Of a DNA stretch of 64,000 nt, positions 1 through 64,000 are shown piece by piece. Made by a program: the position numbers and the translations under genes. The notes below the pieces were generated by a model that was not told where the DNA came from, searched no databases, and saw only the letters and a list, made by a program, of their open reading frames with translations. Source of the stretch: Cohaesibacter celericrescens (GTDB taxonomy: Bacteria > Pseudomonadota > Alphaproteobacteria > Rhizobiales > Cohaesibacteraceae). The first letter of the stretch is position 1. Every line of letters begins with the position of its first letter. The DNA is taken from contig NZ_PKUQ01000022.1 in NCBI RefSeq assembly GCF_002866925.1, positions 228,402 through 292,401 of the forward strand. The letters run 5' to 3'.

Positions 1-54
1 TGGAGTTAAAGGCAAATCTTTGATTGTGTAGACATATTGTTTGCGTTCAGCCAT
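1..54 (-). CDS. 5' end of a leftward gene of unknown function (partial)
   Basis: An ATG at 54-52 on the minus strand opens a frame reading MAERKQYVYTIKDLPLTP before leaving the window. A GAGGTAG ribosome-binding site lies just upstream (about 60-68), which supports a genuine start. Eighteen residues are too few to name a family. The gene lies downstream of iclR in the same direction and has a 19-bp inverted repeat 48-99 bp upstream of its start, so it is probably a regulated gene, perhaps an IclR target. That link is inference. Confidence 0.6.
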   Translation of the reverse strand, partial: MAERKQYVYTIKDLPLTP

Positions 55-101
55 GGGACTACCTCGTCTGATAAAAAGGTTATTACGAACTCTCAATCCA
101 A

Positions 102-153
102 ATTATTCATAAATAAATTCTCTTAGTCAAGTATGAATTTATTTATGAATAAT
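102..153. promoter_or_regulatory. 19-bp perfect inverted repeat, probable operator
   Basis: The arms at 102-120 and 135-153 are exact reverse complements over 19 bp, with a 14-bp spacer. Both are very AT-rich (core TTCATAAATAAATTC). The element lies directly upstream of the gene starting at 54 and downstream of iclR. Both strands lack a T-tract next to a GC-rich stem, so it is not a typical terminator. A dimeric regulator binding two sites, possibly the neighbouring IclR protein, is the simplest reading, but this is inferred. Confidence 0.6.
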
Positions 154-608
154 GGTCTTCACACAAACATTAAACAGAAAAAAAGACGCAATTTCATCGT
201 GTTACAATCCATGCAGGCCGAAAAACCAGCGCGACTGTAGAGGTAGGATGTTTAGTAATTAGAAAATTCTTCCATAACCGCAGGTATCACAGCAAATAGT
301 TCTAACAAAGATGAATAACTAATGCGATCTACACGGATCTCCCTTGCATCACACGCATGAGCACTGCGCATTTTGAAAGCGAAATATTGAATCGACACAC
401 GTAGACTGACAGCTTTTCTGAGGAAAAATGGAAAACGGGCATTGAGTTTCAAACGAGCAATTGAAATCAATCAGGATCGCCAATTAACAGCCCTGCTCAA
501 TACATGGCGCCATATGGCGTCGAGCCTGCACGAAGCGCGCATGCTTTTGTCTCACGAATGGACAGGTATCTTTAATCTAGCTCTATTTCAGAGGAACGAG
601 GCGCAGAC
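154..608. other. Intergenic region without a convincing gene
   Basis: Short open frames exist on both strands (for example 252-470 minus and 442-702 plus), but they overlap each other, lack family-like composition and have no clear ribosome-binding site. I see no RNA gene or repeat here beyond the inverted repeat at its left edge. Confidence 0.5.
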
Positions 609-1391
609 TTATAGAGTGGGGTATTTGCCGCCGATTGCCGCAGTCAATCGCGCTGCCGTTGCACCAACGGCACGTCGGGACTCTTCAAAACTAACCACCT
701 GATGATGCAGGCTGTCCGAGTTAAGCGTCAAAAAGGGTACCGTCAACACCCCCTCAACTTGTTGCTTGGCATTAAATATGGGGTAGCTGATGTTAGTAAT
801 ACCACTGACTTGAGGGCTGGCTCCTACAAAAAAACCCTGCTCGCGAACTTTTTCCAGTTTGCTCACGGCGCTGTCAATTTCCACCTGCGAAGCGTGTGTT
901 TGATTTAGAATGGCTTTTGCTTGTTCCTTTGTCTGGTAGGCCAGCATTGTGAGCCCTGAACCAGACGCGTGAATGTCAATCCGCGCGCTCATCCGAATGG
1001 AAAATCCCATTTTATAGGGGCTATCCTGCTTAGCTACAACAACCATCATGCCGTCATGAAAGACAGTGAGATGACAGGATTGTTGCGTGACGCCCGCGAG
1101 ATCGGATAACTCGGTGCTCGCCGCGCTTAACAATCTTTCGAGAGGGGGGTATTTATTTGACAGCTCGAATGTTTTTAAAGTCAGGTGATACTTGCCAGTT
1201 TCGCTATCAATCGCGACATATCCCCTCGCCTCAAGGATATTGAGCATTCGAAACAGCTCATTAACAGAACGCCCGAGTTTTTCTGCCATTTCCTTTTTGG
1301 CCAGCGGTTCTTCTTGTTCGCTCAACAGCTCAATAATGTCCAGCCCACGCTCCAACGCCGGAGCCCTGTACTTTATCGTCGCATCACTCAT
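609..1391 (-). CDS. IclR-family transcriptional regulator
   Basis: 260 aa, the usual IclR length. Residues about 10-70 form the N-terminal winged helix-turn-helix (ALERGLDIIELLSEQ, then KKEMAEKLGRSVNELFRML). Residues about 75-255 form the IclR effector domain, with the typical tail motif GFFVGASPQVSGITNISYPI and a GVLTVPFL strand. The ATG at 1391 follows an AAGGTG ribosome-binding site. IclR proteins usually control catabolic genes next to them and bind small organic acids or sugars. Here the likely target is the leftward gene at the window edge. The effector cannot be read from sequence. Confidence 0.93.
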   Translation of the reverse strand: MSDATIKYRAPALERGLDIIELLSEQEEPLAKKEMAEKLGRSVNELFRMLNILEARGYVAIDSETGKYHLTLKTFELSNKYPPLERLLSAASTELSDLAGVTQQSCHLTVFHDGMMVVVAKQDSPYKMGFSIRMSARIDIHASGSGLTMLAYQTKEQAKAILNQTHASQVEIDSAVSKLEKVREQGFFVGASPQVSGITNISYPIFNAKQQVEGVLTVPFLTLNSDSLHHQVVSFEESRRAVGATAARLTAAIGGKYPTL

Positions 1392-2032
1392 TCTGTATCA
1401 CCTTATGGAAACCCATTGTCTACTTCGAACAGGCGTGCATGAAGCAGAGAGAGCTGTTGGAATATTCAATCTTATAACCCCAGTCAACTCTTAGAGGGTC
1501 TCAGGTCTAGAGGATTTTGATTATTCCATCTCAAATGCCTCCCCCTCACAAAAAATTCTCTATTTTGGCGAGTAGACCGAGAATTTTCCATCCTTAATCA
1601 ATTTATATACATACGTACTTATGCATATTTAAATAGAATTGAGCAACCCTCTAATGCGCCAATTGAGATGCCTTGATTTTAGCCCCCCACACCCGGAATT
1701 TTAGCTTGGCCAAGGACAATAAAACGACCATCACATAAAACGGCTATCACAGACAGAACGCCGAGCCCCCCCTGGTTGGGGCGTACGATAGGCAAGAAAT
1801 CTCTCAAAAGCACTTTAATGAACGCAAAGCCGCGGCCTATCATCGACACCTCAGGGGTTCTCCGACAGAATGGCATCTGGTTTTGATGAAGCTTCATTGT
1901 TATTCTCTTCACAACGATGCCTGTAACCAAAAGTCTGGGCTATCTTTTTTAGAGATTGATAGATAGCTCAAGAGACAATGAAGTCTTAAATCATACTGCA
2001 GCGTGTCACGGTGTATCACGGGAGCGATCTAA
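1392..2032. other. 640-bp intergenic region
   Basis: No gene supported. A frame at 1679-1930 (minus) lacks a recognisable family or clear ribosome-binding site. A modest 9-bp inverted repeat (AAAATTCTC at 1552-1560, GAGAATTTT at 1579-1587) lies upstream of iclR and could be a regulatory site. The stretch 1600-1640 is AT-rich and could hold a promoter. Confidence 0.4.
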
Positions 2033-2470
2033 ATGAGCGATAATACAGAAAGCAGTCTGGCGAGGGGGCGACAGCGCAGCTCACATGGACGACAACAAGA
2101 CGAAGGCGTATTGCTTATTCGCACCATTGCTATGCCTGCGGACACCAATCCGTCCGGTGATATATTTGGTGGATGGCTGATGTCACAAATGGACCTTGCC
2201 GCAGGCAATATGGCCAGCCGGGTCTCTCTGGGGCGATGCGCTACGGTATCAGTCGATACGATGCAATTTCTACGTCCCGTCAAAGTCGGTGACGAGGTGA
2301 CCCTTTATGCTACGTTGCAAAGAGTTGGACGGACGTCTTTGAGCATTCATATTGATGTCTGGGCACGTCCTAGATACTCTGAAAAATCAGAAAAAGTAAC
2401 AGATGCCGATTTTGTTTTTGTAGCATTGGACGACAATGGTGTGCCGCGCCCCGTTTTCGATGAATCCTGA
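2033..2470 (+). CDS. YciA-like acyl-CoA thioesterase (hotdog fold)
   Basis: 145 aa. After a polar N-terminal stretch of about 25 residues comes a single hotdog domain with the family signature PSGDIFGGWLMSQMDLAAG (the conserved Asn of YciA-type sites is replaced by Ser-Gly-Asp-rich sequence, while the FGGWLMSQMD helix and active-site Asp are present). It is followed by TVSVDTMQFLRPVKVGDEV. YciA-type enzymes hydrolyse acyl-CoA thioesters in the cytoplasm. It stands alone, convergent with the glucokinase gene, and shows no functional tie to the sugar operon. The substrate chain length is unknown. Confidence 0.9.
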   Translation: MSDNTESSLARGRQRSSHGRQQDEGVLLIRTIAMPADTNPSGDIFGGWLMSQMDLAAGNMASRVSLGRCATVSVDTMQFLRPVKVGDEVTLYATLQRVGRTSLSIHIDVWARPRYSEKSEKVTDADFVFVALDDNGVPRPVFDES

Positions 2471-2546
2471 TACGGCTCGATTCATCAACTAATGCGAAGA
2501 GACCCCTACTCAAAGGAAAACGTTATGATTGTGGCGGTTGAACCTT

Positions 2547-3524
2547 CTAGAATTGCGAGGTGACTTCTGATGCCGATTCTCTCTTGCCTATAAATGCAGC
2601 GCAGCCATATAGGGCGACGTGATCATCCTTTAATAGATAGATTGGAAATCGCCCCATATATGTGCTCATTCGACCTTTTTCTTGAAAAGAGCGCACGAAC
2701 CCGCCATTGGGCTTTGAGAGAAACATTTCAAGCGCCCGCGTAATACCGCCTGTGAGGTAGATGCCAGAAAGCGGTAGAGTAAGAAGAGCGAGATCACCGA
2801 CAGCACGTCCCAATATGCGCACAAACTCCTCGCAAGATTTTGTTACGATTGGATCCGCGGACAAAAGACCGGCTTGCACAATCTCGTGGCTGGTTTTTAG
2901 GCTGGGGCATTGATTGGAGTTATAGCAAAGCATTTTATATATCTCGACCATGCCGCTGCCTGACAAAATGCGCTCCATTGAGCAACGGCCAAATCGCTCG
3001 ATAAAACTATCTTGCAGTTGGCGATCAAATGCGGTCTCGGTGACCAGCGAGCTGTGACCTGCTTCGGCGCAAATCACTTCCCCCTTGAGGGAATGAAGTG
3101 CCATATTCAGGCCAGTCCCTGCCCCAACAACCAATTTGGGTGCGGGCTGTTCAGATTTAGTTCCTCGAACGATCAAATCAGTTGATAGCCGGCTTGACAT
3201 GGCAAGAGAGTAGCCCAGAGCCTCAAAATCATTGAGGAAATAAACCTGCTTTGCTCCAAAGGTCTGTTGCAGTTCCTTTCTATCCAACTTCCAATCACGA
3301 TTGGTAAGCCAAACGCAATCCCCTTCGATGGGAGCTGCAAGTGCAACGACTATCATGTCAATTTCGCCAACGGCCAAGTCTTGCAAATAAGCAGAGACCA
3401 GCTGCGCAAAATTGTCAAAATCCTGATTGGCGAAACGGCAGAAATTGTGCGGCTCAGTAGCTTGGGATGTATTTATTGCCAAACGGCAATTGGTTCCGCC
3501 AAGATCACACAAAAGATTAGTCAT
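2547..3524 (-). CDS. glk: Glucokinase (Glk family)
   Basis: 325 aa, the usual size of E. coli-type bacterial glucokinase (ATP-dependent glucose to glucose-6-phosphate). Seen in order: phosphate-binding CDLGGTNCRLA near residue 6, catalytic-Asp motif FLNDFEALGYSLA near 95, the VGAGTGLNMAL loop near 131, and EAGHSS near 153, which corresponds to the E-x-GH motif. It is the last gene of the leftward sugar operon and its ATG overlaps the stop of the upstream SIS gene by 4 bp, suggesting translational coupling. Its place in an operon with an amino-sugar-type SIS enzyme suggests it may phosphorylate glucose released from a more complex substrate. Confidence 0.88.
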   Translation of the reverse strand: MTNLLCDLGGTNCRLAINTSQATEPHNFCRFANQDFDNFAQLVSAYLQDLAVGEIDMIVVALAAPIEGDCVWLTNRDWKLDRKELQQTFGAKQVYFLNDFEALGYSLAMSSRLSTDLIVRGTKSEQPAPKLVVGAGTGLNMALHSLKGEVICAEAGHSSLVTETAFDRQLQDSFIERFGRCSMERILSGSGMVEIYKMLCYNSNQCPSLKTSHEIVQAGLLSADPIVTKSCEEFVRILGRAVGDLALLTLPLSGIYLTGGITRALEMFLSKPNGGFVRSFQEKGRMSTYMGRFPIYLLKDDHVALYGCAAFIGKRESASEVTSQF

Positions 3525-4540
3525 AAAGTCACCGTCACTTTCGAAAGCAAAGCTGGGGAATCGGGATCACCTCCAAGCTGTACAGACAGGCTCTCAACTG
3601 CCCGATAAAAGCTAACAATTTGGCAAATGGGATCAAGCAAAGGATGGTGTGCTTGAGTAACAGGCAGTGCCCCTCGCCTTTTTGCGGAGAAAGATGTTTC
3701 GAGCACAGGAACATGGGCGTCTCGCAGATGGCCAATTGTCTCTAAAATACCCGGCCCGGCCTCCTCTCTAGTGGCAAAACAGAGAGCTGCAAAATTGGAT
3801 TGGGCCACCGCGATTGGTCCGTGTAGAACCTCTGCAGAACTAAACGCCTCGGCATGAAGGCCACATGTTTCTTTGAATTTAAGAGCAGCCTCATGAGCGA
3901 TAGCAATACCGGGGCCGCGCGAAATCACGAACAAGCCCTTTGCCTTAGCCAGCTTTGCAAAATCCGGCATCCAGTTGTTTTGCAATGCGATTGCCAATGT
4001 TGATGGCAGCTGATGGATGGCCTTTATCAAGTCCTTGTCTTGTGCCCAGCCTGCAAAGATCGAAGCCAAAGCAACCAATGAACATACAAATGTTTTGGTT
4101 GCCGCTACGGCCTTTTCTTCGCCAGCCCCAATAGGTAAGACGGTATGCGCGCTTTTGGAAAGCAACGACTGGGTGTTGTTGACCAGCGCGACAGTAGCAA
4201 GACCAGATTGTGCAGCTTTGCTGCACAAAGCAGCAAGATCCTTGCTGCCACCTGACTGGGAGACAGCAATCAAGCTGGCGTTCTTTGTGACAATTGGTTG
4301 GCCATAAATAGATGCAATCGATGGCCCCATAGAGCAGACAGGCACACCCAGTTTGCTCTCAACAAGATATTTGAAAAAGAGCGCAGCATGATCCGAACTG
4401 CCGCGTGCGCAGGTGATGAGACAATTGGGTTGTTGCTGCCTAAGATGCTCTCCTTGTGCAAGATAAAGCGCAAGTGTTTGTTCCAATTGATTTGCAACCA
4501 CCTCAGGGATGGAAGCAATTTCCTTGGCCATGATCGTCAT
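3521..4540 (-). CDS. SIS-domain sugar-phosphate enzyme (NagB-II / GlmS-C-terminal-like)
   Basis: 339 aa with two SIS domains like the isomerase half of GlmS. The first (about residues 25-160) has TCARGSSDHAALFFKYLVE and SQSGGSKDLAAL. The second (about 190-330) has ISRGPGIAIAHEAALKFKE and the EVLHGP motif with the active-site Glu/His region. No glutaminase domain is present, so it is more likely a glucosamine-6-phosphate deaminase (NagB-II type) or related aldose-ketose isomerase than a synthase. The ATG at 4540 was chosen over an upstream codon at 4555. It is followed without a gap by glk. The substrate is not proven. Confidence 0.83.
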   Translation of the reverse strand: MTIMAKEIASIPEVVANQLEQTLALYLAQGEHLRQQQPNCLITCARGSSDHAALFFKYLVESKLGVPVCSMGPSIASIYGQPIVTKNASLIAVSQSGGSKDLAALCSKAAQSGLATVALVNNTQSLLSKSAHTVLPIGAGEEKAVAATKTFVCSLVALASIFAGWAQDKDLIKAIHQLPSTLAIALQNNWMPDFAKLAKAKGLFVISRGPGIAIAHEAALKFKETCGLHAEAFSSAEVLHGPIAVAQSNFAALCFATREEAGPGILETIGHLRDAHVPVLETSFSAKRRGALPVTQAHHPLLDPICQIVSFYRAVESLSVQLGGDPDSPALLSKVTVTL

Positions 4541-4569
4541 GCTATGTCCCCACATTGCTTTGATAGAGA

Positions 4570-4598
4570 ATGGTTAGCAGCCGGTGGCTGCTAACCAT
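4570..4598 (-). other. Perfect intercistronic hairpin between oxidoreductase and SIS genes
   Basis: The arms 4570-4582 and 4586-4598 are exact 13-bp reverse complements with a 3-nt loop. There is no U-run after the stem on the minus strand, so this is more likely an RNA stability or processing element, or a weak attenuator, inside the operon than a full terminator. Confidence 0.7.
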
Positions 4599-4622
4599 GG
4601 TTTGACTGCCTTTGCTGGCGCT

Positions 4623-5867
4623 CTAGCTTGATGCAACCCGAGCGACCAAGGGAACATAATCTTCCAAATCATCTGCAGGGAAACTGACTGTCTGGCCAAT
4701 CTCGGCCGAGCGATATAGGCCAATGAGCATTTGTACCACGGCCAGCCCGTCCTCAAAGGTCTCCGACGGGGTCAAACCTTTACGGAAGCATTCGACCATA
4801 TGACGGTTTTCGTCGGTATAGCCATAAACACCAGCTTCATCTTCCAATACGGGCATCAGTCCTTGTTCTGCATTCTGCTTTTCGACCAGATCCTCACCCT
4901 CTTCACCCGTCACTTCTCGGGACATAAAGACTTTCAGGCCCGTCGAAAGGGAGTTGAACTCCATGGAATATTCAGGCCCCAACAACTCTAGCTGAATGCG
5001 CAACCCTGCGCCGACATAGGCCCAAGATGTGGTTGCTTCTATCATCAACTCATTGCCTTCTTCATCTTCAAGAATAACAGTGGCACGAGCAAAATCCTCG
5101 CTAGGCCGGTTGATAAAATCTACGGCACCGCCATAACGGTCCGCCAGCTGCTGGGCATATTTTGGACGGGTCCATTTTAGATTGGCCACGGTGCCATTGA
5201 CGGCTTTAACCTTCAATGAACTGCGCGGCTTATCGGGATCTGTAAGCAAATGCCGAGAAACTTCCACACTGTGACACATCATGTCTGACAGAACGCCGCC
5301 CCCTTGTTTGTCACCCTGCCAAAACCATGGCGCATGGGGACCGGAATGCTCTTCTGCGGCACGCGCAAGATATGGACGGCCGGTGGTTGATGCCGCCCGA
5401 CGCCAAATAATTTCCTTGCCACGCAGCACAGGGGTACAAAAGACCTGATTTTCCAGATAGCCGTGATTGAGTCCGGCATCAGCCGCCAGACGCAACATTT
5501 CGCGCGCTTCGGAGATTGTGCGTGCCAATGGTTTTTCGCAAGCAACAGCAAAAACATTACTGCGTTTCTCTGTTACAGCGTCATGAATTTGCTTCATAAT
5601 ATCAAGGCGTGTGTGGTTGGGCGAAAGAATCCAAATCGCGTCCACATCACCCGATTCCAGCATTTGATCCAAAGACGCAAAAGACACACATGGGCCAAGG
5701 TCGAGTTTTTGTGCCAGACTGACAATGCGTTCGCGATTTTCGGCCTGACGGCTATAAACACCGGCAACACGCACATTGCGCACCCCAATCATCGAGCGCA
5801 GGTGAAATTCAGCAATGAAGCCAGTGCCAACAATCCCGATATTGAGGGTATCTTTTTGTACTGCCAT
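4623..5867 (-). CDS. Gfo/Idh/MocA-family NAD(P)-dependent oxidoreductase
   Basis: 414 aa. The N-terminal Rossmann domain opens with LNIGIVGTGFIAEFHLRS (GxGxxA-like nucleotide loop) and continues to the family motif CEKPLARTISEAREM (E-K-P, the catalytic Lys) near residue 118. The C-terminal alpha/beta domain includes GGGVLSDMMCHSVEVSRHL with the usual D-x-x-x-H active-site pair. These enzymes oxidise or reduce sugars and sugar derivatives, sometimes via 3-keto intermediates. The ATG at 5867 is preferred because GGGAG precedes it; an upstream codon at 5885 has none. It lies inside the sugar operon between lacI and the SIS gene. Confidence 0.9.
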   Translation of the reverse strand: MAVQKDTLNIGIVGTGFIAEFHLRSMIGVRNVRVAGVYSRQAENRERIVSLAQKLDLGPCVSFASLDQMLESGDVDAIWILSPNHTRLDIMKQIHDAVTEKRSNVFAVACEKPLARTISEAREMLRLAADAGLNHGYLENQVFCTPVLRGKEIIWRRAASTTGRPYLARAAEEHSGPHAPWFWQGDKQGGGVLSDMMCHSVEVSRHLLTDPDKPRSSLKVKAVNGTVANLKWTRPKYAQQLADRYGGAVDFINRPSEDFARATVILEDEEGNELMIEATTSWAYVGAGLRIQLELLGPEYSMEFNSLSTGLKVFMSREVTGEEGEDLVEKQNAEQGLMPVLEDEAGVYGYTDENRHMVECFRKGLTPSETFEDGLAVVQMLIGLYRSAEIGQTVSFPADDLEDYVPLVARVASS

Positions 5868-5906
5868 GACTTTTCTCCCTTTCATTAAGACAAGACCATC
5901 CGTTAC

Positions 5907-5924
5907 TCAGACAGCGCTGTCTGA
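5907..5924. promoter_or_regulatory. 18-bp perfect palindrome upstream of the oxidoreductase gene
   Basis: TCAGACAGCGCTGTCTGA is a perfect palindrome with a central CG step, as in LacI-family operators. It lies 40-57 bp upstream of the oxidoreductase start and after the lacI stop. It could be an operator for an internal promoter or, in RNA, a 7-bp hairpin with a GCGC loop. Confidence 0.55.
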
Positions 5925-5991
5925 ATGTTCTATGATGATCAATATTTTGATTTCTCTGTCCCGCTCTACACCTGAATGCAGGGCGGGAGAT

Positions 5992-7008
5992 CTAAGAGCC
6001 CTTCATGGGCGGCGCGGTTGTCTCCCGCATCACGATGTGGGTTGGAACCACGATAGGCTCAGTTGTGGGATTTTCTCCTGCCAAATGCGCCAAAAGTCGG
6101 TTCATCGCCTGCTGACCAATTTCCAGGCAAGGCTGATTGACCGTAGTTAACGCAGGCACAAATGCCCCGGCCAGATAGATATCATCAAAGCCTATGATTG
6201 ATAGGTCCTGCGGAATTGACAGCCCTTCGTCTCGAGCAGCCCGAATGGCTCCGAACGCCATTTCGTCGTTGGCTGCATATATTGCAGTTGGGCGACTTTC
6301 CAGAGCAAGCAACCGCTTGGTCGCAGCCTCTCCACTCTGATAGGAAAAATCGCCCTGCTGCACATAGTCATCGGGCACAGCAAGACCTTCTTGCTTCATC
6401 GCTTTACGGAAACTTCTAAGCCTGCGTGCACTCATCCCTTCAGGGACGGGCCCCGCGATATGTGCTATTCTTTTATGCCCGAGCGAGATCAAATGATTGA
6501 CCACATCGATCGAGGCTTGCTCATTATCAATAACAACGTGTGACAGGTCGACATCGTCAATCATTTCAAGTGCAACAACAACTTTATCCGAAATATTCTT
6601 AGGGAGTTTATAGCCTCGCGGCATTTTACCTGTCATCAGGATCATACCGTCTGCATGGCCGTCCTGCAGCATGTCAAAATAATCAGCTTCCCGCTTTGAG
6701 TCATTCTCGGTATTGCCCATCAAGACAGAATAACCTGCATCATGAGCAACGCTTTCAACGCCTTTAAAAACATTGAGGTAAAATGGATTACCGATGTCAC
6801 GCACCACAATCAAAATCGACATGGTTTTTTGAGTTCGCAAGTTCCGTGCGCTGATGTTGGGCCGATAGCCCATTGAGGCCGCGACTTGCTGGATTTGCGT
6901 TACGGTCGGCCCTGCAACAAGGCTCGATCCACTCAAGGCTCTCGATACCGTTGCGGGAGAAACGCCCGCACGGACAGCTATATCCTTGATTCTCGCTTTT
7001 GTACTCAC
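5992..7008 (-). CDS. LacI-family transcriptional repressor
   Basis: 338 aa. The N-terminal LacI helix-turn-helix reads RIKDIAVRAGVSPATVSRAL (residues about 6-25) with the hinge NISARNLR near 52-59. The rest is a periplasmic-binding-protein-like sensor domain (IGFDDIYLAGAFVPALTTVNQP near 270-290 is typical). The start is GTG at 7008 with GAGAGGGTGAT upstream; it is coupled to the stop of the permease gene, 1 bp away. Encoded inside the sugar operon, it probably represses it by binding the palindromes at 11635-11671. The inducer is presumably the transported sugar or its phosphate. Confidence 0.95.
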   Translation of the reverse strand: MSTKARIKDIAVRAGVSPATVSRALSGSSLVAGPTVTQIQQVAASMGYRPNISARNLRTQKTMSILIVVRDIGNPFYLNVFKGVESVAHDAGYSVLMGNTENDSKREADYFDMLQDGHADGMILMTGKMPRGYKLPKNISDKVVVALEMIDDVDLSHVVIDNEQASIDVVNHLISLGHKRIAHIAGPVPEGMSARRLRSFRKAMKQEGLAVPDDYVQQGDFSYQSGEAATKRLLALESRPTAIYAANDEMAFGAIRAARDEGLSIPQDLSIIGFDDIYLAGAFVPALTTVNQPCLEIGQQAMNRLLAHLAGENPTTEPIVVPTHIVMRETTAPPMKGS

Positions 7009-7009
7009 A

Positions 7010-8002
7010 TCACCCTCTCAGTGCTTTACTGCGGCCGTAAAACAGAAGCAAAATCAATAATGTAGATCCAAATATAATTTGCCTGCCTGCCTCACCCATA
7101 TTCAATGTGGTGAGAATAGATTGCATCAGGACCAAAAGGAATGCCCCAGCCATTGTACCGGTATATGCGCCGGTTCCTCCCGCCAATGCAGTTCCCCCCA
7201 GCACAACAGCAATGATAGAGGAGAGCATATAGCGGTCACCAACGTTGGCAAACGATGATCCCGAATAACCCAAAATGCAGATACCGGCGACCGCGGCAAA
7301 CATACCCGAGAAAGCAAAGAGAAGGATACGAATGGTTTTTACCGGTATGCCTGCCATAAAAGCTGCATTCTCGTTGGAGCCGATGGCATAAATGCGATAG
7401 CCAAATGACGTGCGTGTCAGCATAAAGGCCATCAACACGCCAACACCGAGCCAAAGCCAAATAATGCCGGGCAAACCCAACAAAAACGGTTGAGTAACAA
7501 AGCTTGCCAAAGCCGGAGCAGACAGCCCTGAGGGTATACCGTTACGGATAACGACCAACAATCCCTGCAACACGCCTAACATGCCCAACGTCATTACCAG
7601 CGGTGGAATACCAAAAATCGTTATGCCAACACCATTCAAGAGGCCAATGAAGCCCCCTGCGGCAAGACAGGTCAGAATGGCAGGGATGATGTTGGCATTG
7701 CTGCCATCCATCACGTTACCTGCCAATACTGCGGCCAGAGAGACCACACCACCAACAGAAAGATCAATGCCCTCACGGCCACCAAGGATGACCAAATTCT
7801 GCCCTGCCGCTACTATTCCCAACAATGCGGCGACAATCGACAAACGTAGGATTTGATCAAGAGAAGCGAAACCCGGGGACAAAAAATTACCTACCGCTAA
7901 CAGTGCAATTATTAGCAAAAGTGCGATCAACAGAGGATTTTTCGCCCAGACAACCAAGGCATTGTTGGCAATTGCTGTGTTTTTGTGGCTCATCATAGTC
8001 AT
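7010..8002 (-). CDS. Sugar ABC transporter permease (RbsC family)
   Basis: 330 aa with about eight to ten hydrophobic segments, the size and profile of RbsC/XylH-type permeases. Family marks include NLVILGGREGIDLSVGGVVS near residues 67-86 and VVLGGTALAGGTGAYTGTMAG near 265-285. The ATG at 8002 follows GGAGGATC. It overlaps the preceding permease gene by 4 bp. Two different RbsC-like permeases in one operon suggest a heterodimeric channel, unlike RbsC itself, which is encoded once. Confidence 0.93.
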   Translation of the reverse strand: MTMMSHKNTAIANNALVVWAKNPLLIALLLIIALLAVGNFLSPGFASLDQILRLSIVAALLGIVAAGQNLVILGGREGIDLSVGGVVSLAAVLAGNVMDGSNANIIPAILTCLAAGGFIGLLNGVGITIFGIPPLVMTLGMLGVLQGLLVVIRNGIPSGLSAPALASFVTQPFLLGLPGIIWLWLGVGVLMAFMLTRTSFGYRIYAIGSNENAAFMAGIPVKTIRILLFAFSGMFAAVAGICILGYSGSSFANVGDRYMLSSIIAVVLGGTALAGGTGAYTGTMAGAFLLVLMQSILTTLNMGEAGRQIIFGSTLLILLLFYGRSKALRG

Positions 8003-8973
8003 TTATTGATCCTCCGCGACACCAGAACACCAAGCATCAGCACAGCCAAGATGGTTGCTCCTTGCACTAGATTTTGCCACTCAGACGGCGTGCCTGCATA
8101 AAAGACCAATGAACTGATCAGGCCTATAATCAAAGCGCCAATTGCCGACCCGAACGCTGAGCCCGCACCACCGGAAAGAGCGGTTCCGCCCAAAACAACG
8201 GCCGCCACGCTGGACAGAGTCATTGCCCCACCAACCAAGGGATCACCACTGGCTGTATCCCCTGTGATGCAAAAGGCTGCCAAAGCTGAAAAGACACCAC
8301 AAATCACATATCCATAGATACGTATCTTTGTGACAGGCAGACCCGATTGATAGGCTGACAACTGGCCATTTCCCACCGCCAGCAGTTTGGTAACGAGGCG
8401 TGTTTTGGCAAGAATGACCAGTAGCGCAACAAGTGCTAACATAAAGAAGAAAACATTCGGAATGCCCATGCTGCGCCCGCCGTATATTTTCCAGAAAGCA
8501 CTTGGTGCAGGCAAGCCGGCGACAGGCAGTATCCAAAGAGCGACACCCGAAATCAAGATGCTTGTTGCGAATGTGGCTACGATCGGCTGAAGACGGAGCC
8601 CTGCAACCACAAATCCATTTAGCAATCCGCATAAGGCACCGATAAAGATACCGATCAGACAAGCCAACAAGACAGCATAGGGCCCGCCCCCCATCTGTTG
8701 CATTATGACGACCATACTAACATTAACGATGGACAGAATAGCGCCCACGGAAAGATCAATATCGGCAGTATAGACAACGAATGTCTGGGCAATCGAGAGG
8801 AAAACGAGTGCCAGATAGGTGCTGATAACCCCTTTTATGGCGCGTACTGTCAAACTGTTTGGTTCTGCAATTCCATTCAGAACAAACAACAGACACAGGA
8901 TAGCCAGCGCTGGCAAGAATGGATAGCGGCGGAGCAGATCAACCGCTCTCGACTTAGAAAGTGTAGATGGCAT
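7999..8973 (-). CDS. Sugar ABC transporter permease (RbsC family)
   Basis: 324 aa, polytopic. Family motifs are TFVVYTADIDLSVGAILSI near residues 63-82 and AAVVLGGTALSGGAGSAFGS near 258-277. It is the first of two permease genes; its end overlaps the second by 4 bp and its start overlaps the stop of the ATPase gene by one base. It would form the membrane channel with the permease at 7010-8002. Confidence 0.93.
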   Translation of the reverse strand: MPSTLSKSRAVDLLRRYPFLPALAILCLLFVLNGIAEPNSLTVRAIKGVISTYLALVFLSIAQTFVVYTADIDLSVGAILSIVNVSMVVIMQQMGGGPYAVLLACLIGIFIGALCGLLNGFVVAGLRLQPIVATFATSILISGVALWILPVAGLPAPSAFWKIYGGRSMGIPNVFFFMLALVALLVILAKTRLVTKLLAVGNGQLSAYQSGLPVTKIRIYGYVICGVFSALAAFCITGDTASGDPLVGGAMTLSSVAAVVLGGTALSGGAGSAFGSAIGALIIGLISSLVFYAGTPSEWQNLVQGATILAVLMLGVLVSRRINK

Positions 8974-10484
8974 TATTTTGCCCCCGCGTAGGCTGCCTGA
9001 TAGAGATTGAACCGGTTTTTTTCCGTGCCAACCAGTTCCTTCGATATTGACCCATTGTTAAAAACAAGAATTCGATTGGAGTGCGCCAACAATTCAACAT
9101 CCTCTGATGAGTAGAGAATGATAGCCATGCCCTCATTTGCCAGCTTGCGGACAAGCGCAAATAACTCGTTTTTGGCCCCCAGATCGATGCCCTTCGTCGG
9201 GTCATCGAGCAACAGGATGTCTGGTGGATTGGTCAACCAGCGCGCAATGACCGCTTTTTGTTGATTGCCACCCGAGAGAGATCCAATCGAGTGGCTCAAA
9301 CTTTCATATTTGGTACTGAGTGCAGCCAACGCTGGCTCGACCACCGGGGTCAAGACCGAAGGAAACGCTAGAAACTTATTGTCTTTCAGAAAGTGGATCG
9401 GAGCAACATTCTCCATAATAGAACGGCCTGAAATGACACCATCGCGCACCCGGTCGCCCGAAACATAGGAGAATCCATTGCGGATAGCGGCGCGTGGGCT
9501 AGAATTTTTAAAAGGACCCTGATTGCCCAAAATCTCACCTGACTGAAGCCGTTCAGCTCCAAACAACGTGCGCAACAACTGGGACTGACCTTGCCCATGC
9601 AGTCCACCCAAACCAAGAATTTCCCCTTGAGCAAGTTCAAAGGAAACATTTTTGAGACGGGAGCCTACGAGATTCTTTGCCTGAAGTCGGAGCTTGTCAC
9701 TGGATTTGTGCTTTGCATGAGGGGCAACCGGTGTCGGAGTATCGACAGGAGCCTGTTCACCGATCATATCGTGAATGACCGCCTCGTGCGTGGTTTCCGA
9801 GATGAGCCGCGACGACACCGTCGTGCCATCACGAATGACCGTAATCCGATCTCCAATCTCAAAAATCTCATCCATTCGGTGAGAGATGAATATAATCGAA
9901 CGTCCTTCGCGCTTCAGGTCGGCAAGGATGGAAAAAAAGCACTCCACCTGCGCCCTGTCCAAGGCTGAAGTCGGTTCATCAAAAATCAATATCGAGGCTT
10001 CACTGGCCAGTGTTTTCATAATTTCGACCAGTTGTTTTTGATCCGGTCTGAGTCTGCCAACAGGGATCTCTGCAGAGAACCCATCTCCAACCACAGCGGA
10101 AAATTTCTCAATATAGCGGGCTGCCCTGTTTTGCAGAGCCTGATCATCAACCCAGACACCGGCTTTGGTTGGAATCGCATACAGGCAGATATTTTCGGCA
10201 ACGCTCAAATGATTGGATAAACTGAGCTCTTGATAGAAAAGACAAATTCCCTTTTCGCGAGCGGCTTGTGGACTGTCCAGAGAAACAGACTTGCCGTCGA
10301 GTTCAAACAATCCGCCATCCGGCTTAACGCTGCCTGCAACCACTTTACAAAGCGTACTCTTACCTGACCCGTTCGCTCCGATCAGGACATGAACTTCCCC
10401 TTGGTCCAGTACCAGATCTCCCGAGGCAAGGGCCGTTGTCGCGCCGTAAGTCTTGCAGATTTTCTGGAGCTGTAATCGACACAT
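8973..10484 (-). CDS. Sugar ABC transporter ATP-binding protein, duplicated ATPase (RbsA/MglA type)
   Basis: 503 aa with two tandem ATPase domains. The first (about 1-240) has Walker A GANGSGKST and Walker B ILIFDEPTSALD. The second (about 260-495) has the degenerate Walker A GLHGQGQSQ, signature SGGNQQKAVIARWL and ILLLDDPTKGID. The degenerate second P-loop is normal for RbsA/MglA-type proteins of the CUT2 family, which import monosaccharides. It lies between the binding-protein gene and the permeases. Confidence 0.95.
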   Translation of the reverse strand: MCRLQLQKICKTYGATTALASGDLVLDQGEVHVLIGANGSGKSTLCKVVAGSVKPDGGLFELDGKSVSLDSPQAAREKGICLFYQELSLSNHLSVAENICLYAIPTKAGVWVDDQALQNRAARYIEKFSAVVGDGFSAEIPVGRLRPDQKQLVEIMKTLASEASILIFDEPTSALDRAQVECFFSILADLKREGRSIIFISHRMDEIFEIGDRITVIRDGTTVSSRLISETTHEAVIHDMIGEQAPVDTPTPVAPHAKHKSSDKLRLQAKNLVGSRLKNVSFELAQGEILGLGGLHGQGQSQLLRTLFGAERLQSGEILGNQGPFKNSSPRAAIRNGFSYVSGDRVRDGVISGRSIMENVAPIHFLKDNKFLAFPSVLTPVVEPALAALSTKYESLSHSIGSLSGGNQQKAVIARWLTNPPDILLLDDPTKGIDLGAKNELFALVRKLANEGMAIILYSSEDVELLAHSNRILVFNNGSISKELVGTEKNRFNLYQAAYAGAK

Positions 10485-10518
10485 GTCTGCATGTCCCTTC
10501 GCGTCTATCCCAGTTTAA

Positions 10519-10558
10519 TGGTGCTCCCAATCGGGACTTAGCCGAACCGGGAGCACCA
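10519..10558 (-). other. Intercistronic hairpin downstream of the binding-protein gene
   Basis: Perfect 10-bp arms TGGTGCTCCC (10519-10528) and GGGAGCACCA (10549-10558), with a small CGG/CCG inner stem. It sits between the binding-protein gene and the ATPase gene. Such hairpins often stabilise the upstream message so that more binding protein than ATPase is made. No U-run follows. Confidence 0.65.
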
Positions 10559-10570
10559 AACGCTCACCAA

Positions 10571-11590
10571 TTATTTAAAGTAAGCTTCGGCTTCCTCGAT
10601 GGAGAGGGAGCTCGTGTAGGAATAAAAGCCAGGTTTGTCGGACAGCTCCTTTGCGACTTCAGCAACATTGTCACTGCCGATAAATGGGATCGGCAAATAC
10701 ATCGCATTTTTATACTGCCCAGAAGTCGCTGGCGCTTTTAGCTCGCGCCCTTTCAGCATAAACACTGAAATATTGAGTGCGCTGGCCATAACGCCTGGAG
10801 GGTTTACAGAGGCACCAGAGTTGAAATTATTACCAACCCAAAGATCGATGAAGTCCTTGCGGATTTCACCTGTAGCAGCAACCTCACCCGCTTTTTTAGC
10901 ATCCATCAACGAACGCCAAGCACCAGCGGCCATGCCATCCTGAACCCAGACGCCATCGATATCAGGATAGGTTGCAAGCAAATTCTGCATGGCTTGCTGC
11001 CCCTGCGCCTGATCCCAGTTGGCATTGACTTCGTTGACAACTTTTATGTCAGGATAGTTTTCAAACACACCGCGATAACCAGCAATGCGCATTTCATTAG
11101 CTGGATGGCCCGCAAATCCGTTGATAGCAACGACTTGGCCTTTGCCATTCAAGGTTTCTGCCAACCATTTTGCGCTGATTGCAGCCCATTTGGTTTGATC
11201 AATACCAACATAAATCGCATCTTGCGAAGAAACTTCAGCATCGGTCGAAACAACAAGGATACCCTCTTCTTTTGCCTGAGAAAAAACCGGATCAAAGGCC
11301 GTTGGGCTGTTGGGGTTGATGATGATTGCATCGACACCCTGATTAATGAAATTGCGGACATGAGCAATCTGCCCAGGAACATCGACGTTGGCGCTTTGCA
11401 CGACAACTTTTACATCAACGCCATGCTCTTTCCATTTGACTGCAGCAGCTTGCGCTTCTTCAATCATCTGGGTGCGCCATTCAGATCCAACCCATCCATT
11501 GGATAGGCCGATGACAAATTCTTCGGCGTGAACTGCCGGGATGGTCATAGCCATCGCAGCAAGCCCCAAAACTACTTTTTTCAGCTTCAT
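10571..11590 (-). CDS. Sugar ABC transporter periplasmic substrate-binding protein (RbsB-like)
   Basis: 339 aa. A signal peptide (MKLKKVVLGLAAMAMTIPAV, cut after HA-E) is followed by EFVIGLSNGWVGSEWRTQM and a type-I periplasmic-binding fold with NFINQGVDAIIINPNSPTA near residues 85-103. The ATG at 11590 follows AAGGGAGAAG; an upstream in-frame codon at 11653 would spoil the signal peptide. It is the first gene of the operon and should capture the sugar for the two-permease, RbsA-type importer. The ligand is unknown; the downstream SIS enzyme, oxidoreductase and glucokinase suggest an amino sugar or glucose-containing compound. Confidence 0.92.
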   Translation of the reverse strand: MKLKKVVLGLAAMAMTIPAVHAEEFVIGLSNGWVGSEWRTQMIEEAQAAAVKWKEHGVDVKVVVQSANVDVPGQIAHVRNFINQGVDAIIINPNSPTAFDPVFSQAKEEGILVVSTDAEVSSQDAIYVGIDQTKWAAISAKWLAETLNGKGQVVAINGFAGHPANEMRIAGYRGVFENYPDIKVVNEVNANWDQAQGQQAMQNLLATYPDIDGVWVQDGMAAGAWRSLMDAKKAGEVAATGEIRKDFIDLWVGNNFNSGASVNPPGVMASALNISVFMLKGRELKAPATSGQYKNAMYLPIPFIGSDNVAEVAKELSDKPGFYSYTSSLSIEEAEAYFK

Positions 11591-11634
11591 TTTTCTTCTC
11601 CCTTTGCAACGTCTTCGTTCAGTATGAACGCATA

Positions 11635-11671
11635 TGAAATCGATTTCAAACAAAAAATGTATTCGATTTCA
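11635..11671. promoter_or_regulatory. Tandem LacI-type operators at the sugar-operon promoter
   Basis: TGAAATCGATTTCA (11635-11648) is a perfect 14-bp palindrome with a central CG. A second copy, TGTATTCGATTTCA (11658-11671), differs at two positions and lies 23 bp on, about two helical turns. Both are 45-81 bp upstream of the binding-protein start, where a repressor would block transcription. The operon encodes a LacI-family repressor, the natural ligand of such sites. Confidence 0.8.
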
Positions 11672-12130
11672 TTGGCTGTTTTCAGCCGTTAATTGAAATA
11701 ATAAAATTAATTCATCTTTCCCACGCAACCAGTTGAGATAATTATGAAAGATGTAGTTCACTCTGAAAGACAGCCCTGGTGCACCGGGATCTGTATAACT
11801 GGGCACAAGTGTCCTTTTTCAGCCCAATAGTAAGGGCAGATATGCTTGACCAGTGCTCAAGAGACCAAAGAAGGCACACCGATTAAATCAAAAGGCTGCA
11901 TATTCATTTACATGCATATTCTCTTGGGTATAAGCTCCTTCACCCAAGCTCGAGTCCCACGCAACAAATTGCAGGTCATTTCTTCACCAGACATCGATTG
12001 ATCAAGCAGCATGCGCAGCGATCTCGCAGATTCTGGCTATGAAGAGACGTATCTCACGGGGAAACTTTGTGGGTCTCGCCGATAAGCTCAAAGGCAAAAT
12101 AGGCACGAGCTCACAACTGGAGCAGAGTAT
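11672..12130. other. Intergenic region with an ArsR-box-like repeat
   Basis: No gene seen. It holds the direct repeat at 11897-11921 described separately and the leader of the TauE/SafE gene. Nothing else is recognisable. Confidence 0.5.
11897..11921. promoter_or_regulatory. ArsR-box-like direct repeat upstream of the TauE/SafE gene
   Basis: TGCATATTC occurs at 11897-11905 and again at 11913-11921, 16 bp apart start to start. The same word with one change, at the same 16-bp spacing, precedes arsR (13020-13028 and 13036-13044). This suggests the exporter gene starting at 12131 is under the same regulator. Confidence 0.55.
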
Positions 12131-12874
12131 TTGACCTTTTCAGATTACAGCCTTTATTTTGGACTAACACTATTGCTTTCAACTCTGTTTTCAATGGGTG
12201 GCGTGGGGTCAGCCATTGCATTGGTCCCCTGCTTTTCCATGGTGGGGCTATCTATTGATTTGGCCAAGTCATTGGGGTTGTTTGTTAACACAGCTTCGAC
12301 GGCAACTGCCTCGATGATAGGGTTTCGCCGCGGCCTACTGGAAATGCGTTTCGCTCTACCACTCGTCATATCGGTCCTGATCACAACCCCTGTCGGAGCC
12401 TGGATGAGCCAATATGTGGCACGCGACATGATAGAAGGACTGTTGATTGCCTTTCTGGTCATGGCCGCCATGCTACTGCTCTTCTCTAAACGGGCTGCAT
12501 TGGTCGCATATCGGCGAACATGGCCGCTTTACCTGATTGGTGGCGGTGTCGGTGTTCTTTCTGGTATGCTCGGCGTTGGAGGCGGCGCACTCATGATGCC
12601 AGCTTTAATTGTGCTCGGCTACGACGCCAAACAAGCGGCTCGTGCCATCAGCTTTGTCATCCCTTTTTCCTCCGCAGGTGCATTCCTCACATATCTTTCT
12701 TTCACTGAGATGAACTGGCGCCTCCTTACTGTTGTGTCTGTAGCCGCAATTATTGGAGGTTATCTTGGAGAAAAAATCATGCACCACCGGTTGAGCGCCA
12801 CCCATATCAAAAAGTTTATCGCGGTCTTTTTGTTGCTCATCGCAACCAAGATGTTGTGGCAGCTTGTCACTTGA
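12131..12874 (+). CDS. TauE/SafE-family membrane exporter
   Basis: 247 aa with about seven or eight hydrophobic segments, matching the TauE/SafE family (sulfite, organosulfur or other anion export). The family repeat motif appears twice: GGVGSAIALVPCFSMVG near residue 23 and GGGVGVLSGMLGVGGGALMM near 137-156. The start is TTG at 12131 with GGAGCAG upstream; no better ATG is in frame. It is separate from but upstream of the arsR operon in the same direction and shares an ArsR-box-like repeat with it, so a role in metalloid or sulfur-compound efflux is plausible. Confidence 0.85.
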   Translation: MTFSDYSLYFGLTLLLSTLFSMGGVGSAIALVPCFSMVGLSIDLAKSLGLFVNTASTATASMIGFRRGLLEMRFALPLVISVLITTPVGAWMSQYVARDMIEGLLIAFLVMAAMLLLFSKRAALVAYRRTWPLYLIGGGVGVLSGMLGVGGGALMMPALIVLGYDAKQAARAISFVIPFSSAGAFLTYLSFTEMNWRLLTVVSVAAIIGGYLGEKIMHHRLSATHIKKFIAVFLLLIATKMLWQLVT

Positions 12875-13004
12875 TTGAGAGACATCAGAATTGTCCTATT
12901 AGGGTTGTGCTTTGAAGGCCAGGGCTCGGAAGTGATTACAAAGAATACCATAATTCTATCGGCGCTTTGGCCAACTTTGAACGGAGAGAAGGGTGCATAA
13001 AACT

Positions 13005-13044
13005 GAATATACATTGACTTGCATATTCGATAAAATGTATATTC
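13005..13044. promoter_or_regulatory. ArsR operator at the arsR promoter
   Basis: An 11-bp perfect inverted repeat, GAATATACATT (13005-13015) and AATGTATATTC (13034-13044), spans the region just before arsR (ATG at 13051). Inside it the direct repeat TGCATATTC / TGTATATTC (13020, 13036) matches the element upstream of the TauE/SafE gene. The position overlaps the expected promoter, as for autoregulated arsR genes. Confidence 0.7.
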
Positions 13045-13050
13045 GGCCTT

Positions 13051-13416
13051 ATGAAAAACCTCACAAATACATTTGGCGCTCTGTCTGACCCGATCCGTCT
13101 AAGGATCTTGGCCTTAATTGCGCATGAGACCGAGCTTTGCGTCTGCGAGCTGGTTGAAGCGTTGGAGTTGTCACAACCAAAGATCTCTCGCCATTGTCAG
13201 TCGTTAAATGAAGCAAACTTGATCAAGTCTCGACGACAAGCCCAATGGGTACTCTATTCACTTGCCACTGACATACCCGACTGGACCAAGCGTGCTATGG
13301 ACTCAGCGATAGAGGGGGTCAAATTAGACGCACAATATGTGACAGATTGTGACCGATTGAAATCGGTCGACCGGCCGCCCGTCAGGTGTGCCCCCAAGGA
13401 GAAAGAAGCATGTTAG
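13051..13416 (+). CDS. arsR: ArsR-family metalloid-responsive repressor
   Basis: 121 aa, a single winged helix. The metal-binding helix motif TELCVCELVEAL (residues about 29-40) has the Cys-x-Cys typical of E. coli-type arsenite sensors, followed by the recognition helix LSQPKISRHCQSL. Extra cysteines near the C-terminus (DCD, RCAP and the final KEAC) may help in ligand binding. Its last codons overlap the start of the permease gene, so the two are translationally coupled. It most likely represses this operon until As(III), or possibly Sb(III), binds. The inducer is inferred from the Cys motif. Confidence 0.92.
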   Translation: MKNLTNTFGALSDPIRLRILALIAHETELCVCELVEALELSQPKISRHCQSLNEANLIKSRRQAQWVLYSLATDIPDWTKRAMDSAIEGVKLDAQYVTDCDRLKSVDRPPVRCAPKEKEAC

Positions 13417-14495
13417 ACAATGCATCCGCAATGGGTGACGCAGGCGCGCCTCTCGAAGAGAGCAGTAAACCGAGCCCTACCCGCTTGATACTAGCCACTG
13501 TTGTCGGCGTTGCAATTTGGTGGATTGTATACAATCAGCTCATTCCGTTCTCAGAAGCCGTAACTTCTCTTTTTCCGGTTGAGCGGCACAGCCATGCCGG
13601 CGAAGCAATCGCCTTCTTTTTCTATGATGTTCCAAAAGTATTGATGCTTTTGACCCTGATCGTGTTTGCAATGGGAGTAGTTCGATCATGGTTCAGCCCT
13701 GAAAAGACTCGCGCCCTACTCTCTGGCAAACGAGAGGGCGTTGGCAACGTCATGTCGGCAGGCTTGGGCATTCTAACACCATTCTGTTCGTGCTCTGCCG
13801 TACCTCTTTTCATCGGCTTTGTCTCTGCCGGTGTTCCGTTAGGTGTGACTTTCTCTTTCTTGATCGCTGCTCCAATGGTCAACGAAGTGGCTTTGGTGCT
13901 GTTGGTTGGTCTCGTCGGTTGGAACGTTGCTCTCACCTATCTATTCTTTGGATTGGGCATTGCCATTGTGGCCGGATGGGTCATTGGCAAACTGAAGTTA
14001 GAAGGTTGGCTGCAGGATTGGGTGCAGGAAATTCATTCTGGTGCCAATGCTCCAACCGCCGCATTTGATGAAAAGCTTACATTGCTTGACCGATACAAAC
14101 TTGGGTATGAGACTGTCAAAGAAATCCTCTCAAAAGTCTGGATCTGGATCATTATAGGCATTGGTTTGGGCGCAATCATTCACGGTTACGTACCCCAAGA
14201 CCTTATGGTGCGGATCATGGGAGCCGATGCATGGTGGTCTGTGCCTGCCGCAGTGGTGATGGGGGTTCCTCTCTACACCAATGCCGCCGGAGTTATTCCC
14301 ATTGTTGAAGCGCTTTTGGGCAAAGGAGCCGCACTAGGCACTGTGCTGGCCTTCATGATGAGCGTCATCGCACTATCCCTGCCCGAAATTCTGATTTTGC
14401 GGCAAGTTCTCACTCTTCGCCTGATCGCAGTCTTCGTCGCAGTGGTAAGCAGCGGCATTTTGGCGGTGGGATTCTTATTCAATTTGATTTTCTAA
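13410..14495 (+). CDS. ArsP/YraQ-family permease (DUF318)
   Basis: 361 aa, polytopic. The family core GILTPFCSCSAVPLFIGF lies near residues 124-141, followed by AGVPLGVTFSFLIAAPMVNE; both are characteristic of the PF03773 permeases that include ArsP, an exporter of trivalent organoarsenicals. A second related half includes GVPLYTNAAGVIPIVEALL near 285-305. The ATG at 13410 has AAGGAG upstream and overlaps arsR by 7 bp. With ArsR upstream and a CxxC thioredoxin downstream, organoarsenical or arsenite efflux is the best guess. Confidence 0.85.
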   Translation: MLDNASAMGDAGAPLEESSKPSPTRLILATVVGVAIWWIVYNQLIPFSEAVTSLFPVERHSHAGEAIAFFFYDVPKVLMLLTLIVFAMGVVRSWFSPEKTRALLSGKREGVGNVMSAGLGILTPFCSCSAVPLFIGFVSAGVPLGVTFSFLIAAPMVNEVALVLLVGLVGWNVALTYLFFGLGIAIVAGWVIGKLKLEGWLQDWVQEIHSGANAPTAAFDEKLTLLDRYKLGYETVKEILSKVWIWIIIGIGLGAIIHGYVPQDLMVRIMGADAWWSVPAAVVMGVPLYTNAAGVIPIVEALLGKGAALGTVLAFMMSVIALSLPEILILRQVLTLRLIAVFVAVVSSGILAVGFLFNLIF

Positions 14496-14522
14496 ACAAA
14501 CAAGACAAAGAAAGACCCTGAT

Positions 14523-14759
14523 ATGAAACACATAAAAATATATGGCCCCGGCTGCAAACGCTGTGAAGCAACCGCTCAAATGGTACGCGATGCTGCTGCC
14601 AAACTGGATCTGGAAGCCAATGTTGAAAAAGTGACTGATCCTAAGGAAATCGCTATGGCAGGCGTGATGTCTACGCCGGGTATTTCCATCGATGGCAAGC
14701 TGGTGCATGCTGGCGGTTTACCAGATGAAACCAAACTTGAGACATGGCTGAAAGCATAA
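14523..14759 (+). CDS. Small thioredoxin-fold protein (MTH895/TM0996 type)
   Basis: 78 aa. Begins KHIKIYGPGCKRCEATAQMV with a C-K-R-C redox motif near residue 11, then GVMSTPGISIDGKLVHAGGL with the cis-Pro typical of thioredoxin folds. Small proteins of this type commonly accompany PF03773 permeases. It lies 27 bp after the permease gene in the same operon. A role in reducing the permease cargo or a permease disulfide is inferred, not shown. Confidence 0.9.
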   Translation: MKHIKIYGPGCKRCEATAQMVRDAAAKLDLEANVEKVTDPKEIAMAGVMSTPGISIDGKLVHAGGLPDETKLETWLKA

Positions 14760-15280
14760 CCATTCAAGCAATCAGCTCCAATACTGACTGTCTCGCGATT
14801 GCACATATAATTCTGACGTCTGTTTGCTCTGAAGACACTCGGCGCCACATTTTTCCCATGAAATGCTCCATTGCATATCAAAGAGGACAATGGGGCGTCG
14901 GGTCAAAAAAATCCCAGAGAACCATTCTTTAGCGCGTCGCCCCCCATAGCGAACAAATCCCTATTGCATGCCGAGCTGTGAGAAAGATACCGCCTATATC
15001 CATGGGATTGACCGATTGCAAAACGGGCCGAAATACTGCCAACTGCCCCTCCCTGCGATGATCTTTCTGAAGGGGCATATTGTTTATCGACTACAATTCA
15101 AGCACTGAAGAATGACGCAAGTCTTATCCTAAAAGCTAACAATGTCGGTTGTCTATAATTCAACAGGCTGACTATCTCTGTGATCTAAGTCTAAGCTTGC
15201 GTGAGCCAAATTTGCTATACCGATGCAAAATAACGGCTGCACTCTATTGGAACGGAATGGTCACGGTACCTTAAATCGTC
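14760..15280. other. 520-bp intergenic region
   Basis: No gene, RNA or repeat recognised. The right part must contain the promoter of the LytTR regulator gene. Confidence 0.4.
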
Positions 15281-16063
15281 ATGCAAATCAGATGTTTAAT
15301 TGTCGATGATGAAGCGCCCGCTCGGGATGAACTAAAGTTTTTACTTTCCAGCCACGCTTTAATCGACGTGATCGGCGAAGCTGGGTCAGCAGCACAAGCC
15401 ATAGACCTTTGTCAGCAAAGCAAACCCGATCTGGTATTTCTCGATATCCAAATGCCGGGGCAAGACGGCTTTGACGTTATCCGTACACTGGCGGATTGCC
15501 TGCCCTCACCGCCCCTGTTTGTATTTATCACTGCCTATGATTCCTATGCGGTCAAAGCATTCGAAGCGAGCGCAGTGGATTATATTCTCAAACCCGTCTC
15601 CCAGAGCCGCTTGGCAACCACCATAGATCGGGCCGTTAAATTGTTGCATGAAAGGCAAATGCCGTTGCAACAACAGATTGAAAGCCTGCTTTCTCAGGTC
15701 ACCGACAAGCGCCCTACGCCAAAGCCCTCTCGGGTTTCAGTAGAAAAGAACGGTCGCATTAGGCTGATTGACCCTGCTGAAATCATTTATTGTGCTTATG
15801 AAGACAACCGGATCATGGCCTATCGCTTTGACAGCGTACTGCCAATTTATGGCATTGCCAGTATGGACCGGATGGAGGAGCATTTGGCCAATTCTGGCTT
15901 TTTTCGCGCCCATCGAGCCACATTGGTCAATCTCAATGCCATTCGGGAATTCAGCCCCTGGTTCAATGGAAAATACAGCCTTGTCATGAATGACCAGACA
16001 GGCAGCGAGCTGACCGTCAGCCGCTCTCGGGTCAAAGAATTCAAAGATCAGTTGGGGCTATAG
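15281..16063 (+). CDS. LytTR-family response regulator
   Basis: 260 aa. The receiver domain (1-125) has the acidic pair DD at 9-10, phospho-acceptor Asp55 in FLDIQMPGQDGF, and Lys in DYILKPV. The LytTR DNA-binding domain (about 150-258) contains FFRAHRATLVNLNAIREF and VSRSRVKEFK. It lies 56 bp upstream of the LytS-type kinase gene and should be its partner. The pair plus the transporter downstream parallels the BtsSR/BtsT and YpdAB/YhjX pyruvate-sensing systems of enterobacteria. Confidence 0.95.
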   Translation: MQIRCLIVDDEAPARDELKFLLSSHALIDVIGEAGSAAQAIDLCQQSKPDLVFLDIQMPGQDGFDVIRTLADCLPSPPLFVFITAYDSYAVKAFEASAVDYILKPVSQSRLATTIDRAVKLLHERQMPLQQQIESLLSQVTDKRPTPKPSRVSVEKNGRIRLIDPAEIIYCAYEDNRIMAYRFDSVLPIYGIASMDRMEEHLANSGFFRAHRATLVNLNAIREFSPWFNGKYSLVMNDQTGSELTVSRSRVKEFKDQLGL

Positions 16064-16119
16064 TCGCCCTAGAATCACATCAATCATCCGTTCCTTTCTT
16101 AAAAGAGCATCCAACCGCT

Positions 16120-17838
16120 ATGTCTATCGTCGACCTGATTGCATTCTTGCTCAAACATGTAGGCCTATTGGTTGCGGGTGCGTTTGTGCTGCTCACCCTA
16201 TCGCCAGTTCAGGAAATCAATTTCCAAAGGACCGGCATTTCCAACCGGCTCTTTCTGATCGTCTTTTTTGGGTTGATGGGCATTCTGGGCACCTATAGCG
16301 GCAATGCCATATTCGACTCCATTGCCAACTTGCGAGCCATGGCTGTGGTCACAGCAGGATTGGTTGGTGGCCCCTTGGTTGGACTGGGCGCCGGTCTCAT
16401 CGCTGGCGGGCATCGCTTTATGATCGATCCGTGGGGCTTTTCGGCGTTGGCCTGTTCGCTGGCAACCATCGTAGAAGGACTGATGGCGGGCTGCGTATAT
16501 CTTAGGATGAAAGACCGCAGCATGAACTGGCGGGTTGCGCTCATCGTAACGCTGATCGGAGAGACGATGCATATGGGTATGGTGCTGGCCTTTTCGCGCC
16601 CAATAGAGGACGCCATGGCACTGGTTCAAGTCATCATGTTACCAATGCTGATTGGCAATGGCTTGGGAGCCGTGCTTTTTGTCCATGTGATCAATTCCAT
16701 TCAGTCCTTCCGTGAACGCAAGGCATCGGATTATACCCAGAGAATTTTTGAAATCACCAATAGCACCGTAGCCCATTTGCGTGCAGGCTTAAATCAGGAC
16801 AGTGCCAGCGCCATGGCAGCAATCATTCATGACCGCCTGCCCGTCGCCGCCGTGTCTGTGACCAATGCTAGCCACGTCTTGGCCCATGTAGGCGAAGGCA
16901 GCGACCACCATCTGCAAGGCTCGCCCATTGTCACCAAAGCAACTCAAAATGTGATTGCCAGTGGCAACTCCATTTTTCTGAAAGAAAAAGGCGCCATCGG
17001 GTGCAGCCATGCCCATTGCCCCTTTTCCTCGGCCATCATCGTACCGCTGAAAAAGAATGGCACTATTGTAGGCACCCTCAAATTCTATGGCTCATCAACG
17101 CAAGAACTCAATTCGATTTTGATGGAAATAGCCAAGGGACTGACAGACCTCTTCTCGATTCAGCTGGAGTTGGAAGACATTCAGGTCAAGGCCCGCTTGC
17201 TTGCCCATGCAGAGATCCGCCACCTACAGGCCCAGATCAACCCGCATTTTTTGTTTAACTCGCTCAATACGATTGCCTCATTCTGCCGCACGGCCCCAGA
17301 CAAGGCACGCGAATTAATCCTCGATCTGTCGTTCTATATGCGCAAAAACCTTGATTCCAGCCGCGGCTTTATCCGCCTTGCCGACGAGTTGGACCAGATC
17401 AATTCCTATCTCGCGATTGAAAAGGCCCGTTTTGGCGAGCGTATCCGCGTCAAACTTGAGGTGGAACAAGGCTGCGAAGACTGGCCCATCCCTTCACTGA
17501 TCATCCAGCCGTTGGTAGAAAATGCCGTCAAGCATGGCCTGAAGGTGCGTCCGGATGGCGGTATCGTTGGATTGGAAATTCATCGAGAACAGGGCGAGTT
17601 GTGTGTCACGGTTTATGATGATGGCGCGGGTATTCCGCCCGAGATACTGGGGTCTTTGCTGGTCCAACGGGTTATCGAATCCCAACAAGACGGGGTCGGG
17701 CTACGCAATTCCAATCAACGCCTAGAGCAGATTTACGGCCCCGAACATGGCATGCATATTATCAGTGCCCATCAGAAAGGAACCAGTATTTCATTTACTA
17801 TCCCCCATAGGCGAGAGCTGCTGCCCCAAGCTTCATAA
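16120..17838 (+). CDS. LytS-type sensor histidine kinase
   Basis: 572 aa. Residues about 1-200 hold six or so transmembrane segments of the 5TMR-LYT type (including GGPLVGLGAGLIAGGHRFM). A GAF-like region spans about 210-360. The His-kinase domain has HLQAQINPHFLFNSLNTIA near residue 370 with the phospho-accepting His in NPHFLFN. The ATPase domain has PSLIIQPLVENAVKHGL and DDGAGIPPE. In known relatives the membrane domain senses pyruvate outside the cell. It likely phosphorylates the LytTR regulator just upstream and controls the CstA-family transporter gene downstream. Confidence 0.95.
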   Translation: MSIVDLIAFLLKHVGLLVAGAFVLLTLSPVQEINFQRTGISNRLFLIVFFGLMGILGTYSGNAIFDSIANLRAMAVVTAGLVGGPLVGLGAGLIAGGHRFMIDPWGFSALACSLATIVEGLMAGCVYLRMKDRSMNWRVALIVTLIGETMHMGMVLAFSRPIEDAMALVQVIMLPMLIGNGLGAVLFVHVINSIQSFRERKASDYTQRIFEITNSTVAHLRAGLNQDSASAMAAIIHDRLPVAAVSVTNASHVLAHVGEGSDHHLQGSPIVTKATQNVIASGNSIFLKEKGAIGCSHAHCPFSSAIIVPLKKNGTIVGTLKFYGSSTQELNSILMEIAKGLTDLFSIQLELEDIQVKARLLAHAEIRHLQAQINPHFLFNSLNTIASFCRTAPDKARELILDLSFYMRKNLDSSRGFIRLADELDQINSYLAIEKARFGERIRVKLEVEQGCEDWPIPSLIIQPLVENAVKHGLKVRPDGGIVGLEIHREQGELCVTVYDDGAGIPPEILGSLLVQRVIESQQDGVGLRNSNQRLEQIYGPEHGMHIISAHQKGTSISFTIPHRRELLPQAS

Positions 17839-17935
17839 GTGCGCGCGAAGGCCTATTTAGGGCATCACTTTAGCATTTTTTAATGCTGACTGAGTCGTGC
17901 AAAGGGCCTTTGCTGCTAGAGATGCATCTACTGGT

Positions 17936-17967
17936 GTGCATTCCAGCGCCTGTCAGTGCATTCCAGC
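17936..17967 (+). promoter_or_regulatory. Direct repeat, probable LytTR-regulator binding site
   Basis: GTGCATTCCAGC occurs at 17936-17947 and 17956-17967, exactly 20 bp apart. Paired 9-10-bp words about 20-21 bp apart are the hallmark of LytTR-domain sites, and the word resembles the YpdB site GGCATTTCAT. It lies 120-152 bp upstream of the CstA-family gene and downstream of the regulator pair. Confidence 0.75.
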
Positions 17968-18087
17968 CTCCCAAAGTGATCTTCCAAACACAATTCTTTG
18001 CTCCGTTAATAAGTGTTAACTAGATTGCCGCCATCGCAAAAGACATGTGGCTCCTTTCCGGGCCACCCCGCTGAAGGAGGATGCGGT

Positions 18088-19518
18088 ATGATTTATTTTC
18101 TATCTTGCGTCGGGTTGCTCATACTCGGCTATTTTACCTACGGTGTTTTCGTAGAGAAAATCTTCGGTATTGAGCCTGAAAGAAAAACACCCTGTTGGAC
18201 CAAAGAAGACGGCGTTGACTATATTAACATGCCAACCTGGAAGGTCTTTTTCATTCAACTGCTCGACATTGCCGGTCTTGGGCCGATTTTTGGTCCTATT
18301 CTGGGGGCGCTCTATGGTCCACAAGCTCTGCTGTGGATTGTGATCGGTAGTATTTTCGCCGGTGGTGTCCATGACTATTTCTCAGGCATGCTTTCCCTGC
18401 GCAGTGGCGGCAAGTCTATTCCGGAAGTGGTTGGAGACGAGATGGGCATGGCTGCACGCCAGACCTTGCGGGTATTCTCCGTCGTGCTTTTGTTGCTGGT
18501 GGGTGTCGTCTTCATTCTCGGCCCAGCCAAGCTGCTCGGCTCACTGACAGGCTTCAACGTATCGCTGCTGGTTGGTCTGATTTTCGTTTACTATTTCATC
18601 GCGACCGTGCTGCCAATCGACAAAATCATTGGCCGTCTGTATCCCATCTTCGGTGCCTTGTTAATGTTTATGACCATCGGCATCACCTTCGGCCTGATCT
18701 ATCATGGCTATGAATTCTTGCCCAACATGGACTTTGCCGTCAATGTGCATCCCGGTGACCTACCCATCTGGCCCCTGCTCTTCATCACTCTAAGCTGTGG
18801 TGCATTGAGTGGGTTCCACTCGACCCAGTCTCCGCTAATGGCCCGTTGTATGCGCAACGAGAAAAACGGTCGCCCGGTCTTTTACGGCGCCATGATTGCC
18901 GAAGGCATTATTGCGCTCGTATGGGCCACCGCTGGTATGTCCTTCTATGAAACACCAGAAGCCATGAATGCTGTTATTGCTGCCAGCTCTCCTGCCGGTG
19001 TTGTCAATGAAGTGTCAAATGCTCTGCTCGGGCCTCTTGGTGGCTTCCTTGCCATTATGGGCGTGATTGTTTTGCCTATCACCAGTGGCGATACAGCTTT
19101 CCGGTCCACCCGCCTAATCCTTGCCGAAGCCTTCAATGTGGATCAGACGAAAATCGTTAAACGCTTAATGATCGCTCTGCCACTGTTTGGAGTTGCCTAT
19201 TTTATCACTTTGGTCGACTTCAATGTGATCTGGCGCTATTTTGGTTGGTCCAATCAGATGCTTTCCATGCTCATGCTTTGGAGCGCGGCTATCTGGCTGG
19301 CACGTAAAGGAAAACTACACTGGATCGCGACCATCCCCGCCGTCTTCATGACAGGTGTGGATGCAGCCTTCATCCTGCAAGCCAAAATCGGGCTGGGTTT
19401 GCCTGCAACAATGTCCAACATTGCCAGTGTGGTCATAGCTGTGGCATCTTTGGTCGCCTTCCTTATGCTGGTGCGCCCTGTCGCTGAAACCAGCAAAGAT
19501 CCGGCACCTGCGGAATAA
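18088..19518 (+). CDS. CstA-family transporter (pyruvate/peptide uptake)
   Basis: 476 aa with about 12-14 hydrophobic segments. CstA-family marks include IAGLGPIFGPILGALYGPQ near residues 53-71, VHDYFSGMLSLRSGGKSIPE near 93-112, SGFHSTQSPLMARC near 238-251 and TSGDTAFRSTRLI near 332-344. It is shorter than E. coli CstA/BtsT (about 700 aa), as in many proteobacterial homologues. The ATG at 18088 follows AAGGAGG. The LytS/LytTR genes upstream and the direct repeat in its leader suggest it is induced by the substrate the kinase senses, perhaps pyruvate. Confidence 0.9.
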   Translation: MIYFLSCVGLLILGYFTYGVFVEKIFGIEPERKTPCWTKEDGVDYINMPTWKVFFIQLLDIAGLGPIFGPILGALYGPQALLWIVIGSIFAGGVHDYFSGMLSLRSGGKSIPEVVGDEMGMAARQTLRVFSVVLLLLVGVVFILGPAKLLGSLTGFNVSLLVGLIFVYYFIATVLPIDKIIGRLYPIFGALLMFMTIGITFGLIYHGYEFLPNMDFAVNVHPGDLPIWPLLFITLSCGALSGFHSTQSPLMARCMRNEKNGRPVFYGAMIAEGIIALVWATAGMSFYETPEAMNAVIAASSPAGVVNEVSNALLGPLGGFLAIMGVIVLPITSGDTAFRSTRLILAEAFNVDQTKIVKRLMIALPLFGVAYFITLVDFNVIWRYFGWSNQMLSMLMLWSAAIWLARKGKLHWIATIPAVFMTGVDAAFILQAKIGLGLPATMSNIASVVIAVASLVAFLMLVRPVAETSKDPAPAE

Positions 19519-19551
19519 GAGACCACGTTAAAGAGCTTTTATCACCGACAA

Positions 19552-19586
19552 AAGACCGCGCAGAAGCAATCCTGCGCGGTCTTGTT
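19552..19586 (+). terminator. Rho-independent terminator after the CstA-family gene
   Basis: Perfect 12-bp stem AAGACCGCGCAG / CTGCGCGGTCTT (19552-19563 and 19572-19583) with an 8-nt loop, followed by GTT. It lies between convergent genes and may work in both directions, since A-rich sequence precedes it. Confidence 0.8.
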
Positions 19587-19626
19587 ATGCCTCAACCGAT
19601 ACAGTGAGGGGACAATCAATTTGGTT

Positions 19627-20310
19627 TCAGTCCCCGAACGCATAACCGATGCCATAGATAGACCTTATAAGATCCATCCCCGGGGCGATGGCCTTGACCT
19701 TTATGCGGATGTTTTTGATGTGACTATCAATGGTGCGATCCACCATATCCAAATTGTCGGAGAAGACCAAATCAAGCAACTGAGCACGTGAATAAACCCT
19801 ACCAGGGTGATTTGAGAGAATTCTGAGGAGTTGGAATTCCCGTCGTGTAAGATCCAGCGCATGGCCTTCAAGACAAGCGGTCCATTTGTCTTCATCAAAT
19901 GTCAAACCATGCTGGGGGAGCGATTGCTCCAGAGACCGAACTTTCGTTCGGCGCAAAACAGCCTTAACACGCGCCACCAATTCACGAGGTGAAAAGGGCT
20001 TACATAGATAGTCATCGGCTCCCAGCTCCAACCCCAAAAGACGATCAATCTCCTCGAGCTTGGCGGTTTCCATGATAATTGGAACATCAGACTGATCTCG
20101 CACTTCCCGAGCGATAGCCAACCCATCCTTGCCCGGTAGCATCAAATCCAGCACAACGAGGTCCGGTGAAAGTTCCAGAATTGTTTCCACGGCATGACTG
20201 CCCTCATGCAACATCGTAACAGCAAAGCCGGAATGCTCAAGATACTCTTTAATCAGATCCGCAAGGACCACCTCGTCTTCGACAATAAGGATGTGATCCG
20301 CCTGTGTCAT
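19627..20310 (-). CDS. OmpR-family response regulator
   Basis: 227 aa. The receiver (1-118) has EDE at 11-13, phospho-acceptor Asp55 in LVVLDLMLPGKDG and Lys in DYLCKPFSPREL. The winged-helix Trans_reg_C domain (about 130-225) has LTRREFQLLRILSNHPGRVY and VDRTIDSHIKNIRIKV. Its start overlaps the end of the kinase gene by 4 bp... that is, kinase first, regulator second in a leftward operon. It faces the lipoprotein/flavoprotein genes across the kinase gene; the 11-bp repeats at 23062-23094 fit the DNA-binding habit of this family. Confidence 0.95.
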   Translation of the reverse strand: MTQADHILIVEDEVVLADLIKEYLEHSGFAVTMLHEGSHAVETILELSPDLVVLDLMLPGKDGLAIAREVRDQSDVPIIMETAKLEEIDRLLGLELGADDYLCKPFSPRELVARVKAVLRRTKVRSLEQSLPQHGLTFDEDKWTACLEGHALDLTRREFQLLRILSNHPGRVYSRAQLLDLVFSDNLDMVDRTIDSHIKNIRIKVKAIAPGMDLIRSIYGIGYAFGD

Positions 20311-21827
20311 TTTGTTGTATTCCTTGGCAAAGTAAGTGTGATGCGCAGTCCACCCAAAGGTGACGGGGACGCTTCAATCGTACCACCATGAACCTTGATA
20401 ATCGCTCTGCAGATAGAAAGTCCAAGACCAGATCCACCCGATTGGCGCGCTCGCGATCTATCCGTACGATAGAAACGATCAAATAAATGCGGCAAATCAT
20501 TAGGTTCCGGACAAGGGGCACTATCCTCGACCGTCGCGATGATCCGATCTTCCTCACGGTAGGCGCTCACTTTGATTTCACCGGGGCTGTTCGTATAGCG
20601 CAAGGCGTTCTCAATCAGATTATCGACGACCTGATGCAAACGTTGGTGGTCACAGAGGATAGGCAAGCAATCCACAGCTGTGAAGGACAAAGATAAACCT
20701 TTGCTCTCAGCCCGCAGTCGCTGACTGTCGACAACAGATTCTATGATATCTCCCAGATCATCAGGATACATCATTTCAGATCGCTGTCCCTCTTGAGTGA
20801 TAGACAATATCTTAATATCATTGACTAAGCGTGAGAGACGCAAGATGGCAGCATGCATCTCGGCGTATGATTTCTCGTCAGGACTACGGATACCATCCTG
20901 AAACGCCTCGATTTCGGCTCGGAGAATGGCAATTGGGGTTTGCAACTCATGAGAGGTATCAGAAATCCATTGCCGCTCGGTCCGGCGACTGGCATCCAGG
21001 CTCTCTGCAAGGGCATTGTAGTGATTGACCAGCTCTCCCAGCTCATCGGAACGATCATTGACGATGTGGTGGCTATAATCCCCCGCAGACAGGATCTCCG
21101 CCCCATCAGCAACGCGTCGGATTGGCAACAGCAGGCGTTTGGCTAAAACAAATGCAATAAAAACAGAGACCAGAAGCGCAATTAGCGCCGACAGGGCCAA
21201 GGATTTATATTGTCCGAACAGATAGAAACGATCCGTAGGCCCGCGCGCGCCCTCCGGTTCACTGAGGCCGAGGTAACCAATGATCTCAGCATTTTGGTTT
21301 TGAACGCGCTTGCGAATTGTGCGTGTCTCAAAAAGGGAAGAACGCCGAGATGAGCCGACGACCCGTTTTCCATTAGCATCCAGTAAAACAAGGCGTTCAA
21401 ACAAGATCATTGGCAAAGGGTCAGGAGGGGGTGGGAGACGCAGGGTTTGATCGGCCGTAACCAGTTCTCCTTGCGGAGAATGCGGCACTATCTGGCTACG
21501 GGGCGAAGATTGGGGGATCTCCGATCTATCTGCATCTCCCGATTTGACCTCACGATCGAGGTCTTCTGTCAGCTCCAAATGGGACAATACGAGGTTTTGC
21601 CATTCGGTTTCTGCGGCTTGAAGCTCAGGCCAGCCAGGTTGATCCGGATCGTAGCTATTGGACAGAGCCAGTTCCAGACTATCCAGACGCTGCAACTCTC
21701 CTCTAAGCAGGTATTTGGAGAAACCATCCTGCATTGCGTAACTAATCAGGGTCGCCATTGTGATAATCACAATAACCACCGTGAATAAGATGGCGACAAG
21801 GATTTGCCCAGCCAGCGAGTGCTTCAT
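20307..21827 (-). CDS. Sensor histidine kinase (BaeS/EnvZ-like architecture)
   Basis: 506 aa. A first membrane helix near residues 8-28, a periplasmic domain of about 170 residues, a second helix (ALSALIALLVSVFIAFVLA) near 210-230, HAMP to about 285, HisKA with SDTSHELQTPIAILRAEIEA, and HATPase_c with NLIENALRYT and GSGLGLSICRAI. The ATG at 21827 gives better spacing from AGGA than the one at 21836. The periplasmic loop suggests it senses an envelope signal. It is divergent from the lectin-fold lipoprotein gene, 298 bp away, which suggests it controls the redox genes on its right. Confidence 0.93.
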   Translation of the reverse strand: MKHSLAGQILVAILFTVVIVIITMATLISYAMQDGFSKYLLRGELQRLDSLELALSNSYDPDQPGWPELQAAETEWQNLVLSHLELTEDLDREVKSGDADRSEIPQSSPRSQIVPHSPQGELVTADQTLRLPPPPDPLPMILFERLVLLDANGKRVVGSSRRSSLFETRTIRKRVQNQNAEIIGYLGLSEPEGARGPTDRFYLFGQYKSLALSALIALLVSVFIAFVLAKRLLLPIRRVADGAEILSAGDYSHHIVNDRSDELGELVNHYNALAESLDASRRTERQWISDTSHELQTPIAILRAEIEAFQDGIRSPDEKSYAEMHAAILRLSRLVNDIKILSITQEGQRSEMMYPDDLGDIIESVVDSQRLRAESKGLSLSFTAVDCLPILCDHQRLHQVVDNLIENALRYTNSPGEIKVSAYREEDRIIATVEDSAPCPEPNDLPHLFDRFYRTDRSRARQSGGSGLGLSICRAIIKVHGGTIEASPSPLGGLRITLTLPRNTTK

Positions 21828-22125
21828 ATTCAACATGTCCTATTCAGTGATCGGCAATTGTGCAGTGATTATGAAGTTATTTGAGGTGAATTCAGACAAA
21901 CAAGCGCCTCGAGATACAAATCCATATCTCGAACACTGTCCATAACTACATGACTCTTATAAATAATTACAACTTTTACGCAGATAAAACCTTTAATAGG
22001 GGCTGCCCTTTTTTTACCTTTATTTCTACTCATTGGCTGCATTTTTCCCCAGTCTATTGCTGTCAAATCAAGGGGCCAACATCGCTTGATCCATCACTCA
22101 GTAATAGAAACGAAAAGGGCAAAAT

Positions 22126-23025
22126 ATGTTGCACAAGGTTTCACGTCTGACGAACACCCTATTCAGCGGTGTCTTACTACTGGTCCTGCCTGCGTGTGGA
22201 CAGACCGGCGGCCAAGATGGCCCTAAGGGAAGACCAATGGGCGACCCGCCCCAACAAGGTTCACAACGTCCAGACGGTGCTGGTCAAGCAAAAGAAATCC
22301 AAGTCGGAAACCTGACCTTTAAAGCCAGCAAGCAAGTGTTTGACGGTTTTAACGCCCTTCCTGATGCTCTGACCTATACCCGCCTCCCCATCAAGGCCTT
22401 TACCCGCCCTGAAGGCGGCACTCACTATTATGAAACCGTATTGATGACGTCTCGTAATATTAGCTGGTTACAGGCCGCTGTGCTGGCTCAATCTGAAGGC
22501 GGTTATCTTGCTTCCGTCACCAGCGCGCGCGAGAATGCTTTCATTTACAAGCAAGTAAATTCTGCCAAATTTTTCTGGGAACTCCCAGACGGTCTGACAA
22601 ACGCATCCCCACTTATCGGTCCATTCCTAGGCGGTATCAAACAAGGCCAAAGCGAAGATGTGAACTCAGGATGGAGTTGGGTCAGTGGCGAACGATGGTC
22701 CTTTGATAATTGGGCCGCCAACTGGATCCAAACCGAGGACAAGCAGGATAAGACAGACTCCTCCCGCCAGACCAGCAGTAGCCAAAATGGAAGGCAAGGG
22801 CCCGGAAGACAAGGTGGCAAAGGCGGGAGAGGCCCCAGCCGCGATGGTCAAGACCAGAGACAATCCCCTTCGGAAAGCACCAGTTATGTCGCAATGTCCT
22901 TTGCTGGCCTGAACAAACCGTCATCCCAATGGGGTGCATTGGTCTCGGGGCGAGGCAGCAGCATCCGGGCTCCTATCGCTTATAGTCGTGCCTTCATCAT
23001 CGAATATGACAAAAAGCCTAAATAG
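22126..23025 (+). CDS. Lipoprotein with a C-type-lectin-like domain
   Basis: 299 aa. The signal peptide ends in the lipobox LLVLPAC (Cys near residue 25). A Gly/Pro/Gln-rich linker follows to about residue 65. A lectin-like fold spans about 80-295: TWLQ-like helix SWLQAAVLAQSEGGYLASV, then SARENAFIYKQV, FLGGIKQG, GWSWVSGERWSFDNWAANW and a final AYSRAFIIEYD strand. A second low-complexity Gly/Arg/Gln-rich insert lies near 225-255. It should be anchored in the outer membrane or periplasmic face. It lies upstream of the Tat flavoprotein gene in the same direction. Its ligand is unknown. Confidence 0.82.
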   Translation: MLHKVSRLTNTLFSGVLLLVLPACGQTGGQDGPKGRPMGDPPQQGSQRPDGAGQAKEIQVGNLTFKASKQVFDGFNALPDALTYTRLPIKAFTRPEGGTHYYETVLMTSRNISWLQAAVLAQSEGGYLASVTSARENAFIYKQVNSAKFFWELPDGLTNASPLIGPFLGGIKQGQSEDVNSGWSWVSGERWSFDNWAANWIQTEDKQDKTDSSRQTSSSQNGRQGPGRQGGKGGRGPSRDGQDQRQSPSESTSYVAMSFAGLNKPSSQWGALVSGRGSSIRAPIAYSRAFIIEYDKKPK

Positions 23026-23215
23026 TTACTTTTTCTGCGAAGGGTACCAAAACTCGATGACTGCATATTTGATGCACATTGTTGGCATATTTCATGTTGG
23101 CATGATGCAAAAAGAGCTACTTTTTCTGGATAGGAATGCCATTGGGTTTCCATGCCCAACAAACCTTCAACTTGTATATGCACCAGCCAAATAGTTGAGC
23201 CTAATAGGTGTTTTA
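23026..23215 (+). promoter_or_regulatory. Promoter region of the flavoprotein operon
   Basis: This 190-bp gap holds the 11-bp repeats at 23062-23094 and a second repeated word, TACTTTTTCTG, at 23027-23037 and 23118-23128. It suggests a separate promoter for the flavoprotein genes rather than simple read-through from the lipoprotein gene. Confidence 0.5.
23062..23094 (+). promoter_or_regulatory. Three tandem 11-bp direct repeats, probable OmpR-family site
   Basis: TGCATATTTGA, TGCACATTGTT and GGCATATTTCA follow each other without a gap; the GCAYATT core recurs at 23063, 23074 and 23085, a strict 11-bp period. OmpR/PhoB-type regulators bind such repeats. An OmpR-type regulator is encoded at 19627-20310. 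Confidence 0.6.
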
Positions 23216-25105
23216 ATGACCAACAAAGACCAAAAGAAACCGGGCCGCACGCCTTTCTCGGCTATGTCTCGGCGCGATCTGCTGACACTGGGTGCCGTGA
23301 CAGCAACAGCCGTGGCGGCGCCCATGATCATACGCAACGGAACTGCCAAACCGATGGGACAGATCATCAAAGATAACTATGACACCGACATACTTGTCAT
23401 TGGCTCGGGGTTTGCCGGAGTGTTTGCTGCGGTTGAGGCCAGTACAAAGGGTCAACGGGTGTTGTTGCTGGACAAAGGTTCGGTTGGTTGGTCCGGCCTT
23501 TCTCCTTGGGCTTCAGACAGTCGCCCGTTTGACCCCACGATCTACGACCGTGACGAGTGGATGGAAAATCTCTCGACCAACTGTGAGTGGATCAATGATC
23601 GTGGCTGGCTTGATATCTTCATGGATGAGTCCATGAATATTTTCGAGACACTGGACAGTTGGGGTGTCCACAAATGCAAACCTTTCGAACGCTCCAAAGT
23701 CTTTTTGAACAAGTTGCAGCAGGCCGGTGTAGAAATCATCGAACGGGTGATGGTGACCAGTCTGTTGAAAGATGAAGCGGGCCGTGTCGGTGGTGCCGTT
23801 GGCTTCACATTTGATGACAGCAATGATGAGTGTAAATCAGTCATCGTTAAAGCCAAAGCGACCATTCTTTGCACCGGTGCAGGCGCTTACAAAAGCCCTG
23901 GGTTCCCCAATTGGGGGCAGACCTTTGATGGCGACGCCATGGCCTATATGGCGGGCGCCACAATCACGGGCAAGGAATTTCACGATACACACGGCACATT
24001 TTCCAACTACCCCGCCGCCGCCTATGAGAATTGGAGTTGGGCACAGGATGTGACTGGCGCTTTCATCATGGTGGGCGCTCCGGAAAAAGCTTCAGGTGGA
24101 TTGACAATTGACGAGGCATTGCAAGCAGCACAAAGTGGTGTGTCACGGGGTGGCCACGGGCCCGGCGGCGCTGGCGGACCACCTCCCGAGATGGAAGCAA
24201 TGAAGACGTCTGCCGAGAAAAACCAGTCCTATAAAGGCAAGGGCTTTCTGGCCCGCGAGGATCTTATCCTAGACTTTGGCGAACCACCATCAGGCCCACC
24301 GCCCAAGGGCCACATAAACAAAGGATATCATGTCGGAGGTGCCACATCCGGTATGGGTGTGCACAAAAGCGAAGGTGTGTTTAACGCCGACCTCAGCTGC
24401 CGGGCAGACGGTATCAAAGGCCTTTACGCCGCCGGTGATGCGTTAGGATCCATGCTGTGTGGTTCGTCCTATCCCGGCCGTGGATTTTCGTCTTACGGCT
24501 CTGCCATTCAGGGACGGATTGCCGCACAAACTGCCTGTGCAGACGTGGCAACCCTTGAAGAAGCAACCGTCACCGATGCCGAGATCGAAACCAAAGTTGC
24601 CCAGATGTGGAGCCCACGCGAAAGAGATAAAGGCTATTCTCCGAGCTGGGTCACTCAGGTGCTGCAAGGGGCTATGACGCCCTTTCACATCCTTTACATC
24701 AAAGAAGAACGGCGACTTGAAGGAGCCTTGTCCTCCATCGAGTATTTGCGCAAGCATGTTGTGCCCAATCTTGTGGCCTCAAACGGACATGAACTGCGGA
24801 TGGCCCATGAAACCGCCAGCATGCTGCTCAATGCAGAAATGAAACTGCGGGCAAGCCTTTATCGTACGGAGAGTCGGGGCACACATTTTCGCGAAGATTA
24901 CCCTGCCCGCAACGATGCAGACTGGCATTGTTGGGTGCTGTTACAGCAAGGCGCTGACGGCGCTATGCAGTTAGCCAAACATATGCTGCCTGAAGAATGG
25001 CGGCCTGACGCCACGGCCAGCTACCGCGAAAATTATCCCCGCGCCTATCCCGGTGAGGAAGCGTTCCTTGCCGCGCAGGGCATAGATGTAGCCAGCCAGA
25101 GCTGA
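23216..25105 (+). CDS. Tat-exported FAD-dependent oxidoreductase (fumarate-reductase flavoprotein family)
   Basis: 629 aa. A Tat signal near the N-terminus reads SRRDLLTLGAVTATAVAA (twin Arg at 19-20). The FAD domain starts TDILVIGSGFAGVFAAVEA near residue 51, with a C-terminal FAD motif GLYAAGDALGSMLCGSSYPG near 402-421. A capping domain and a C-terminal helical region with ESRGTHFREDYPARND resemble SdhA/FrdA and AprA. A Gly/Pro-rich insert lies near 300-330. The ATG at 23216 is chosen over a TTG at 23195. A ferredoxin gene follows after 16 bp and a membrane oxidoreductase gene after that, so it probably reduces or oxidises a small substrate in the periplasm. The substrate is unknown. Confidence 0.88.
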   Translation: MTNKDQKKPGRTPFSAMSRRDLLTLGAVTATAVAAPMIIRNGTAKPMGQIIKDNYDTDILVIGSGFAGVFAAVEASTKGQRVLLLDKGSVGWSGLSPWASDSRPFDPTIYDRDEWMENLSTNCEWINDRGWLDIFMDESMNIFETLDSWGVHKCKPFERSKVFLNKLQQAGVEIIERVMVTSLLKDEAGRVGGAVGFTFDDSNDECKSVIVKAKATILCTGAGAYKSPGFPNWGQTFDGDAMAYMAGATITGKEFHDTHGTFSNYPAAAYENWSWAQDVTGAFIMVGAPEKASGGLTIDEALQAAQSGVSRGGHGPGGAGGPPPEMEAMKTSAEKNQSYKGKGFLAREDLILDFGEPPSGPPPKGHINKGYHVGGATSGMGVHKSEGVFNADLSCRADGIKGLYAAGDALGSMLCGSSYPGRGFSSYGSAIQGRIAAQTACADVATLEEATVTDAEIETKVAQMWSPRERDKGYSPSWVTQVLQGAMTPFHILYIKEERRLEGALSSIEYLRKHVVPNLVASNGHELRMAHETASMLLNAEMKLRASLYRTESRGTHFREDYPARNDADWHCWVLLQQGADGAMQLAKHMLPEEWRPDATASYRENYPRAYPGEEAFLAAQGIDVASQS

Positions 25106-25121
25106 ACAGGAGAAGCACCAA

Positions 25122-25337
25122 ATGGCTATTGAACAAATACATGGCTGCACCGGTTGCGGCAATTGTGTAAGGGCCTGCCCGACTGACGTGATCCGCATGG
25201 ACCCTGACACGGGACTTGCCGTCATCACCTATCAGGATAATTGCCAGATTTGTCACCTGTGCCGCCTCAGCTGCCCGGTAGACGCCATAACTCTGACCCC
25301 GGACAAGGCCATATCCCCTATGGTTTCTTGGGCCTGA
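25122..25337 (+). CDS. 2[4Fe-4S] ferredoxin
   Basis: 71 aa. Two complete cluster motifs are seen: Cys9, 12, 15, 19 in CTGCGNCVRACP and Cys41, 44, 47, 51 in CQICHLCRLSCP. It resembles AprB/FrdB-like small electron carriers. No signal peptide is present, although the flavoprotein next to it has a Tat signal; co-export as a folded complex would explain this. The ATG follows AGGAG. It likely passes electrons between the membrane oxidoreductase and the flavoprotein. Confidence 0.93.
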   Translation: MAIEQIHGCTGCGNCVRACPTDVIRMDPDTGLAVITYQDNCQICHLCRLSCPVDAITLTPDKAISPMVSWA

Positions 25338-25354
25338 CTGAGAGGGACTAGACC

Positions 25355-26731
25355 ATGACAGACCTGAGCATACGGCCTCCTAAAGCAGCCTCCCCCGCTG
25401 GGGCTATGCCTTTTTCGCGTCTCCTTCTTTATTGCGCTATGTTGATTTTTGTGCCGGTGCTATTAGCCCTCTCGCAAGGGCTGACAATCAACAACCTGTT
25501 TGCCCTGCTGGTTTCCGTGCTGAGCATTGGCGGATTGGCGGCCATGCTGCTACAATTTGCCCTTGCTGGACGCATCCCGCGTTTCACTCGCTGGGCAGGC
25601 ATCGACAATGCCATGCGTTTGCATCGCAAGACGGGCGAAATTTTGGCGTTGTTTTTCTTACTCCATCCGTTCTTGTTGGTTCTGCCAAGATTCTTTGTGG
25701 CGCCACAGTTGGCTCTAAGTGATCTATGGACCACCTTCACAGCGACAGAGACCGCAACCGGCTTTTATGCCATGAGCATAATGGTGGTGTTGGTGCTGGC
25801 CTCCATATTCAGAGACAGATTGCCGATGAGCTATGAAGCTTGGCGCGTCTCTCACGGTCTGGGGTTTGCTGTTGTCATGATTTTGGCAACAGACCACGCC
25901 ATCACCAATGGTCGCCATGGCGTCTACAACAACTGGTTCGATGCCATGTGGGTCATTTTATGTGCGCTTGCAGTCGCTTCTATTCTCGACGCGTATCTGC
26001 TGCGTCCATGGCGGCTAAAGAAACGTCCCTTTAAAGTGGTTTCAGTCAATCAAGCTAGTGACCGAGACAGGATTCTGACCATCGAGAAAGATGGAGATTT
26101 CGACTTTGACTTCAAGGCAGGCCAGTTCCTTTGGATCAACACCAGCGGCCATGTCGGCAACCGAACAGATCATCCCTTCTCGATTGCCTCGACACCTCAA
26201 AATATGCCGCGCCTGTCCTTTGTCATCCGTAATTTGGGCGACTATACCTCAGGGCTCGATAAACTCGAACCGGGACAGACGGTGTATCTTGACGGACCTC
26301 ACGGGGACTTCACCCTTGATGCTGCTAAAGGCAATTCGATTGTGTTGATTGCCGGTGGTGCTGGCATTGGGCCAATCCTTGGGCTGTTGCGCCAACTCAA
26401 CGCGAACAAAGATCCAAGATCCATTCACCTTTATTACGGTAGCCGCACAGAGAAGGATGTGGTCGCTTGGGACGAGATAGAACAGATAATTGCAACAATG
26501 GAGAATTTCAAAGCAACAAAGATTCTCGAAATCACCAACGAAGAAGAGGCGGTTGCAGAAAAAGGCTACATTAATCAGGCGCTTCTAAGCCGCACATTGG
26601 ACAAGGACCAGATTAATGACGCCAGCTTTTATGTGTGCGGTCCTCCGGTGATGTTGGAAGCCGTGGTGCATGATATCAAAAAACTCGGGGTTCCCTCCTC
26701 CCGCGTCATTTTTGAACATCTCACTTTTTGA
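25355..26731 (+). CDS. Ferric-reductase-like membrane oxidoreductase with FAD/NAD(P) domains
   Basis: 458 aa. The N-terminal half (about 20-220) has six or so transmembrane segments of the ferric-reductase-like type with His residues suited to b hemes (AMRLHRKTGEILALFFLLHP and WRVSHGLGFAVVMILATDHA). The C-terminal half is a ferredoxin-NADP reductase module: FAD motif RTDHPFSIAS near 272 and NAD motif IAGGAGIGPILGLLRQL near 335, ending FYVCGPPVMLEAV and a terminal EHLTF. It should take electrons from cytoplasmic NAD(P)H across the membrane. As third gene of the operon it is the likely electron source for the ferredoxin and the Tat flavoprotein. Confidence 0.9.
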   Translation: MTDLSIRPPKAASPAGAMPFSRLLLYCAMLIFVPVLLALSQGLTINNLFALLVSVLSIGGLAAMLLQFALAGRIPRFTRWAGIDNAMRLHRKTGEILALFFLLHPFLLVLPRFFVAPQLALSDLWTTFTATETATGFYAMSIMVVLVLASIFRDRLPMSYEAWRVSHGLGFAVVMILATDHAITNGRHGVYNNWFDAMWVILCALAVASILDAYLLRPWRLKKRPFKVVSVNQASDRDRILTIEKDGDFDFDFKAGQFLWINTSGHVGNRTDHPFSIASTPQNMPRLSFVIRNLGDYTSGLDKLEPGQTVYLDGPHGDFTLDAAKGNSIVLIAGGAGIGPILGLLRQLNANKDPRSIHLYYGSRTEKDVVAWDEIEQIIATMENFKATKILEITNEEEAVAEKGYINQALLSRTLDKDQINDASFYVCGPPVMLEAVVHDIKKLGVPSSRVIFEHLTF

Positions 26732-26779
26732 GTGAAGCGCAAAATTTGAGACTATTCTCAAGAGAAGCATACAGATCAA

Positions 26780-26811
26780 ACTACCACGGCCTGATTTCAA
26801 ACCTTGGTAGT
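26780..26811. terminator. Weak hairpin between convergent genes
   Basis: ACTACCACGG and CCTTGGTAGT (26780-26789 and 26802-26811) pair over 10 bp with one mismatch. There is no clear U-run on either side, so a terminator role is only possible. Confidence 0.3.
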
Positions 26812-26902
26812 CTGGTAGATTATTTGACCAACCAACGGGCTTTGGGACCCAATTATTTTCCCACATACACAAAAAGAAAAGATCGGTCAGTATAGCTGAT
26901 CA

Positions 26903-29179
26903 TTAAGCTGCGGATCTCTGCCGGGCCATAGCGCGTTTTGTGGTCTGAATGATCACATCTCTCGGAGCTGGCCTAGCGTACAAAAAGCCCTGAATTTGGT
27001 CACAATCGAGGTCCTTAAGCAAAGCCAATTCCATTGGCGTTTCGACCCCCTCTGCAACAATGACCATGCCAAGACCTTTGCCTAACGCGATAATGCCTTT
27101 GAGGATATGCTGCATTCTTTCTGATTTATGTGCTTCGGCGACGAAAACCCTATCAATCTTCAGCTTGTCAAATGGCAATTGGATCAAATAGCCCAGCGAA
27201 GAATAGCCCGTTCCAAAATCATCCAGAGCAAGCGTTACTCCCAGTGCCTTGAGCTTGCCAAGTGTTTGGCGCACTGAAAACTCAGCATGGTCAACGAATA
27301 GGCTTTCCGTTAATTCGATGCATAACAAGTGCGGCGGCAATCCAGTTTCTCTTAGAATATCAGCAATCTCATATTCTATTGATCCCTGCCAGATTTGAGC
27401 TGCAGATACATTGACCGCGACTTCATAAGGGGGATTGCCTTCATCGATCCAACGTTTGGCAACGCGTACACTTTCGCTCAGCACCCAATGCCCGACATCA
27501 CAAATCAAACTGGAACTTTCAGCAAGCGGAATGAACTCGGTTGGAGAGATGAAGCCCATTTCAGGATGCTCCCATCTCATGAGAGCCTCAAATCCAACAA
27601 TCTTGTCGTGGTGAATGTCGATCTGTGGCTGAAACCAAACTTGAAGCTCATCCTCTTTTTTAACAGCTTCACGCAAATCATGTGCAAGCGCCATTTTACG
27701 GATAGCCACGGCACTCATCTCTGGTGCAAATCTGGCAAATTGCCCGCGTCCCAGCTCCTTTGCTCGATATAAAGCAAGATCAGCATGTGTAATCAAAGTC
27801 TCATGGTTGGTGCCATCAGACGGAAAGGTTGCGACGCCAATAGAAGTACTTATCGATACCTTGCCATTTGCAATCATAAAGGGCTGAGATATGGCTTCAA
27901 TAAGTTGATCGGCGTAAGTATTCACAACATCAACGTCGGTTTCTCGCAAAATGACGGCAAATTCATCGCCACCCAGACGTGCGCAAAAGCTTTCCCCGCG
28001 AAATTTTTGGCTTATCTGCTGCGATACCTTGCACAAAAGCTCGTCACCCGCCGCATGTCCAAGGGAGTCATTCACTTCCTTAAAACGATCAAGATCCAAA
28101 AGGAACAATGCACCAGATGCGTTTTCTCCTCTGTCCAAGCGCCTACTGATGTCAGCCAGTTCCCGTTTGAACATCGTGCGGTTGGCAAGTCCGGTTAGAG
28201 GATCAAAATAGGCGAGATTTTCGAGTTGTATTTCCGCTTCCCGACGTTCGGATATATCCTGTATTGTTCCTGTGATTTTGTATGGCTTGCCCGATTTGTC
28301 TGGCACGGCAGCAAAAGACACCGACATCCGTACTGTCGTAAAATCTCCCAGTGTGACATCAAGATCCAACGACGCCGACCCACATGTTTTAATTGCATGT
28401 TTAACAGCTTCTTCAAAAAGGTCTCTATCACGCTCAGATATCTGTTTGCTTAAGTCGTCCCACGAACGATGCTCATCAGAATTCGTCACTTTAAACATAG
28501 ATCGGGTGACAGCAGACAGGAAGAAAACATTATCTGCGAGGTTTAGCGACCAGTCACCAATTTTTCCAATTTTCTGTGCTTCTAACAACCGCTCGGTCCG
28601 ATCGGCGAGGGCTCGCTTGGTTTTCTTCAGACTTTCCAATGCTTCAGATTTATTTTTCTGTGCCAATTGAATGCGCGTAAGCGTTTGGTTGATAAAACGT
28701 AAGGGCCAGTAACGGATCGCAACATATGCCAACAATGCGATGATGGCTGCAAAAGTGGCGACCAACCCGGTATCGATAAACATTGGCAAAATACTGGTTC
28801 GGACTCGAAGTCGGCCAACCGGCTCGCCAGCCCGAAGGATATCTGCGGATTGCTCGGCAGTGAACCAAGACAAAGCGCCCTCACCTCCAAAAATCACCTT
28901 CCCATCGAGCGTAAACGCCGTTTGATCAAATTGTTTTTCGGAAGAGGCATTGAGATGCACAAGCTCTGAAAGGCGTGCTCCTTGATAATCCCATAGAGCT
29001 CCATTGACATAAATATAAGTTGAGATTTTCTGAGCGCCTAGATGAGCAAGAAAAGATAGGTGATCCTTCTCGTTCTTATAGCTAACTGAAAGAAAAATAA
29101 GAGGCAGAGAAACAACCAAATAAATCGCGATAGCGAGCGCTGCACGTTTAACTATTCGCGTAATTGAACTCGAGTTCAA
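26903..29179 (-). CDS. Membrane GGDEF-EAL protein (c-di-GMP cyclase/phosphodiesterase)
   Basis: 758 aa. Two membrane helices (near 10-32 and 132-155) flank a periplasmic domain of about 100 residues. A PAS-like segment spans about 205-315, then GGDEF (about 325-490) with intact RLGGDEF, then EAL (about 500-750) with EALMRWEHPE, ELTES and LDDFGTGYSSLGYL. Both catalytic signatures look intact, so it may make or degrade c-di-GMP depending on its input. The start is TTG at 29179 with GGGGGCA upstream. It is divergent, 78 bp away, from a periplasmic binding protein that may feed a signal to its periplasmic domain. Confidence 0.94.
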   Translation of the reverse strand: MNSSSITRIVKRAALAIAIYLVVSLPLIFLSVSYKNEKDHLSFLAHLGAQKISTYIYVNGALWDYQGARLSELVHLNASSEKQFDQTAFTLDGKVIFGGEGALSWFTAEQSADILRAGEPVGRLRVRTSILPMFIDTGLVATFAAIIALLAYVAIRYWPLRFINQTLTRIQLAQKNKSEALESLKKTKRALADRTERLLEAQKIGKIGDWSLNLADNVFFLSAVTRSMFKVTNSDEHRSWDDLSKQISERDRDLFEEAVKHAIKTCGSASLDLDVTLGDFTTVRMSVSFAAVPDKSGKPYKITGTIQDISERREAEIQLENLAYFDPLTGLANRTMFKRELADISRRLDRGENASGALFLLDLDRFKEVNDSLGHAAGDELLCKVSQQISQKFRGESFCARLGGDEFAVILRETDVDVVNTYADQLIEAISQPFMIANGKVSISTSIGVATFPSDGTNHETLITHADLALYRAKELGRGQFARFAPEMSAVAIRKMALAHDLREAVKKEDELQVWFQPQIDIHHDKIVGFEALMRWEHPEMGFISPTEFIPLAESSSLICDVGHWVLSESVRVAKRWIDEGNPPYEVAVNVSAAQIWQGSIEYEIADILRETGLPPHLLCIELTESLFVDHAEFSVRQTLGKLKALGVTLALDDFGTGYSSLGYLIQLPFDKLKIDRVFVAEAHKSERMQHILKGIIALGKGLGMVIVAEGVETPMELALLKDLDCDQIQGFLYARPAPRDVIIQTTKRAMARQRSAA

Positions 29180-29257
29180 AGGATTGCCCCCATAAATCTA
29201 TTATGATAGGTGTAGGAAGTTATTGTTTACTAACAGTTAAATTGATCGCGAAAACAC

Positions 29258-30073
29258 ATGGAAACACAGCGAATTGTCAAAATTACCGCCCTTATTATAG
29301 GTGCAATTGTGTTAAGTAGCGCCGCCAGTGCAGAAACCATTCGCATTGGCGGAACGGGAATGGTTCTGGGACTGTTACAAGCGCTCAAGGGCCCATTTGA
29401 GAGATATTCGCCACAGGATCAATTGATTGTTGTGCCTGGCTTGGGAAGCGGGGCTGGCATTGCAGCACTTGCCGATTCCGCTTTATCCGCCTCGGCTTCG
29501 GCTCGCCCGCTAAAGAAGAAGGAATCCGCAAAAAATTTGATTTTGCACCCTTTCATTGAAACACCGTTTGTTTTTATCAGCAATACCCGATCAAATTTAG
29601 CTTTTTCCTCGCCGGAGCTGGTGGGTATATTCAGCGGTGAGAAGACCTATTTGGGCGAAGGCTTGCGCGCTCGCATTATTTTGAGACCAACAGGGGATTC
29701 CGTCACGACCATTTTGGAACGAGAAATCCCCGACATGAAAAAGGCGCTGAAAACGGCAAGGGCCATTCAGGGGATCCCTGTGGCACAGACCGATCAGGAC
29801 AATATGAAGTTGGCTCAAAAAATGGCAGGGTCAATAACCGCCATGACAATGACACAATTTAAAACCGAACCCAATAGTCTTCATATGATAAAAGTCGATG
29901 GTTTCGATGCAAAACAGGCCATAGCAGGTACAGGTTCCTATCCTTACTACATGACGGCTTGGATTGTTACACACAAAAACATCTCCTCTGAGGTACAGCG
30001 GTTTCTGGATTTTCTTGACACACCAGAAGCCGCCGTCGTGTATCAAAGCTCAGGTGCGCTGCGCGCTGACTAG
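29258..30073 (+). CDS. Periplasmic substrate-binding protein (PstS-like fold)
   Basis: 271 aa. A signal peptide ends near residue 28 (SSAASA-ETIRIGGTG). The mature part resembles phosphate or molybdate binding proteins: IRIGGTGMVLGLLQALKGPF, VVPGLGSGAGIAALADSAL, then SASARPLKKKE, which match the ligand-loop region of PstS-like folds. No transporter gene is nearby. It is divergent from the GGDEF-EAL gene, so it more likely acts as a periplasmic sensor partner than in uptake; that role is inferred. Confidence 0.82.
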   Translation: METQRIVKITALIIGAIVLSSAASAETIRIGGTGMVLGLLQALKGPFERYSPQDQLIVVPGLGSGAGIAALADSALSASASARPLKKKESAKNLILHPFIETPFVFISNTRSNLAFSSPELVGIFSGEKTYLGEGLRARIILRPTGDSVTTILEREIPDMKKALKTARAIQGIPVAQTDQDNMKLAQKMAGSITAMTMTQFKTEPNSLHMIKVDGFDAKQAIAGTGSYPYYMTAWIVTHKNISSEVQRFLDFLDTPEAAVVYQSSGALRAD

Positions 30074-30273
30074 CCGGTTCACACTCTTCTCATCTTGAGG
30101 GCATTTTGCTGCAGAGCCAAACTCCATTCCGGTTCGGCTTCACAGCAGATTTCTATTCTGCGTGCACGCAAGATGTCCGCACCGTAAGATTATGAGCCGC
30201 TTCAAATCGGACTTCTAGGCTTTTTGCAAATACATTTCATAGCCAGCCACGACGTCCTTCTATTGACATCCCT

Positions 30274-31191
30274 CTATTGGAGGGCTTTTACGGCAAGATC
30301 GGCCATTTTCAAGATTGCTTCGCGTGAATTGGCTACAGCAATAAAGCGTGCGTTATGGCAAAATTTAGCACCTTTCACTCCGCATGCGTCTTCCAATGCC
30401 GCATCACTCAAGCCAGCCCAATCCGCCGGCAAATCCGCACGTTGGTCAAAGGTGTCATTGGACAGCTTAATGCCATTCAGTGTCCAGTCGCCTCCACGGG
30501 GATTGACTACAAACAAGATGTGACCGGCTTCGGCTTTATCGAGGACGGAAAGGTAAGGCATTCCCATAGGTAACTCGAGGATTGGCGAAGTTCCCGCTTT
30601 GGCGATAGACTCTAACACTATGCCCTGTGCACGCGCTTTCGCTGCGAAGTTGCGAATGAAGGCCTCAATAAAACCGCGTGCTATGGATAGAGCAGCGAGA
30701 AATGCATCGTCATCAGCTGTTGGCGATGCGTCGTCAAACACAGGCTTCAAACTTCCCAAAAGCGATGGGAGCGTTAAGCTCGATAGTGGCCCTGCCACAG
30801 AGGGCTCCATCGCACCGTTGTCCAGAAGATCGATTGGCAGAACAAATTTTGTGTCGAATGCCGAATGAATTGCCTCAACATCCTGTTCTGGCACACCCAT
30901 CGCCACCAGATAGTCGCGCCCGAAATGTGCCCATATCAGGCCAAATGAACTAAATGGTTGACCGTCTTCGCGCAGAGGGCTGGGGCGCTGGTGATGATCA
31001 AAAATTTGGGCTTCGGCATTATAATCACCGCCCACATCGTAGATGATTTTATCAACTGCAGGCGCAAGCCATTGCTTGTCGCGGGTGCGTTTCAGTTCGG
31101 CCTGAGGGAAAAGGCGTGTGAGGATTACAGAGGACAACAGTTCGTCCGCATGGAAGCCGCCAGAATGGGTGACAAGATGGGTGATGGTCAT
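30274..31191 (-). CDS. MYG1-family (UPF0160) metal-dependent hydrolase/exonuclease
   Basis: 305 aa. Opens ITHLVTHSGGFHADELLSSV with the family's H-x-G-x-F-H-x-D-E motif and continues with IYDVGGDYN and FDHHQ, giving the DHH-type metal-binding set. MYG1 in eukaryotes is a 3'-5' RNA exonuclease; bacterial members are mostly uncharacterised. The ATG at 31191 has GGAGC upstream and is preferred over a codon at 31224. It has no operon partner. Its orientation is convergent with the binding-protein gene. Confidence 0.87.
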   Translation of the reverse strand: MTITHLVTHSGGFHADELLSSVILTRLFPQAELKRTRDKQWLAPAVDKIIYDVGGDYNAEAQIFDHHQRPSPLREDGQPFSSFGLIWAHFGRDYLVAMGVPEQDVEAIHSAFDTKFVLPIDLLDNGAMEPSVAGPLSSLTLPSLLGSLKPVFDDASPTADDDAFLAALSIARGFIEAFIRNFAAKARAQGIVLESIAKAGTSPILELPMGMPYLSVLDKAEAGHILFVVNPRGGDWTLNGIKLSNDTFDQRADLPADWAGLSDAALEDACGVKGAKFCHNARFIAVANSREAILKMADLAVKALQ

Positions 31192-31521
31192 GGATGGGGA
31201 GCTCCAAGGGGTCCAATAAATCAAAAAGCCAACAAACGCGGCTGCTCATGTATGGTTTGTATGGCTTTCTTCACATCGAACAGCGGCCAGATCAACAAGT
31301 TTATTCTGGATAATCAAAACGACAGGACAAACAGCATAGTGCTTGCCCCTTTACGCAGCGGTCTTCAGTGACATTGACGACACTGATGCGGCTACAATTG
31401 TGCTCCTGCCTCATCTTGATTTTGAACGGTATAGACCGTGATGACATAAGCACATTTCCTATGGTTCACTTATCTGCTAACGTTAAACGATCTGCCCTTC
31501 GGTTCACAGAGGCTTTCCCCA
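31192..31521. other. 330-bp intergenic region
   Basis: Divergent space between the MYG1-like and FliK-like genes, so it should hold both promoters. A short frame reading about 38 residues to 31371 has no ribosome-binding site and is not called. No repeat or RNA seen. Confidence 0.4.
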
Positions 31522-33126
31522 ATGGCTCTGGATATTGTCAGCACAAGTTCCTCAGCGCAAAGTAATGCGCTGAATTCTTTATTGAATTCTCTGATCAACG
31601 GCCGTGAGACCGGAGCAGTGTTGCGAGGCATCACGGCTCTTCCATCGGGAGAGTCGAAATTGAGTCTCACACTTGCGGGACAGACGGTTGAATTACAGGC
31701 CAGCAAGGACGTCGCCGCAAAACTGACGGCAGGCAGCTCCGTTGTTCTAAAAATGACCCAAAACGCAGAAGGGTCACAACTCACCATCCGCCCTAATCTG
31801 GCCAATAGCACGCCTCAGGGCGAGACGCCGACACCAGAAGATGTTTCCCCCAAGAATGCAACAGTGCCCACAGCAAAGAGCCCTCCGCAGTCTGGGATCA
31901 TAGATACAGCGAAGGGCACCCCTCATCCTGTGACGATGAACGCAGCAAAGGGAATCCCTATAGCTACGCCGCCGCCCCCTACCCGCGCAGCGATACCGCT
32001 CCCCCAGACAGCTCTTACGCCTATAGACACCAAATCCTCTGGAAACATGCCTTTGCCCACATCTGCTGCAAGGCTCACACCAACACCTCCAACGACTTAC
32101 AGCACGCAACCTGTGGCTACGGCTGTGGCGGGCACTCCGCAGCAAGAAGCCATGGTTGCACTGCAAAGACAAGCAATGAGCCAACAACATTCGCTGACAG
32201 ATCTGTTCGCCAACATCTCTGCATTTATTCAGCAAGTTGACGCAGGACATCGGCCGAAGGTGTCTCCGGATATCGAGGTTGCCCTGCGATGGATTCTAGG
32301 CTTCCAGCTTTCGGCCAAACAGCTGGTTGGATCTGAGAAAGCAGGCGCAGACCTGCGGCAAATCATTGCGTCTCTGGGGCTATTGGGCAAGATACCGCAG
32401 GATAGCGGTGGAAAAGACCTTACTAGCAATCTCAAGGCTGCGCTCGATCTGTTGCGCTCGCTTCTGCCAGACGATGGGCAGCAGCTGCCTCCCGCCATGG
32501 GTGCCAAACGAGATCGACCTCCTCTGCGCGGGGCGCAACTGCAGGGGCAAGGGCCTCAGCCACCAACCATTACCCCTTCAGATTCAGATTCTGTGGCTCT
32601 TTCTGTTATCCGCAACAATGTCGAAGCGGCGTTGGCACGCGCAACACTGACGCAGATTGCTTCCTTGCGGTCTTCTATTGGCGACAGCACTCAAACCGGC
32701 GGGCGCGTCATTCAGACATTGCATGCCGAAGTGCCTGTGATGTTGGACAATGGAACGGCTATTATTCAGATGACAGTACAACAGCGGGACGTTGAACTGG
32801 ATGATGAAGCGGACGAAGACAACGAAAACAAAAGTAAGAAAGATCGTAGCAACTGGATCGTTGAATTTGCACTGAATGCTGAGCCTGTCGGACCAGTGAA
32901 TGTCTCGGTTCGTCTGCGCGGTGACATTGTTCGTATAGACTTGGCAGCAGAACGGAAGGAAACGCTTGCGGTGTTCAGGCAACACGCACCGGATTTGCAA
33001 GTGATGCTGGAGGCGTCGGGGTTAACATTGGATGGGCTACTGATTTCCGAGAGAAAACAAAGCGACGAAACAACAGCAGTAAGCGCCCTGCCTGTCGGCG
33101 AAGCCCGTTTGGATCGCACACTATGA
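31522..33126 (+). CDS. FliK-like hook-length control protein
   Basis: 534 aa. The N-terminal about 90 residues are ordered (SLTLAGQTVELQASKDVAAK), then a long Pro/Thr/Ala-rich stretch (about 95-220), then a helical region and a C-terminal domain (about 380-530) that contains VMLDNGTAIIQMTVQQRD and ends in a VRLRGDIVRIDLAAERKETL strand-helix unit like the FliK/Flg_hook domain. The stop overlaps the FlhB-like gene by 4 bp. FliK and FlhB tails interact to switch flagellar export specificity, which supports the call. No other flagellar gene is in the window. Confidence 0.75.
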   Translation: MALDIVSTSSSAQSNALNSLLNSLINGRETGAVLRGITALPSGESKLSLTLAGQTVELQASKDVAAKLTAGSSVVLKMTQNAEGSQLTIRPNLANSTPQGETPTPEDVSPKNATVPTAKSPPQSGIIDTAKGTPHPVTMNAAKGIPIATPPPPTRAAIPLPQTALTPIDTKSSGNMPLPTSAARLTPTPPTTYSTQPVATAVAGTPQQEAMVALQRQAMSQQHSLTDLFANISAFIQQVDAGHRPKVSPDIEVALRWILGFQLSAKQLVGSEKAGADLRQIIASLGLLGKIPQDSGGKDLTSNLKAALDLLRSLLPDDGQQLPPAMGAKRDRPPLRGAQLQGQGPQPPTITPSDSDSVALSVIRNNVEAALARATLTQIASLRSSIGDSTQTGGRVIQTLHAEVPVMLDNGTAIIQMTVQQRDVELDDEADEDNENKSKKDRSNWIVEFALNAEPVGPVNVSVRLRGDIVRIDLAAERKETLAVFRQHAPDLQVMLEASGLTLDGLLISERKQSDETTAVSALPVGEARLDRTL

Positions 33127-33488
33127 CAAAAAGGCCGCATTCATTTCCTAAAGATACACAACAAGCTCCGGTTTCCAGCACCCCTGCCAAGTTAGCGGTT
33201 GCCTTACAATATGAGCAAGGCAAAGATCCGGCTCCCCGGGTGATCGCAAAGGGTACCGGGGAAACCGCTGAACGCATCATCGATTTGGCCCGCGAACATG
33301 ACATCGTCGTAGAGGGCAATCCCGTGCTCGCAGAGGCCCTGTCGCAGGTGGAGCTGGATCAATATGTACCGGAAAATCTGTTTACCGCCGTGGCGACGGT
33401 CATCGGTTTTGTAATGCAGACGGCAGAAAAGAAACGCAAAAACCAGTCTTCTTCCCTTTCTGAAACGATCAACTCTGGTGGACAATAA
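33123..33488 (+). CDS. FlhB C-terminal-domain-like protein (FhlB type)
   Basis: 121 aa. Residues about 20-105 match the cytoplasmic tail of FlhB: KLAVALQYEQGKDPAPRVIAKG, then AREHDIVVEGNPVLAEAL and VPENLFTAVATVIGFV. It lacks the four transmembrane helices and the N-P-T-H autocleavage motif, as in stand-alone FhlB-like proteins. Its start is coupled to the FliK-like gene (ATGA overlap). It may compete with or replace the FlhB tail in export switching; that role is inferred. Confidence 0.85.
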   Translation: MTKRPHSFPKDTQQAPVSSTPAKLAVALQYEQGKDPAPRVIAKGTGETAERIIDLAREHDIVVEGNPVLAEALSQVELDQYVPENLFTAVATVIGFVMQTAEKKRKNQSSSLSETINSGGQ

Positions 33489-33631
33489 TGGACATAAAGA
33501 AGGGTCTTCTTGCAACCGCTGGCGAAGCATTCGTGATCCTACAGATGCCTTTTGAACTATCCAAATTTTCATGATACAAGGCAGCCAACACCCAATCAGC
33601 AATGCTTCACACGATAAGTCAGGCAGGTTTC

Positions 33632-34336
33632 ATGACCGCTACAAATTCAAATTTCGATTATGTCATTCCCCGACCGATGCTTCCTGCTTTGCCTGTCTCT
33701 GGCACGGAACAGCACTTTCCGGTGCGGCGCGTTTATTGCGTTGGACGCAACTATGCAGCCCATGCGATAGAGATGGGGCATGATCCAGACCGCGATCTGC
33801 CTTTCTTTTTTCAGAAGAACCCCGAAAATCTGCTCTATGCCAATGACTTCCCCTACCCTACTCTTACCAGCGATGTGCATTTTGAAGTTGAACTGATTGT
33901 TGCGCTCAAGGCCGGTGGCAGCGATGTGCCAGCTGCAACGGCCCAAGACTTGATCTTTGGCTATGGTGTCGGTGTAGATTTTACCCGACGTGACTTGCAG
34001 ACAAAGGCAAAAGCCCAAGGTCGTCCGTGGACCGCAGCAAAGGCGTTTGAACATTCAGCACCAGTATCAGGAATCGTGTCTGCAGAAGAAGTGGGTTCTC
34101 TGTCAGGCAAAAAAATCTGGCTCGAAAAAAACGGCATCATGCAGCAAGAAAGCGACTTGGATCATTTGATCTGGAACGTGCCCGAAGTGATTGCCCATCT
34201 CTCAAACCAGTTCGAGCTTGCTGCAGGCGATATTATTTTCACGGGCACGCCTGCTGGGGTTGGCGCTGTGAAAACGGGCGATCAAATCCACTGTGCCGTG
34301 GAGGGCGTTGCCGAGCTGTCGTTCAACGTTGTTTGA
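33632..34336 (+). CDS. Fumarylacetoacetate hydrolase-family enzyme
   Basis: 234 aa. The FAH fold is marked by VYCVGRNYAAHAIEMG near residue 30, metal ligands in HFEVELIVAL and GVDFTRRDLQ, and the C-terminal DIIFTGTPAGVGAV. Members close to this size include fumarylpyruvate hydrolase and oxaloacetate decarboxylase/acylpyruvase. The ATG at 33632 has AGGCAGG upstream; an earlier ATG at 33602 is possible. The 3' end overlaps the convergent kinase gene by 14 bp. No pathway neighbours, so the substrate is open. Confidence 0.9.
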   Translation: MTATNSNFDYVIPRPMLPALPVSGTEQHFPVRRVYCVGRNYAAHAIEMGHDPDRDLPFFFQKNPENLLYANDFPYPTLTSDVHFEVELIVALKAGGSDVPAATAQDLIFGYGVGVDFTRRDLQTKAKAQGRPWTAAKAFEHSAPVSGIVSAEEVGSLSGKKIWLEKNGIMQQESDLDHLIWNVPEVIAHLSNQFELAAGDIIFTGTPAGVGAVKTGDQIHCAVEGVAELSFNVV

Positions 34337-34967
34337 GTATAATGTCGGCCTTACGACTGTGCTCTATCACCGTCCGCCCGTTGGGTAGATCGTTGGCTTC
34401 AAGCTTGCGGTTGATCCCCTCTTCATCCAAACCGAAACCAAGCCAACGTTTACGCAATCGGCGGCGCAGTTCATCCTCAGGCACGTCAATCATAGCGGTT
34501 AGATCGAAGCAATTGGCCAAATCGCACCAAGGCGTTGATCTAAGAAGCAGATAATTGCCTTCGACGATAACCAGATCGACTTCTGGGGAAATTAGACGAG
34601 CACTACCGCGCGATATTTCCAACTCCCTATCAAACACCGGCACGGCGACTTCCCCTTCTGAGGCATCACGCAGACGGAGTAAAACACTTCGCAGTCCGCC
34701 AACATCAAAGGTATCAGGCGCGCCCTTCCAGGGGCGTCGGCCCTTTGAAGCAAGAACGGCATCATCAAAGTGGAACCCGTCCATTGGCAAAATAGCGGTT
34801 TTGCCAGGGTATGATTTTTCCAACTCTTGCCACAGCGCTTCCGCTTTGGTGCTTTTGCCCGATCCTGGCGCTCCTGCGATGGCTAGAAATCGCCGGCTGT
34901 TACTGTCTTGTAAGAGCCTTTTTGCAGCAGACAGCAATTCCGCAAGGGCTTCATTCTGTGTCGACAT
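34323..34967 (-). CDS. P-loop nucleoside/sugar kinase-like protein (uridine kinase/PanK superfamily)
   Basis: 214 aa. Walker A reads AIAGAPGSGKSTKAEAL near residue 28, then MDGFHFDDAVL near 63, and VDLVIVEGNYLLL near 127 as Walker B. This matches the phosphoribulokinase/uridine kinase family and the FrcK-like proteins seen near fructose transporters in rhizobia. No fructose genes are nearby. The ATG at 34967 has AGGGTG upstream; a TTG at 34973 is the alternative. The phosphate acceptor is not known. Confidence 0.83.
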   Translation of the reverse strand: MSTQNEALAELLSAAKRLLQDSNSRRFLAIAGAPGSGKSTKAEALWQELEKSYPGKTAILPMDGFHFDDAVLASKGRRPWKGAPDTFDVGGLRSVLLRLRDASEGEVAVPVFDRELEISRGSARLISPEVDLVIVEGNYLLLRSTPWCDLANCFDLTAMIDVPEDELRRRLRKRWLGFGLDEEGINRKLEANDLPNGRTVIEHSRKADIILKQR

Positions 34968-35067
34968 CTTCAATCACCCTATGATTGGCACGAGGGTTTT
35001 CAGCCCCAAAAAACGAGCATTGCGCATCTAAACCAGTTAGAAGGAAACGCGCCTACGCATTCAGTTT

Positions 35068-36660
35068 TTAGCCTTCTTTTAGCGCCCGTTTGATGCGACG
35101 GGCCAAGGCCCGACGGGCTTTGTCATCAGCGAGGTCTGCAAAGGCCGCAGCAAGATCGATTTTTAGCTCTGCAAATTCATTGTGAGAATCCCAACCAGTG
35201 AGATCTTCGCGTTTGAGGCGATGAGTGACATTGGCGAAATACTCTGGTTTGCCTTTCCGGCTCAACCGGACCTCATCATCGATTGAAGGAATCGTGATGA
35301 GTTGCTCAGGTACACCATCTTCAACCAGAGCCTTTTTCAAAGCCTCAGAAGCGCGTTGCTCGCCGTGACACAGATACAGACCGTGGCGGATCGGTTTGCG
35401 ATCGCGGATCCAGTCTAGCAACTCGTTTTCATCAGCATGCCCTGAGTAGGTTTCGATCTGACGCACCTTGCCTCTGATCTGGATTTCCTCCCCCTGAATA
35501 CGGACCTTGCGGGCACCGTTTAGCAAAAGCCTGCCCAATGACCCTTCGGCCTGAAACCCCACCAACAACAAAGTCGCGTTGGTGCGCCACATGTTGTTTT
35601 TGATGTGGTGGCGAATGCGTCCTGCATCACACATGCCGCTGCCTGCCATAATGATGGCGCCAGATTTGACCCGATTGATGGCCTTACTTTCCTCAACCGA
35701 TTGGGTAAAGCGAATATGGGATGCGTTGAGATCATCCAGATGCTCGGCAACATCTTCCAGAGCGTTGGCGTGTTTTTTAAACACTTCCGTCGCCTTTATC
35801 GCCAACGGACTGTCGAGGAATATAGGCACATTGTGAAGTTGGCCAGACCCCTGCAGTATCAAAATATCAGCCAACAATTCCTGTGTGCGTTCAACGGCGA
35901 AAGCCGGTATTAGCAAGATGCCGTTGTTCTGGAGGGCCAATTGGATTTCATCCAGCAGAATTTTTCGCTTTTCTTCCGACGTAACGACGGACCGAGTGCG
36001 GCCCCCGTAGGTGCTCTCGCAGATCACATAGTCAAAGTCACTCGCAGCATCAGGATCAGGGTGAAATAACTTGTGGTTGGGCCCAAGATCGCCTGACCAG
36101 AGCATCCGAAGATTGGCCTCGTTCGGATCATCTGAGGGAATTTCCAACTCGATGGAGGACGAACCCAATATGTGCCCTGCATTCCAATATTTGACACGAA
36201 TGCCCTCGATGTTGATCCATTCTTCATAGTCAACGGCGGTGAAAAATTGCTGGCAGGCTTCTGCATCGGCCCGGGTGTACATCGGCTCGATCAGCGGCTT
36301 GCCACGGCGCGCGTTACGCCTGTTGAGGTGCATCACATCCATTTCCTGAATATGGCCACTGTCTGGCAACATCGCGCCGAGCAAATCTTTGGTGGGTTCC
36401 GTCATATAGACCTGACCGGTAAAACCATGTTTCACCAATTTTGGCAACAGGCCCGAATGATCAATATGCGCATGGGTCAGCAGGACGAAGTCAATTTCTG
36501 CAGGGTCAAAAGGGAACGCATTATAATTGAGTTGCCGGATCGTTTTGGTGCCCTGAAACATGCCGCAGTCAATAAGAAACTTATGTCCCGCGGTTCGCAC
36601 CAAATAGCATGATCCCGTTACGGTTCCTGCTGCGCCACAGAATTTGAGTGTTGCATCCAT
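35068..36660 (-). CDS. MBL-fold beta-CASP RNA nuclease
   Basis: 530 aa. The metallo-beta-lactamase domain has LLTHAHIDHSGLLPKL (H-x-H-x-D-H) near residue 60 and AGHILGSSSIELE near 160. The beta-CASP domain follows with PAFAVERTQELL near 253, FLDSPLAIKATEVF and MAGSGMCDAGRIRHHIKNN near 341, then the C-terminal TYSGHADENELLDW. This architecture belongs to CPSF73/YsiC-like ribonucleases. It has no operon partner and is divergent from the LOG-family gene. The target RNA is unknown. Confidence 0.93.
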   Translation of the reverse strand: MDATLKFCGAAGTVTGSCYLVRTAGHKFLIDCGMFQGTKTIRQLNYNAFPFDPAEIDFVLLTHAHIDHSGLLPKLVKHGFTGQVYMTEPTKDLLGAMLPDSGHIQEMDVMHLNRRNARRGKPLIEPMYTRADAEACQQFFTAVDYEEWINIEGIRVKYWNAGHILGSSSIELEIPSDDPNEANLRMLWSGDLGPNHKLFHPDPDAASDFDYVICESTYGGRTRSVVTSEEKRKILLDEIQLALQNNGILLIPAFAVERTQELLADILILQGSGQLHNVPIFLDSPLAIKATEVFKKHANALEDVAEHLDDLNASHIRFTQSVEESKAINRVKSGAIIMAGSGMCDAGRIRHHIKNNMWRTNATLLLVGFQAEGSLGRLLLNGARKVRIQGEEIQIRGKVRQIETYSGHADENELLDWIRDRKPIRHGLYLCHGEQRASEALKKALVEDGVPEQLITIPSIDDEVRLSRKGKPEYFANVTHRLKREDLTGWDSHNEFAELKIDLAAAFADLADDKARRALARRIKRALKEG

Positions 36661-36906
36661 TTGACTACTCCCTCTTGGTGGTCCTGATCAACACATCAGC
36701 CCAGTTCTGGCCAGATCAGGATTGCGCACGTGCCTAAACCACGCCTTTTCATTTTTCCACAATGGGGCGGGAATACAACATCATTTTGGAATATTTACGG
36801 ATTTGAATAGATACTCCACTAAGTTGAAGCGGAAACATCCATTTTGGGCTACAGACCTTGTGATTTTCTAATGTTGCCCCCCTCAATGAAGAAACGGATT
36901 TGATCC

Positions 36907-37656
36907 ATGAACGCCGATCGTCCAATACCAATCAATCAAATAGACAATGATGTGCTGGCCTATCAGGATACTGTGTTTTTACAACGGGAAGAATTGCGCA
37001 GTAGCCGTTTGGCACTTGAGTTTACAAAAGCGGACTTGGGTATGCGCGATCAAGGCATCAAATCCACGATCGTGGTATTTGGCAGCGCCCGCACACCAGA
37101 AGACCATCCGGACTATATTGCGGCGCGCGAGTTTGGGCGCATCGCCTCCGAACGGGGGGGCGCACTGAATGAAGCCAATGGCGGCCACATTAATGTGATT
37201 TGCACCGGTGGTGGACCGGGTATCATGGAAGCCGCCAACCGCGGTGCTCATGATGCTGGCGCGCTGTCTATCGGCCTTAATATCGAGCTGCCTCACGAGC
37301 AGGGTGTCAACCCTTACGTCACGCCCGAACTCAGCTTTCAATTCCAGTATTTTGCCCTGCGCAAAATGCATTTTGCTATTCGAGCCAATGCACTGGTGGC
37401 CTTTCCGGGTGGATTTGGAACGCTTGATGAATTGTTCGATATTCTAACTTTGAAGCAGACCGGAAAAATATCCGGCATGCCGATCATCCTGTTTGGACGC
37501 GCGTTCTGGAGCAAAATTATCAACATTCAGGCATTGATTGACTATGGCACCATTGCTGCGGGAGACGTGTCCCATTTCAGAATTGTAGACAGTGCCGAAG
37601 AATGCTGGGAAGCCATAATCGAGCACGGTTTAGCCCTAACGCATGGTGACGTTTGA
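36907..37656 (+). CDS. LOG-family (TIGR00730-like) nucleotide hydrolase
   Basis: 249 aa. The Rossmann-like fold carries STIVVFGSARTPEDHPDY near residue 54, CTGGGPGIMEAANRGAHDAG near 99 and the hallmark PGGFGTLDELFDILTLKQT near 166. The LOG family removes ribose 5-phosphate from nucleotides such as cytokinin riboside monophosphates; many were mislabelled lysine decarboxylases. The natural substrate in bacteria without cytokinin is uncertain. Confidence 0.92.
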   Translation: MNADRPIPINQIDNDVLAYQDTVFLQREELRSSRLALEFTKADLGMRDQGIKSTIVVFGSARTPEDHPDYIAAREFGRIASERGGALNEANGGHINVICTGGGPGIMEAANRGAHDAGALSIGLNIELPHEQGVNPYVTPELSFQFQYFALRKMHFAIRANALVAFPGGFGTLDELFDILTLKQTGKISGMPIILFGRAFWSKIINIQALIDYGTIAAGDVSHFRIVDSAEECWEAIIEHGLALTHGDV

Positions 37657-37682
37657 GCGCTGTGCGTCTTGTTAAAAAGACC

Positions 37683-37715
37683 AAAGAGCGCACTGGCTTT
37701 GATAGTGCGCTCTTT
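37683..37715. terminator. Bidirectional terminator hairpin
   Basis: Perfect 12-bp stem AAAGAGCGCACT (37683-37694) / AGTGCGCTCTTT (37704-37715) with a 9-nt loop, between convergent genes. On the minus strand it is followed by a T-rich run (GGTCTTTTTAAC), so it best fits the end of the DUF2793 gene. Confidence 0.75.
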
Positions 37716-37727
37716 AAGATCGGAGGA

Positions 37728-38696
37728 CTAATTCAACAGCATCCAGCGGTATCGGTGTGTTCCGCCCCGCCTGTTCTCAATATGGAACTTCCCACTATCG
37801 GCGCGAATGGTCAGATATTGATCCAACCCTGTGGTCCCTGTTGGGGCGATGCCCGTCTCAAGGGTTACAAACGCATCTGCATTGATAGCAACAATCGCTG
37901 GCAAGGCACTGGCATCAAAATAGAAAAGAGCAAATCTCCCACCGCTGGTATCAGGCGTTGTCTCATCCGCGCACCACAGCATGATGACACCGGACATTTG
38001 CTTCAAATCCAATGAAACAAACGCATCGTCAGTCAGGGTTACTTCTGAGGAATTGGCTCCACTAGGCAAACTGGCAATACCCGTTGCGGGATCAGCATTG
38101 AAAACTTGAGACCAGCTTGTTCCGTCCGCACTGACTTTGATCTGAAAAGCATCAGACCCCGCCAAACCCATTTCGGCCCGGCCCGACCAATTGGATTGAT
38201 AGAGCACAGAACCGGTGTCCGTTGACTGGTTTTTGTTAATTTTGATTTGGTGTCCCGCGCCATCATGATTGAACAAGCTGGCACCCGCATTCAATACCAA
38301 TCGATTGGAGACATCCGCCGTCGCATTGATACCGATAAAACTGGCATTTTGGATTTTGTCCAATGGAGAGACCCATTGCGCTTGATCCCATGCAAGCAAA
38401 CGCTGTTCGCTTTCGACCCAAACCCGCCACCCTGCTTGTGGCAGATAGAAGACCCAGCCTCCATTTTGCCAAGCGGCAACGTGATTATCCCTGCCCGTCC
38501 AGTCGCCCGTTGCGGATGCGCCGACCAAATGCCGATCCCCTGCGGCAGGATCTACAGGCGGGACCGTGAGATCCTTTTCAAGTACACTGAGATGCAGCAA
38601 CGCATCAAGCATGTTCAACGCCTCATTATGCGTGATATGCTTCTGGTCTTGAGAAGAGACGATATAGGGCAAGGCTAGATTATCTGATTGTTCCAT
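37728..38696 (-). CDS. DUF2793 phage-tail/GTA tail-fibre-like protein
   Basis: 322 aa. Residues about 5-115 match DUF2793: LPYIVSSQDQKHITHNEALN, then GDRHLVGASATGDWTGRDN and GWVFYLPQAGWRVWVES, with the AWDQAQW ending. The C-terminal about 200 residues are beta-rich and may bind a cell surface. In Rhodobacter capsulatus a DUF2793 protein (Rcc00171) is the GTA tail fibre, encoded far from the main GTA cluster. This gene too stands alone among housekeeping genes, so a GTA part is more likely than a prophage remnant; the assignment is inferred. Confidence 0.8.
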   Translation of the reverse strand: MEQSDNLALPYIVSSQDQKHITHNEALNMLDALLHLSVLEKDLTVPPVDPAAGDRHLVGASATGDWTGRDNHVAAWQNGGWVFYLPQAGWRVWVESEQRLLAWDQAQWVSPLDKIQNASFIGINATADVSNRLVLNAGASLFNHDGAGHQIKINKNQSTDTGSVLYQSNWSGRAEMGLAGSDAFQIKVSADGTSWSQVFNADPATGIASLPSGANSSEVTLTDDAFVSLDLKQMSGVIMLWCADETTPDTSGGRFALFYFDASALPAIVAINADAFVTLETGIAPTGTTGLDQYLTIRADSGKFHIENRRGGTHRYRWMLLN

Positions 38697-38887
38697 GATT
38701 GAAAAGTCCCGTTGGTTGACATCTGCCGCCAGAATATCGACAGGACTACCTACGGGGATTAATCGGAAAAGGCTGAATAAGCTAATGGGTAAAACTGACC
38801 CTATGCTCTTTGGAATTGCTACACCTCTGATATGATGCCAGTTAAACCGTCGTTGAAAATTATGCTTTGCACCGCTGAGGAACCGCT

Positions 38888-39913
38888 ATGACAGATTTCG
38901 CCAACGCCCTTATCGACCGCCTACCCAAGGCCGAATTGCATTTGCATATCGAAGGGACGCTGGAACCGGAATTGATGTTGACACTGGCCAAACGCAACAA
39001 GGTGCAATTGCCTTATGAAAGCGTCGAGGATGTTGCCAAGGCCTATGAATTCGACTGCCTACAGGATTTTCTTGACCTCTATTATATGGGCATGAGTGTC
39101 TTGCAGACCGAGCGAGATTTTCATGATTTAACATGGGCCTATTTACTCAAGGTAAAGGCAGATGGGCTGACCCATGTGGAAATGTTCTTCGATCCGCAGG
39201 CCCACACAGATCGTGGCATCTCCTTTGAGACCGTATTGGGCGGCATTGTCTTGGCGTTGGAGCAGGCAAACCGCGAGCTTGGTATCACGTCCAAACTGAT
39301 CATGTGTTTTCTGCGCCACTTACCTGAAGAACAAGCCTTCGACGCGCTGGAATGCGCTTGCAAACATAAAGACCATATTTTCGCGGTAGGCTTGGATAGC
39401 TCGGAAAAAGGCTTCCCACCGCCCCTCTTTGAACGGGTGTTTGCAGCTGCCCGCGGAGAGGGTTTCACGCCCGTTGCTCATGTGGGGGAAGAAGGCACCG
39501 CGGAGAATGTTCGCGAAGGATTGGATCTTCTCAAAATCGAACGGATCGATCACGGCAATCAAGCATTGTCAGATCCAGAACTGACCGCCCGCCTTGCGCG
39601 CCAACAAACACCCCTGACCATGTGCCCACTGTCCAATTTGCGGCTCAAAGGCATTCCAACGCTTGGCCACAGCCCTGTCAAAAGAGCGATGGATGCAGGT
39701 TTGCTGGTAACAGTCAATTCTGACGACCCCAGCTATTTTGGCGGCTATCTCAACGACAACTATCGCGCAATACATCAAGCGCTGGATCTGAGCGAAAAAG
39801 ACATTATCAAACTGGCCAAAAACAGCTTTGCGGCAAGCTTCATTTCAGACAGCGAAAAGCAAGCGCATATTGATGCGATTGATGCTGTGGTTGAGGAGAT
39901 AAAGAAGAGCTAA
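38888..39913 (+). CDS. Adenine deaminase (adenosine deaminase family)
   Basis: 341 aa. Metal and catalytic motifs of the amidohydrolase fold are all present: AELHLHIEGTLEP near residue 14, HVGEEGTAENVREG near 197, RIDHGNQA near 221 and TVNSDDPSYFGGY near 275. HVGEEG and DDPSYFGG are typical of the Ade2/Aah1 adenine deaminases rather than adenosine deaminases, so adenine to hypoxanthine is the expected reaction in purine salvage. The ATG follows GAGGAACCG. The family label adenosine deaminase remains possible. Confidence 0.88.
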   Translation: MTDFANALIDRLPKAELHLHIEGTLEPELMLTLAKRNKVQLPYESVEDVAKAYEFDCLQDFLDLYYMGMSVLQTERDFHDLTWAYLLKVKADGLTHVEMFFDPQAHTDRGISFETVLGGIVLALEQANRELGITSKLIMCFLRHLPEEQAFDALECACKHKDHIFAVGLDSSEKGFPPPLFERVFAAARGEGFTPVAHVGEEGTAENVREGLDLLKIERIDHGNQALSDPELTARLARQQTPLTMCPLSNLRLKGIPTLGHSPVKRAMDAGLLVTVNSDDPSYFGGYLNDNYRAIHQALDLSEKDIIKLAKNSFAASFISDSEKQAHIDAIDAVVEEIKKS

Positions 39914-39943
39914 ACCGGAGTTGGGCGAAATGCTGGGTTAGAG

Positions 39944-40978
39944 CTAGATCCAGCCTTGCAACTCATTCATGGTCAGAGCTTCGAGCATGTCCATGCTTTC
40001 GTCACTGTCATTGAGACAGCGGATATGCGCAAACTGCTCACCACCATGCTCTATAAAGATTTCCCGATTTTCAACGTCAATCTCTTCAAGAGTTTCAAGG
40101 CAATCGGCTGAGAAACCGGGGTTGACGATGGCCAACCGTTTGACGCCGCTCTCGGCCAGTTCCTTGACGGTGGCATCGGTATAGGGCTTGATCCATTCCT
40201 CTGGTCCGAAGAGGGACTGAAAGGTTGTACGCAGATAGTCGCCCTGCCAACCCAGCTTCTGGCGCACGAGACGGGTGGTTTTATGACAGTGGCAATGATA
40301 GGGGTCGCCATTGTCAAAATAGCGTTGAGGGATGCCATGATAGGAGGCCAGGATCAGTTCAGGTTCGAAGTCTAGCGCCTCAATCTGGCTTTTCATCGAA
40401 ACAGCCATCGCATCAATATAAGCGGGGTGATCATAATAGGGTGGCAACGTGCGCAAAGCTGGCTGCCAGCGCATGGACTTGAGCACTTCAAACACAGCAT
40501 CATTGACCGTCGCTGTGGTAGCCGCAGCATATTGCGGATACATCGGCAAGACCAACAAACGCTCACATCCTTTTGCAGCCAATTCTTCAATGCGTGATCT
40601 GATGGAAGGATTGCCATAGCGCATGGCATAGGAGACTTCGACGGGGCGTTTCAATTGCTTGGAGGCCAACCGGTTCGTTAAGAGCTCTGACTGACTGCGG
40701 GTTATGGTCAGCAAAGGCCCTTCATTTTTCTCGCGATTCCAAATTGCATCATATGCTTTGCCGGACTTTTGTGGTCGGGTCTGCAAAATGATGCCATTAA
40801 GAATGGGCCACCATTTCCATTTGGGCTCTTCAATCACGCGTTGATCAGACAAAAACTCTTTCAGATAACGACGCATAGACGCATAATCGGTCCCGTCAGG
40901 TGTGCCCAAATTAACCACGAGGATACCGATTTTACCAAAAGCAACAGGGGGATGATTTTCGGGCCAATGGCTGGTCAT
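39944..40978 (-). CDS. hemH: Ferrochelatase
   Basis: 344 aa, inserting Fe2+ into protoporphyrin IX at the end of haem synthesis. Seen: KIGILVVNLGTPDGTDY near residue 17, the signature ASYHGIPQRYFDNGDPYHCH with the catalytic His near 215, and VNPGFSADCLETLEEID near 287 with the conserved Glu. The start follows AAAAGGACC. It ends 30 bp from the convergent adenine deaminase gene. Confidence 0.96.
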   Translation of the reverse strand: MTSHWPENHPPVAFGKIGILVVNLGTPDGTDYASMRRYLKEFLSDQRVIEEPKWKWWPILNGIILQTRPQKSGKAYDAIWNREKNEGPLLTITRSQSELLTNRLASKQLKRPVEVSYAMRYGNPSIRSRIEELAAKGCERLLVLPMYPQYAAATTATVNDAVFEVLKSMRWQPALRTLPPYYDHPAYIDAMAVSMKSQIEALDFEPELILASYHGIPQRYFDNGDPYHCHCHKTTRLVRQKLGWQGDYLRTTFQSLFGPEEWIKPYTDATVKELAESGVKRLAIVNPGFSADCLETLEEIDVENREIFIEHGGEQFAHIRCLNDSDESMDMLEALTMNELQGWI

Positions 40979-41326
40979 AATGAGGTCCTTTTGTCGGTTC
41001 TATCTGTCTGGCGCGTCGCAGAATGCTCTGAATAGTTGGTCAGTTCTTTCCTATTCGAGCTATTTTTATCAGCACAATGCCAGCGACGCATGCCCAACTT
41101 CGGGCTACATACATGAATTTACGTCAATGGATGGCAGTGCCGATCAAGTAAAAATGGAAAAATCGCCCTCCTGTTACCAACCATCAAGTATCGGGAGGAA
41201 ACCTGATCGATAGCAAGAGAGCGATCACAAGTGGGAACAAACTTGTCTCACTCTCTGTATACGAGCGGCTATCAAGTTGGATCACAACAATTGGAAATTT
41301 GATACCGAAGAAAGCGAAGCCCGGTC
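40979..41326. other. 350-bp intergenic region
   Basis: Holds the hemH promoter on the left. No gene, repeat or RNA recognised in the rest. Confidence 0.4.
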
Positions 41327-42067
41327 TTATTCCTCTTCGCTCTCGGCTCTCTCTTCCGGTCGTCCACGGAATCCTTTGGCGTAGACATACATTTCCGGGC
41401 TTTCCTTGCGGCTGGCTGGTGGCTTGATGTGCAGGATAGACTGATAGTCCCGTTTCAACTCGGCCAGCATCTGGTGCTCTGTACCACCCTTAAAAACTTT
41501 GGATAGGAATGCGCCACCGGGGCGCAAGTTTTCTTTAGCGAACTGAGCTGCGACCTCAAACAAATGCACAGTGCGCAAATGGTCTGTTTGTTTGTGGCCC
41601 GTCGTCGGTGCCGCCATATCGGATAATACGATATCGGGCAAATGCCCACCCAACGCATCCAGCAGCATTTGTGGCGCGTCGTCATCCAAGAAATCCTTGA
41701 GCAGGATGGTCACGCCGGGAATGGGATCCATACCAAGGTAATCAATCCCGACAACGAGAGGATTTTCGCTGTTCGACTGTACGCGTTTGGCGGCAATCTC
41801 ACTCCATCCACCCGGAGCACAGCCCAAATCCACCACACGCATACCGTTTTTGAGGAATTTGAGCCGGTCGTCCATTTCGATCAACTTAAACGTCGAGCGT
41901 GAACGAAAGCCTTCTTGGTGGGCGCGTTGCACGTAAGGATCGTTCAGTTGTCGCTGCAGCCAACGTGTCGACGAGCTTCTGCGTCCACGGGCGGTTTTTA
42001 CCCGAACGCGTTCCACACGTAGTCCGCGACTGTCCTGCCCCTCACCGCCACCGGATTTTTTTGCCAT
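41327..42067 (-). CDS. rlmE: 23S rRNA 2'-O-ribose methyltransferase RlmE (FtsJ)
   Basis: 246 aa. After a basic N-terminal tail comes the FtsJ fold: [18 protein letters not shown] with the first catalytic Lys, SAM motif [18 protein letters not shown] near residue 80, [14 protein letters not shown] with the Asp, FLSKVFKGG with the second Lys and [15 protein letters not shown] with the Glu, giving the complete K-D-K-E set. It modifies U2552 in the ribosomal A loop. It follows the Ppx/GppA gene with a 50-bp gap, a common order in alphaproteobacteria. Confidence 0.96.
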
Positions 42068-42117
42068 TGAAGTGCTCCGATTAATCTATTGCCGACACGC
42101 AATTGTCGCTTGGATGT

Positions 42118-44046
42118 CTATGTTTCTTTTTCGGGCTGACCAACAGCCTGCTTCTGTCCTTGCCCACCGCGATGACCGCGGCCACCACGGCGACGAGAAC
42201 GACGCTTTTTCGTTGATGGTTTTTTGTTACCCTGCGGGTTCCAAACACCGTCATCTATCATCATTTCCATCAAGATGCCTTCCCGCAAGCCACGATCTGC
42301 GACGCGCAGCTGCGGACATGGCCACTCCCGATGGAAGGCTTCAAGGATAGCACAGCCAGCCAACACGAGATCGGCTCGGTCATGGCCAATACACGGATTG
42401 TTCATCCGCTCATCAAAGTCCATTTCCAATATGCGCGTTATCATTGAGCGTAGCTCGTGAGCGGTCAACCAAGTGCCATCAACAAGCCGGCGATCATATC
42501 GTTCCAGCCCCAAATGCACACCGGCAAGTGTGGTGACTGTACCCGATGTTCCCAACATATGAATATGCTTGCTTTGTATGGCTTTGGTTAGAGCTTCACG
42601 CTCTTCAAAACAAACCAGCATATCGCGCACTTCGGTAACCATGGCCTCGAAGTGCTCGCGGGTTACAATCTGGCCTCCATGTTTTTCCGACAGGGTAACC
42701 ACGCCAACTTGAAGCGATGTCCAACATCTAATCCTATCGGAAAGATGGCGCATAGCGCGGCGTGTCTGGCGATTGCGCTTCTCGCCAGGTAGAGGCGCCC
42801 CATCATCAGAGAGAGGGTCCAGATCCAACCAAACGATTTCTGACGATCCACCACCGATATCAAACAAAACCACGCCGTCCGCATCGGGATGGACTAAGGA
42901 CGCACAACCAGACACAGCAAGACGGGCTTCGGTTTCGCGATCCACGATCTCGAGTTTGAGGCCCGTTTCGCGCTGCACACGATTTAGAAAAGCCGCCCCG
43001 TTGCTGGCACGCCTACAGGCTTCGGTGGCAATAAGACGGAAACGTTTGACCGACCGGTAAGACAACTTTGATTGGCAGACCTTGAGTGCAGAAATTGCGC
43101 GATCTTGCGCCTCCTCACTCAAACGCCCTGATTGTGACAACCCCTCCCCCAAGCGCACAATGCGCGAAAAGGCATCAACCACGCGAAAGCTTTGTCCGTG
43201 GGGCTCTGCGACCAGCAGGCGGCAATTGTTTGTGCCCAAATCGAGCGCAGCATAAGTGTCACGCGCCTGTCCTGCAGCAGCATGCCCACTGTTTCTGTTC
43301 GGCTGGGCCGAAGGGCGATTCTGGGTTGGTTTGGCCGATGGCCGCGGCGTTTGGACTTTTGCTACGTCCGTGTCAGAACGCGCGTTGTCTTGCCTTGCCT
43401 TGCCTTGCCCATTTCGGGTGCGCGGTTCCTGTCGATCCGCATTGCCTTGATCTGCCTGCTCGCGGGATGCATTTCCCTGCGAGGCGTTGGTCGCACGGTT
43501 CCGTTCGCCATGAGAATTCTGGCGCCCAGAGCGAGACCGTCTGCGAGACCCATGCTTGACGGCTTCCTGATTGCTGTCTGGATTGGAGACAGAGGAAGCC
43601 CCATCAGAATGCGGCGCTGCTGCATCAGCATGTGAAACCATATTAGAAATGGATACAGCAATAGCGCCCGCTTTTCCGTCATCAACGGATTTTCGGTTAG
43701 GATTTTCCTGTGCATTTGGCAATGCACCCGCGTTTGCCTCGACATTGGCAGGGGTATCAGCCCTTTTCCGTCGAGAGCGAGAGCGGCGTTTCTTTCGCCC
43801 TGGCTGTTGGCCCTTTGACTTTTCCGATCTATCTTGATCGGAATGCCCCTGTCGCATGGAATCGGACGCACCTAGGCCTTGGCCATTGGATACGTCTTTA
43901 TCGCCACCGCTCATGACAGGCAAAACACGCGCGACGTCAGTCCCTTTTTTACCGGACGTTCCGGATACAGAGGTACTGGCAAGTGCGTGATCAGGTCCAA
44001 CAGCTGAGCGGCGCCCGTTTCGGGTGCCGTCAGCATCCTGTGCCAA
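42118..44046 (-). CDS. Ppx/GppA-family phosphatase with long disordered tails
   Basis: About 642 aa. The first about 260 residues are Ser/Arg/Asn/Gln-rich and probably disordered (including KKRRSRSRRKRAD). The catalytic domain starts YAALDLGTNNCRLLVAEP near residue 263 and has IATEACRRASN, VLFDIGGGSSEIVWLDLD and LGTSGTVTTLAGVHLGL, as in exopolyphosphatase/guanosine pentaphosphatase proteins. The end is a basic tail, KKRRSRRRGGRGHRGG. The start is likely TTG at 44046 after GGGAG, but the N-terminus is uncertain (a TTG at 44070 and ATG at 43914 are options). The tails suggest nucleic-acid or ribosome contact. rlmE is downstream. Confidence 0.85.
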   Translation of the reverse strand: MAQDADGTRNGRRSAVGPDHALASTSVSGTSGKKGTDVARVLPVMSGGDKDVSNGQGLGASDSMRQGHSDQDRSEKSKGQQPGRKKRRSRSRRKRADTPANVEANAGALPNAQENPNRKSVDDGKAGAIAVSISNMVSHADAAAPHSDGASSVSNPDSNQEAVKHGSRRRSRSGRQNSHGERNRATNASQGNASREQADQGNADRQEPRTRNGQGKARQDNARSDTDVAKVQTPRPSAKPTQNRPSAQPNRNSGHAAAGQARDTYAALDLGTNNCRLLVAEPHGQSFRVVDAFSRIVRLGEGLSQSGRLSEEAQDRAISALKVCQSKLSYRSVKRFRLIATEACRRASNGAAFLNRVQRETGLKLEIVDRETEARLAVSGCASLVHPDADGVVLFDIGGGSSEIVWLDLDPLSDDGAPLPGEKRNRQTRRAMRHLSDRIRCWTSLQVGVVTLSEKHGGQIVTREHFEAMVTEVRDMLVCFEEREALTKAIQSKHIHMLGTSGTVTTLAGVHLGLERYDRRLVDGTWLTAHELRSMITRILEMDFDERMNNPCIGHDRADLVLAGCAILEAFHREWPCPQLRVADRGLREGILMEMMIDDGVWNPQGNKKPSTKKRRSRRRGGRGHRGGQGQKQAVGQPEKET

Positions 44047-44636
44047 TTTTTGTCTCCCGCTGCGCTGCAATCATGAGGACAAATCATGGCGCGCAGCATG
44101 CGATTCAATTTGTTTGTCGCGATCCACTTTATCAGCATAAGGACAAAGGGCAAGCAACGAATCCAAGTGCGGTATGGCGTGCAGGCAGTTTGTCTTACCC
44201 AAAAAAGAAAGACGTTAACCGTTTGCAACTCCATCTTTGCCGAAATGCGATTGAATTTAGGTATCCTAAATCCCTCAAATGCGTTTTCAGGAAGTTCATG
44301 AGTGCAACAAAGTCTGAGATTGTTTTGGTGTAATCGAAACCCGCGACATGCTTCTGAAGCAATTTAGATGGACCCTTGGAGTCCTAACGCACCAGCCATT
44401 GCTGTTCGATCCTGCGACATAGGGTTGCGCACTGATTTCCCCAGATCAGGTTTTGCTGCACGTACATCGGATCTGAGGAACACAATAATTTCGATTGCAA
44501 AATGTAGGTCTGAAAATTGGCCTTGAAGGCCCCTAGCCCAAAAGGCGATACAGACAAGATATCTAAATGCTGCTCGCAATCTGTTGCGTTAAACAACACG
44601 CAACGCCAGAAAAGGCAAAGAGACCAAACGAGACAC
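44047..44636. other. 590-bp intergenic region
   Basis: Several short overlapping frames but none with a family match or clear ribosome-binding site. The left part should hold the promoter of the Ppx/GppA gene. Nothing else is recognised. Confidence 0.4.
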
Positions 44637-44846
44637 TTACTTGGTTGCTCGTTTTCTCGGCGTTGCTTTTTTGATAGCGGGTTTTGCGTTGTCTTCGGCA
44701 GCCTTTGCAAGGCGCAGTGCTTTGAGTCGCGCGGTGTTTTCGCTAATTTTCAAAGCCTTTTCTTCACGTTCGTTAAGTGCATTCTTTTGGGATTTTTCTA
44801 TCGCAGCAAAGCGTGCTTGCGCTCGCGTTTTGGAAACGCTTGTCAT
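44637..44846 (-). CDS. Small Ala/Lys/Arg-rich conserved protein
   Basis: 69 aa, highly charged and helical (NEREEKALKISENTARLKAL), ending in a basic Lys/Arg tail (KKATPRKRATK). AAGGAATAATTT precedes the ATG, which supports translation. It lies 20 bp beyond the cspA terminator, in the same direction. Proteins of this size and look occur in related alphaproteobacteria, as I recall, but no function is known to me. Confidence 0.7.
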   Translation of the reverse strand: MTSVSKTRAQARFAAIEKSQKNALNEREEKALKISENTARLKALRLAKAAEDNAKPAIKKATPRKRATK

Positions 44847-44865
44847 AAATTATTCCTTCATAGCG

Positions 44866-44896
44866 AAAACCGGGCCACACGATATGCGTGGCCCGG
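44866..44896 (-). terminator. Rho-independent terminator of the cold-shock gene
   Basis: Stem CCGGGCCAC / GTGGCCCGG (44870-44878 and 44888-44896), 9 bp with a 9-nt loop, followed on the minus strand by TTTT. It lies 9 bp after the stop of the cold-shock gene. Confidence 0.75.
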
Positions 44897-44904
44897 GCGT
44901 ATTA

Positions 44905-45114
44905 TTAGTCAGCCATTTTCAGGTTTACTGCAGAAACCTTACCGTCGCGGCCGCTTTCCAAATCATAGGAGACCTTTTGGCCTTCATCCAGACCTGAAAG
45001 GCCAGCATTTTCGACAGCAGAAATATGAACGAACGCGTCTTTGCCGCCATCTTCTGGAGCAATAAAGCCGAAGCCTTTAGTGGAATTGAAGAATTTTACT
45101 GTTCCGGTTGTCAT
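44905..45114 (-). CDS. CspA-family cold-shock protein
   Basis: 69 aa, a single cold-shock domain. RNP1-like [10 protein letters not shown] and RNP2-like DAFVHISAV are both present after [12 protein letters not shown]. It binds single-stranded RNA/DNA and melts RNA structure. The ATG at 45114 gives the standard N-terminus; longer frames upstream run through the probable 5' leader. Leaders of cold-shock genes are often long and regulatory, and the upstream region has no gene. Confidence 0.96.
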
Positions 45115-45975
45115 GGTCGATACCTTGTAAATATATGCCCGAAGCCTGAGGCAAACAGGCGAGCTCCCAGTGGACGAAATGCCCATGGGTTGAAACGTTC
45201 GCGAAATCAGGGGGAAACCAAGCAAACCGGCAAGCCGGAAGATCAGATAGCCAATGACGGCAGTAAACGTGCCCTATATGTGGAGGTTTATGACGCTAAA
45301 ATCAAGGCCAAGCATAAATAGTGCCTGATATTCGTCTTTAGGCGAGACGCAACTCACCCTCAAAAAGCAATTCTTTGTGCTCGGACGGTGCTATTCCCCT
45401 AGCCGCCAAAGAAACAAGTTGAAGGATGATAAGACCGGCCTTTCATCACATGCATTTATGTAGAATCGGTCTATTGATTTTGCGCCAGTCGCACTTAAAT
45501 GTTATTGCGTGAGGCATTCAAAATCTGATATCATTTAGATCGTCCGTAACGACACTCGTTCAGAATACCTGAGCCTATCAGTGCCTTGTTTGAGACTAAT
45601 TCAGGGCCTTCGAGACTTGAGACGCCACATCCCGTATTCACTCGGGTTCTGTTGATGCGCTGTAGTCGAATTCGTCCCTCGAGGATCAGTCTGTAGCATC
45701 ATCCGCAAATTTCCGCCTGTCTATGCCTGTACGACCAAAAACACTTTTAGTAATTGGCAGTACCCGCTTTTGCAAATGCGCGTTCCGTTAAAATCTTACT
45801 CGTCACTTCACCGTTAGTCTTCGATATCACACGACAAGCAGGCGCCTCTGTGTCCAGCAAATTCGTGAGGTTTTCTGGTCCGCCTTTACCTGCATACACC
45901 CACTTGTTGTGCACTCAAATTGCACACTCAAACACCCTTCTCTGATAATTTTAACCTCAAAAGAAAGCTTATATC
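45115..45975. other. 860-bp region, cspA leader and gene-free DNA
   Basis: The left part is the probable leader and promoter of the cold-shock gene. A frame at 45754-45945 (plus) has no family features. I see no RNA gene or repeat. Confidence 0.4.
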
Positions 45976-46119
45976 ATGTCGAAAAATCAACGTAGCAATC
46001 GCGAAGTTCGTAAACCCAAGAAAGAAAAATCGGTCACAAATTCTGACGTATCGATGTCGAGCCAAATCAAAAATGCTCAGACAAAGAATATTCTGACGCC
46101 AAAACCCAAGAAGAAATAG
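45976..46119 (+). CDS. 47-aa basic small protein
   Basis: An ATG at 45976 opens MSKNQRSNREVRKPKKEKSV and runs to TAG at 46117-46119, ending LTPKPKKK. About 14 of 47 residues are Lys or Arg and there is no hydrophobic core, so it is probably disordered and may bind nucleic acid. Similar short MSK-x-QRSNRE proteins are found in other alphaproteobacteria, as I recall. The upstream AAAGAAAG is a modest ribosome-binding site. The frame is too clean in composition to be chance, but no function can be assigned. Confidence 0.7.
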   Translation: MSKNQRSNREVRKPKKEKSVTNSDVSMSSQIKNAQTKNILTPKPKKK

Positions 46120-46513
46120 TGCCTAGCACGGACGAAGACATCTGCTTGGCGTCCAATCCATTTTTAAATACCCAAGAAAGCGTTTTGCGTGTGATCCTTG
46201 AAACGTTAATGGATGGATATTCAAATTAGACAGGGTTTGAGCAGTCGTTGCATGTACGGCAGTGATGGGGTTGATGAGAGCATTTCCCCACACTGTCGAC
46301 ATGTTAGCCTACGCTTCGGTACAGATTTGGGCATTATTTTAAAGGCGTTCATTTGATCAACTGTGGGTAAAGCAGCAATTCTCGGTCCTGTTGTGGCTTT
46401 CTGAAAAACCCCTCTTGACGGTCCATCTGCACAGAGTTAGAACGCCCGCACAGCTTATTTATGAAACGTTCTGCCACGTTTTGTGAAACAACGGTCTAAG
46501 CCGTTGATGTTGC
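46120..46513. other. 390-bp gap before tRNA-Gln
   Basis: Contains the promoter of the tRNA at its right end. No gene or repeat recognised. Confidence 0.4.
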
Positions 46514-46587
46514 TGGGGATTAGTTTAATGGTAGAACAGCGGTCTCTGACACCGTCAGTCCTGGTTCGAGTCCAGGATCCCCAGCCA
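46514..46587 (+). tRNA. tRNA-Gln (anticodon CUG)
   Basis: A 74-nt cloverleaf with encoded CCA. The acceptor arms TGGGGAT and ATCCCCA pair over 7 bp, followed by discriminator G and CCA. The anticodon arm GCGGT-CTCTGAC-ACCGT presents CTG at positions 34-36. The T arm CCTGG-TTCGAGT-CCAGG is complete. Confidence 0.95.
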
Positions 46588-46887
46588 AAAATTCCACCTA
46601 AATTATCGTAATGACTAAGTTTTTCAGTTGACTGTGGGGTTTAATTATTCCCAACCCACCATAATAGTTTCATTAGCAAAACCTGAACTGTTGCCCACAG
46701 AAGACTTGTTTTCTTCGTATCAGAAAAACTCGGCGTTAGCCGCCGCAGGAAAGTAGACTTGCCAGCGGCTCGTCACATATCGCTTGTTGGCTGAATTGCA
46801 TATGAGAACAAATGGAGAACACTCTTTATCTGCACACGCATTAGTGGCATAATTGCTTTCCCCAACGATTCGGGGTGCAAAAACTAT
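46588..46887. other. 300-bp AT-rich gap after tRNA-Gln
   Basis: No gene. I looked for a copy of the tRNA 3' end or an integrase and saw neither, so there is no direct sign of integration here. Confidence 0.4.
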
Positions 46888-47475
46888 ATGGTTAAGAAAA
46901 TGGACAGCCGGTTCCTCGAACTGGATTGCAATCAAATTCTTAAAACCCAAAAACAAAAAACCGAACCTTCACCAATAAGAATTCTTCATCTGCCTGGATT
47001 TAGGGTCATTGTAGACAAGTTAATGTTGGGCAGCACTTCTAGTGGTGATATGCCGACAGAACTTAGGTTGGCGATAGACAACCTCTCCAAAGAAACATTT
47101 GGCATTACGGAAGATGACACCGAATTCAGTTTTCCAGAAATCACTAGAGTTTCAGCTGTTTATTGGAGCGACGAACATATCGAGCACGAAAACAGGTTCC
47201 AAACTTGTAACGTAAACGATGAAATCGCTTTTAAAGTCCTTTACGATCTTGGTTTTGATTTCAGGGGCGACTACGGGAAACCACTCGTATGTCTCAACTA
47301 TTTTAAAAGACAAGCCGAAGCAGCGGCCAGAGGGATATTCGGCAAGGTTCCTGATATCAATGAAGCAGACGTCCTCATGTGGGAACAAAAAATGCTAATA
47401 GATGTTGAGAAACGTCAGCGAAAGAATCGTGCAAAAAAACAGAACCAACGCAAAACAAACAGATTAAACAGATAG
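46888..47475 (+). CDS. Hypothetical protein next to tRNA-Gln
   Basis: 195 aa, not recognised. It has no signal peptide or membrane segment. The middle is acidic (EDDTEFSFPEITRVSAVYW), a later stretch reads FRGDYGKPLVCLNYFKRQAE, and the C-terminus is strongly basic (KRQRKNRAKKQNQRKTNRL), as in proteins that bind RNA or DNA. The base composition is more AT-rich than in neighbouring genes, and tRNA genes are common insertion points, so a transferred origin is possible. An internal ATG at 46900 could be the true start. Confidence 0.6.
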   Translation: MVKKMDSRFLELDCNQILKTQKQKTEPSPIRILHLPGFRVIVDKLMLGSTSSGDMPTELRLAIDNLSKETFGITEDDTEFSFPEITRVSAVYWSDEHIEHENRFQTCNVNDEIAFKVLYDLGFDFRGDYGKPLVCLNYFKRQAEAAARGIFGKVPDINEADVLMWEQKMLIDVEKRQRKNRAKKQNQRKTNRLNR

Positions 47476-47680
47476 CCTAGCTTCACACAACAAAGGGTCG
47501 CAGGCTGCTTTGACCTACGACCCATCCAAGTTTTGATGGCGTTCGTTTGCACTGCTCCGTTTATCCTGCGTAGCGTAGTATACTACTCAGCCGTGCCAAG
47601 GCAAAGCAGGGCTTGTGCTGTTGTTGGGCTAGTCCGTGTCTTCAGCTTCAAACTCTAAAGTTTGGCCCTTCGGTTTGATG

Positions 47681-48940
47681 TTACGATGCCGTCACCTCCC
47701 CCATCAAAAGCGCAGTCGTTGGTAGCCCAGGCATAAGCTTCAGTTCATCGGTGCGCAGGGTCCCTCGGCTTCCTCCGGTGTGTGACGCGCCCAGAAACAG
47801 CGTTGTCAAATCCACCGAACTATAGTCCGACAAATCCGCAACACTCGTGGCAACACCGTCGATTATGAGTTGCGTAAAATTTGGCCCGACCCCAAAGATG
47901 ATCTCGTGAGGGCCAGACCATGAGAAAGCCTCGGTTACAGGCGCGGGTTCTTTCTCCACTTCAGACACATCATAATAGGAAAGGCGCAGTTGGGTGCCGG
48001 AACCATTTGCCCTGAGCATCACATAGTCATGTCCACTGGCTGATCCGAATTCTAATATGCGATCCCAATCATTGTTCCAACCAGCCACAGCACCACGCCA
48101 AACGCCGTAGAAACCACCTGTCAGATCAACGGCAGAAAGATCAAAACTCAGCGTGTCATGACTGCGCAGGCCGCCACCAACAATGAAGCTTGTCGTTACG
48201 GATCCCGCTTCAAGTTGAACACCAGCAATATCGACATATTCGCCAGCCGTTGCCGAATAAGGCCCCGGTCCTATGTGGATCTCACCATCATGAAGAATCT
48301 CCAGAGTGGCTGTGAGCTGATACAGCGAGCCTATTTGTGCCAGCTTGAGATTGGAAAATGAAGATTTCCCATCAATGGTAACATTGGTCAAGACTTCATT
48401 GGAAGCGGCCTGAATAGCAGGGAATGCATAGCCCCCCGCCCCATCGGGCACACGCGCCATGACTTGAATCGCATTGCTGGACCCAAAGCGAAAATAGACA
48501 GAAAGCGAATAGCTCTCATCGGCCAACACATTGATGACATTGCTGCGCTTTCTGTGCCAATCTGCACCGTCGGATGAGACACTGGCAATTTTGAAATACC
48601 CAATATCTTCACCTGTTCTGCTAGATGCAGCCCCGTCATCAGCCCAGAAGTGAACGTCTTCAGGATTTGTCAAAAGTCCTTCACTGCTTGGCTCTGTATA
48701 AAGCCCCGCATCAGTTGCCCGCACCACATCTGGATCAAACTGCCGCAATAGGCCAGTGGCATCGAAGCCCCAGCCATCAGATGACCGCACCATATCAACG
48801 CGGGATTCTGAGAAGGGAACAATCAACCCGTTCATGGATAAATTGCCATCAAGACAATGCAAAGCCGACCCAGCCCCTGCCCAAGTTGCCCGCCTTTGCC
48901 AATCCAGCCAAAAGGGCCCAGACGCACCAAGAGAAAGCAT
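47681..48940 (-). CDS. GTA head-spike-like protein (GhsB/Rcc01080-like)
   Basis: 419 aa, beta-rich. The N-terminal part has GPFWLDWQRRATWAGAGSA and FDPDVVRATDAGLYTEPSSEG. The middle (about 100-270) resembles a carbohydrate-binding jelly roll (YSLSVYFRFGSSNAI, VDIAGVQLEAGSVTTSFI). The C-terminal part (about 275-410) resembles a LamG/concanavalin-like domain (GPHEIIFGVGPNFTQLIIDG). It starts at ATG 48940, overlapping the stop of the spike-base gene (TAATG). The gene pair matches the ghsA-ghsB order of Rhodobacter GTA head spikes. A phage tail-protein origin is the alternative. Confidence 0.7.
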   Translation of the reverse strand: MLSLGASGPFWLDWQRRATWAGAGSALHCLDGNLSMNGLIVPFSESRVDMVRSSDGWGFDATGLLRQFDPDVVRATDAGLYTEPSSEGLLTNPEDVHFWADDGAASSRTGEDIGYFKIASVSSDGADWHRKRSNVINVLADESYSLSVYFRFGSSNAIQVMARVPDGAGGYAFPAIQAASNEVLTNVTIDGKSSFSNLKLAQIGSLYQLTATLEILHDGEIHIGPGPYSATAGEYVDIAGVQLEAGSVTTSFIVGGGLRSHDTLSFDLSAVDLTGGFYGVWRGAVAGWNNDWDRILEFGSASGHDYVMLRANGSGTQLRLSYYDVSEVEKEPAPVTEAFSWSGPHEIIFGVGPNFTQLIIDGVATSVADLSDYSSVDLTTLFLGASHTGGSRGTLRTDELKLMPGLPTTALLMGEVTAS

Positions 48941-49194
48941 TACCACACCCCCACAACATCACTGGCCGTCGTGCCTGTCGCGTTAAGACGTTTGACTCGA
49001 AGCGGCATCCAACCCGACGCATTTTTGAAGGCAACGGTTTCACCCGAGGCAAGAACAACATCAAGATGGCCACCCGTACCAACCCAAACCGCCCGCGTAA
49101 CATGCGTCAGGTCACTCGCATCATTAGGCGTTAGACTCGCACCGTTGTAGGCCGGACTATCCAGTCCACTTGTTCTATTTTTGAAAGAATCCAT
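48940..49194 (-). CDS. GTA spike base protein (GhsA/Rcc01079 family)
   Basis: 84 aa. The whole protein fits the RCAP_Rcc01079 family: NRTSGLDSPAYNGASLTPND, then VTRAVWVGTGGHLDVVLASG and PLRVKRLNATGTTASDVVGV. In R. capsulatus this protein is the base of the GTA capsid spike. The ATG at 49194 follows AGAGG with proper spacing, unlike the ATG at 49200. It is coupled to the GhsB-like gene. No capsid, portal or terminase genes are in the window. Confidence 0.82.
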   Translation of the reverse strand: MDSFKNRTSGLDSPAYNGASLTPNDASDLTHVTRAVWVGTGGHLDVVLASGETVAFKNASGWMPLRVKRLNATGTTASDVVGVW

Positions 49195-49547
49195 AATCAT
49201 ACCTCTTTTGTTATCCAGCCATCAGAATAGATCAGCTGCAAGATAGGTTGATTAGTTGCATTAGTTTAGCAAGGAATAGGTCAATTTTGGCGTATACCGT
49301 CTCCCAATAAATCAGTCTTCGCATCAATAATGGGAATATATAATTTTGCAATTACACCAAAATCCATAGAATATAAACTGATAACAAAATATTTTTTCAA
49401 ATTACACCATTCAAAAATTCGCCATACAAACATGAATAATCAGATTTTACTTATGCGTATATGAAATAAGCAAAGTTTATTCATTGAAAACAAAATCAAT
49501 ATATTGAGTATATTCACGTATCGTCGCATTTTAAATTAGGATTGTTC
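49195..49547. other. 350-bp AT-rich divergent intergenic region
   Basis: Very AT-rich (runs such as AAAATATTTTTT near 49387) and sits between divergent GTA-spike and pentapeptide-repeat genes, so it holds both promoters. No gene or clear repeat is seen. Confidence 0.45.
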
Positions 49548-50063
49548 ATGTCAAATAATTTATTCGCAAAAAAGCTAATCCTTGCTCCCGCTCTAACCGC
49601 CTGTATGGTTCTAGCAGCCCCTGTCAGTGCGCAGAATGCGGGCGACATTCCTAAGGTGACGAACACCGGCAAATGCGAGTCTCAAGACAATGGAAGTGGC
49701 AAATGTGATGTGTCAGGCGCCAACTATAGCGGCGACAAAATAACGGGTTGGTATCGTCACATGAGAGCCGTTGGGGCCGATTTCACCTACGCCAAAATTG
49801 GACCGGGGGCATTTGATGATGCAAATCTCTCAAACGCAGATTTTTCTGATGCAAAGATTACCGGAATGTCCGTTCACTCTGCTAATCTTACCGGCGCCAA
49901 TTTAAGCGGCTCATCACTCCGTGATGCCGCTTTGGATAGTGTCAACCTCACCAACGCCAATCTCAACGGTGCACGCGTCGATAATTGGGACACCTATTTT
50001 CCATTGGTAACACTGTGCAACACCACTTTGCCCGACGGAAGCAAAAGCAATCGCGATTGCTGA
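49548..50063 (+). CDS. Exported pentapeptide-repeat protein
   Basis: 171 aa. A signal peptide (to about residue 27, PVSAQ-NAG) precedes a short Cys-containing segment (GKCESQDNGSGKCDVSG) and about 12 pentapeptide repeats of the A-(N/D)-L-x-x type (ANLSNADFSDAKITG, ANLTGANLSG, VNLTNANLNGA). The C-terminus adds two more Cys (TLCNTTLP and a final RDC). The four Cys in the mature protein could form disulfides that cap a right-handed beta-helix, which fits a periplasmic location. Most known pentapeptide proteins are cytoplasmic. The ATG at 49548 has AGGA upstream. Confidence 0.85.
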   Translation: MSNNLFAKKLILAPALTACMVLAAPVSAQNAGDIPKVTNTGKCESQDNGSGKCDVSGANYSGDKITGWYRHMRAVGADFTYAKIGPGAFDDANLSNADFSDAKITGMSVHSANLTGANLSGSSLRDAALDSVNLTNANLNGARVDNWDTYFPLVTLCNTTLPDGSKSNRDC

Positions 50064-50137
50064 TCTTTGGGATTGGGGTATGTAGTCAGTTGCAGAAGCG
50101 CTTGAACCGCGTCTCTCCGGATTGATCTCAGATTGCA

Positions 50138-50168
50138 AAAAGGGCGCCATTTGGCGCCCTTTTAAATT
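50138..50168. terminator. Bidirectional rho-independent terminator
   Basis: Stem AAAAGGGCGCC / GGCGCCCTTTT (50138-50148 and 50153-50163), 11 bp with an ATTT loop, followed by AAATTTT. It lies between the convergent pentapeptide-repeat and isomerase genes and has A/T runs on both sides. Confidence 0.88.
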
Positions 50169-50186
50169 TTGACAGTTCACTGATGT

Positions 50187-51827
50187 TTACAGCAGGTCTT
50201 TGGCTGTGCCTGCGATTTTGACTTTGATGCCTTGGGTCAAGGCCTGAGCGACAAAGGCCTGCATGACATTTTGCAGCTTGTCTTCAGGCACATAGGCGAT
50301 GGTGAGGTGATTGGATTGATGACCTGCCATCAGATCATCGCGCCCAACCCCGTCTAGTACAGCGTTCAGCAATGGCCATTCATAGGTGGTTGCTTTGCGA
50401 CGGCGCTCAAACTCAGCCTCAGGCAATTCAACAGCCGTACCGGAACCGATATGCATGATGACATCCGTGCCAACATAGTGCGCGCGCGCCCAAATGAAAC
50501 GCCCAGCTTTGCCCTGACCTGCGATGGTTGATCCGCCTTTGGGAAAGAACATAGCAGGCTGACGATAGCCTGTTGCACCGGCGATACCGCCTTTAAGGTG
50601 AGCAAAAGGCACCGCGCCCGAGATTTCAAAATCCCAGTAGAATGTGCCTTCAAATTCACTTCCCCAACGCACGTCATGCAATGTGGTCTCTGAAGGCAGA
50701 TCCATAGCATCTAGAAGGCGGAACAGCATGGCCTGAGGGATGGCTGTGCCCATGTCCACTTCGTTGACACAAGGAATTGGCTTGCCTTCACAAATGATGG
50801 CCCCATCTTCATCGGGAATGGGGAAGCGCTCGGCATTGCCAATAGCCCCCTCAGCAAAGTCAGACGCGGCACAGCAGTCTTTGAGACCTTGTTGGTATTG
50901 CACACCAACAGCCGCCAGACCAAAGCGTTTGGTGAAGCGCGCCATGGCTATCATCATGGCGCATTGCTCCAATACCTGCTCACGGGTTAGTTCAGTGGCA
51001 CCATCTTTGCCCCACTGGAACTGCATACCGCGATCCTCATAAAATTTGAGGCATTCTTCGCGCATGTCTTGTGGCACCAGATCCATTTCGACCAACAGCG
51101 CAGATTGCGACAGGCCTTCCAGCGGCATGCCAATATCGCTGAGAGCTTTAATGGGGAAATAGCCGTTCATCATCCCCATGCACATGGTATCAAACAGGCC
51201 AAGGATTGCCTTGTTGCGCAGGATATAGTTGCCCACTTTGGCGCCATCTTGCCCCGCTTCGCTTTTCAAAACCGGATGGTCAGCAGGCACATCATTCAGA
51301 TATCCAAGATCATGGTCAACCTTGCCCTCTTTCAACCAGCTTGCGAGACCTGATTTGAACAAGTCATCATCAAAGCCTTCAGACCACAGGCGGGAATAGT
51401 CCACTTCCAATGAGGTGAGAGACCCTGCCATACAGAGCATGCCAACAAGTCCGGGCCATGTGCCATCAAAATTGGCAAGTAGCAGGATAGGCCCACGATG
51501 TGACAGCAATGACGGAGCGATATGATGAGAATATTGCCACGCAGTCAAAAGCACGATGACGGGCGCGTCAGGGTCGATGCGAGAAAAGAGGGCCGAGCCT
51601 TCTTTTTGGGACGAAATAAAGCCGTGTCCGCGGCTTTCATCATAAGCATGGGCGCGTTTCATCTTGAAGCCTTGCGCCGCCAGTTCTTTTTCCAATCGCT
51701 CGGAATAGTCTTGATAGATCGGCCAGCAAGGCACATTGGCGCTTTCGCGCAAATCGGCGTTTGTTACAACAAGGATCTCTTTATCACCCACGGTGATAGC
51801 CGATTCCTGTTCTGGTAATTTCAACAT
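50187..51827 (-). CDS. L-fucose/D-arabinose isomerase-family protein
   Basis: 546 aa, close to E. coli FucI in size. Internal features include FDGTWPGLVGMLCMAGSLTS near residue 120, KDCCAASDFAEGAIGN near 312, CVNEVDMGTAIPQAML near 347 (the metal-site Glu/Asp region) and HIGSGTAVELPEAEF near 452. It would convert an aldose such as L-fucose or D-arabinose to its ketose. It lies 22 bp after the FGGY kinase gene and is the last gene of the leftward operon. L-rhamnose isomerase is a different family, so the fate of rhamnose from the GH78 enzyme is unclear. Confidence 0.82.
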   Translation of the reverse strand: MLKLPEQESAITVGDKEILVVTNADLRESANVPCWPIYQDYSERLEKELAAQGFKMKRAHAYDESRGHGFISSQKEGSALFSRIDPDAPVIVLLTAWQYSHHIAPSLLSHRGPILLLANFDGTWPGLVGMLCMAGSLTSLEVDYSRLWSEGFDDDLFKSGLASWLKEGKVDHDLGYLNDVPADHPVLKSEAGQDGAKVGNYILRNKAILGLFDTMCMGMMNGYFPIKALSDIGMPLEGLSQSALLVEMDLVPQDMREECLKFYEDRGMQFQWGKDGATELTREQVLEQCAMMIAMARFTKRFGLAAVGVQYQQGLKDCCAASDFAEGAIGNAERFPIPDEDGAIICEGKPIPCVNEVDMGTAIPQAMLFRLLDAMDLPSETTLHDVRWGSEFEGTFYWDFEISGAVPFAHLKGGIAGATGYRQPAMFFPKGGSTIAGQGKAGRFIWARAHYVGTDVIMHIGSGTAVELPEAEFERRRKATTYEWPLLNAVLDGVGRDDLMAGHQSNHLTIAYVPEDKLQNVMQAFVAQALTQGIKVKIAGTAKDLL

Positions 51828-51849
51828 ATTACTCTCCCGATAGTAGATT

Positions 51850-53442
51850 CTATAAGGTGGCTGCAGCCATCAACGCGTTGTGATGTTCGCGGTTCTCATA
51901 GAGGTTTAGATAAACTTGATATTTTGCGTCGTGGAAGGCGGCCTTCGTCAAATCGGCCTTCACTTTATCGCCCTGCTGCACCAGAGCACTGCTGGCCTCT
52001 GGCAAACTGGCAAAAGCACCGCAAGCAACCGCTCCGAGGATGGCTGCACCCAAAGTAACAACATCTTCTTCACTCGCCATTTGAATGTCGCGGCCCGTGA
52101 TATTGGCATATTCACGCAGCCAGAGCGGGTTTTTGGTCGCCCCACCACAAACATAGAGCGTATCAATGCTGTGGCCCGCTTTGGACATTTCCTCGATGAT
52201 ATGCCGTGTGCCATAGGCCACCGCTTGCAAGGTTGCCAAATACAGGCGCGCCAGAGCGTCACGACCTTTTTCCAGCGTCAGACCGGAAACAACCCCGCGT
52301 GCATGCGGGTTGGCGCGTGGCGAGCGGTTGCCATGGTGGTCGCCCAACACATGCAAGTCACGAGTGGGATAAGGATCGCGAGATTCCAGATCAGCCACCC
52401 ATTCATTGAGCAGTGCTATAGGATGTTTGTCCTGCGCTTTTGCTGCAGCCTTCAGGTCAGGCCAAGCATCGCTTTGGGCAATGGTCCATTCGACCAGAGA
52501 ACCGGCCGCGCTTTGTCCGCCTTCTCCCAACCAATAATCCGGGATCATGGCACCAAAATAAGGCCCCCAAACACCGGGAACCATAATCGGCTTGCGGCTA
52601 ACGATCATATGACAATTGGAGGTGCCAGAGATCAAGGCCAAACCGCCATCCGGCTTGGCGCCAATCAAGGCCAAACCACCGGAATGGGCATCGATAATGC
52701 CACTGGCGACGATAACACCCGTGTGCAGACCAAGCTGCTCGGCGGCCATTTCGCTCAATTGACCGACAGGCGCACCCAATTGGGCAACTGTGGAGGGCAC
52801 TTTAGACGTTAGGTCATCCAACCCGACAGCATCCAGCATATCTTGCGGGAAGCGGTTTTCGTGGGCGAGATAATTCCATTTGCATGTCAGTGTACAAACG
52901 CTTGCCACGTCCGCGCCGGTTGAACGCCAAACCAAATAGTCGGCAAGGTCAAACAGCCGCCAGATTTTTGCATAGCGATCAGGAAAATGCTTTTTCAACC
53001 ACAGTATTTTGGGCAATTCCATCTCAATTGAAACTTCGCCACCCACATATTGCAGGGCATCGTTGCCCGTCGCATTGATGGCGGCAGTCTCCTCATCGGC
53101 ACGGTGATCCATCCACATGATAATATCATGATCGTCCTCACCATCTTCCGATACCGAGATAGGTACCCCATCTTCGCCCAATGGAATAACAGAACAAGTG
53201 GCATCAAAACCAATCGAGCGTATGGCTTTGGCGTCAACACCGGATTTGGCTAGAGCTTCCTTTGTTGCTTCGCAGATCATGCCCCAAATGTCTGTCGATG
53301 ATTGCTCGACAAAATTGACCTTGGGGTGGAATTGTTTGATTGCACGCGTCGCAAAAGCCAAACGCTGCCCTGCCTCATTATAAACACCAGTTCGTGTGCT
53401 GGCAGAGCCAACATCAATACCGATATAGAATGCTTTCTCCAT
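51850..53442 (-). CDS. FGGY-family pentulose kinase (D-ribulokinase-like)
   Basis: 530 aa. Phosphate-1 motif YIGIDVGSASTRTGVYNE near residue 6, DHDIIMWMDHRADEE near 105, GIIDAHSGGLALIG near 253 and the C-terminal YVCGGATKNPLWLREYANI near 433 match FGGY kinases of the 5-carbon (TIGR01315-like) type, which phosphorylate D-ribulose and similar ketoses. The ATG follows GGAGGAAAG. Paired with the isomerase it suggests aldose to ketose to ketose phosphate. Exact specificity cannot be read. Confidence 0.88.
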   Translation of the reverse strand: MEKAFYIGIDVGSASTRTGVYNEAGQRLAFATRAIKQFHPKVNFVEQSSTDIWGMICEATKEALAKSGVDAKAIRSIGFDATCSVIPLGEDGVPISVSEDGEDDHDIIMWMDHRADEETAAINATGNDALQYVGGEVSIEMELPKILWLKKHFPDRYAKIWRLFDLADYLVWRSTGADVASVCTLTCKWNYLAHENRFPQDMLDAVGLDDLTSKVPSTVAQLGAPVGQLSEMAAEQLGLHTGVIVASGIIDAHSGGLALIGAKPDGGLALISGTSNCHMIVSRKPIMVPGVWGPYFGAMIPDYWLGEGGQSAAGSLVEWTIAQSDAWPDLKAAAKAQDKHPIALLNEWVADLESRDPYPTRDLHVLGDHHGNRSPRANPHARGVVSGLTLEKGRDALARLYLATLQAVAYGTRHIIEEMSKAGHSIDTLYVCGGATKNPLWLREYANITGRDIQMASEEDVVTLGAAILGAVACGAFASLPEASSALVQQGDKVKADLTKAAFHDAKYQVYLNLYENREHHNALMAAATL

Positions 53443-53488
53443 ATCTTTCCTCCATCGGGTTCAAATGTGATCCTTGAACCGTATCTGT

Positions 53489-56185
53489 TCAATTCATCGT
53501 CTTTGTCGCTGTAACTTTGAGAGTGTGATGGCCGGGGGCCAGAGCAAATTGCGCGCCTTGCTCAGTCATCATACCGACAGGCAATAATACCTGTGCATCA
53601 ACGCCGGGGGGCAGCGTTATAGTCCAGTAAATCACTTCATCTTCATATCGCCAACTGCTTTTTATGCATCCGCTTTGGGCCTCATAAGCGGCTTCGACCC
53701 GTCCAATGCGTGGGTCGAATATAGGGCGCATTTGAACCCGTTGATATCCCGGTTTTTCCTCATACCAATCGATACCCGCCAAGCGGGACCAAATCCATTC
53801 CCCTACCGCACCATAGGCATAGTGGTTGAAGGAATTCATGGCCTTGCTCTGAAAGCCTTTGTCTTGGGTCCAACCATCCCAGCGCTCCCAGATAGAGGTC
53901 GCGCCGTGCCGAATAGAAAAGCCCCAGCTTGGGTAGGTCTCTTTGAGCAACAAATCCACCGCCAGTTTTTCAGCACCGTTGTCGCTTAGAACCGGACACA
54001 AGTGCCGAACTCCAAGAAAACCCGTTTGCAAATGACCGTCCGCCTCGTTGATCAATTCGATAAGGCGACTTACAGCCTGCGAACGATGCTTGGAAGGCAA
54101 CACATCAAAATCCAAGGCCAGTAAATAGGCGGTTTGAGTATCGCTTTTCAGGTGTCCATTTTTCTCAATAAACGCGCCTGCAAAAGCGGCTCGCATCCGA
54201 GTGGCGCGGGTGAGCCAAGGCTCGGCATCCCGATCTAACACCCGTGCGATCTTGGCCATGAGATCGGCGAGATAGATCCAATATGCTGTATTGATCAACT
54301 CACGATTTGTTTCTGGCCCAATCGTCAACCAGTCACCATAATTGTTGTTCAACTGATTGCGGCGGATGCCGTCAGGATTTTCAGCCTCGACATAAGTCAT
54401 CCAAGCCTTGAAGGGCTGCCAACAACGTTCTAGCAAAGCATGGTCGCCATACCGCAGATAATGCTGCCATCCCATAATGATGGGTGCATCGCCCCATGCA
54501 GGCGCTCCGGGTTGGGGAGTCAGGCGATAGGGATTGAGCGGTTTTGTCGGTGCGACATCAGGGAAAGCACCCTCAGGCGACTGCCCATCAATCATGTCCT
54601 CCATCCATTTTGTCAAAAAGGCAGACGTATCCATGAAATATCCGGCCGTGCGCCAAAAGACCTGCGCATCCGCCGTCCACCCATATCGCTCATCGCGCTG
54701 GGGGCAATCAGTTGGCACTGAGATAAAATTACTGCGCTGACTCCAAAAAATATTGGATAGCAACTGGTTGAGCATTGTGTTGCCGGTTTTAATCTGGCCA
54801 GTTTGCGGGGTATCTGTCTGGATAGCGATGGATGTAAGTTTTGGTGGCGAGGTAACCGGCCCGATGATGGTCAGCTCGACATATTGAAACCCATGAAATG
54901 TAAAACGGGGTTTGAAGGTCTCACCTCCGCGGCCAGCTGCGATGAATATGTCTTCAGACACCGCATACCGTAAGTTTTCAGTGTAGAGCTGGCCTGCGTT
55001 ATCAAGCCGCTCGCCATGGCGCAACCGAAACTCGGTTCCCTCTCGGGCCTCGACCTCCAGTTCAACATAGCCAGCCAGATTTTGACCAAAGTCATAAATG
55101 CTTACACTATCAGAGAGAGCCGTTATCGAGCATGGAGCAAGCCTTGCGACTTCTCGTGTCGGTTCACAACGCGCCGCATCCAGTTGCGGCAGGCGCGGTT
55201 CGGGGTCAATCTGTTCGACTGGTTGCCAATGGGAAAGATCACAGTCGGGGGCACACCAACCTTCCAGTTCCAGACGGGCGTCAAACATTTCTCCAGCAAG
55301 GAAATCAGAATAACAGATAGGTCCTTGTCGTGTTGACCATGTCTCATCCGAGACGATGCATTCGACCCGACCGTCAGCAAACTCAATATGGACCTGGCAC
55401 AACAATGCCGGACGGCCACCATAATGGTTGCCGGCACGGCGCTGATTGTGACCGATGCGGCCCGAATACCAACCTTCTCCAATGATGGCACCGATGCAAT
55501 TGTCCCCTTCAAAGAAGGCTTCGGTTACATCCAGGGCATGATATTCGGCGCGCTGGTGATAGTCGGTCCAGCCCGGCGCCATAACATTTTCGCCGATGCG
55601 CATGCCGTTGATATACAGCTCATATAGGCCCAACGCCGAAACATAGGCGGTAGCGCGGATAGGCTTAGCCACCAATGCGTGCTCTTTGCGCAGATAGTCA
55701 GCAGGGCGCGCCTGAAAACGGTTGTCATAAAGTGCGTCTTGGGGGACATCGCGACCAGCAGGCAACACAAAATAGCGCCCGATCCAAGAGGCCTGCCAAT
55801 CAGAAGCCTTCAAGCCGGTAAAGACCCTTGCTGGTTCGGCAAGACAGGAAGGCGTATCGGTTTCGTCCCATACCTGAACGCTCCACCACATGATCATGTC
55901 CGAGGGCAAGGCGTCTCCACCCCAACGCACCATGTTGGTTTGTGGGCCAATTGTTTTCCCACTGTCCCAAAGGGCACCCAAGCCCTGGAGGACATCATCG
56001 CGGCTTGTCCCGGCCACAATCCGCCAAGCGGTTTGGAAATGGGAATCTTCGGGTGACTGATTGGCCTCTAGTGCCCAACCAAACATTGGATACGAGCTAT
56101 TTAAGCCGCAGGGCTCTGCAAGCTTTTCACAGCGCAATCGAACGGCGGAGACATGAGAAGCTGCAGCCTGAACTGAAACGCACAC
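53489..56185 (-). CDS. GH78 alpha-L-rhamnosidase
   Basis: 898 aa, with the full GH78 layout: N-terminal beta domains (WQASWIGRYFVL near 130, YELYINGMRIGENVMAPGWT near 210), the (alpha/alpha)6 barrel with TDCPQRDERYGWTADAQVFW near 493 (the acidic catalytic region) and the C-terminal beta domain. No signal peptide is seen, so it should act inside the cell on imported oligosaccharides or glycosides. The start is GTG right after the gntR stop, with GGGCGACGGAG upstream. Linked to a TRAP transporter and an isomerase-kinase pair. Confidence 0.92.
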   Translation of the reverse strand: MCVSVQAAASHVSAVRLRCEKLAEPCGLNSSYPMFGWALEANQSPEDSHFQTAWRIVAGTSRDDVLQGLGALWDSGKTIGPQTNMVRWGGDALPSDMIMWWSVQVWDETDTPSCLAEPARVFTGLKASDWQASWIGRYFVLPAGRDVPQDALYDNRFQARPADYLRKEHALVAKPIRATAYVSALGLYELYINGMRIGENVMAPGWTDYHQRAEYHALDVTEAFFEGDNCIGAIIGEGWYSGRIGHNQRRAGNHYGGRPALLCQVHIEFADGRVECIVSDETWSTRQGPICYSDFLAGEMFDARLELEGWCAPDCDLSHWQPVEQIDPEPRLPQLDAARCEPTREVARLAPCSITALSDSVSIYDFGQNLAGYVELEVEAREGTEFRLRHGERLDNAGQLYTENLRYAVSEDIFIAAGRGGETFKPRFTFHGFQYVELTIIGPVTSPPKLTSIAIQTDTPQTGQIKTGNTMLNQLLSNIFWSQRSNFISVPTDCPQRDERYGWTADAQVFWRTAGYFMDTSAFLTKWMEDMIDGQSPEGAFPDVAPTKPLNPYRLTPQPGAPAWGDAPIIMGWQHYLRYGDHALLERCWQPFKAWMTYVEAENPDGIRRNQLNNNYGDWLTIGPETNRELINTAYWIYLADLMAKIARVLDRDAEPWLTRATRMRAAFAGAFIEKNGHLKSDTQTAYLLALDFDVLPSKHRSQAVSRLIELINEADGHLQTGFLGVRHLCPVLSDNGAEKLAVDLLLKETYPSWGFSIRHGATSIWERWDGWTQDKGFQSKAMNSFNHYAYGAVGEWIWSRLAGIDWYEEKPGYQRVQMRPIFDPRIGRVEAAYEAQSGCIKSSWRYEDEVIYWTITLPPGVDAQVLLPVGMMTEQGAQFALAPGHHTLKVTATKTMN

Positions 56186-56863
56186 TTAAAACTCCGTCGC
56201 CCTTTTGCGCGCGTTTGAGATATGTTGATCCATGGCATCAACGGCAGCGGCGGTGTCGCGTTTTGCTAACGCATCAATGATGGCGACATGATCACGGAAA
56301 GTCTGAGGCCACAAATTTTCTGTCAGGTTAATACGGTCTTTTCGAATGAGTCGAATGCGAATGACATTGATATTATAGGCATGGAGCAGAATTTCATTGC
56401 CCGTGCATTGGACCAACAAATTATGAAATTCATTGTCTATTTCCTGCCCCCGTTTGAGGACTTCATCCGTCGGGTTTGCACTGGCCGCTGCGACGAAATC
56501 GTCATGCAGCTTTCGTTGCTCTCCGATGATATTGGCAGGCAGAATACGCACTGCGGTCATAACCGCTTCACGCTCCAAAGCAGCACGCATCTGAAACGCA
56601 TCCCGGATCATCGGCAAGTCTATCGCCGTAATCTGGATGCCGCGTTGAGGAACCACCGTGATCAACCCCTCGGATTCCAAACGCGGCAACAATTCGCGCA
56701 GGGCTCCGATAGATAAGTTCATCAACTGTACCAGATCACGCTGGCTGACCAGCTGACCGGATTTCAGCCTTCCTTCAAACAAAGCATTCTGAAACAGCTC
56801 ATAACCCAACTGCCGGACACTTTGCGAAGCGTCTGTGTGTTTTGTGGACCCGTCCCCTGCCAT
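56186..56863 (-). CDS. GntR-family regulator (FCD type)
   Basis: 225 aa. The N-terminal winged helix has LKSGQLVSQRDLVQLMNLSI and LRELLPRLESEGLITVVPQRG. The C-terminal FCD domain (about 80-225) has AFQMRAALEREAV, EIDNEFHNLLV (metal-binding Asp/His) and the HVAIIDALAKRD helix with a last His. The ATG at 56863 follows GGGAGG. It probably binds the sites at 57845-57899 and controls both the sugar operon and the divergent TRAP operon. The effector is likely an acid or sugar acid bound by the FCD metal. Confidence 0.93.
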   Translation of the reverse strand: MAGDGSTKHTDASQSVRQLGYELFQNALFEGRLKSGQLVSQRDLVQLMNLSIGALRELLPRLESEGLITVVPQRGIQITAIDLPMIRDAFQMRAALEREAVMTAVRILPANIIGEQRKLHDDFVAAASANPTDEVLKRGQEIDNEFHNLLVQCTGNEILLHAYNINVIRIRLIRKDRINLTENLWPQTFRDHVAIIDALAKRDTAAAVDAMDQHISNARKRATEF

Positions 56864-56889
56864 ATTCAGAACCTCCCAGTTCAATTATT

Positions 56890-57789
56890 TTAGCACGCGG
56901 CCTCTTCTGCCTTTTGAAGTGCGATCTCTATTGCCGCCATTTTCTCAGCTGGCAGTTTTTTCAAGGGAGGTACAACGCGACCGAACGCTTCGTTGTTGTA
57001 GCGTTTGGCCAACAGCGCCTTGAGCACGGTCAACCCTCCATTGCTATCAACGGCATCAATGCGCATCGCGGCCCGCTTTTCAAACCCTTCCGAAACGCCA
57101 CCTTGATAAAGCGTGACACAATCCTTTGAGAACGGATTGGTCATACCACCGATCATTCCGGCTCCGCCATTATCTACCATTTTCCTAAGGATCGTATCAT
57201 TACCGGTAAAGACGGACAATTGCGGGAAGGCCTTGATGAGTTCAAGACCCGACTCAAGATCTCCAGAAGAATCCTTTATACCAACAATGCGCTTTCCAAG
57301 GCGATCAAGAACGGCCTGCACCTGTTCAACGGTAAAAGTGATGCCACTGAAGTGTGGAAAATTATACAGAACGATTTCCAGATCGGGATTTCCTGCTTTT
57401 TCCACAAGCGTTTCATAATAGCTCGCAACCCCGTCAATTCCTGCATCCCGATAAAAATAGGGAGGAATGATAAGCGCGGCGCGGCACTTCAAACGGGCCA
57501 AATCAGAATACATTGCAGCGGCATCATCAACAGAAGATGTCATCACACCGGCGATCTGGCGAGACATGTCCATCCCCAAATCAGACAATTGCTGCAAAGC
57601 TGCCAGTTTCTGCCGAACGGAGAAAGAAGGGCCTTCACCCGTGGTGCCAAAAACAGACGTGAAGGCACAACCGTCCGTTATAAGGCTGTCACAATGCGCC
57701 TTGAGCTGCGACACATCAATTTCAAACGATTCTGTGAGAGGGGTAATAGCAGCCCCAACGACGCCTTTTAAATCAGTAGTTTTCAACAT
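56890..57789 (-). CDS. DapA/KDG-aldolase-family lyase
   Basis: 299 aa, a class-I aldolase TIM barrel of the dihydrodipicolinate synthase family. Seen: GVVGAAITPLTESFEIDVSQ at the N-terminus, FGTTGEGPSFSVRQK near 45, the YNFP motif with its Tyr near 138 and the Schiff-base Lys in IVGIKDSSGDLESG near 167. In this setting it more likely cleaves a 2-keto-3-deoxy sugar acid than makes lysine precursor. It is first in the leftward operon, followed by gntR after 26 bp. The ATG at 57789 has AAGG upstream; the longer frame crosses the promoter. Confidence 0.88.
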   Translation of the reverse strand: MLKTTDLKGVVGAAITPLTESFEIDVSQLKAHCDSLITDGCAFTSVFGTTGEGPSFSVRQKLAALQQLSDLGMDMSRQIAGVMTSSVDDAAAMYSDLARLKCRAALIIPPYFYRDAGIDGVASYYETLVEKAGNPDLEIVLYNFPHFSGITFTVEQVQAVLDRLGKRIVGIKDSSGDLESGLELIKAFPQLSVFTGNDTILRKMVDNGGAGMIGGMTNPFSKDCVTLYQGGVSEGFEKRAAMRIDAVDSNGGLTVLKALLAKRYNNEAFGRVVPPLKKLPAEKMAAIEIALQKAEEAAC

Positions 57790-57844
57790 TTTGGACAACC
57801 TTCTGTGGGACCAGCCCCGCAACCTTTTCGGGTCAGTATACCTC

Positions 57845-57899
57845 ATTTGATATCTGATACAATAAGTGTTACCTTCAACTAGCAGATAAGACATATCTG
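57845..57899. promoter_or_regulatory. Probable GntR operators between divergent operons
   Basis: An inverted repeat CAGATA-N5-TATCTG spans 57883-57899. A related, imperfect palindrome (TTTGATATCTGATACAA) lies at 57846-57862. The word TATCTGAT recurs at 57851 and 57894. Both sit between the divergent aldolase and TRAP start codons, next to an encoded GntR regulator. Confidence 0.65.
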
Positions 57900-57987
57900 A
57901 TCTAAGGTGGAATTCGTAAAACCATTCCAAATTCACATTGACCAGGAGGGTCGGTGTGAAAATTGTAAATTCTATGGGAGGACGACT

Positions 57988-58980
57988 ATGACGTCATATC
58001 GCTTTGCTGCTGCAGCTCTTCTTTGCTGTTCTTTCTTGGTTGCCCCTGCTGTTGCTCAGGATAAAATTACTCTGAAATACAGCACAGCATCGGTTCCAAC
58101 CGATCTTCATACCAAAGCAATGCATGTGTTCAAAGATGCGCTAGAAGCGAAAATGCCTGGCCGCTTTGACACTCAAATTTATGATTCCAGTGCTTTGTTT
58201 GCGCAGGGTAAAGATTTGGACGCCCTACAGCGCGGCAATGCTGAAATGATCTATCTTTCATTCCAGTTGATCGCTGACAGCCTTCCACAATACAGCCTGT
58301 TGACCGCTGGTTACCTGTTTCAGGATGCCAAGCACTATCGCACCTTCCTTGCATCTGATCTCGGCCAGAAATTCAAAGCTGACGTTTCAGATGAAATGGG
58401 TGTGCAGTTGCTCGATACTTGCTATCTGGGCACCCGCCAGCTCAACTTGCGCAGCGTAAAAGACATCCAGACCCCTGCAGATATGGCCGGTGTTAAACTG
58501 CGCATGCCTGGGTCAGATGCTTGGTTGTTCCTTGGTAAAGCATTGGGTGCAAACCCAACTCCGTTGCCATTTGGTGAAGTGTATTTGGGCCTTCAAACCG
58601 GCACCATCGACGCTCAGGACAATCCGCTTCCTACGGTTGACGCTGCTAAGTTTTACGAAGTTACCAAGCAGATCACTTTGACCAACCACCTTGTTGACGG
58701 AGTCAATGTAACCGTAAACAACCAGACGTGGGATAAGCTGACAGACGACGAGAAAGCAGCAATGACCGCTGCGGCTCAAGAATCCTGTGATTACAACAAT
58801 GAAGGCCGCTACAAGGAAGAAGCGCGTCTTGTTGACTTCTTCAAGGAAAAAGGACTGACGGTTACCACTCCAGACGTCGATGCATTCCGCAAGCATGTTC
58901 AGGATTATTATGTTAACTCTGATCGTTCCAAAGAATGGCCTAAAGGTTGGATCGAACAAATCAACGCGATGGCCGAATAA
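57988..58980 (+). CDS. TRAP transporter substrate-binding protein DctP
   Basis: 330 aa. Signal peptide MTSYRFAAAALLCCSFLVAP, cut after AVAQ, then DKITLKYSTASVPTDLHTKA. The DctP fold has NLRSVKDIQTPADMAGVKLR near residue 155 with the ligand-binding Arg and GEVYLGLQTGTIDAQDNPLP near 193. It binds an organic acid, possibly a sugar acid or uronate, for the DctQM transporter encoded next. The ATG at 57988 has GGGAGGACG upstream. Confidence 0.95.
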   Translation: MTSYRFAAAALLCCSFLVAPAVAQDKITLKYSTASVPTDLHTKAMHVFKDALEAKMPGRFDTQIYDSSALFAQGKDLDALQRGNAEMIYLSFQLIADSLPQYSLLTAGYLFQDAKHYRTFLASDLGQKFKADVSDEMGVQLLDTCYLGTRQLNLRSVKDIQTPADMAGVKLRMPGSDAWLFLGKALGANPTPLPFGEVYLGLQTGTIDAQDNPLPTVDAAKFYEVTKQITLTNHLVDGVNVTVNNQTWDKLTDDEKAAMTAAAQESCDYNNEGRYKEEARLVDFFKEKGLTVTTPDVDAFRKHVQDYYVNSDRSKEWPKGWIEQINAMAE

Positions 58981-58992
58981 GGAACTCTAAAC

Positions 58993-59499
58993 ATGACCGG
59001 CTTCCTTTCACAGGAAACGCTGGTTGCTTTTGGTCGCCTTCTCAAGAAGGCGGCCAATACGATCGGTGTGCTTCTGTTCCTGACAGCTTTTTGCGGATTT
59101 ATCGTCCAAATTTTCTATCGATATGTGCTTAACCTGCCACTTCTTTGGACAGAAGAAGTGACGATGATTGCCTTTATCTGGGCTGTTTTCTGGGCCGCAG
59201 CTTTTATCACGCCCATTAGGGAGCATGTCTCTTTTGACGTGGTCTATGAAATGGTCTCGGTTAAAAAACGCCGGATTTTCAGTATCATTTCGATGGTTGT
59301 GCTGATCATAGCCTTTTGCATGCTGGTTCCTCACACCTTGGATTATCTTGAATTTCTGATGAGAAAGAAAAGCGCCGTGTTGCGCCTGCCAATGCACTGG
59401 ATTTATGGCTGTTATTTTCTTTTTCTGTGCGGCTTCATCATTCAGGCAGTCCATCGCGTTTGGAAACTGCTGGGCAAAGACTGGCAAGACAACATTTAA
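58993..59499 (+). CDS. TRAP transporter small permease DctQ
   Basis: 168 aa with four hydrophobic segments, the normal DctQ profile. Features include RYVLNLPLLWTEEVTMIAFI near residue 41 and the typical IREHVSFDVVYEM near 75. It is 12 bp after the dctP gene and precedes the large permease gene. Confidence 0.94.
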   Translation: MTGFLSQETLVAFGRLLKKAANTIGVLLFLTAFCGFIVQIFYRYVLNLPLLWTEEVTMIAFIWAVFWAAAFITPIREHVSFDVVYEMVSVKKRRIFSIISMVVLIIAFCMLVPHTLDYLEFLMRKKSAVLRLPMHWIYGCYFLFLCGFIIQAVHRVWKLLGKDWQDNI

Positions 59500-59515
59500 T
59501 CAGGTGTGAGCTCAC

Positions 59516-60823
59516 ATGGACGTCCTTTCCGATTATGCTCTAATCATTATGCTGGTCATTATGATTGGCATTACCATCACTGGTCTCCCGTTGGGGATCG
59601 CGATGATTGTATCAAGTATCTTTTACCTCTTCATCTCGGGTCAAGATATTGGTCTTGCCGCAGAAAATGTATTGAACGGTGTGTTCGGTAACTTCGTTGC
59701 ACTTGCGGTGCCGTTGTTCATTTTTTCAGCAAATATCATGAATGCCGGTAGCGTATCCGATCGAATACTCACCTTCGCATTGGCCCTTGTCGGGCGGGTG
59801 CCAGGGGGGCTTGCGCAAGTGAATATCATGACATCGCTCATTTTTTCGGGTATGAGTGGCTCAGCCATCTCCGATGTGGCCGGTGTTGGCAAAATCATCA
59901 CAGAAATGATGATCAAGGAGAACCGCTATCCACGCGGCTTTGCAGGGGCCATAACGGCAGTTTCTGCTGTTGTGGGACCGATTTTTCCGCCATCCATCCC
60001 GGTTGTGTTTTATGCGCTGATATCGTCCACATCCGTTGGCGTGTTGTTCTTGGGTGGGGTCATTCCTGCGATTATGGTTTGTACCACGCTTGGTATTACC
60101 GTCTATTTCATGGCCAAGATTCGCGGTTTTCCTATTGAAGAGGCCATTCCTCTACGCGCTTTCCCATTGATTCTGTTACGCGCCATTCCCGCACTCTTAA
60201 TGCCGGTCATCCTGTTGGGCGGTATCTATTCTGGTGCTTTTACTCCGACTGAGGCAGCAGCCGTCGCGGCCTTCTACGCCCTGTTATTGGCGACTTTCGC
60301 CTATCGAGTGATGGGCTTGAAGAAATTCTGGGGTGTCGTGATCGATACAGTACGAACGACGTCTGTCGTCACCATCGTTCTGTGCGGCGCTTATATCTTC
60401 AATTATGTTGTGACGGTAGAGCAAGTTCCCCAAACGGTTTTCGCATTCTTTGATTCAATGAATTTGAATCGGGTTGAATTTCTTTTGCTGCTGAACCTGC
60501 TGTTCCTGCTTATGGGCTGCATCCTCGATGTGTCGACCATTATGCTGGTTGTCACACCGTTGTTCATTCCGACGGCATTGGGGTTGGGTATTGATCTGCA
60601 CCATTTGGGGATTGTGTTGGTCTTCAACATGATGATTGGTCTTATCACCCCGCCTTATGGCATTTTGCTTTTCATCATCAAAGCGTTGAACGGCATTCCA
60701 TTGGGTGAGATGATCAGGGAAACCTGGCTGTTCCTAGGCCTATTGATCATTTTGCTATTGATGCTGACCTTCATCCCAGACTTGGTATTGTGGCTACCGC
60801 GCTATGCGGGCATGCTGCAATAG
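59516..60823 (+). CDS. TRAP transporter large permease DctM
   Basis: 435 aa with about 12 hydrophobic segments. Family marks are VPLFIFSANIMNAGSVSDRI near residue 66, FSGMSGSAISDVAGVGKI near 110 and TPPYGILLFIIKALNGIPLG near 379. It uses a sodium or proton gradient to import the DctP-bound acid. Last gene of the rightward operon; a terminator follows. Confidence 0.95.
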   Translation: MDVLSDYALIIMLVIMIGITITGLPLGIAMIVSSIFYLFISGQDIGLAAENVLNGVFGNFVALAVPLFIFSANIMNAGSVSDRILTFALALVGRVPGGLAQVNIMTSLIFSGMSGSAISDVAGVGKIITEMMIKENRYPRGFAGAITAVSAVVGPIFPPSIPVVFYALISSTSVGVLFLGGVIPAIMVCTTLGITVYFMAKIRGFPIEEAIPLRAFPLILLRAIPALLMPVILLGGIYSGAFTPTEAAAVAAFYALLLATFAYRVMGLKKFWGVVIDTVRTTSVVTIVLCGAYIFNYVVTVEQVPQTVFAFFDSMNLNRVEFLLLLNLLFLLMGCILDVSTIMLVVTPLFIPTALGLGIDLHHLGIVLVFNMMIGLITPPYGILLFIIKALNGIPLGEMIRETWLFLGLLIILLLMLTFIPDLVLWLPRYAGMLQ

Positions 60824-60865
60824 ATAGACAAGGGCCTGAATTTCAACATTGTGTCACACAGTATG

Positions 60866-60898
60866 AAACCGATGAGATGCACAGTCTCATCGGTTTTT
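60866..60898 (+). terminator. Rho-independent terminator after the TRAP operon
   Basis: Perfect 12-bp stem AAACCGATGAGA / TCTCATCGGTTT (60866-60877 and 60885-60896), 7-nt loop, with five T residues at the end. It separates the TRAP operon from the convergent phosphonate genes. Confidence 0.88.
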
Positions 60899-60957
60899 CA
60901 TTGCTTCAATGAAGTATCAAGGAGTGTCAGGCAGACAGGCCTTACGGGGACGAAAAC

Positions 60958-61566
60958 CTATCGTGTGGCTTTATCGGCCCAGCTCAGCACCAGATCGACA
61001 AAGGCCTGCCCCGCCAGCGCCAAGTCGCTCGAATTGTCGATGTGATGTGTCTTGACGTCAAACAAATCTTCCCCTTGCAATGTCTGGGTTCGAGCAAGAC
61101 GCTGCTTGATTTCTTCGGCGCTTTCTCGGCCACGTTTGGCCAACCGAGCGGCAAGAATTTCGGGTTCGACCGTCAGGTTGATGACTTCAAAATGGGGGAA
61201 TTGCTCACGCAACAAAGGAAGCGTTTTGCGTGATCCGTTGGCAATTGCCACGCCCCCTGTTTTGAGATGTTCCAACAAGGTGACAGGCAAGCCATAATAA
61301 AGTCCATGTGCATTCCATGATAGAATAAAATCACCCTGCATTTCTGCTTTTTGAAACTCGGGAATGGTCATGCTATCGTGATCTTCACTGGAATCAGCAT
61401 TGTCACGGGTGATGCAGCGGCGGACAAATAGAATGCGTTTGTCGTCGGCCAATCGCAGCCGCGCCCAGTCCAGAACACTGTCCTTGCCAGAACCGCTGGG
61501 CCCTACCAAAAGAACAAGCGTGCCATAGCCATCCGATGCAGGGTCATTGCTATTATTATCGTTCAT
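60958..61566 (-). CDS. phnN: Ribose 1,5-bisphosphate phosphokinase PhnN
   Basis: 202 aa, a guanylate-kinase-like P-loop enzyme. Walker A LLVGPSGSGKDSVLDWAR near residue 19, RCITRDNADSSEDHDSM near 51 and FILSWNAHGLYYGLP near 77 are typical. It converts ribose 1,5-bisphosphate to PRPP, closing the carbon-phosphorus lyase route for phosphonates. It follows phnM by about 30 bp. No C-P lyase core genes are visible, but the cluster continues beyond the right edge. Confidence 0.94.
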   Translation of the reverse strand: MNDNNSNDPASDGYGTLVLLVGPSGSGKDSVLDWARLRLADDKRILFVRRCITRDNADSSEDHDSMTIPEFQKAEMQGDFILSWNAHGLYYGLPVTLLEHLKTGGVAIANGSRKTLPLLREQFPHFEVINLTVEPEILAARLAKRGRESAEEIKQRLARTQTLQGEDLFDVKTHHIDNSSDLALAGQAFVDLVLSWADKATR

Positions 61567-61596
61567 TGTGCTCTCCTAGCCCCTTGTGTTGAGAGA

Positions 61597-62751
61597 CTAA
61601 ACAATGCGGTTCCCTTGACGCCAGACTTGACGAATGATCGGAGTGCTGCGCGACTTGCGGACATGAACCAGATCGGCGCGTTTGCCAATTTCAATCGAAC
61701 CGCGATCATCAAGTCCGGTGGCACGGGCGGGATTGTCGGATATCATGCAAACCGCCTGCGGTAGCGTAATGTCCCGATCACTGTCTGCCAACGAAAAAGC
61801 CGCTTGTACCAGTGACATGGGAATATAGTCCGAGGATAGAATGTCCAAAACACCCTCATCCACCAGATCACCAGCCGCGATGTTACCCGAATGAGAGCCT
61901 CCGCGCACAACATTTGGCGCGCCCATTAGCACGGACAATCCCGCATTGTGTGAGGCCTTTGCGGCAGCCATCGTGGTTGGAAATTCGGCCACATGAATAT
62001 CCTGACTGATGGCTTCTTCTACATGCTCTATCGTGGCATCATCGTGGGACGCAAGGATCAGGCCGCGCTGCTTACAAAGATCAGCAATCATCTTGCGGTG
62101 GCGATCTGAATTGCGGGACGATGCCTCCATGCGGCGTTCACAGAATTCGTCAAACTCAGTGTCCGTCATTTTCAATTTGCCTTTGTAATAAACGGCATAT
62201 TGATTGATGTCAGCAAACTGGCGTTGTCCCGGCGCGTGGTCCATAACCGAAATCAGTTTGACCAGCGGATAATTGTCGAACTCATGGAAAGCAGAGATAC
62301 AGTCATCCGCCGACACTTCACAACGCAAATGAATAAAGTGCTCCGCACGCAAGGTTTCCTCGTCGACGCCACGATGAAAGGCATCGGCAAGGGCTTTCAT
62401 ATCTGTGTAGGTCAAATCTGCATCACTATCCAGCCCAACACGCAGGGCGTCAAATACCGTCGTGATGCCGGAAGAAGCGATCTGCGCGTCATGGGCCAAA
62501 ACTGCTGCCATAGGGTGCCAACGCACCTTGGGTCGTGGGGCATAATGGCCTTCAACATGATCGGTGTGTAGCTCTACAAATCCAGGAAGCAAGAAGTCAC
62601 CTTCCAGATCGTAAGCAACACTTTCCAGTGCATCGGGCAACTCACCCTCGGCTATATCGGCGATCAGGCCATCACGGATATGAATGTGCCCATGTAGAAC
62701 TTCGTCTTGCTTGACGATCACGGCATTCTTTAAAATCAATTCGCGTTTCAT
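61597..62751 (-). CDS. phnM: Alpha-D-ribose 1-methylphosphonate 5-triphosphate diphosphatase PhnM
   Basis: 384 aa, amidohydrolase fold. Seen: LLPGFVELHTDHVEGHYAPR near residue 47 (H-x-x-H metal ligands), SSGITTVFDALRVG near 88, LASHDDATIEHVEEA near 233 and the C-terminal NPARATGLDDRGSIEIGKRA. It removes diphosphate in the C-P lyase pathway. The ATG at 62751 has AGGA at a usable distance; 62760 is the alternative. Next to phnN and DUF1045, the usual company in alphaproteobacteria. Confidence 0.94.
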   Translation of the reverse strand: MKRELILKNAVIVKQDEVLHGHIHIRDGLIADIAEGELPDALESVAYDLEGDFLLPGFVELHTDHVEGHYAPRPKVRWHPMAAVLAHDAQIASSGITTVFDALRVGLDSDADLTYTDMKALADAFHRGVDEETLRAEHFIHLRCEVSADDCISAFHEFDNYPLVKLISVMDHAPGQRQFADINQYAVYYKGKLKMTDTEFDEFCERRMEASSRNSDRHRKMIADLCKQRGLILASHDDATIEHVEEAISQDIHVAEFPTTMAAAKASHNAGLSVLMGAPNVVRGGSHSGNIAAGDLVDEGVLDILSSDYIPMSLVQAAFSLADSDRDITLPQAVCMISDNPARATGLDDRGSIEIGKRADLVHVRKSRSTPIIRQVWRQGNRIV

Positions 62752-62829
62752 ATCGGACATATTCCTGTGTGCGGGCACTCTGCCCCTCATCGTACGTATC
62801 GTCTATTGCGGTCTTGTCTAGGCTTCGTG

Positions 62830-63519
62830 TCAGCCAATCGGAAACTGGCGTTTCACCAAAAAAGGCGCGCCGCGTTCGGGCTCTATGAAGAGAGACAAGG
62901 CAGAAAAACTTGGTGCCTGGTTCAAACAAGATGAAAAGTGCGTGTTGAGTGCAGTTTTAAATGTATGGGTCAAATCCTGCGGCACAGGATCGGTTAAGGT
63001 CATGTGGAACCTGAAATTTTCAAAAATATGCGGATAGCCCCAGTTGAGCAGATTATCGCGTTGACTGGCGGAAAGCTTGTCAGGATTTCGCCGCGCTATA
63101 TCTGCTTGGTTTAATGGCGCACGGAACGCGTCAAAATCCCGCACCAAGGCAGACGCCAAGTCATTGAGTTCTTGTGAAGGAGCGCTTGGCAGCAACGCAA
63201 AAAAGCGCCCGAGTTGCCCAATTTTGAATTGGGACATCGTAAAAGGCGTTAGATGGGTGCAATAGGCAGCAAGCGCATCTTCCAGCTCGTTGATGCTGTG
63301 GCCCTCTGCTAGTTCAAACGGCGCTTTGAGCGTCCCATGGAACCCATACCGACGCGCAGACGACACCATGTCGTCAAACTGTGATTGCTTCATCCCGTCA
63401 ATCGGGGACGGGCGTTCAATCATCGCACCTGTAATAACATCACGCCCCAGCCACAGGTTGGCAGCTTGGTTGAGCGGAGACCCAAGGCGGGGACTGTAAA
63501 AGATTGCGTAACGCGGCAA
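62830..63519 (-). CDS. DUF1045 phosphonate-metabolism protein
   Basis: 229 aa, related to 2H phosphoesterases: YGFHGTLKAPFELAEG near residue 38 and RFHMTLTDPVPQDL near 170 carry the two H-x-T motifs. Annotated across proteobacteria as a phosphonate metabolism protein; a role in handling cyclic ribose phosphate intermediates, like PhnP, is plausible but unproven. The start is TTG at 63519 with AAGGAAAT upstream. It lies between phnE and phnM. Confidence 0.9.
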   Translation of the reverse strand: MPRYAIFYSPRLGSPLNQAANLWLGRDVITGAMIERPSPIDGMKQSQFDDMVSSARRYGFHGTLKAPFELAEGHSINELEDALAAYCTHLTPFTMSQFKIGQLGRFFALLPSAPSQELNDLASALVRDFDAFRAPLNQADIARRNPDKLSASQRDNLLNWGYPHIFENFRFHMTLTDPVPQDLTHTFKTALNTHFSSCLNQAPSFSALSLFIEPERGAPFLVKRQFPIG

Positions 63520-63572
63520 GGCTTATTTCCTTCCTATGATGCTGGCAGTCCCCCGCCAGCTATTTGCGGCTT

Positions 63573-64000
63573 TTAACTCTTGGTCAGCATCGCACGCAGT
63601 TTTCCTGAGATACTATCAAAAACATAGACAACAATAAGAACCAGGATGACCATGTAGAATACATTTTCCCAATCCTGATTGGTGCGCATGGCTTCCCACA
63701 ATTTGAGACCAATGCCCCCCGCCCCCACAGCCCCGATGATGGTGGCAGAACGGGTATTGGATTCCCAAAAATATAGAGACTGGGACAGAAAGACCGGAAG
63801 CACTTGGGGCAACACGCCAAATCGTTGTACGAGCAAAGGGTTTGCTCCCAGAGACTTGATCCCTTCGCGCTGTTTGTCGTCGATATTTTCCAACGCTTCG
63901 GAATAGGTTTTGCCGAGTGTTCCCGTATCAGTAAAGAAGATAGCGGACATGCCAGCCAATGGACCTGGTCCGAAAGCGCGGGTGAAAAACAGCGCCCAAA
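63573..64000 (-). CDS. phnE: Phosphonate ABC transporter permease PhnE (3' part)
   Basis: The last about 141 residues of a permease whose 5' end lies beyond the window. The frame is open to the edge (WALFFTRAFGPGPLAGM in the first codons seen). It contains the ABC-permease EAA-type loop NIDDKQREGIKSLGANPLL and ATIIGAVGAGGIGLKLWEA, both typical of PhnE. It should form the phosphonate or phosphite import channel. Confidence 0.93.
   Translation of the reverse strand, partial: WALFFTRAFGPGPLAGMSAIFFTDTGTLGKTYSEALENIDDKQREGIKSLGANPLLVQRFGVLPQVLPVFLSQSLYFWESNTRSATIIGAVGAGGIGLKLWEAMRTNQDWENVFYMVILVLIVVYVFDSISGKLRAMLTKS

Follow-up and report, generated by a model that had tools for sequence, protein, structure and literature searches.

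A three-gene block in the 64,000-nucleotide stretch of Cohaesibacter celericrescens DNA that was analysed (hereafter, the window) probably encodes a self-contained periplasmic reductase, in which electrons would pass from NAD(P)H via FAD and two b haems to a co-exported ferredoxin and then to a periplasmic flavoprotein. The block consists of a Tat-signal flavoprotein (FP) of the SdhA/AprA superfamily (23216..25105, + strand, 629 aa; ATG at 23216, stop at 25105), a 2[4Fe-4S] ferredoxin (Fd) with an invariant Trp70 and no signal peptide (25122..25337, + strand, 71 aa), and a six-helix FRD (MsrQ/NOX-like) membrane protein to which a C-terminal FAD/NAD(P) (FNR) domain is fused (25355..26731, + strand, 458 aa). 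The two intergenic gaps are 16 and 17 bp. This spacing and the Pfam matches confirm the tight operon of Tat flavoprotein, signal-less ferredoxin and ferric-reductase-like membrane protein that an earlier note on this DNA had described. No published description of the three-gene set was found in the literature searched.

Briefly, NAD(P)H would reduce the FAD of the cytoplasmic FNR domain, and the electrons would then traverse the membrane by way of the two FRD b haems. On the outside, they would be received by the small 2[4Fe-4S] ferredoxin, which would serve as the electron-transfer subunit of FP. The Tat system would export folded FP with Fd attached (hitchhiker export), and FP would reduce a periplasmic substrate at its FAD, which is presumed to be bound non-covalently. 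We infer the FP:Fd complex, the co-export of Fd and the outward electron direction.

Membrane Electron Donor

Pfam domains detected in the window membrane protein are Ferric_reduct (2.6e-12), FAD_binding_6 (3.3e-06) and NAD_binding_1 (6.8e-20), and its best PDB match is 8qt6 (2.2e-18), which we take to be the NOX of S. pneumoniae (SpNOX). Six hydrophobic segments lie ahead of the FNR domain, while a seventh peak falls inside it. The loops on the N-terminal/FNR side contain 3, 6 and 3 Lys+Arg residues versus 0, 0 and 1 in the others, a charge pattern that puts the predicted FNR domain of the window protein in the cytoplasm. The haem-type His 90, 104, 167 and 181, together with His 188, are kept in all 17 FRD proteins, and CxxCH is absent from the 10 FPs and 11 FRDs searched, including those of the window. 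The chain proposed earlier, from an NAD(P)H domain through membrane haems to an envelope flavoprotein, is supported by these sequences.

Distribution of the Gene Set

The set was examined at 18 loci, one of which is an additional copy within the same genome. The hosts are scattered, comprising one fusobacterium and members of at least two Pseudomonadota classes. Five different gene orders occur among these loci. The membrane donor is FRD fused to FNR in 12 cases, FRD alone in five and a NapH/FMN protein in one, and Fd is retained while the donor changes. An FMN_bind protein is encoded in the L023 operon, and in the Ilyobacter operon tatA, tatC and a second tatA-like gene come after. No relative was confirmed on viral contigs; two phage records showed 26% identity.

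Ferredoxin

The window Fd carries two CxxCxxCxxxCP motifs. At all 18 loci, Fd is 69-71 aa long and signal-less and has eight invariant Cys residues, with Trp70 also invariant; the missing ferredoxin signal described in the earlier note is supported by these sequences. At each of the eight loci with the order FRD/FNR-Fd-FP, the nearest in-frame FP ATG lies 1-4 nt past the Fd stop, and the terminal Fd codons (TGGAGGTAA or TGGAGATAA) resemble the FP ribosome-binding site; from this arrangement, the translation of FP and Fd looks coupled at these loci. Sequence distances correlate with r 0.82 for FP-Fd versus 0.40 for FP-FRD, and those of Fd-FRD also correlate (r 0.70). This comparison, in which short and fused FRDs were pooled, covered 16 loci; L023, which has no FRD, and L062, almost identical to L061, were excluded.

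The lack of a signal on Fd at 18/18 loci would also suit a ferredoxin that stays in the cytoplasm and feeds the FRD haems (or FNR), the outer haem reducing FP directly as MsrQ does MsrP. We consider this arrangement rather unlikely. At five loci, where the order is Fd-FRD-FP, the FRD lacks an FNR domain, which makes the feeding of haems by a cytosolic Fd conceivable, and the Fd-FRD correlation of 0.70 points the same way. In addition, two of the three Ilyobacter FPs lack a Tat signal and share the operon with Fd, and thus Fd might serve cytoplasmic paralogues there. However, Fd would be superfluous in the cytosol at the 12 loci that have FNR as well, it follows FP (0.82) more closely than FRD, and it is still present where NapH/FMN is the donor. 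Moreover, in the signal-less relatives of FP, the flavoprotein is still paired with Fd in all three regions examined (L033-L035). Co-export of Fd with FP is the preferred reading.

Flavoprotein

The N-terminus of the window FP reads SRRDLLT, followed by an uncharged run of 18 residues. The Tat motif alone is weak, because the same simple rule fires on FP and two further genes, i.e., 3 of the 47 non-overlapping window ORFs of at least 150 aa; it is nevertheless more than chance, because it was found in an FP at 18 of 18 loci, and the Tat signal claimed earlier is to this extent supported by sequence. At L032, the motif TRRDVLK was read by eye, as the automatic rule gave a later RR. A TatC gene is present in the same genome as the window block.

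The window FP matches FAD_binding_2 (1.7e-19) and Succ_DH_flav_C (3.5e-15) in Pfam. Ahead of GGATSGMGVHKSEG, it carries an insert rich in Gly and Pro that spans approximately residues 312-365. In a tree built without L059-L064 and without the wrong-frame outgroup rows L004, L006 and L017, the 14 rows of the FP family group together as one clade (support 100/100), and the nearest group is AprA/AsfA-like (91/91, long branches; L007 was named AprA by eye). AprA is also the second-best PDB profile match of FP. Among the NCBIfam models listed, FP falls below every cut-off, the AprA equivalog scoring 65.3 bits versus 641.75. AlphaFold2, run on a two-row alignment, gave an unusable model (pLDDT 28.9, pTM 0.21). 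The objection that relatives of the flavoprotein could be cytoplasmic enzymes, raised in the earlier note, applies to the neighbouring signal-less group only and fails for the FP family itself.

The SdhA-like C-terminal domain and the profile matches bring to mind an Mfr/SdhA-type fumarate/C4-dicarboxylate reductase in the periplasm, served by a new donor. The fumarate-binding residues are taken to be H242, T254, E255, R286, H354 and R399 in E. coli SdhA numbering. In an alignment of 14 FPs, which additionally omitted L002 and L003, a His is aligned to H242 in 13, and an Arg lies one column off R399 in the four window-type FPs; R286 was not placed by the script used. His383, invariant in a 13-row FP alignment lacking L030, is aligned to the His of Sdh1 HYVMGG in one of two alignments, which place H354 differently. 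These ambiguities count slightly in favour of such a reductase. On the other hand, T254 and E255 of the succinate/fumarate site are gapped and the R399 column is without Arg in 14/14 FPs, and the NCBIfam scores are far from the cut-offs (MFR, 39.3 versus 1100; sdhA_frdA, 100.3 versus 567.3). Judged by the alignment, FPs appear to lack some of the succinate/fumarate site; such a reductase is highly improbable, and the substrate of FP is probably not a C4 dicarboxylate. Transferring residues through the 14-FP alignment lent no clear support to an activity on either fumarate or APS.

Genomic Neighbourhood and Possible Substrate

A BaeR-like response regulator (19627..20310, - strand) and a BaeS-like sensor kinase (20307..21836, - strand), the latter a possible regulator of the system, are encoded in the window. 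Homologues of the kinase lie beside the block, in divergent orientation, at L024 (40%) and L059 (34%), and the response regulator is 62% identical to its counterpart beside the L024 block and 53% to that of L059. The BaeSR-like regulator is thus common to three loci. This link is not exclusive, since the same genome encodes another BaeS-like kinase, close to the end of a contig, with no FP block in the 9 kb examined; that kinase also has the Pro-rich sensor-kinase segment, which was therefore rejected as a signal of the system. Between the regulator genes and the block sits a putative lipoprotein, recognised by eye (22126..23025, + strand), with Gly/Pro/Gln-rich stretches and a C-type-lectin match just below the Pfam cut-off. 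It was rejected as a core part, being without a match in L059-L064, the only loci searched.

No common pathway was seen among the neighbours at seven of the nine loci of the other class; a Pfam scan covered the neighbours of L041 and L059-L064. An EamA transporter gene lies 3′ of the L059 block on the same strand. The neighbours at L032 and L040 include a TonB receptor, IclR, a sulfatase and an MFS-like protein (below the Pfam cut-off), which suggests a growth substrate at those loci. This catabolic-looking cluster, as well as the absence of an NAD(P)H domain at FRD-alone loci, would fit the reverse reaction, in which FP would oxidise a periplasmic substrate and electrons would run inward through Fd and then haem, ending on NAD(P)+ or, at FRD-alone loci, on quinone. 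That direction is quite improbable: no common pathway accompanies L041 and L059-L064, and the FRD+FNR fusion is the NOX/FRE architecture, described with outward electron flow in excerpts of PMC5676040.

For the reductase, an oxidised compound or envelope damage product (an MsrPQ-like role) is favoured over a growth substrate, because the neighbours at seven of nine other-class loci share no pathway and three loci share the BaeSR-like regulator. If the substrate is one new to the superfamily, a lead is a sulphur-oxo compound, based on the AprA/AsfA-like enzymes as nearest group in the tree (long branches) and on sulfatase genes near L032 and L040 (confirmed by Pfam) and L024 (by annotation). 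The sulfatase link is only a lead, and no sulfatase was seen among the scanned neighbours of L041 and L059-L064.

It is a serious possibility, though a tentative one, that these proteins stand as a class of their own among the exported fumarate-reductase-like enzymes, with a Tat-hitchhiking 2[4Fe-4S] ferredoxin, NOX-like power and a substrate new to the superfamily. If so, a small 2[4Fe-4S] ferredoxin outside the cytoplasm with a NOX-like donor would be an added module of periplasmic electron transfer, some bacterial NOX homologues would gain a role besides superoxide production, and Tat hitchhiking would have a small system in which it can be tested.

Comparison with Known Systems

In assigning cytochromes to the known fumarate and urocanate reductases of the periplasm, the earlier note was too narrow, since portions of PMC8238504 describe urocanate reductase as flavinylated and MfrABE uses an Fe-S subunit. 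In MfrABE, the methylmenaquinol:fumarate reductase of Campylobacter and Wolinella, the periplasmic FAD subunit carries the Tat signal SRRDFIK (PMC3996566, in part), and the authors argue, in sections of PMC3996566 and PMC4148689, that localization of the Fe-S subunit MfrB depends on it. Its pairing of a Tat-signal SdhA-superfamily FAD subunit with an Fe-S partner resembles FP and Fd. However, MfrB has three clusters, [2Fe-2S][4Fe-4S][4Fe-4S] (PMC3996566, in part), whereas the 71-aa Fd has eight Cys and two [4Fe-4S] motifs only. FP also appears to lack some of the fumarate site. In MfrABE, electrons come from methylmenaquinol, which the membrane subunit MfrE oxidises. The wiring of MfrABE through an SdhB-like Fe-S subunit is another solution.

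A small ferredoxin gene beside a flavoprotein gene, as seen at all 18 loci, is shared with AprAB/AsfAB-like systems and with three of three regions (L033-L035) whose pairs are presumably AsfAB-like. These three pairs have neither the Tat signal nor the Gly/Pro insert, whereas FP has both. APS reductase is cytoplasmic; the predicted Tat signal of FP argues against such a location. AsfA/AsfB are termed reductase-ferredoxin in part of PMC2864759.

As in MsrPQ, an enzyme in the periplasm would draw its electrons from a membrane haem protein of the FRD type, in which His pairs would ligate two haems (bis-His; His 90/104/167/181, 17/17). MsrP is Tat-exported, and it is a molybdopterin enzyme that involves no ferredoxin or flavoprotein, whereas the partner in the block is a PF00890 flavoprotein, the FRD being PF01794. 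Electron transfer from MsrQ to MsrP is described in parts of PMC5676040. With NOX/FRE enzymes such as SpNOX, the window protein and 11 more of the 17 FRD proteins share the placement of FRD and FNR on one chain. The FRD+FNR of the block differs in having dedicated partner proteins in its operon, and its acceptor is therefore presumably not O2 or iron.

According to portions of Meheust et al. 2021 (PMC8238504), exported PF00890 enzymes are joined to interchangeable membrane modules, as in UrdA, FccA, Listeria FrdA and NapH-like/MsrQ-like systems, and exported fumarate-reductase-like enzymes are wired by cytochromes or covalent flavins. The same combination of exported enzyme and exchangeable module is found here, but a separate 2[4Fe-4S] ferredoxin replaces the FMN-binding or haem c domain of UrdA, FccA and FrdA, and Pfam gave no FMN_bind match in eight window proteins. 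The block is best read as encoding a reductase whose wiring resembles that of MsrQP/NOX and in which Fd stands where known exported fumarate-reductase-like enzymes have FMN-binding or cytochrome domains.

Genes of the Window System

Three close co-directional genes of the window encode a Tat-signal flavoprotein (FP) of the SdhA/AprA superfamily (23216-25105), a 2[4Fe-4S] ferredoxin (Fd; 25122-25337), and a six-helix ferric-reductase-domain membrane protein (FRD; 25355-26731). Domain matches are FAD_binding_2 and Succ_DH_flav_C for FP and 4Fe-4S families for Fd, and the membrane protein carries Ferric_reduct followed by fused FAD- and NAD-binding domains (FNR). No NCBIfam cut-off was met among the models listed, the best FP score being 167.9 bits versus 587, and the same general models were matched by all 13 family members scanned. 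The best solved-structure matches of the family profile were Sdh1 (7d6v), AprA (1jnr), and PAPS-reductase alpha (8a8o). Upstream lies a putative lipoprotein gene (22126-23025) with Gly/Pro/Gln-rich tracts and a C-type-lectin match just below the cut-off. Farther away, a LytS-type sensor kinase gene (5TMR-LYT) adjoins a CstA-family transporter gene (16120-19518), a pairing like that of BtsS/CstA.

Distribution and Gene Order

The system of FP, Fd, and membrane donor is real, recurrent, and sparsely found. The genome-contig scan gave one locus, in an uncultured Tropicimonas, with the gene order of the window and 75% FP identity. Among plasmid records, Paracoccus seriniphilus and Ilyobacter polytropus matched at 43-44%, and the remaining plasmid matches, among those listed, were below 30%. 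The window's own genome has a divergent second copy at 38% (L022:8856-11592, contig G000:C25), ordered Fd-FRD-FP and without the FNR domain. In the overlapping genome samples, with the centre genome counted, matches were detected in at least 1/385 (class), 3/397 (order), and 2/398 (phylum) genomes and in at least 7/355 for the order of G1006 (a further search centre, like G726 and G513), these being lower bounds because scoring in these four largest sets was limited to the three best candidates of each genome; the families of G1006, G726, and G513 gave 3/147, 3/87, and 1/5, respectively.

Eighteen loci were compared, comprising all matches at E <= 1e-60 from the sampled-genome searches and the Tropicimonas, Paracoccus seriniphilus, and Ilyobacter polytropus records. 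The genomes of nine loci have the phylum alone in common with that of the window and were taken for Gammaproteobacteria, judged from their genes. The order FP-Fd-FRD/FNR occurs in the window and L021 (L-numbers denote regions opened in other records or contigs), FRD/FNR-FP-Fd in L032 and L040, FRD/FNR-Fd-FP in L041, L043, and L059-L064, and Fd-short FRD-FP in L022, L024, L030, L031, and L042. Ilyobacter (L023) has NapH/FMN, a small protein, Fd, FP, FP, Tat-FP, tatA, tatC, and a second tatA-like gene. Its small protein (L023:3671-4069), without a Pfam match, has Pro-rich ends and an LTxxQ-like stretch, which we take to resemble the Spy/CpxP motif.

A Tat-signal FP is present in 18/18 loci and the signal in 18 of 20 FPs, the other two being Ilyobacter paralogues. 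The absence of a signal from Fd, described in the earlier note for the window, held in all 18 loci (69-71 aa from the likely start); some frames have longer upstream starts, by eye still signal-less. Eight Cys and Trp70 of Fd (18/18) and five His of FRD (17/17) are invariant.

Features of the Flavoprotein

In the succinate/fumarate site, 13 of 14 FPs retain the H242-like His, all 14 have a gap at T254 and E255, the R399 column lacks Arg (four window-type FPs have one a column away), and H354 aligns ambiguously. This pattern makes a C4 dicarboxylate less probable as the substrate. All 14 FPs tested contain a Gly/Pro-rich insert of variable length (about residues 312-365 in the window), directly before the conserved GG(A/S)(S/T)(A/S)G(M/L), whose peak 30-residue G+P fraction is 0.30-0.83 versus 0.14-0.19 for the whole protein; it was not seen in three AsfA-like relatives.

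In a 22-row tree built with the FPs then available, the family forms a single 14-row clade (100/100) with window-type, second-type, and Ilyobacter subclades. The neighbouring group (91/91) joins L007, AprA by eye, with AsfA-like proteins, a placement that is uncertain because outgroup branches are long.

Proposed Electron Path and Location of the Ferredoxin

The charge pattern places the FNR end of the window membrane protein on the cytoplasmic side, the haem ligands of FRD fit electron passage across the membrane, and FP is predicted to be exported. As a cytosolic donor, Fd would not be needed in loci with a fused FNR, yet it is present in all 12 of them. FP-Fd pairing is independent of export, since three opened signal-less relatives (AsfAB-like) also have the pair. 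Over 16 loci, distance correlations were 0.82 for FP-Fd, 0.70 for Fd-FRD, and 0.40 for FP-FRD; by this measure, Fd tracks FP best, and the test is silent on where they meet. In L041, L043, and L059-L064, the nearest FP ATG lies 1-4 nt downstream of the Fd stop, and the codons that end Fd (Trp-Arg-stop, TGGAGGTAA or TGGAGATAA) resemble the FP ribosome-binding site, so translation of the two looks coupled in these eight loci. Signal-less partners hitchhike in PaoABC (PMC4273604, in part), and where MfrB, an Fe-S subunit, is located was argued to depend on MfrA (PMC3996566, in part).

Gene Context and Likely Role

The context of the block varies. A BaeSR-like pair lies beside it in the window (with the lipoprotein gene in between), L024, and L059, a different two-component pair in L060, and AraC-type regulators adjoin L021 and L063. 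Another BaeSR-like pair of this type is located near a contig end of the window's genome (L049:479-2834, G000:C2). TonB receptor, IclR, MFS-like, and sulfatase genes neighbour L032 and L040. Around L041 and L059-L064, the nearest genes encode YCII, phosphoesterase, EamA transporter, Na/Pi cotransporter family, TPR, AraC, and DUF3455 proteins, two aminotransferases, and unknowns, with no common neighbour among those compared. In most loci the context suits a reductase of envelope oxidants that stands alone, and a growth substrate is possible in L032 and L040.

Comparison with Known Systems

The FP/Fd/FRD combination was not found described in the titles, abstract openings, and passages covered from the open-access literature, including portions of PMC4148689, PMC8238504, and PMC5676040. 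Exported fumarate-reductase-like enzymes wired by FMN or cytochrome are treated in part of PMC8238504, where MsrQ-like proteins are described as often having an NAD domain; the portion covered of its follow-up (PMC11334425) mentions neither ferric reductase, fumarate reductase, nor NapH. The exported enzymes of PMC8238504, as far as that portion describes them, provide the nearest frame in the literature covered, and the window system is a new form of modular electron transfer in the periplasm.
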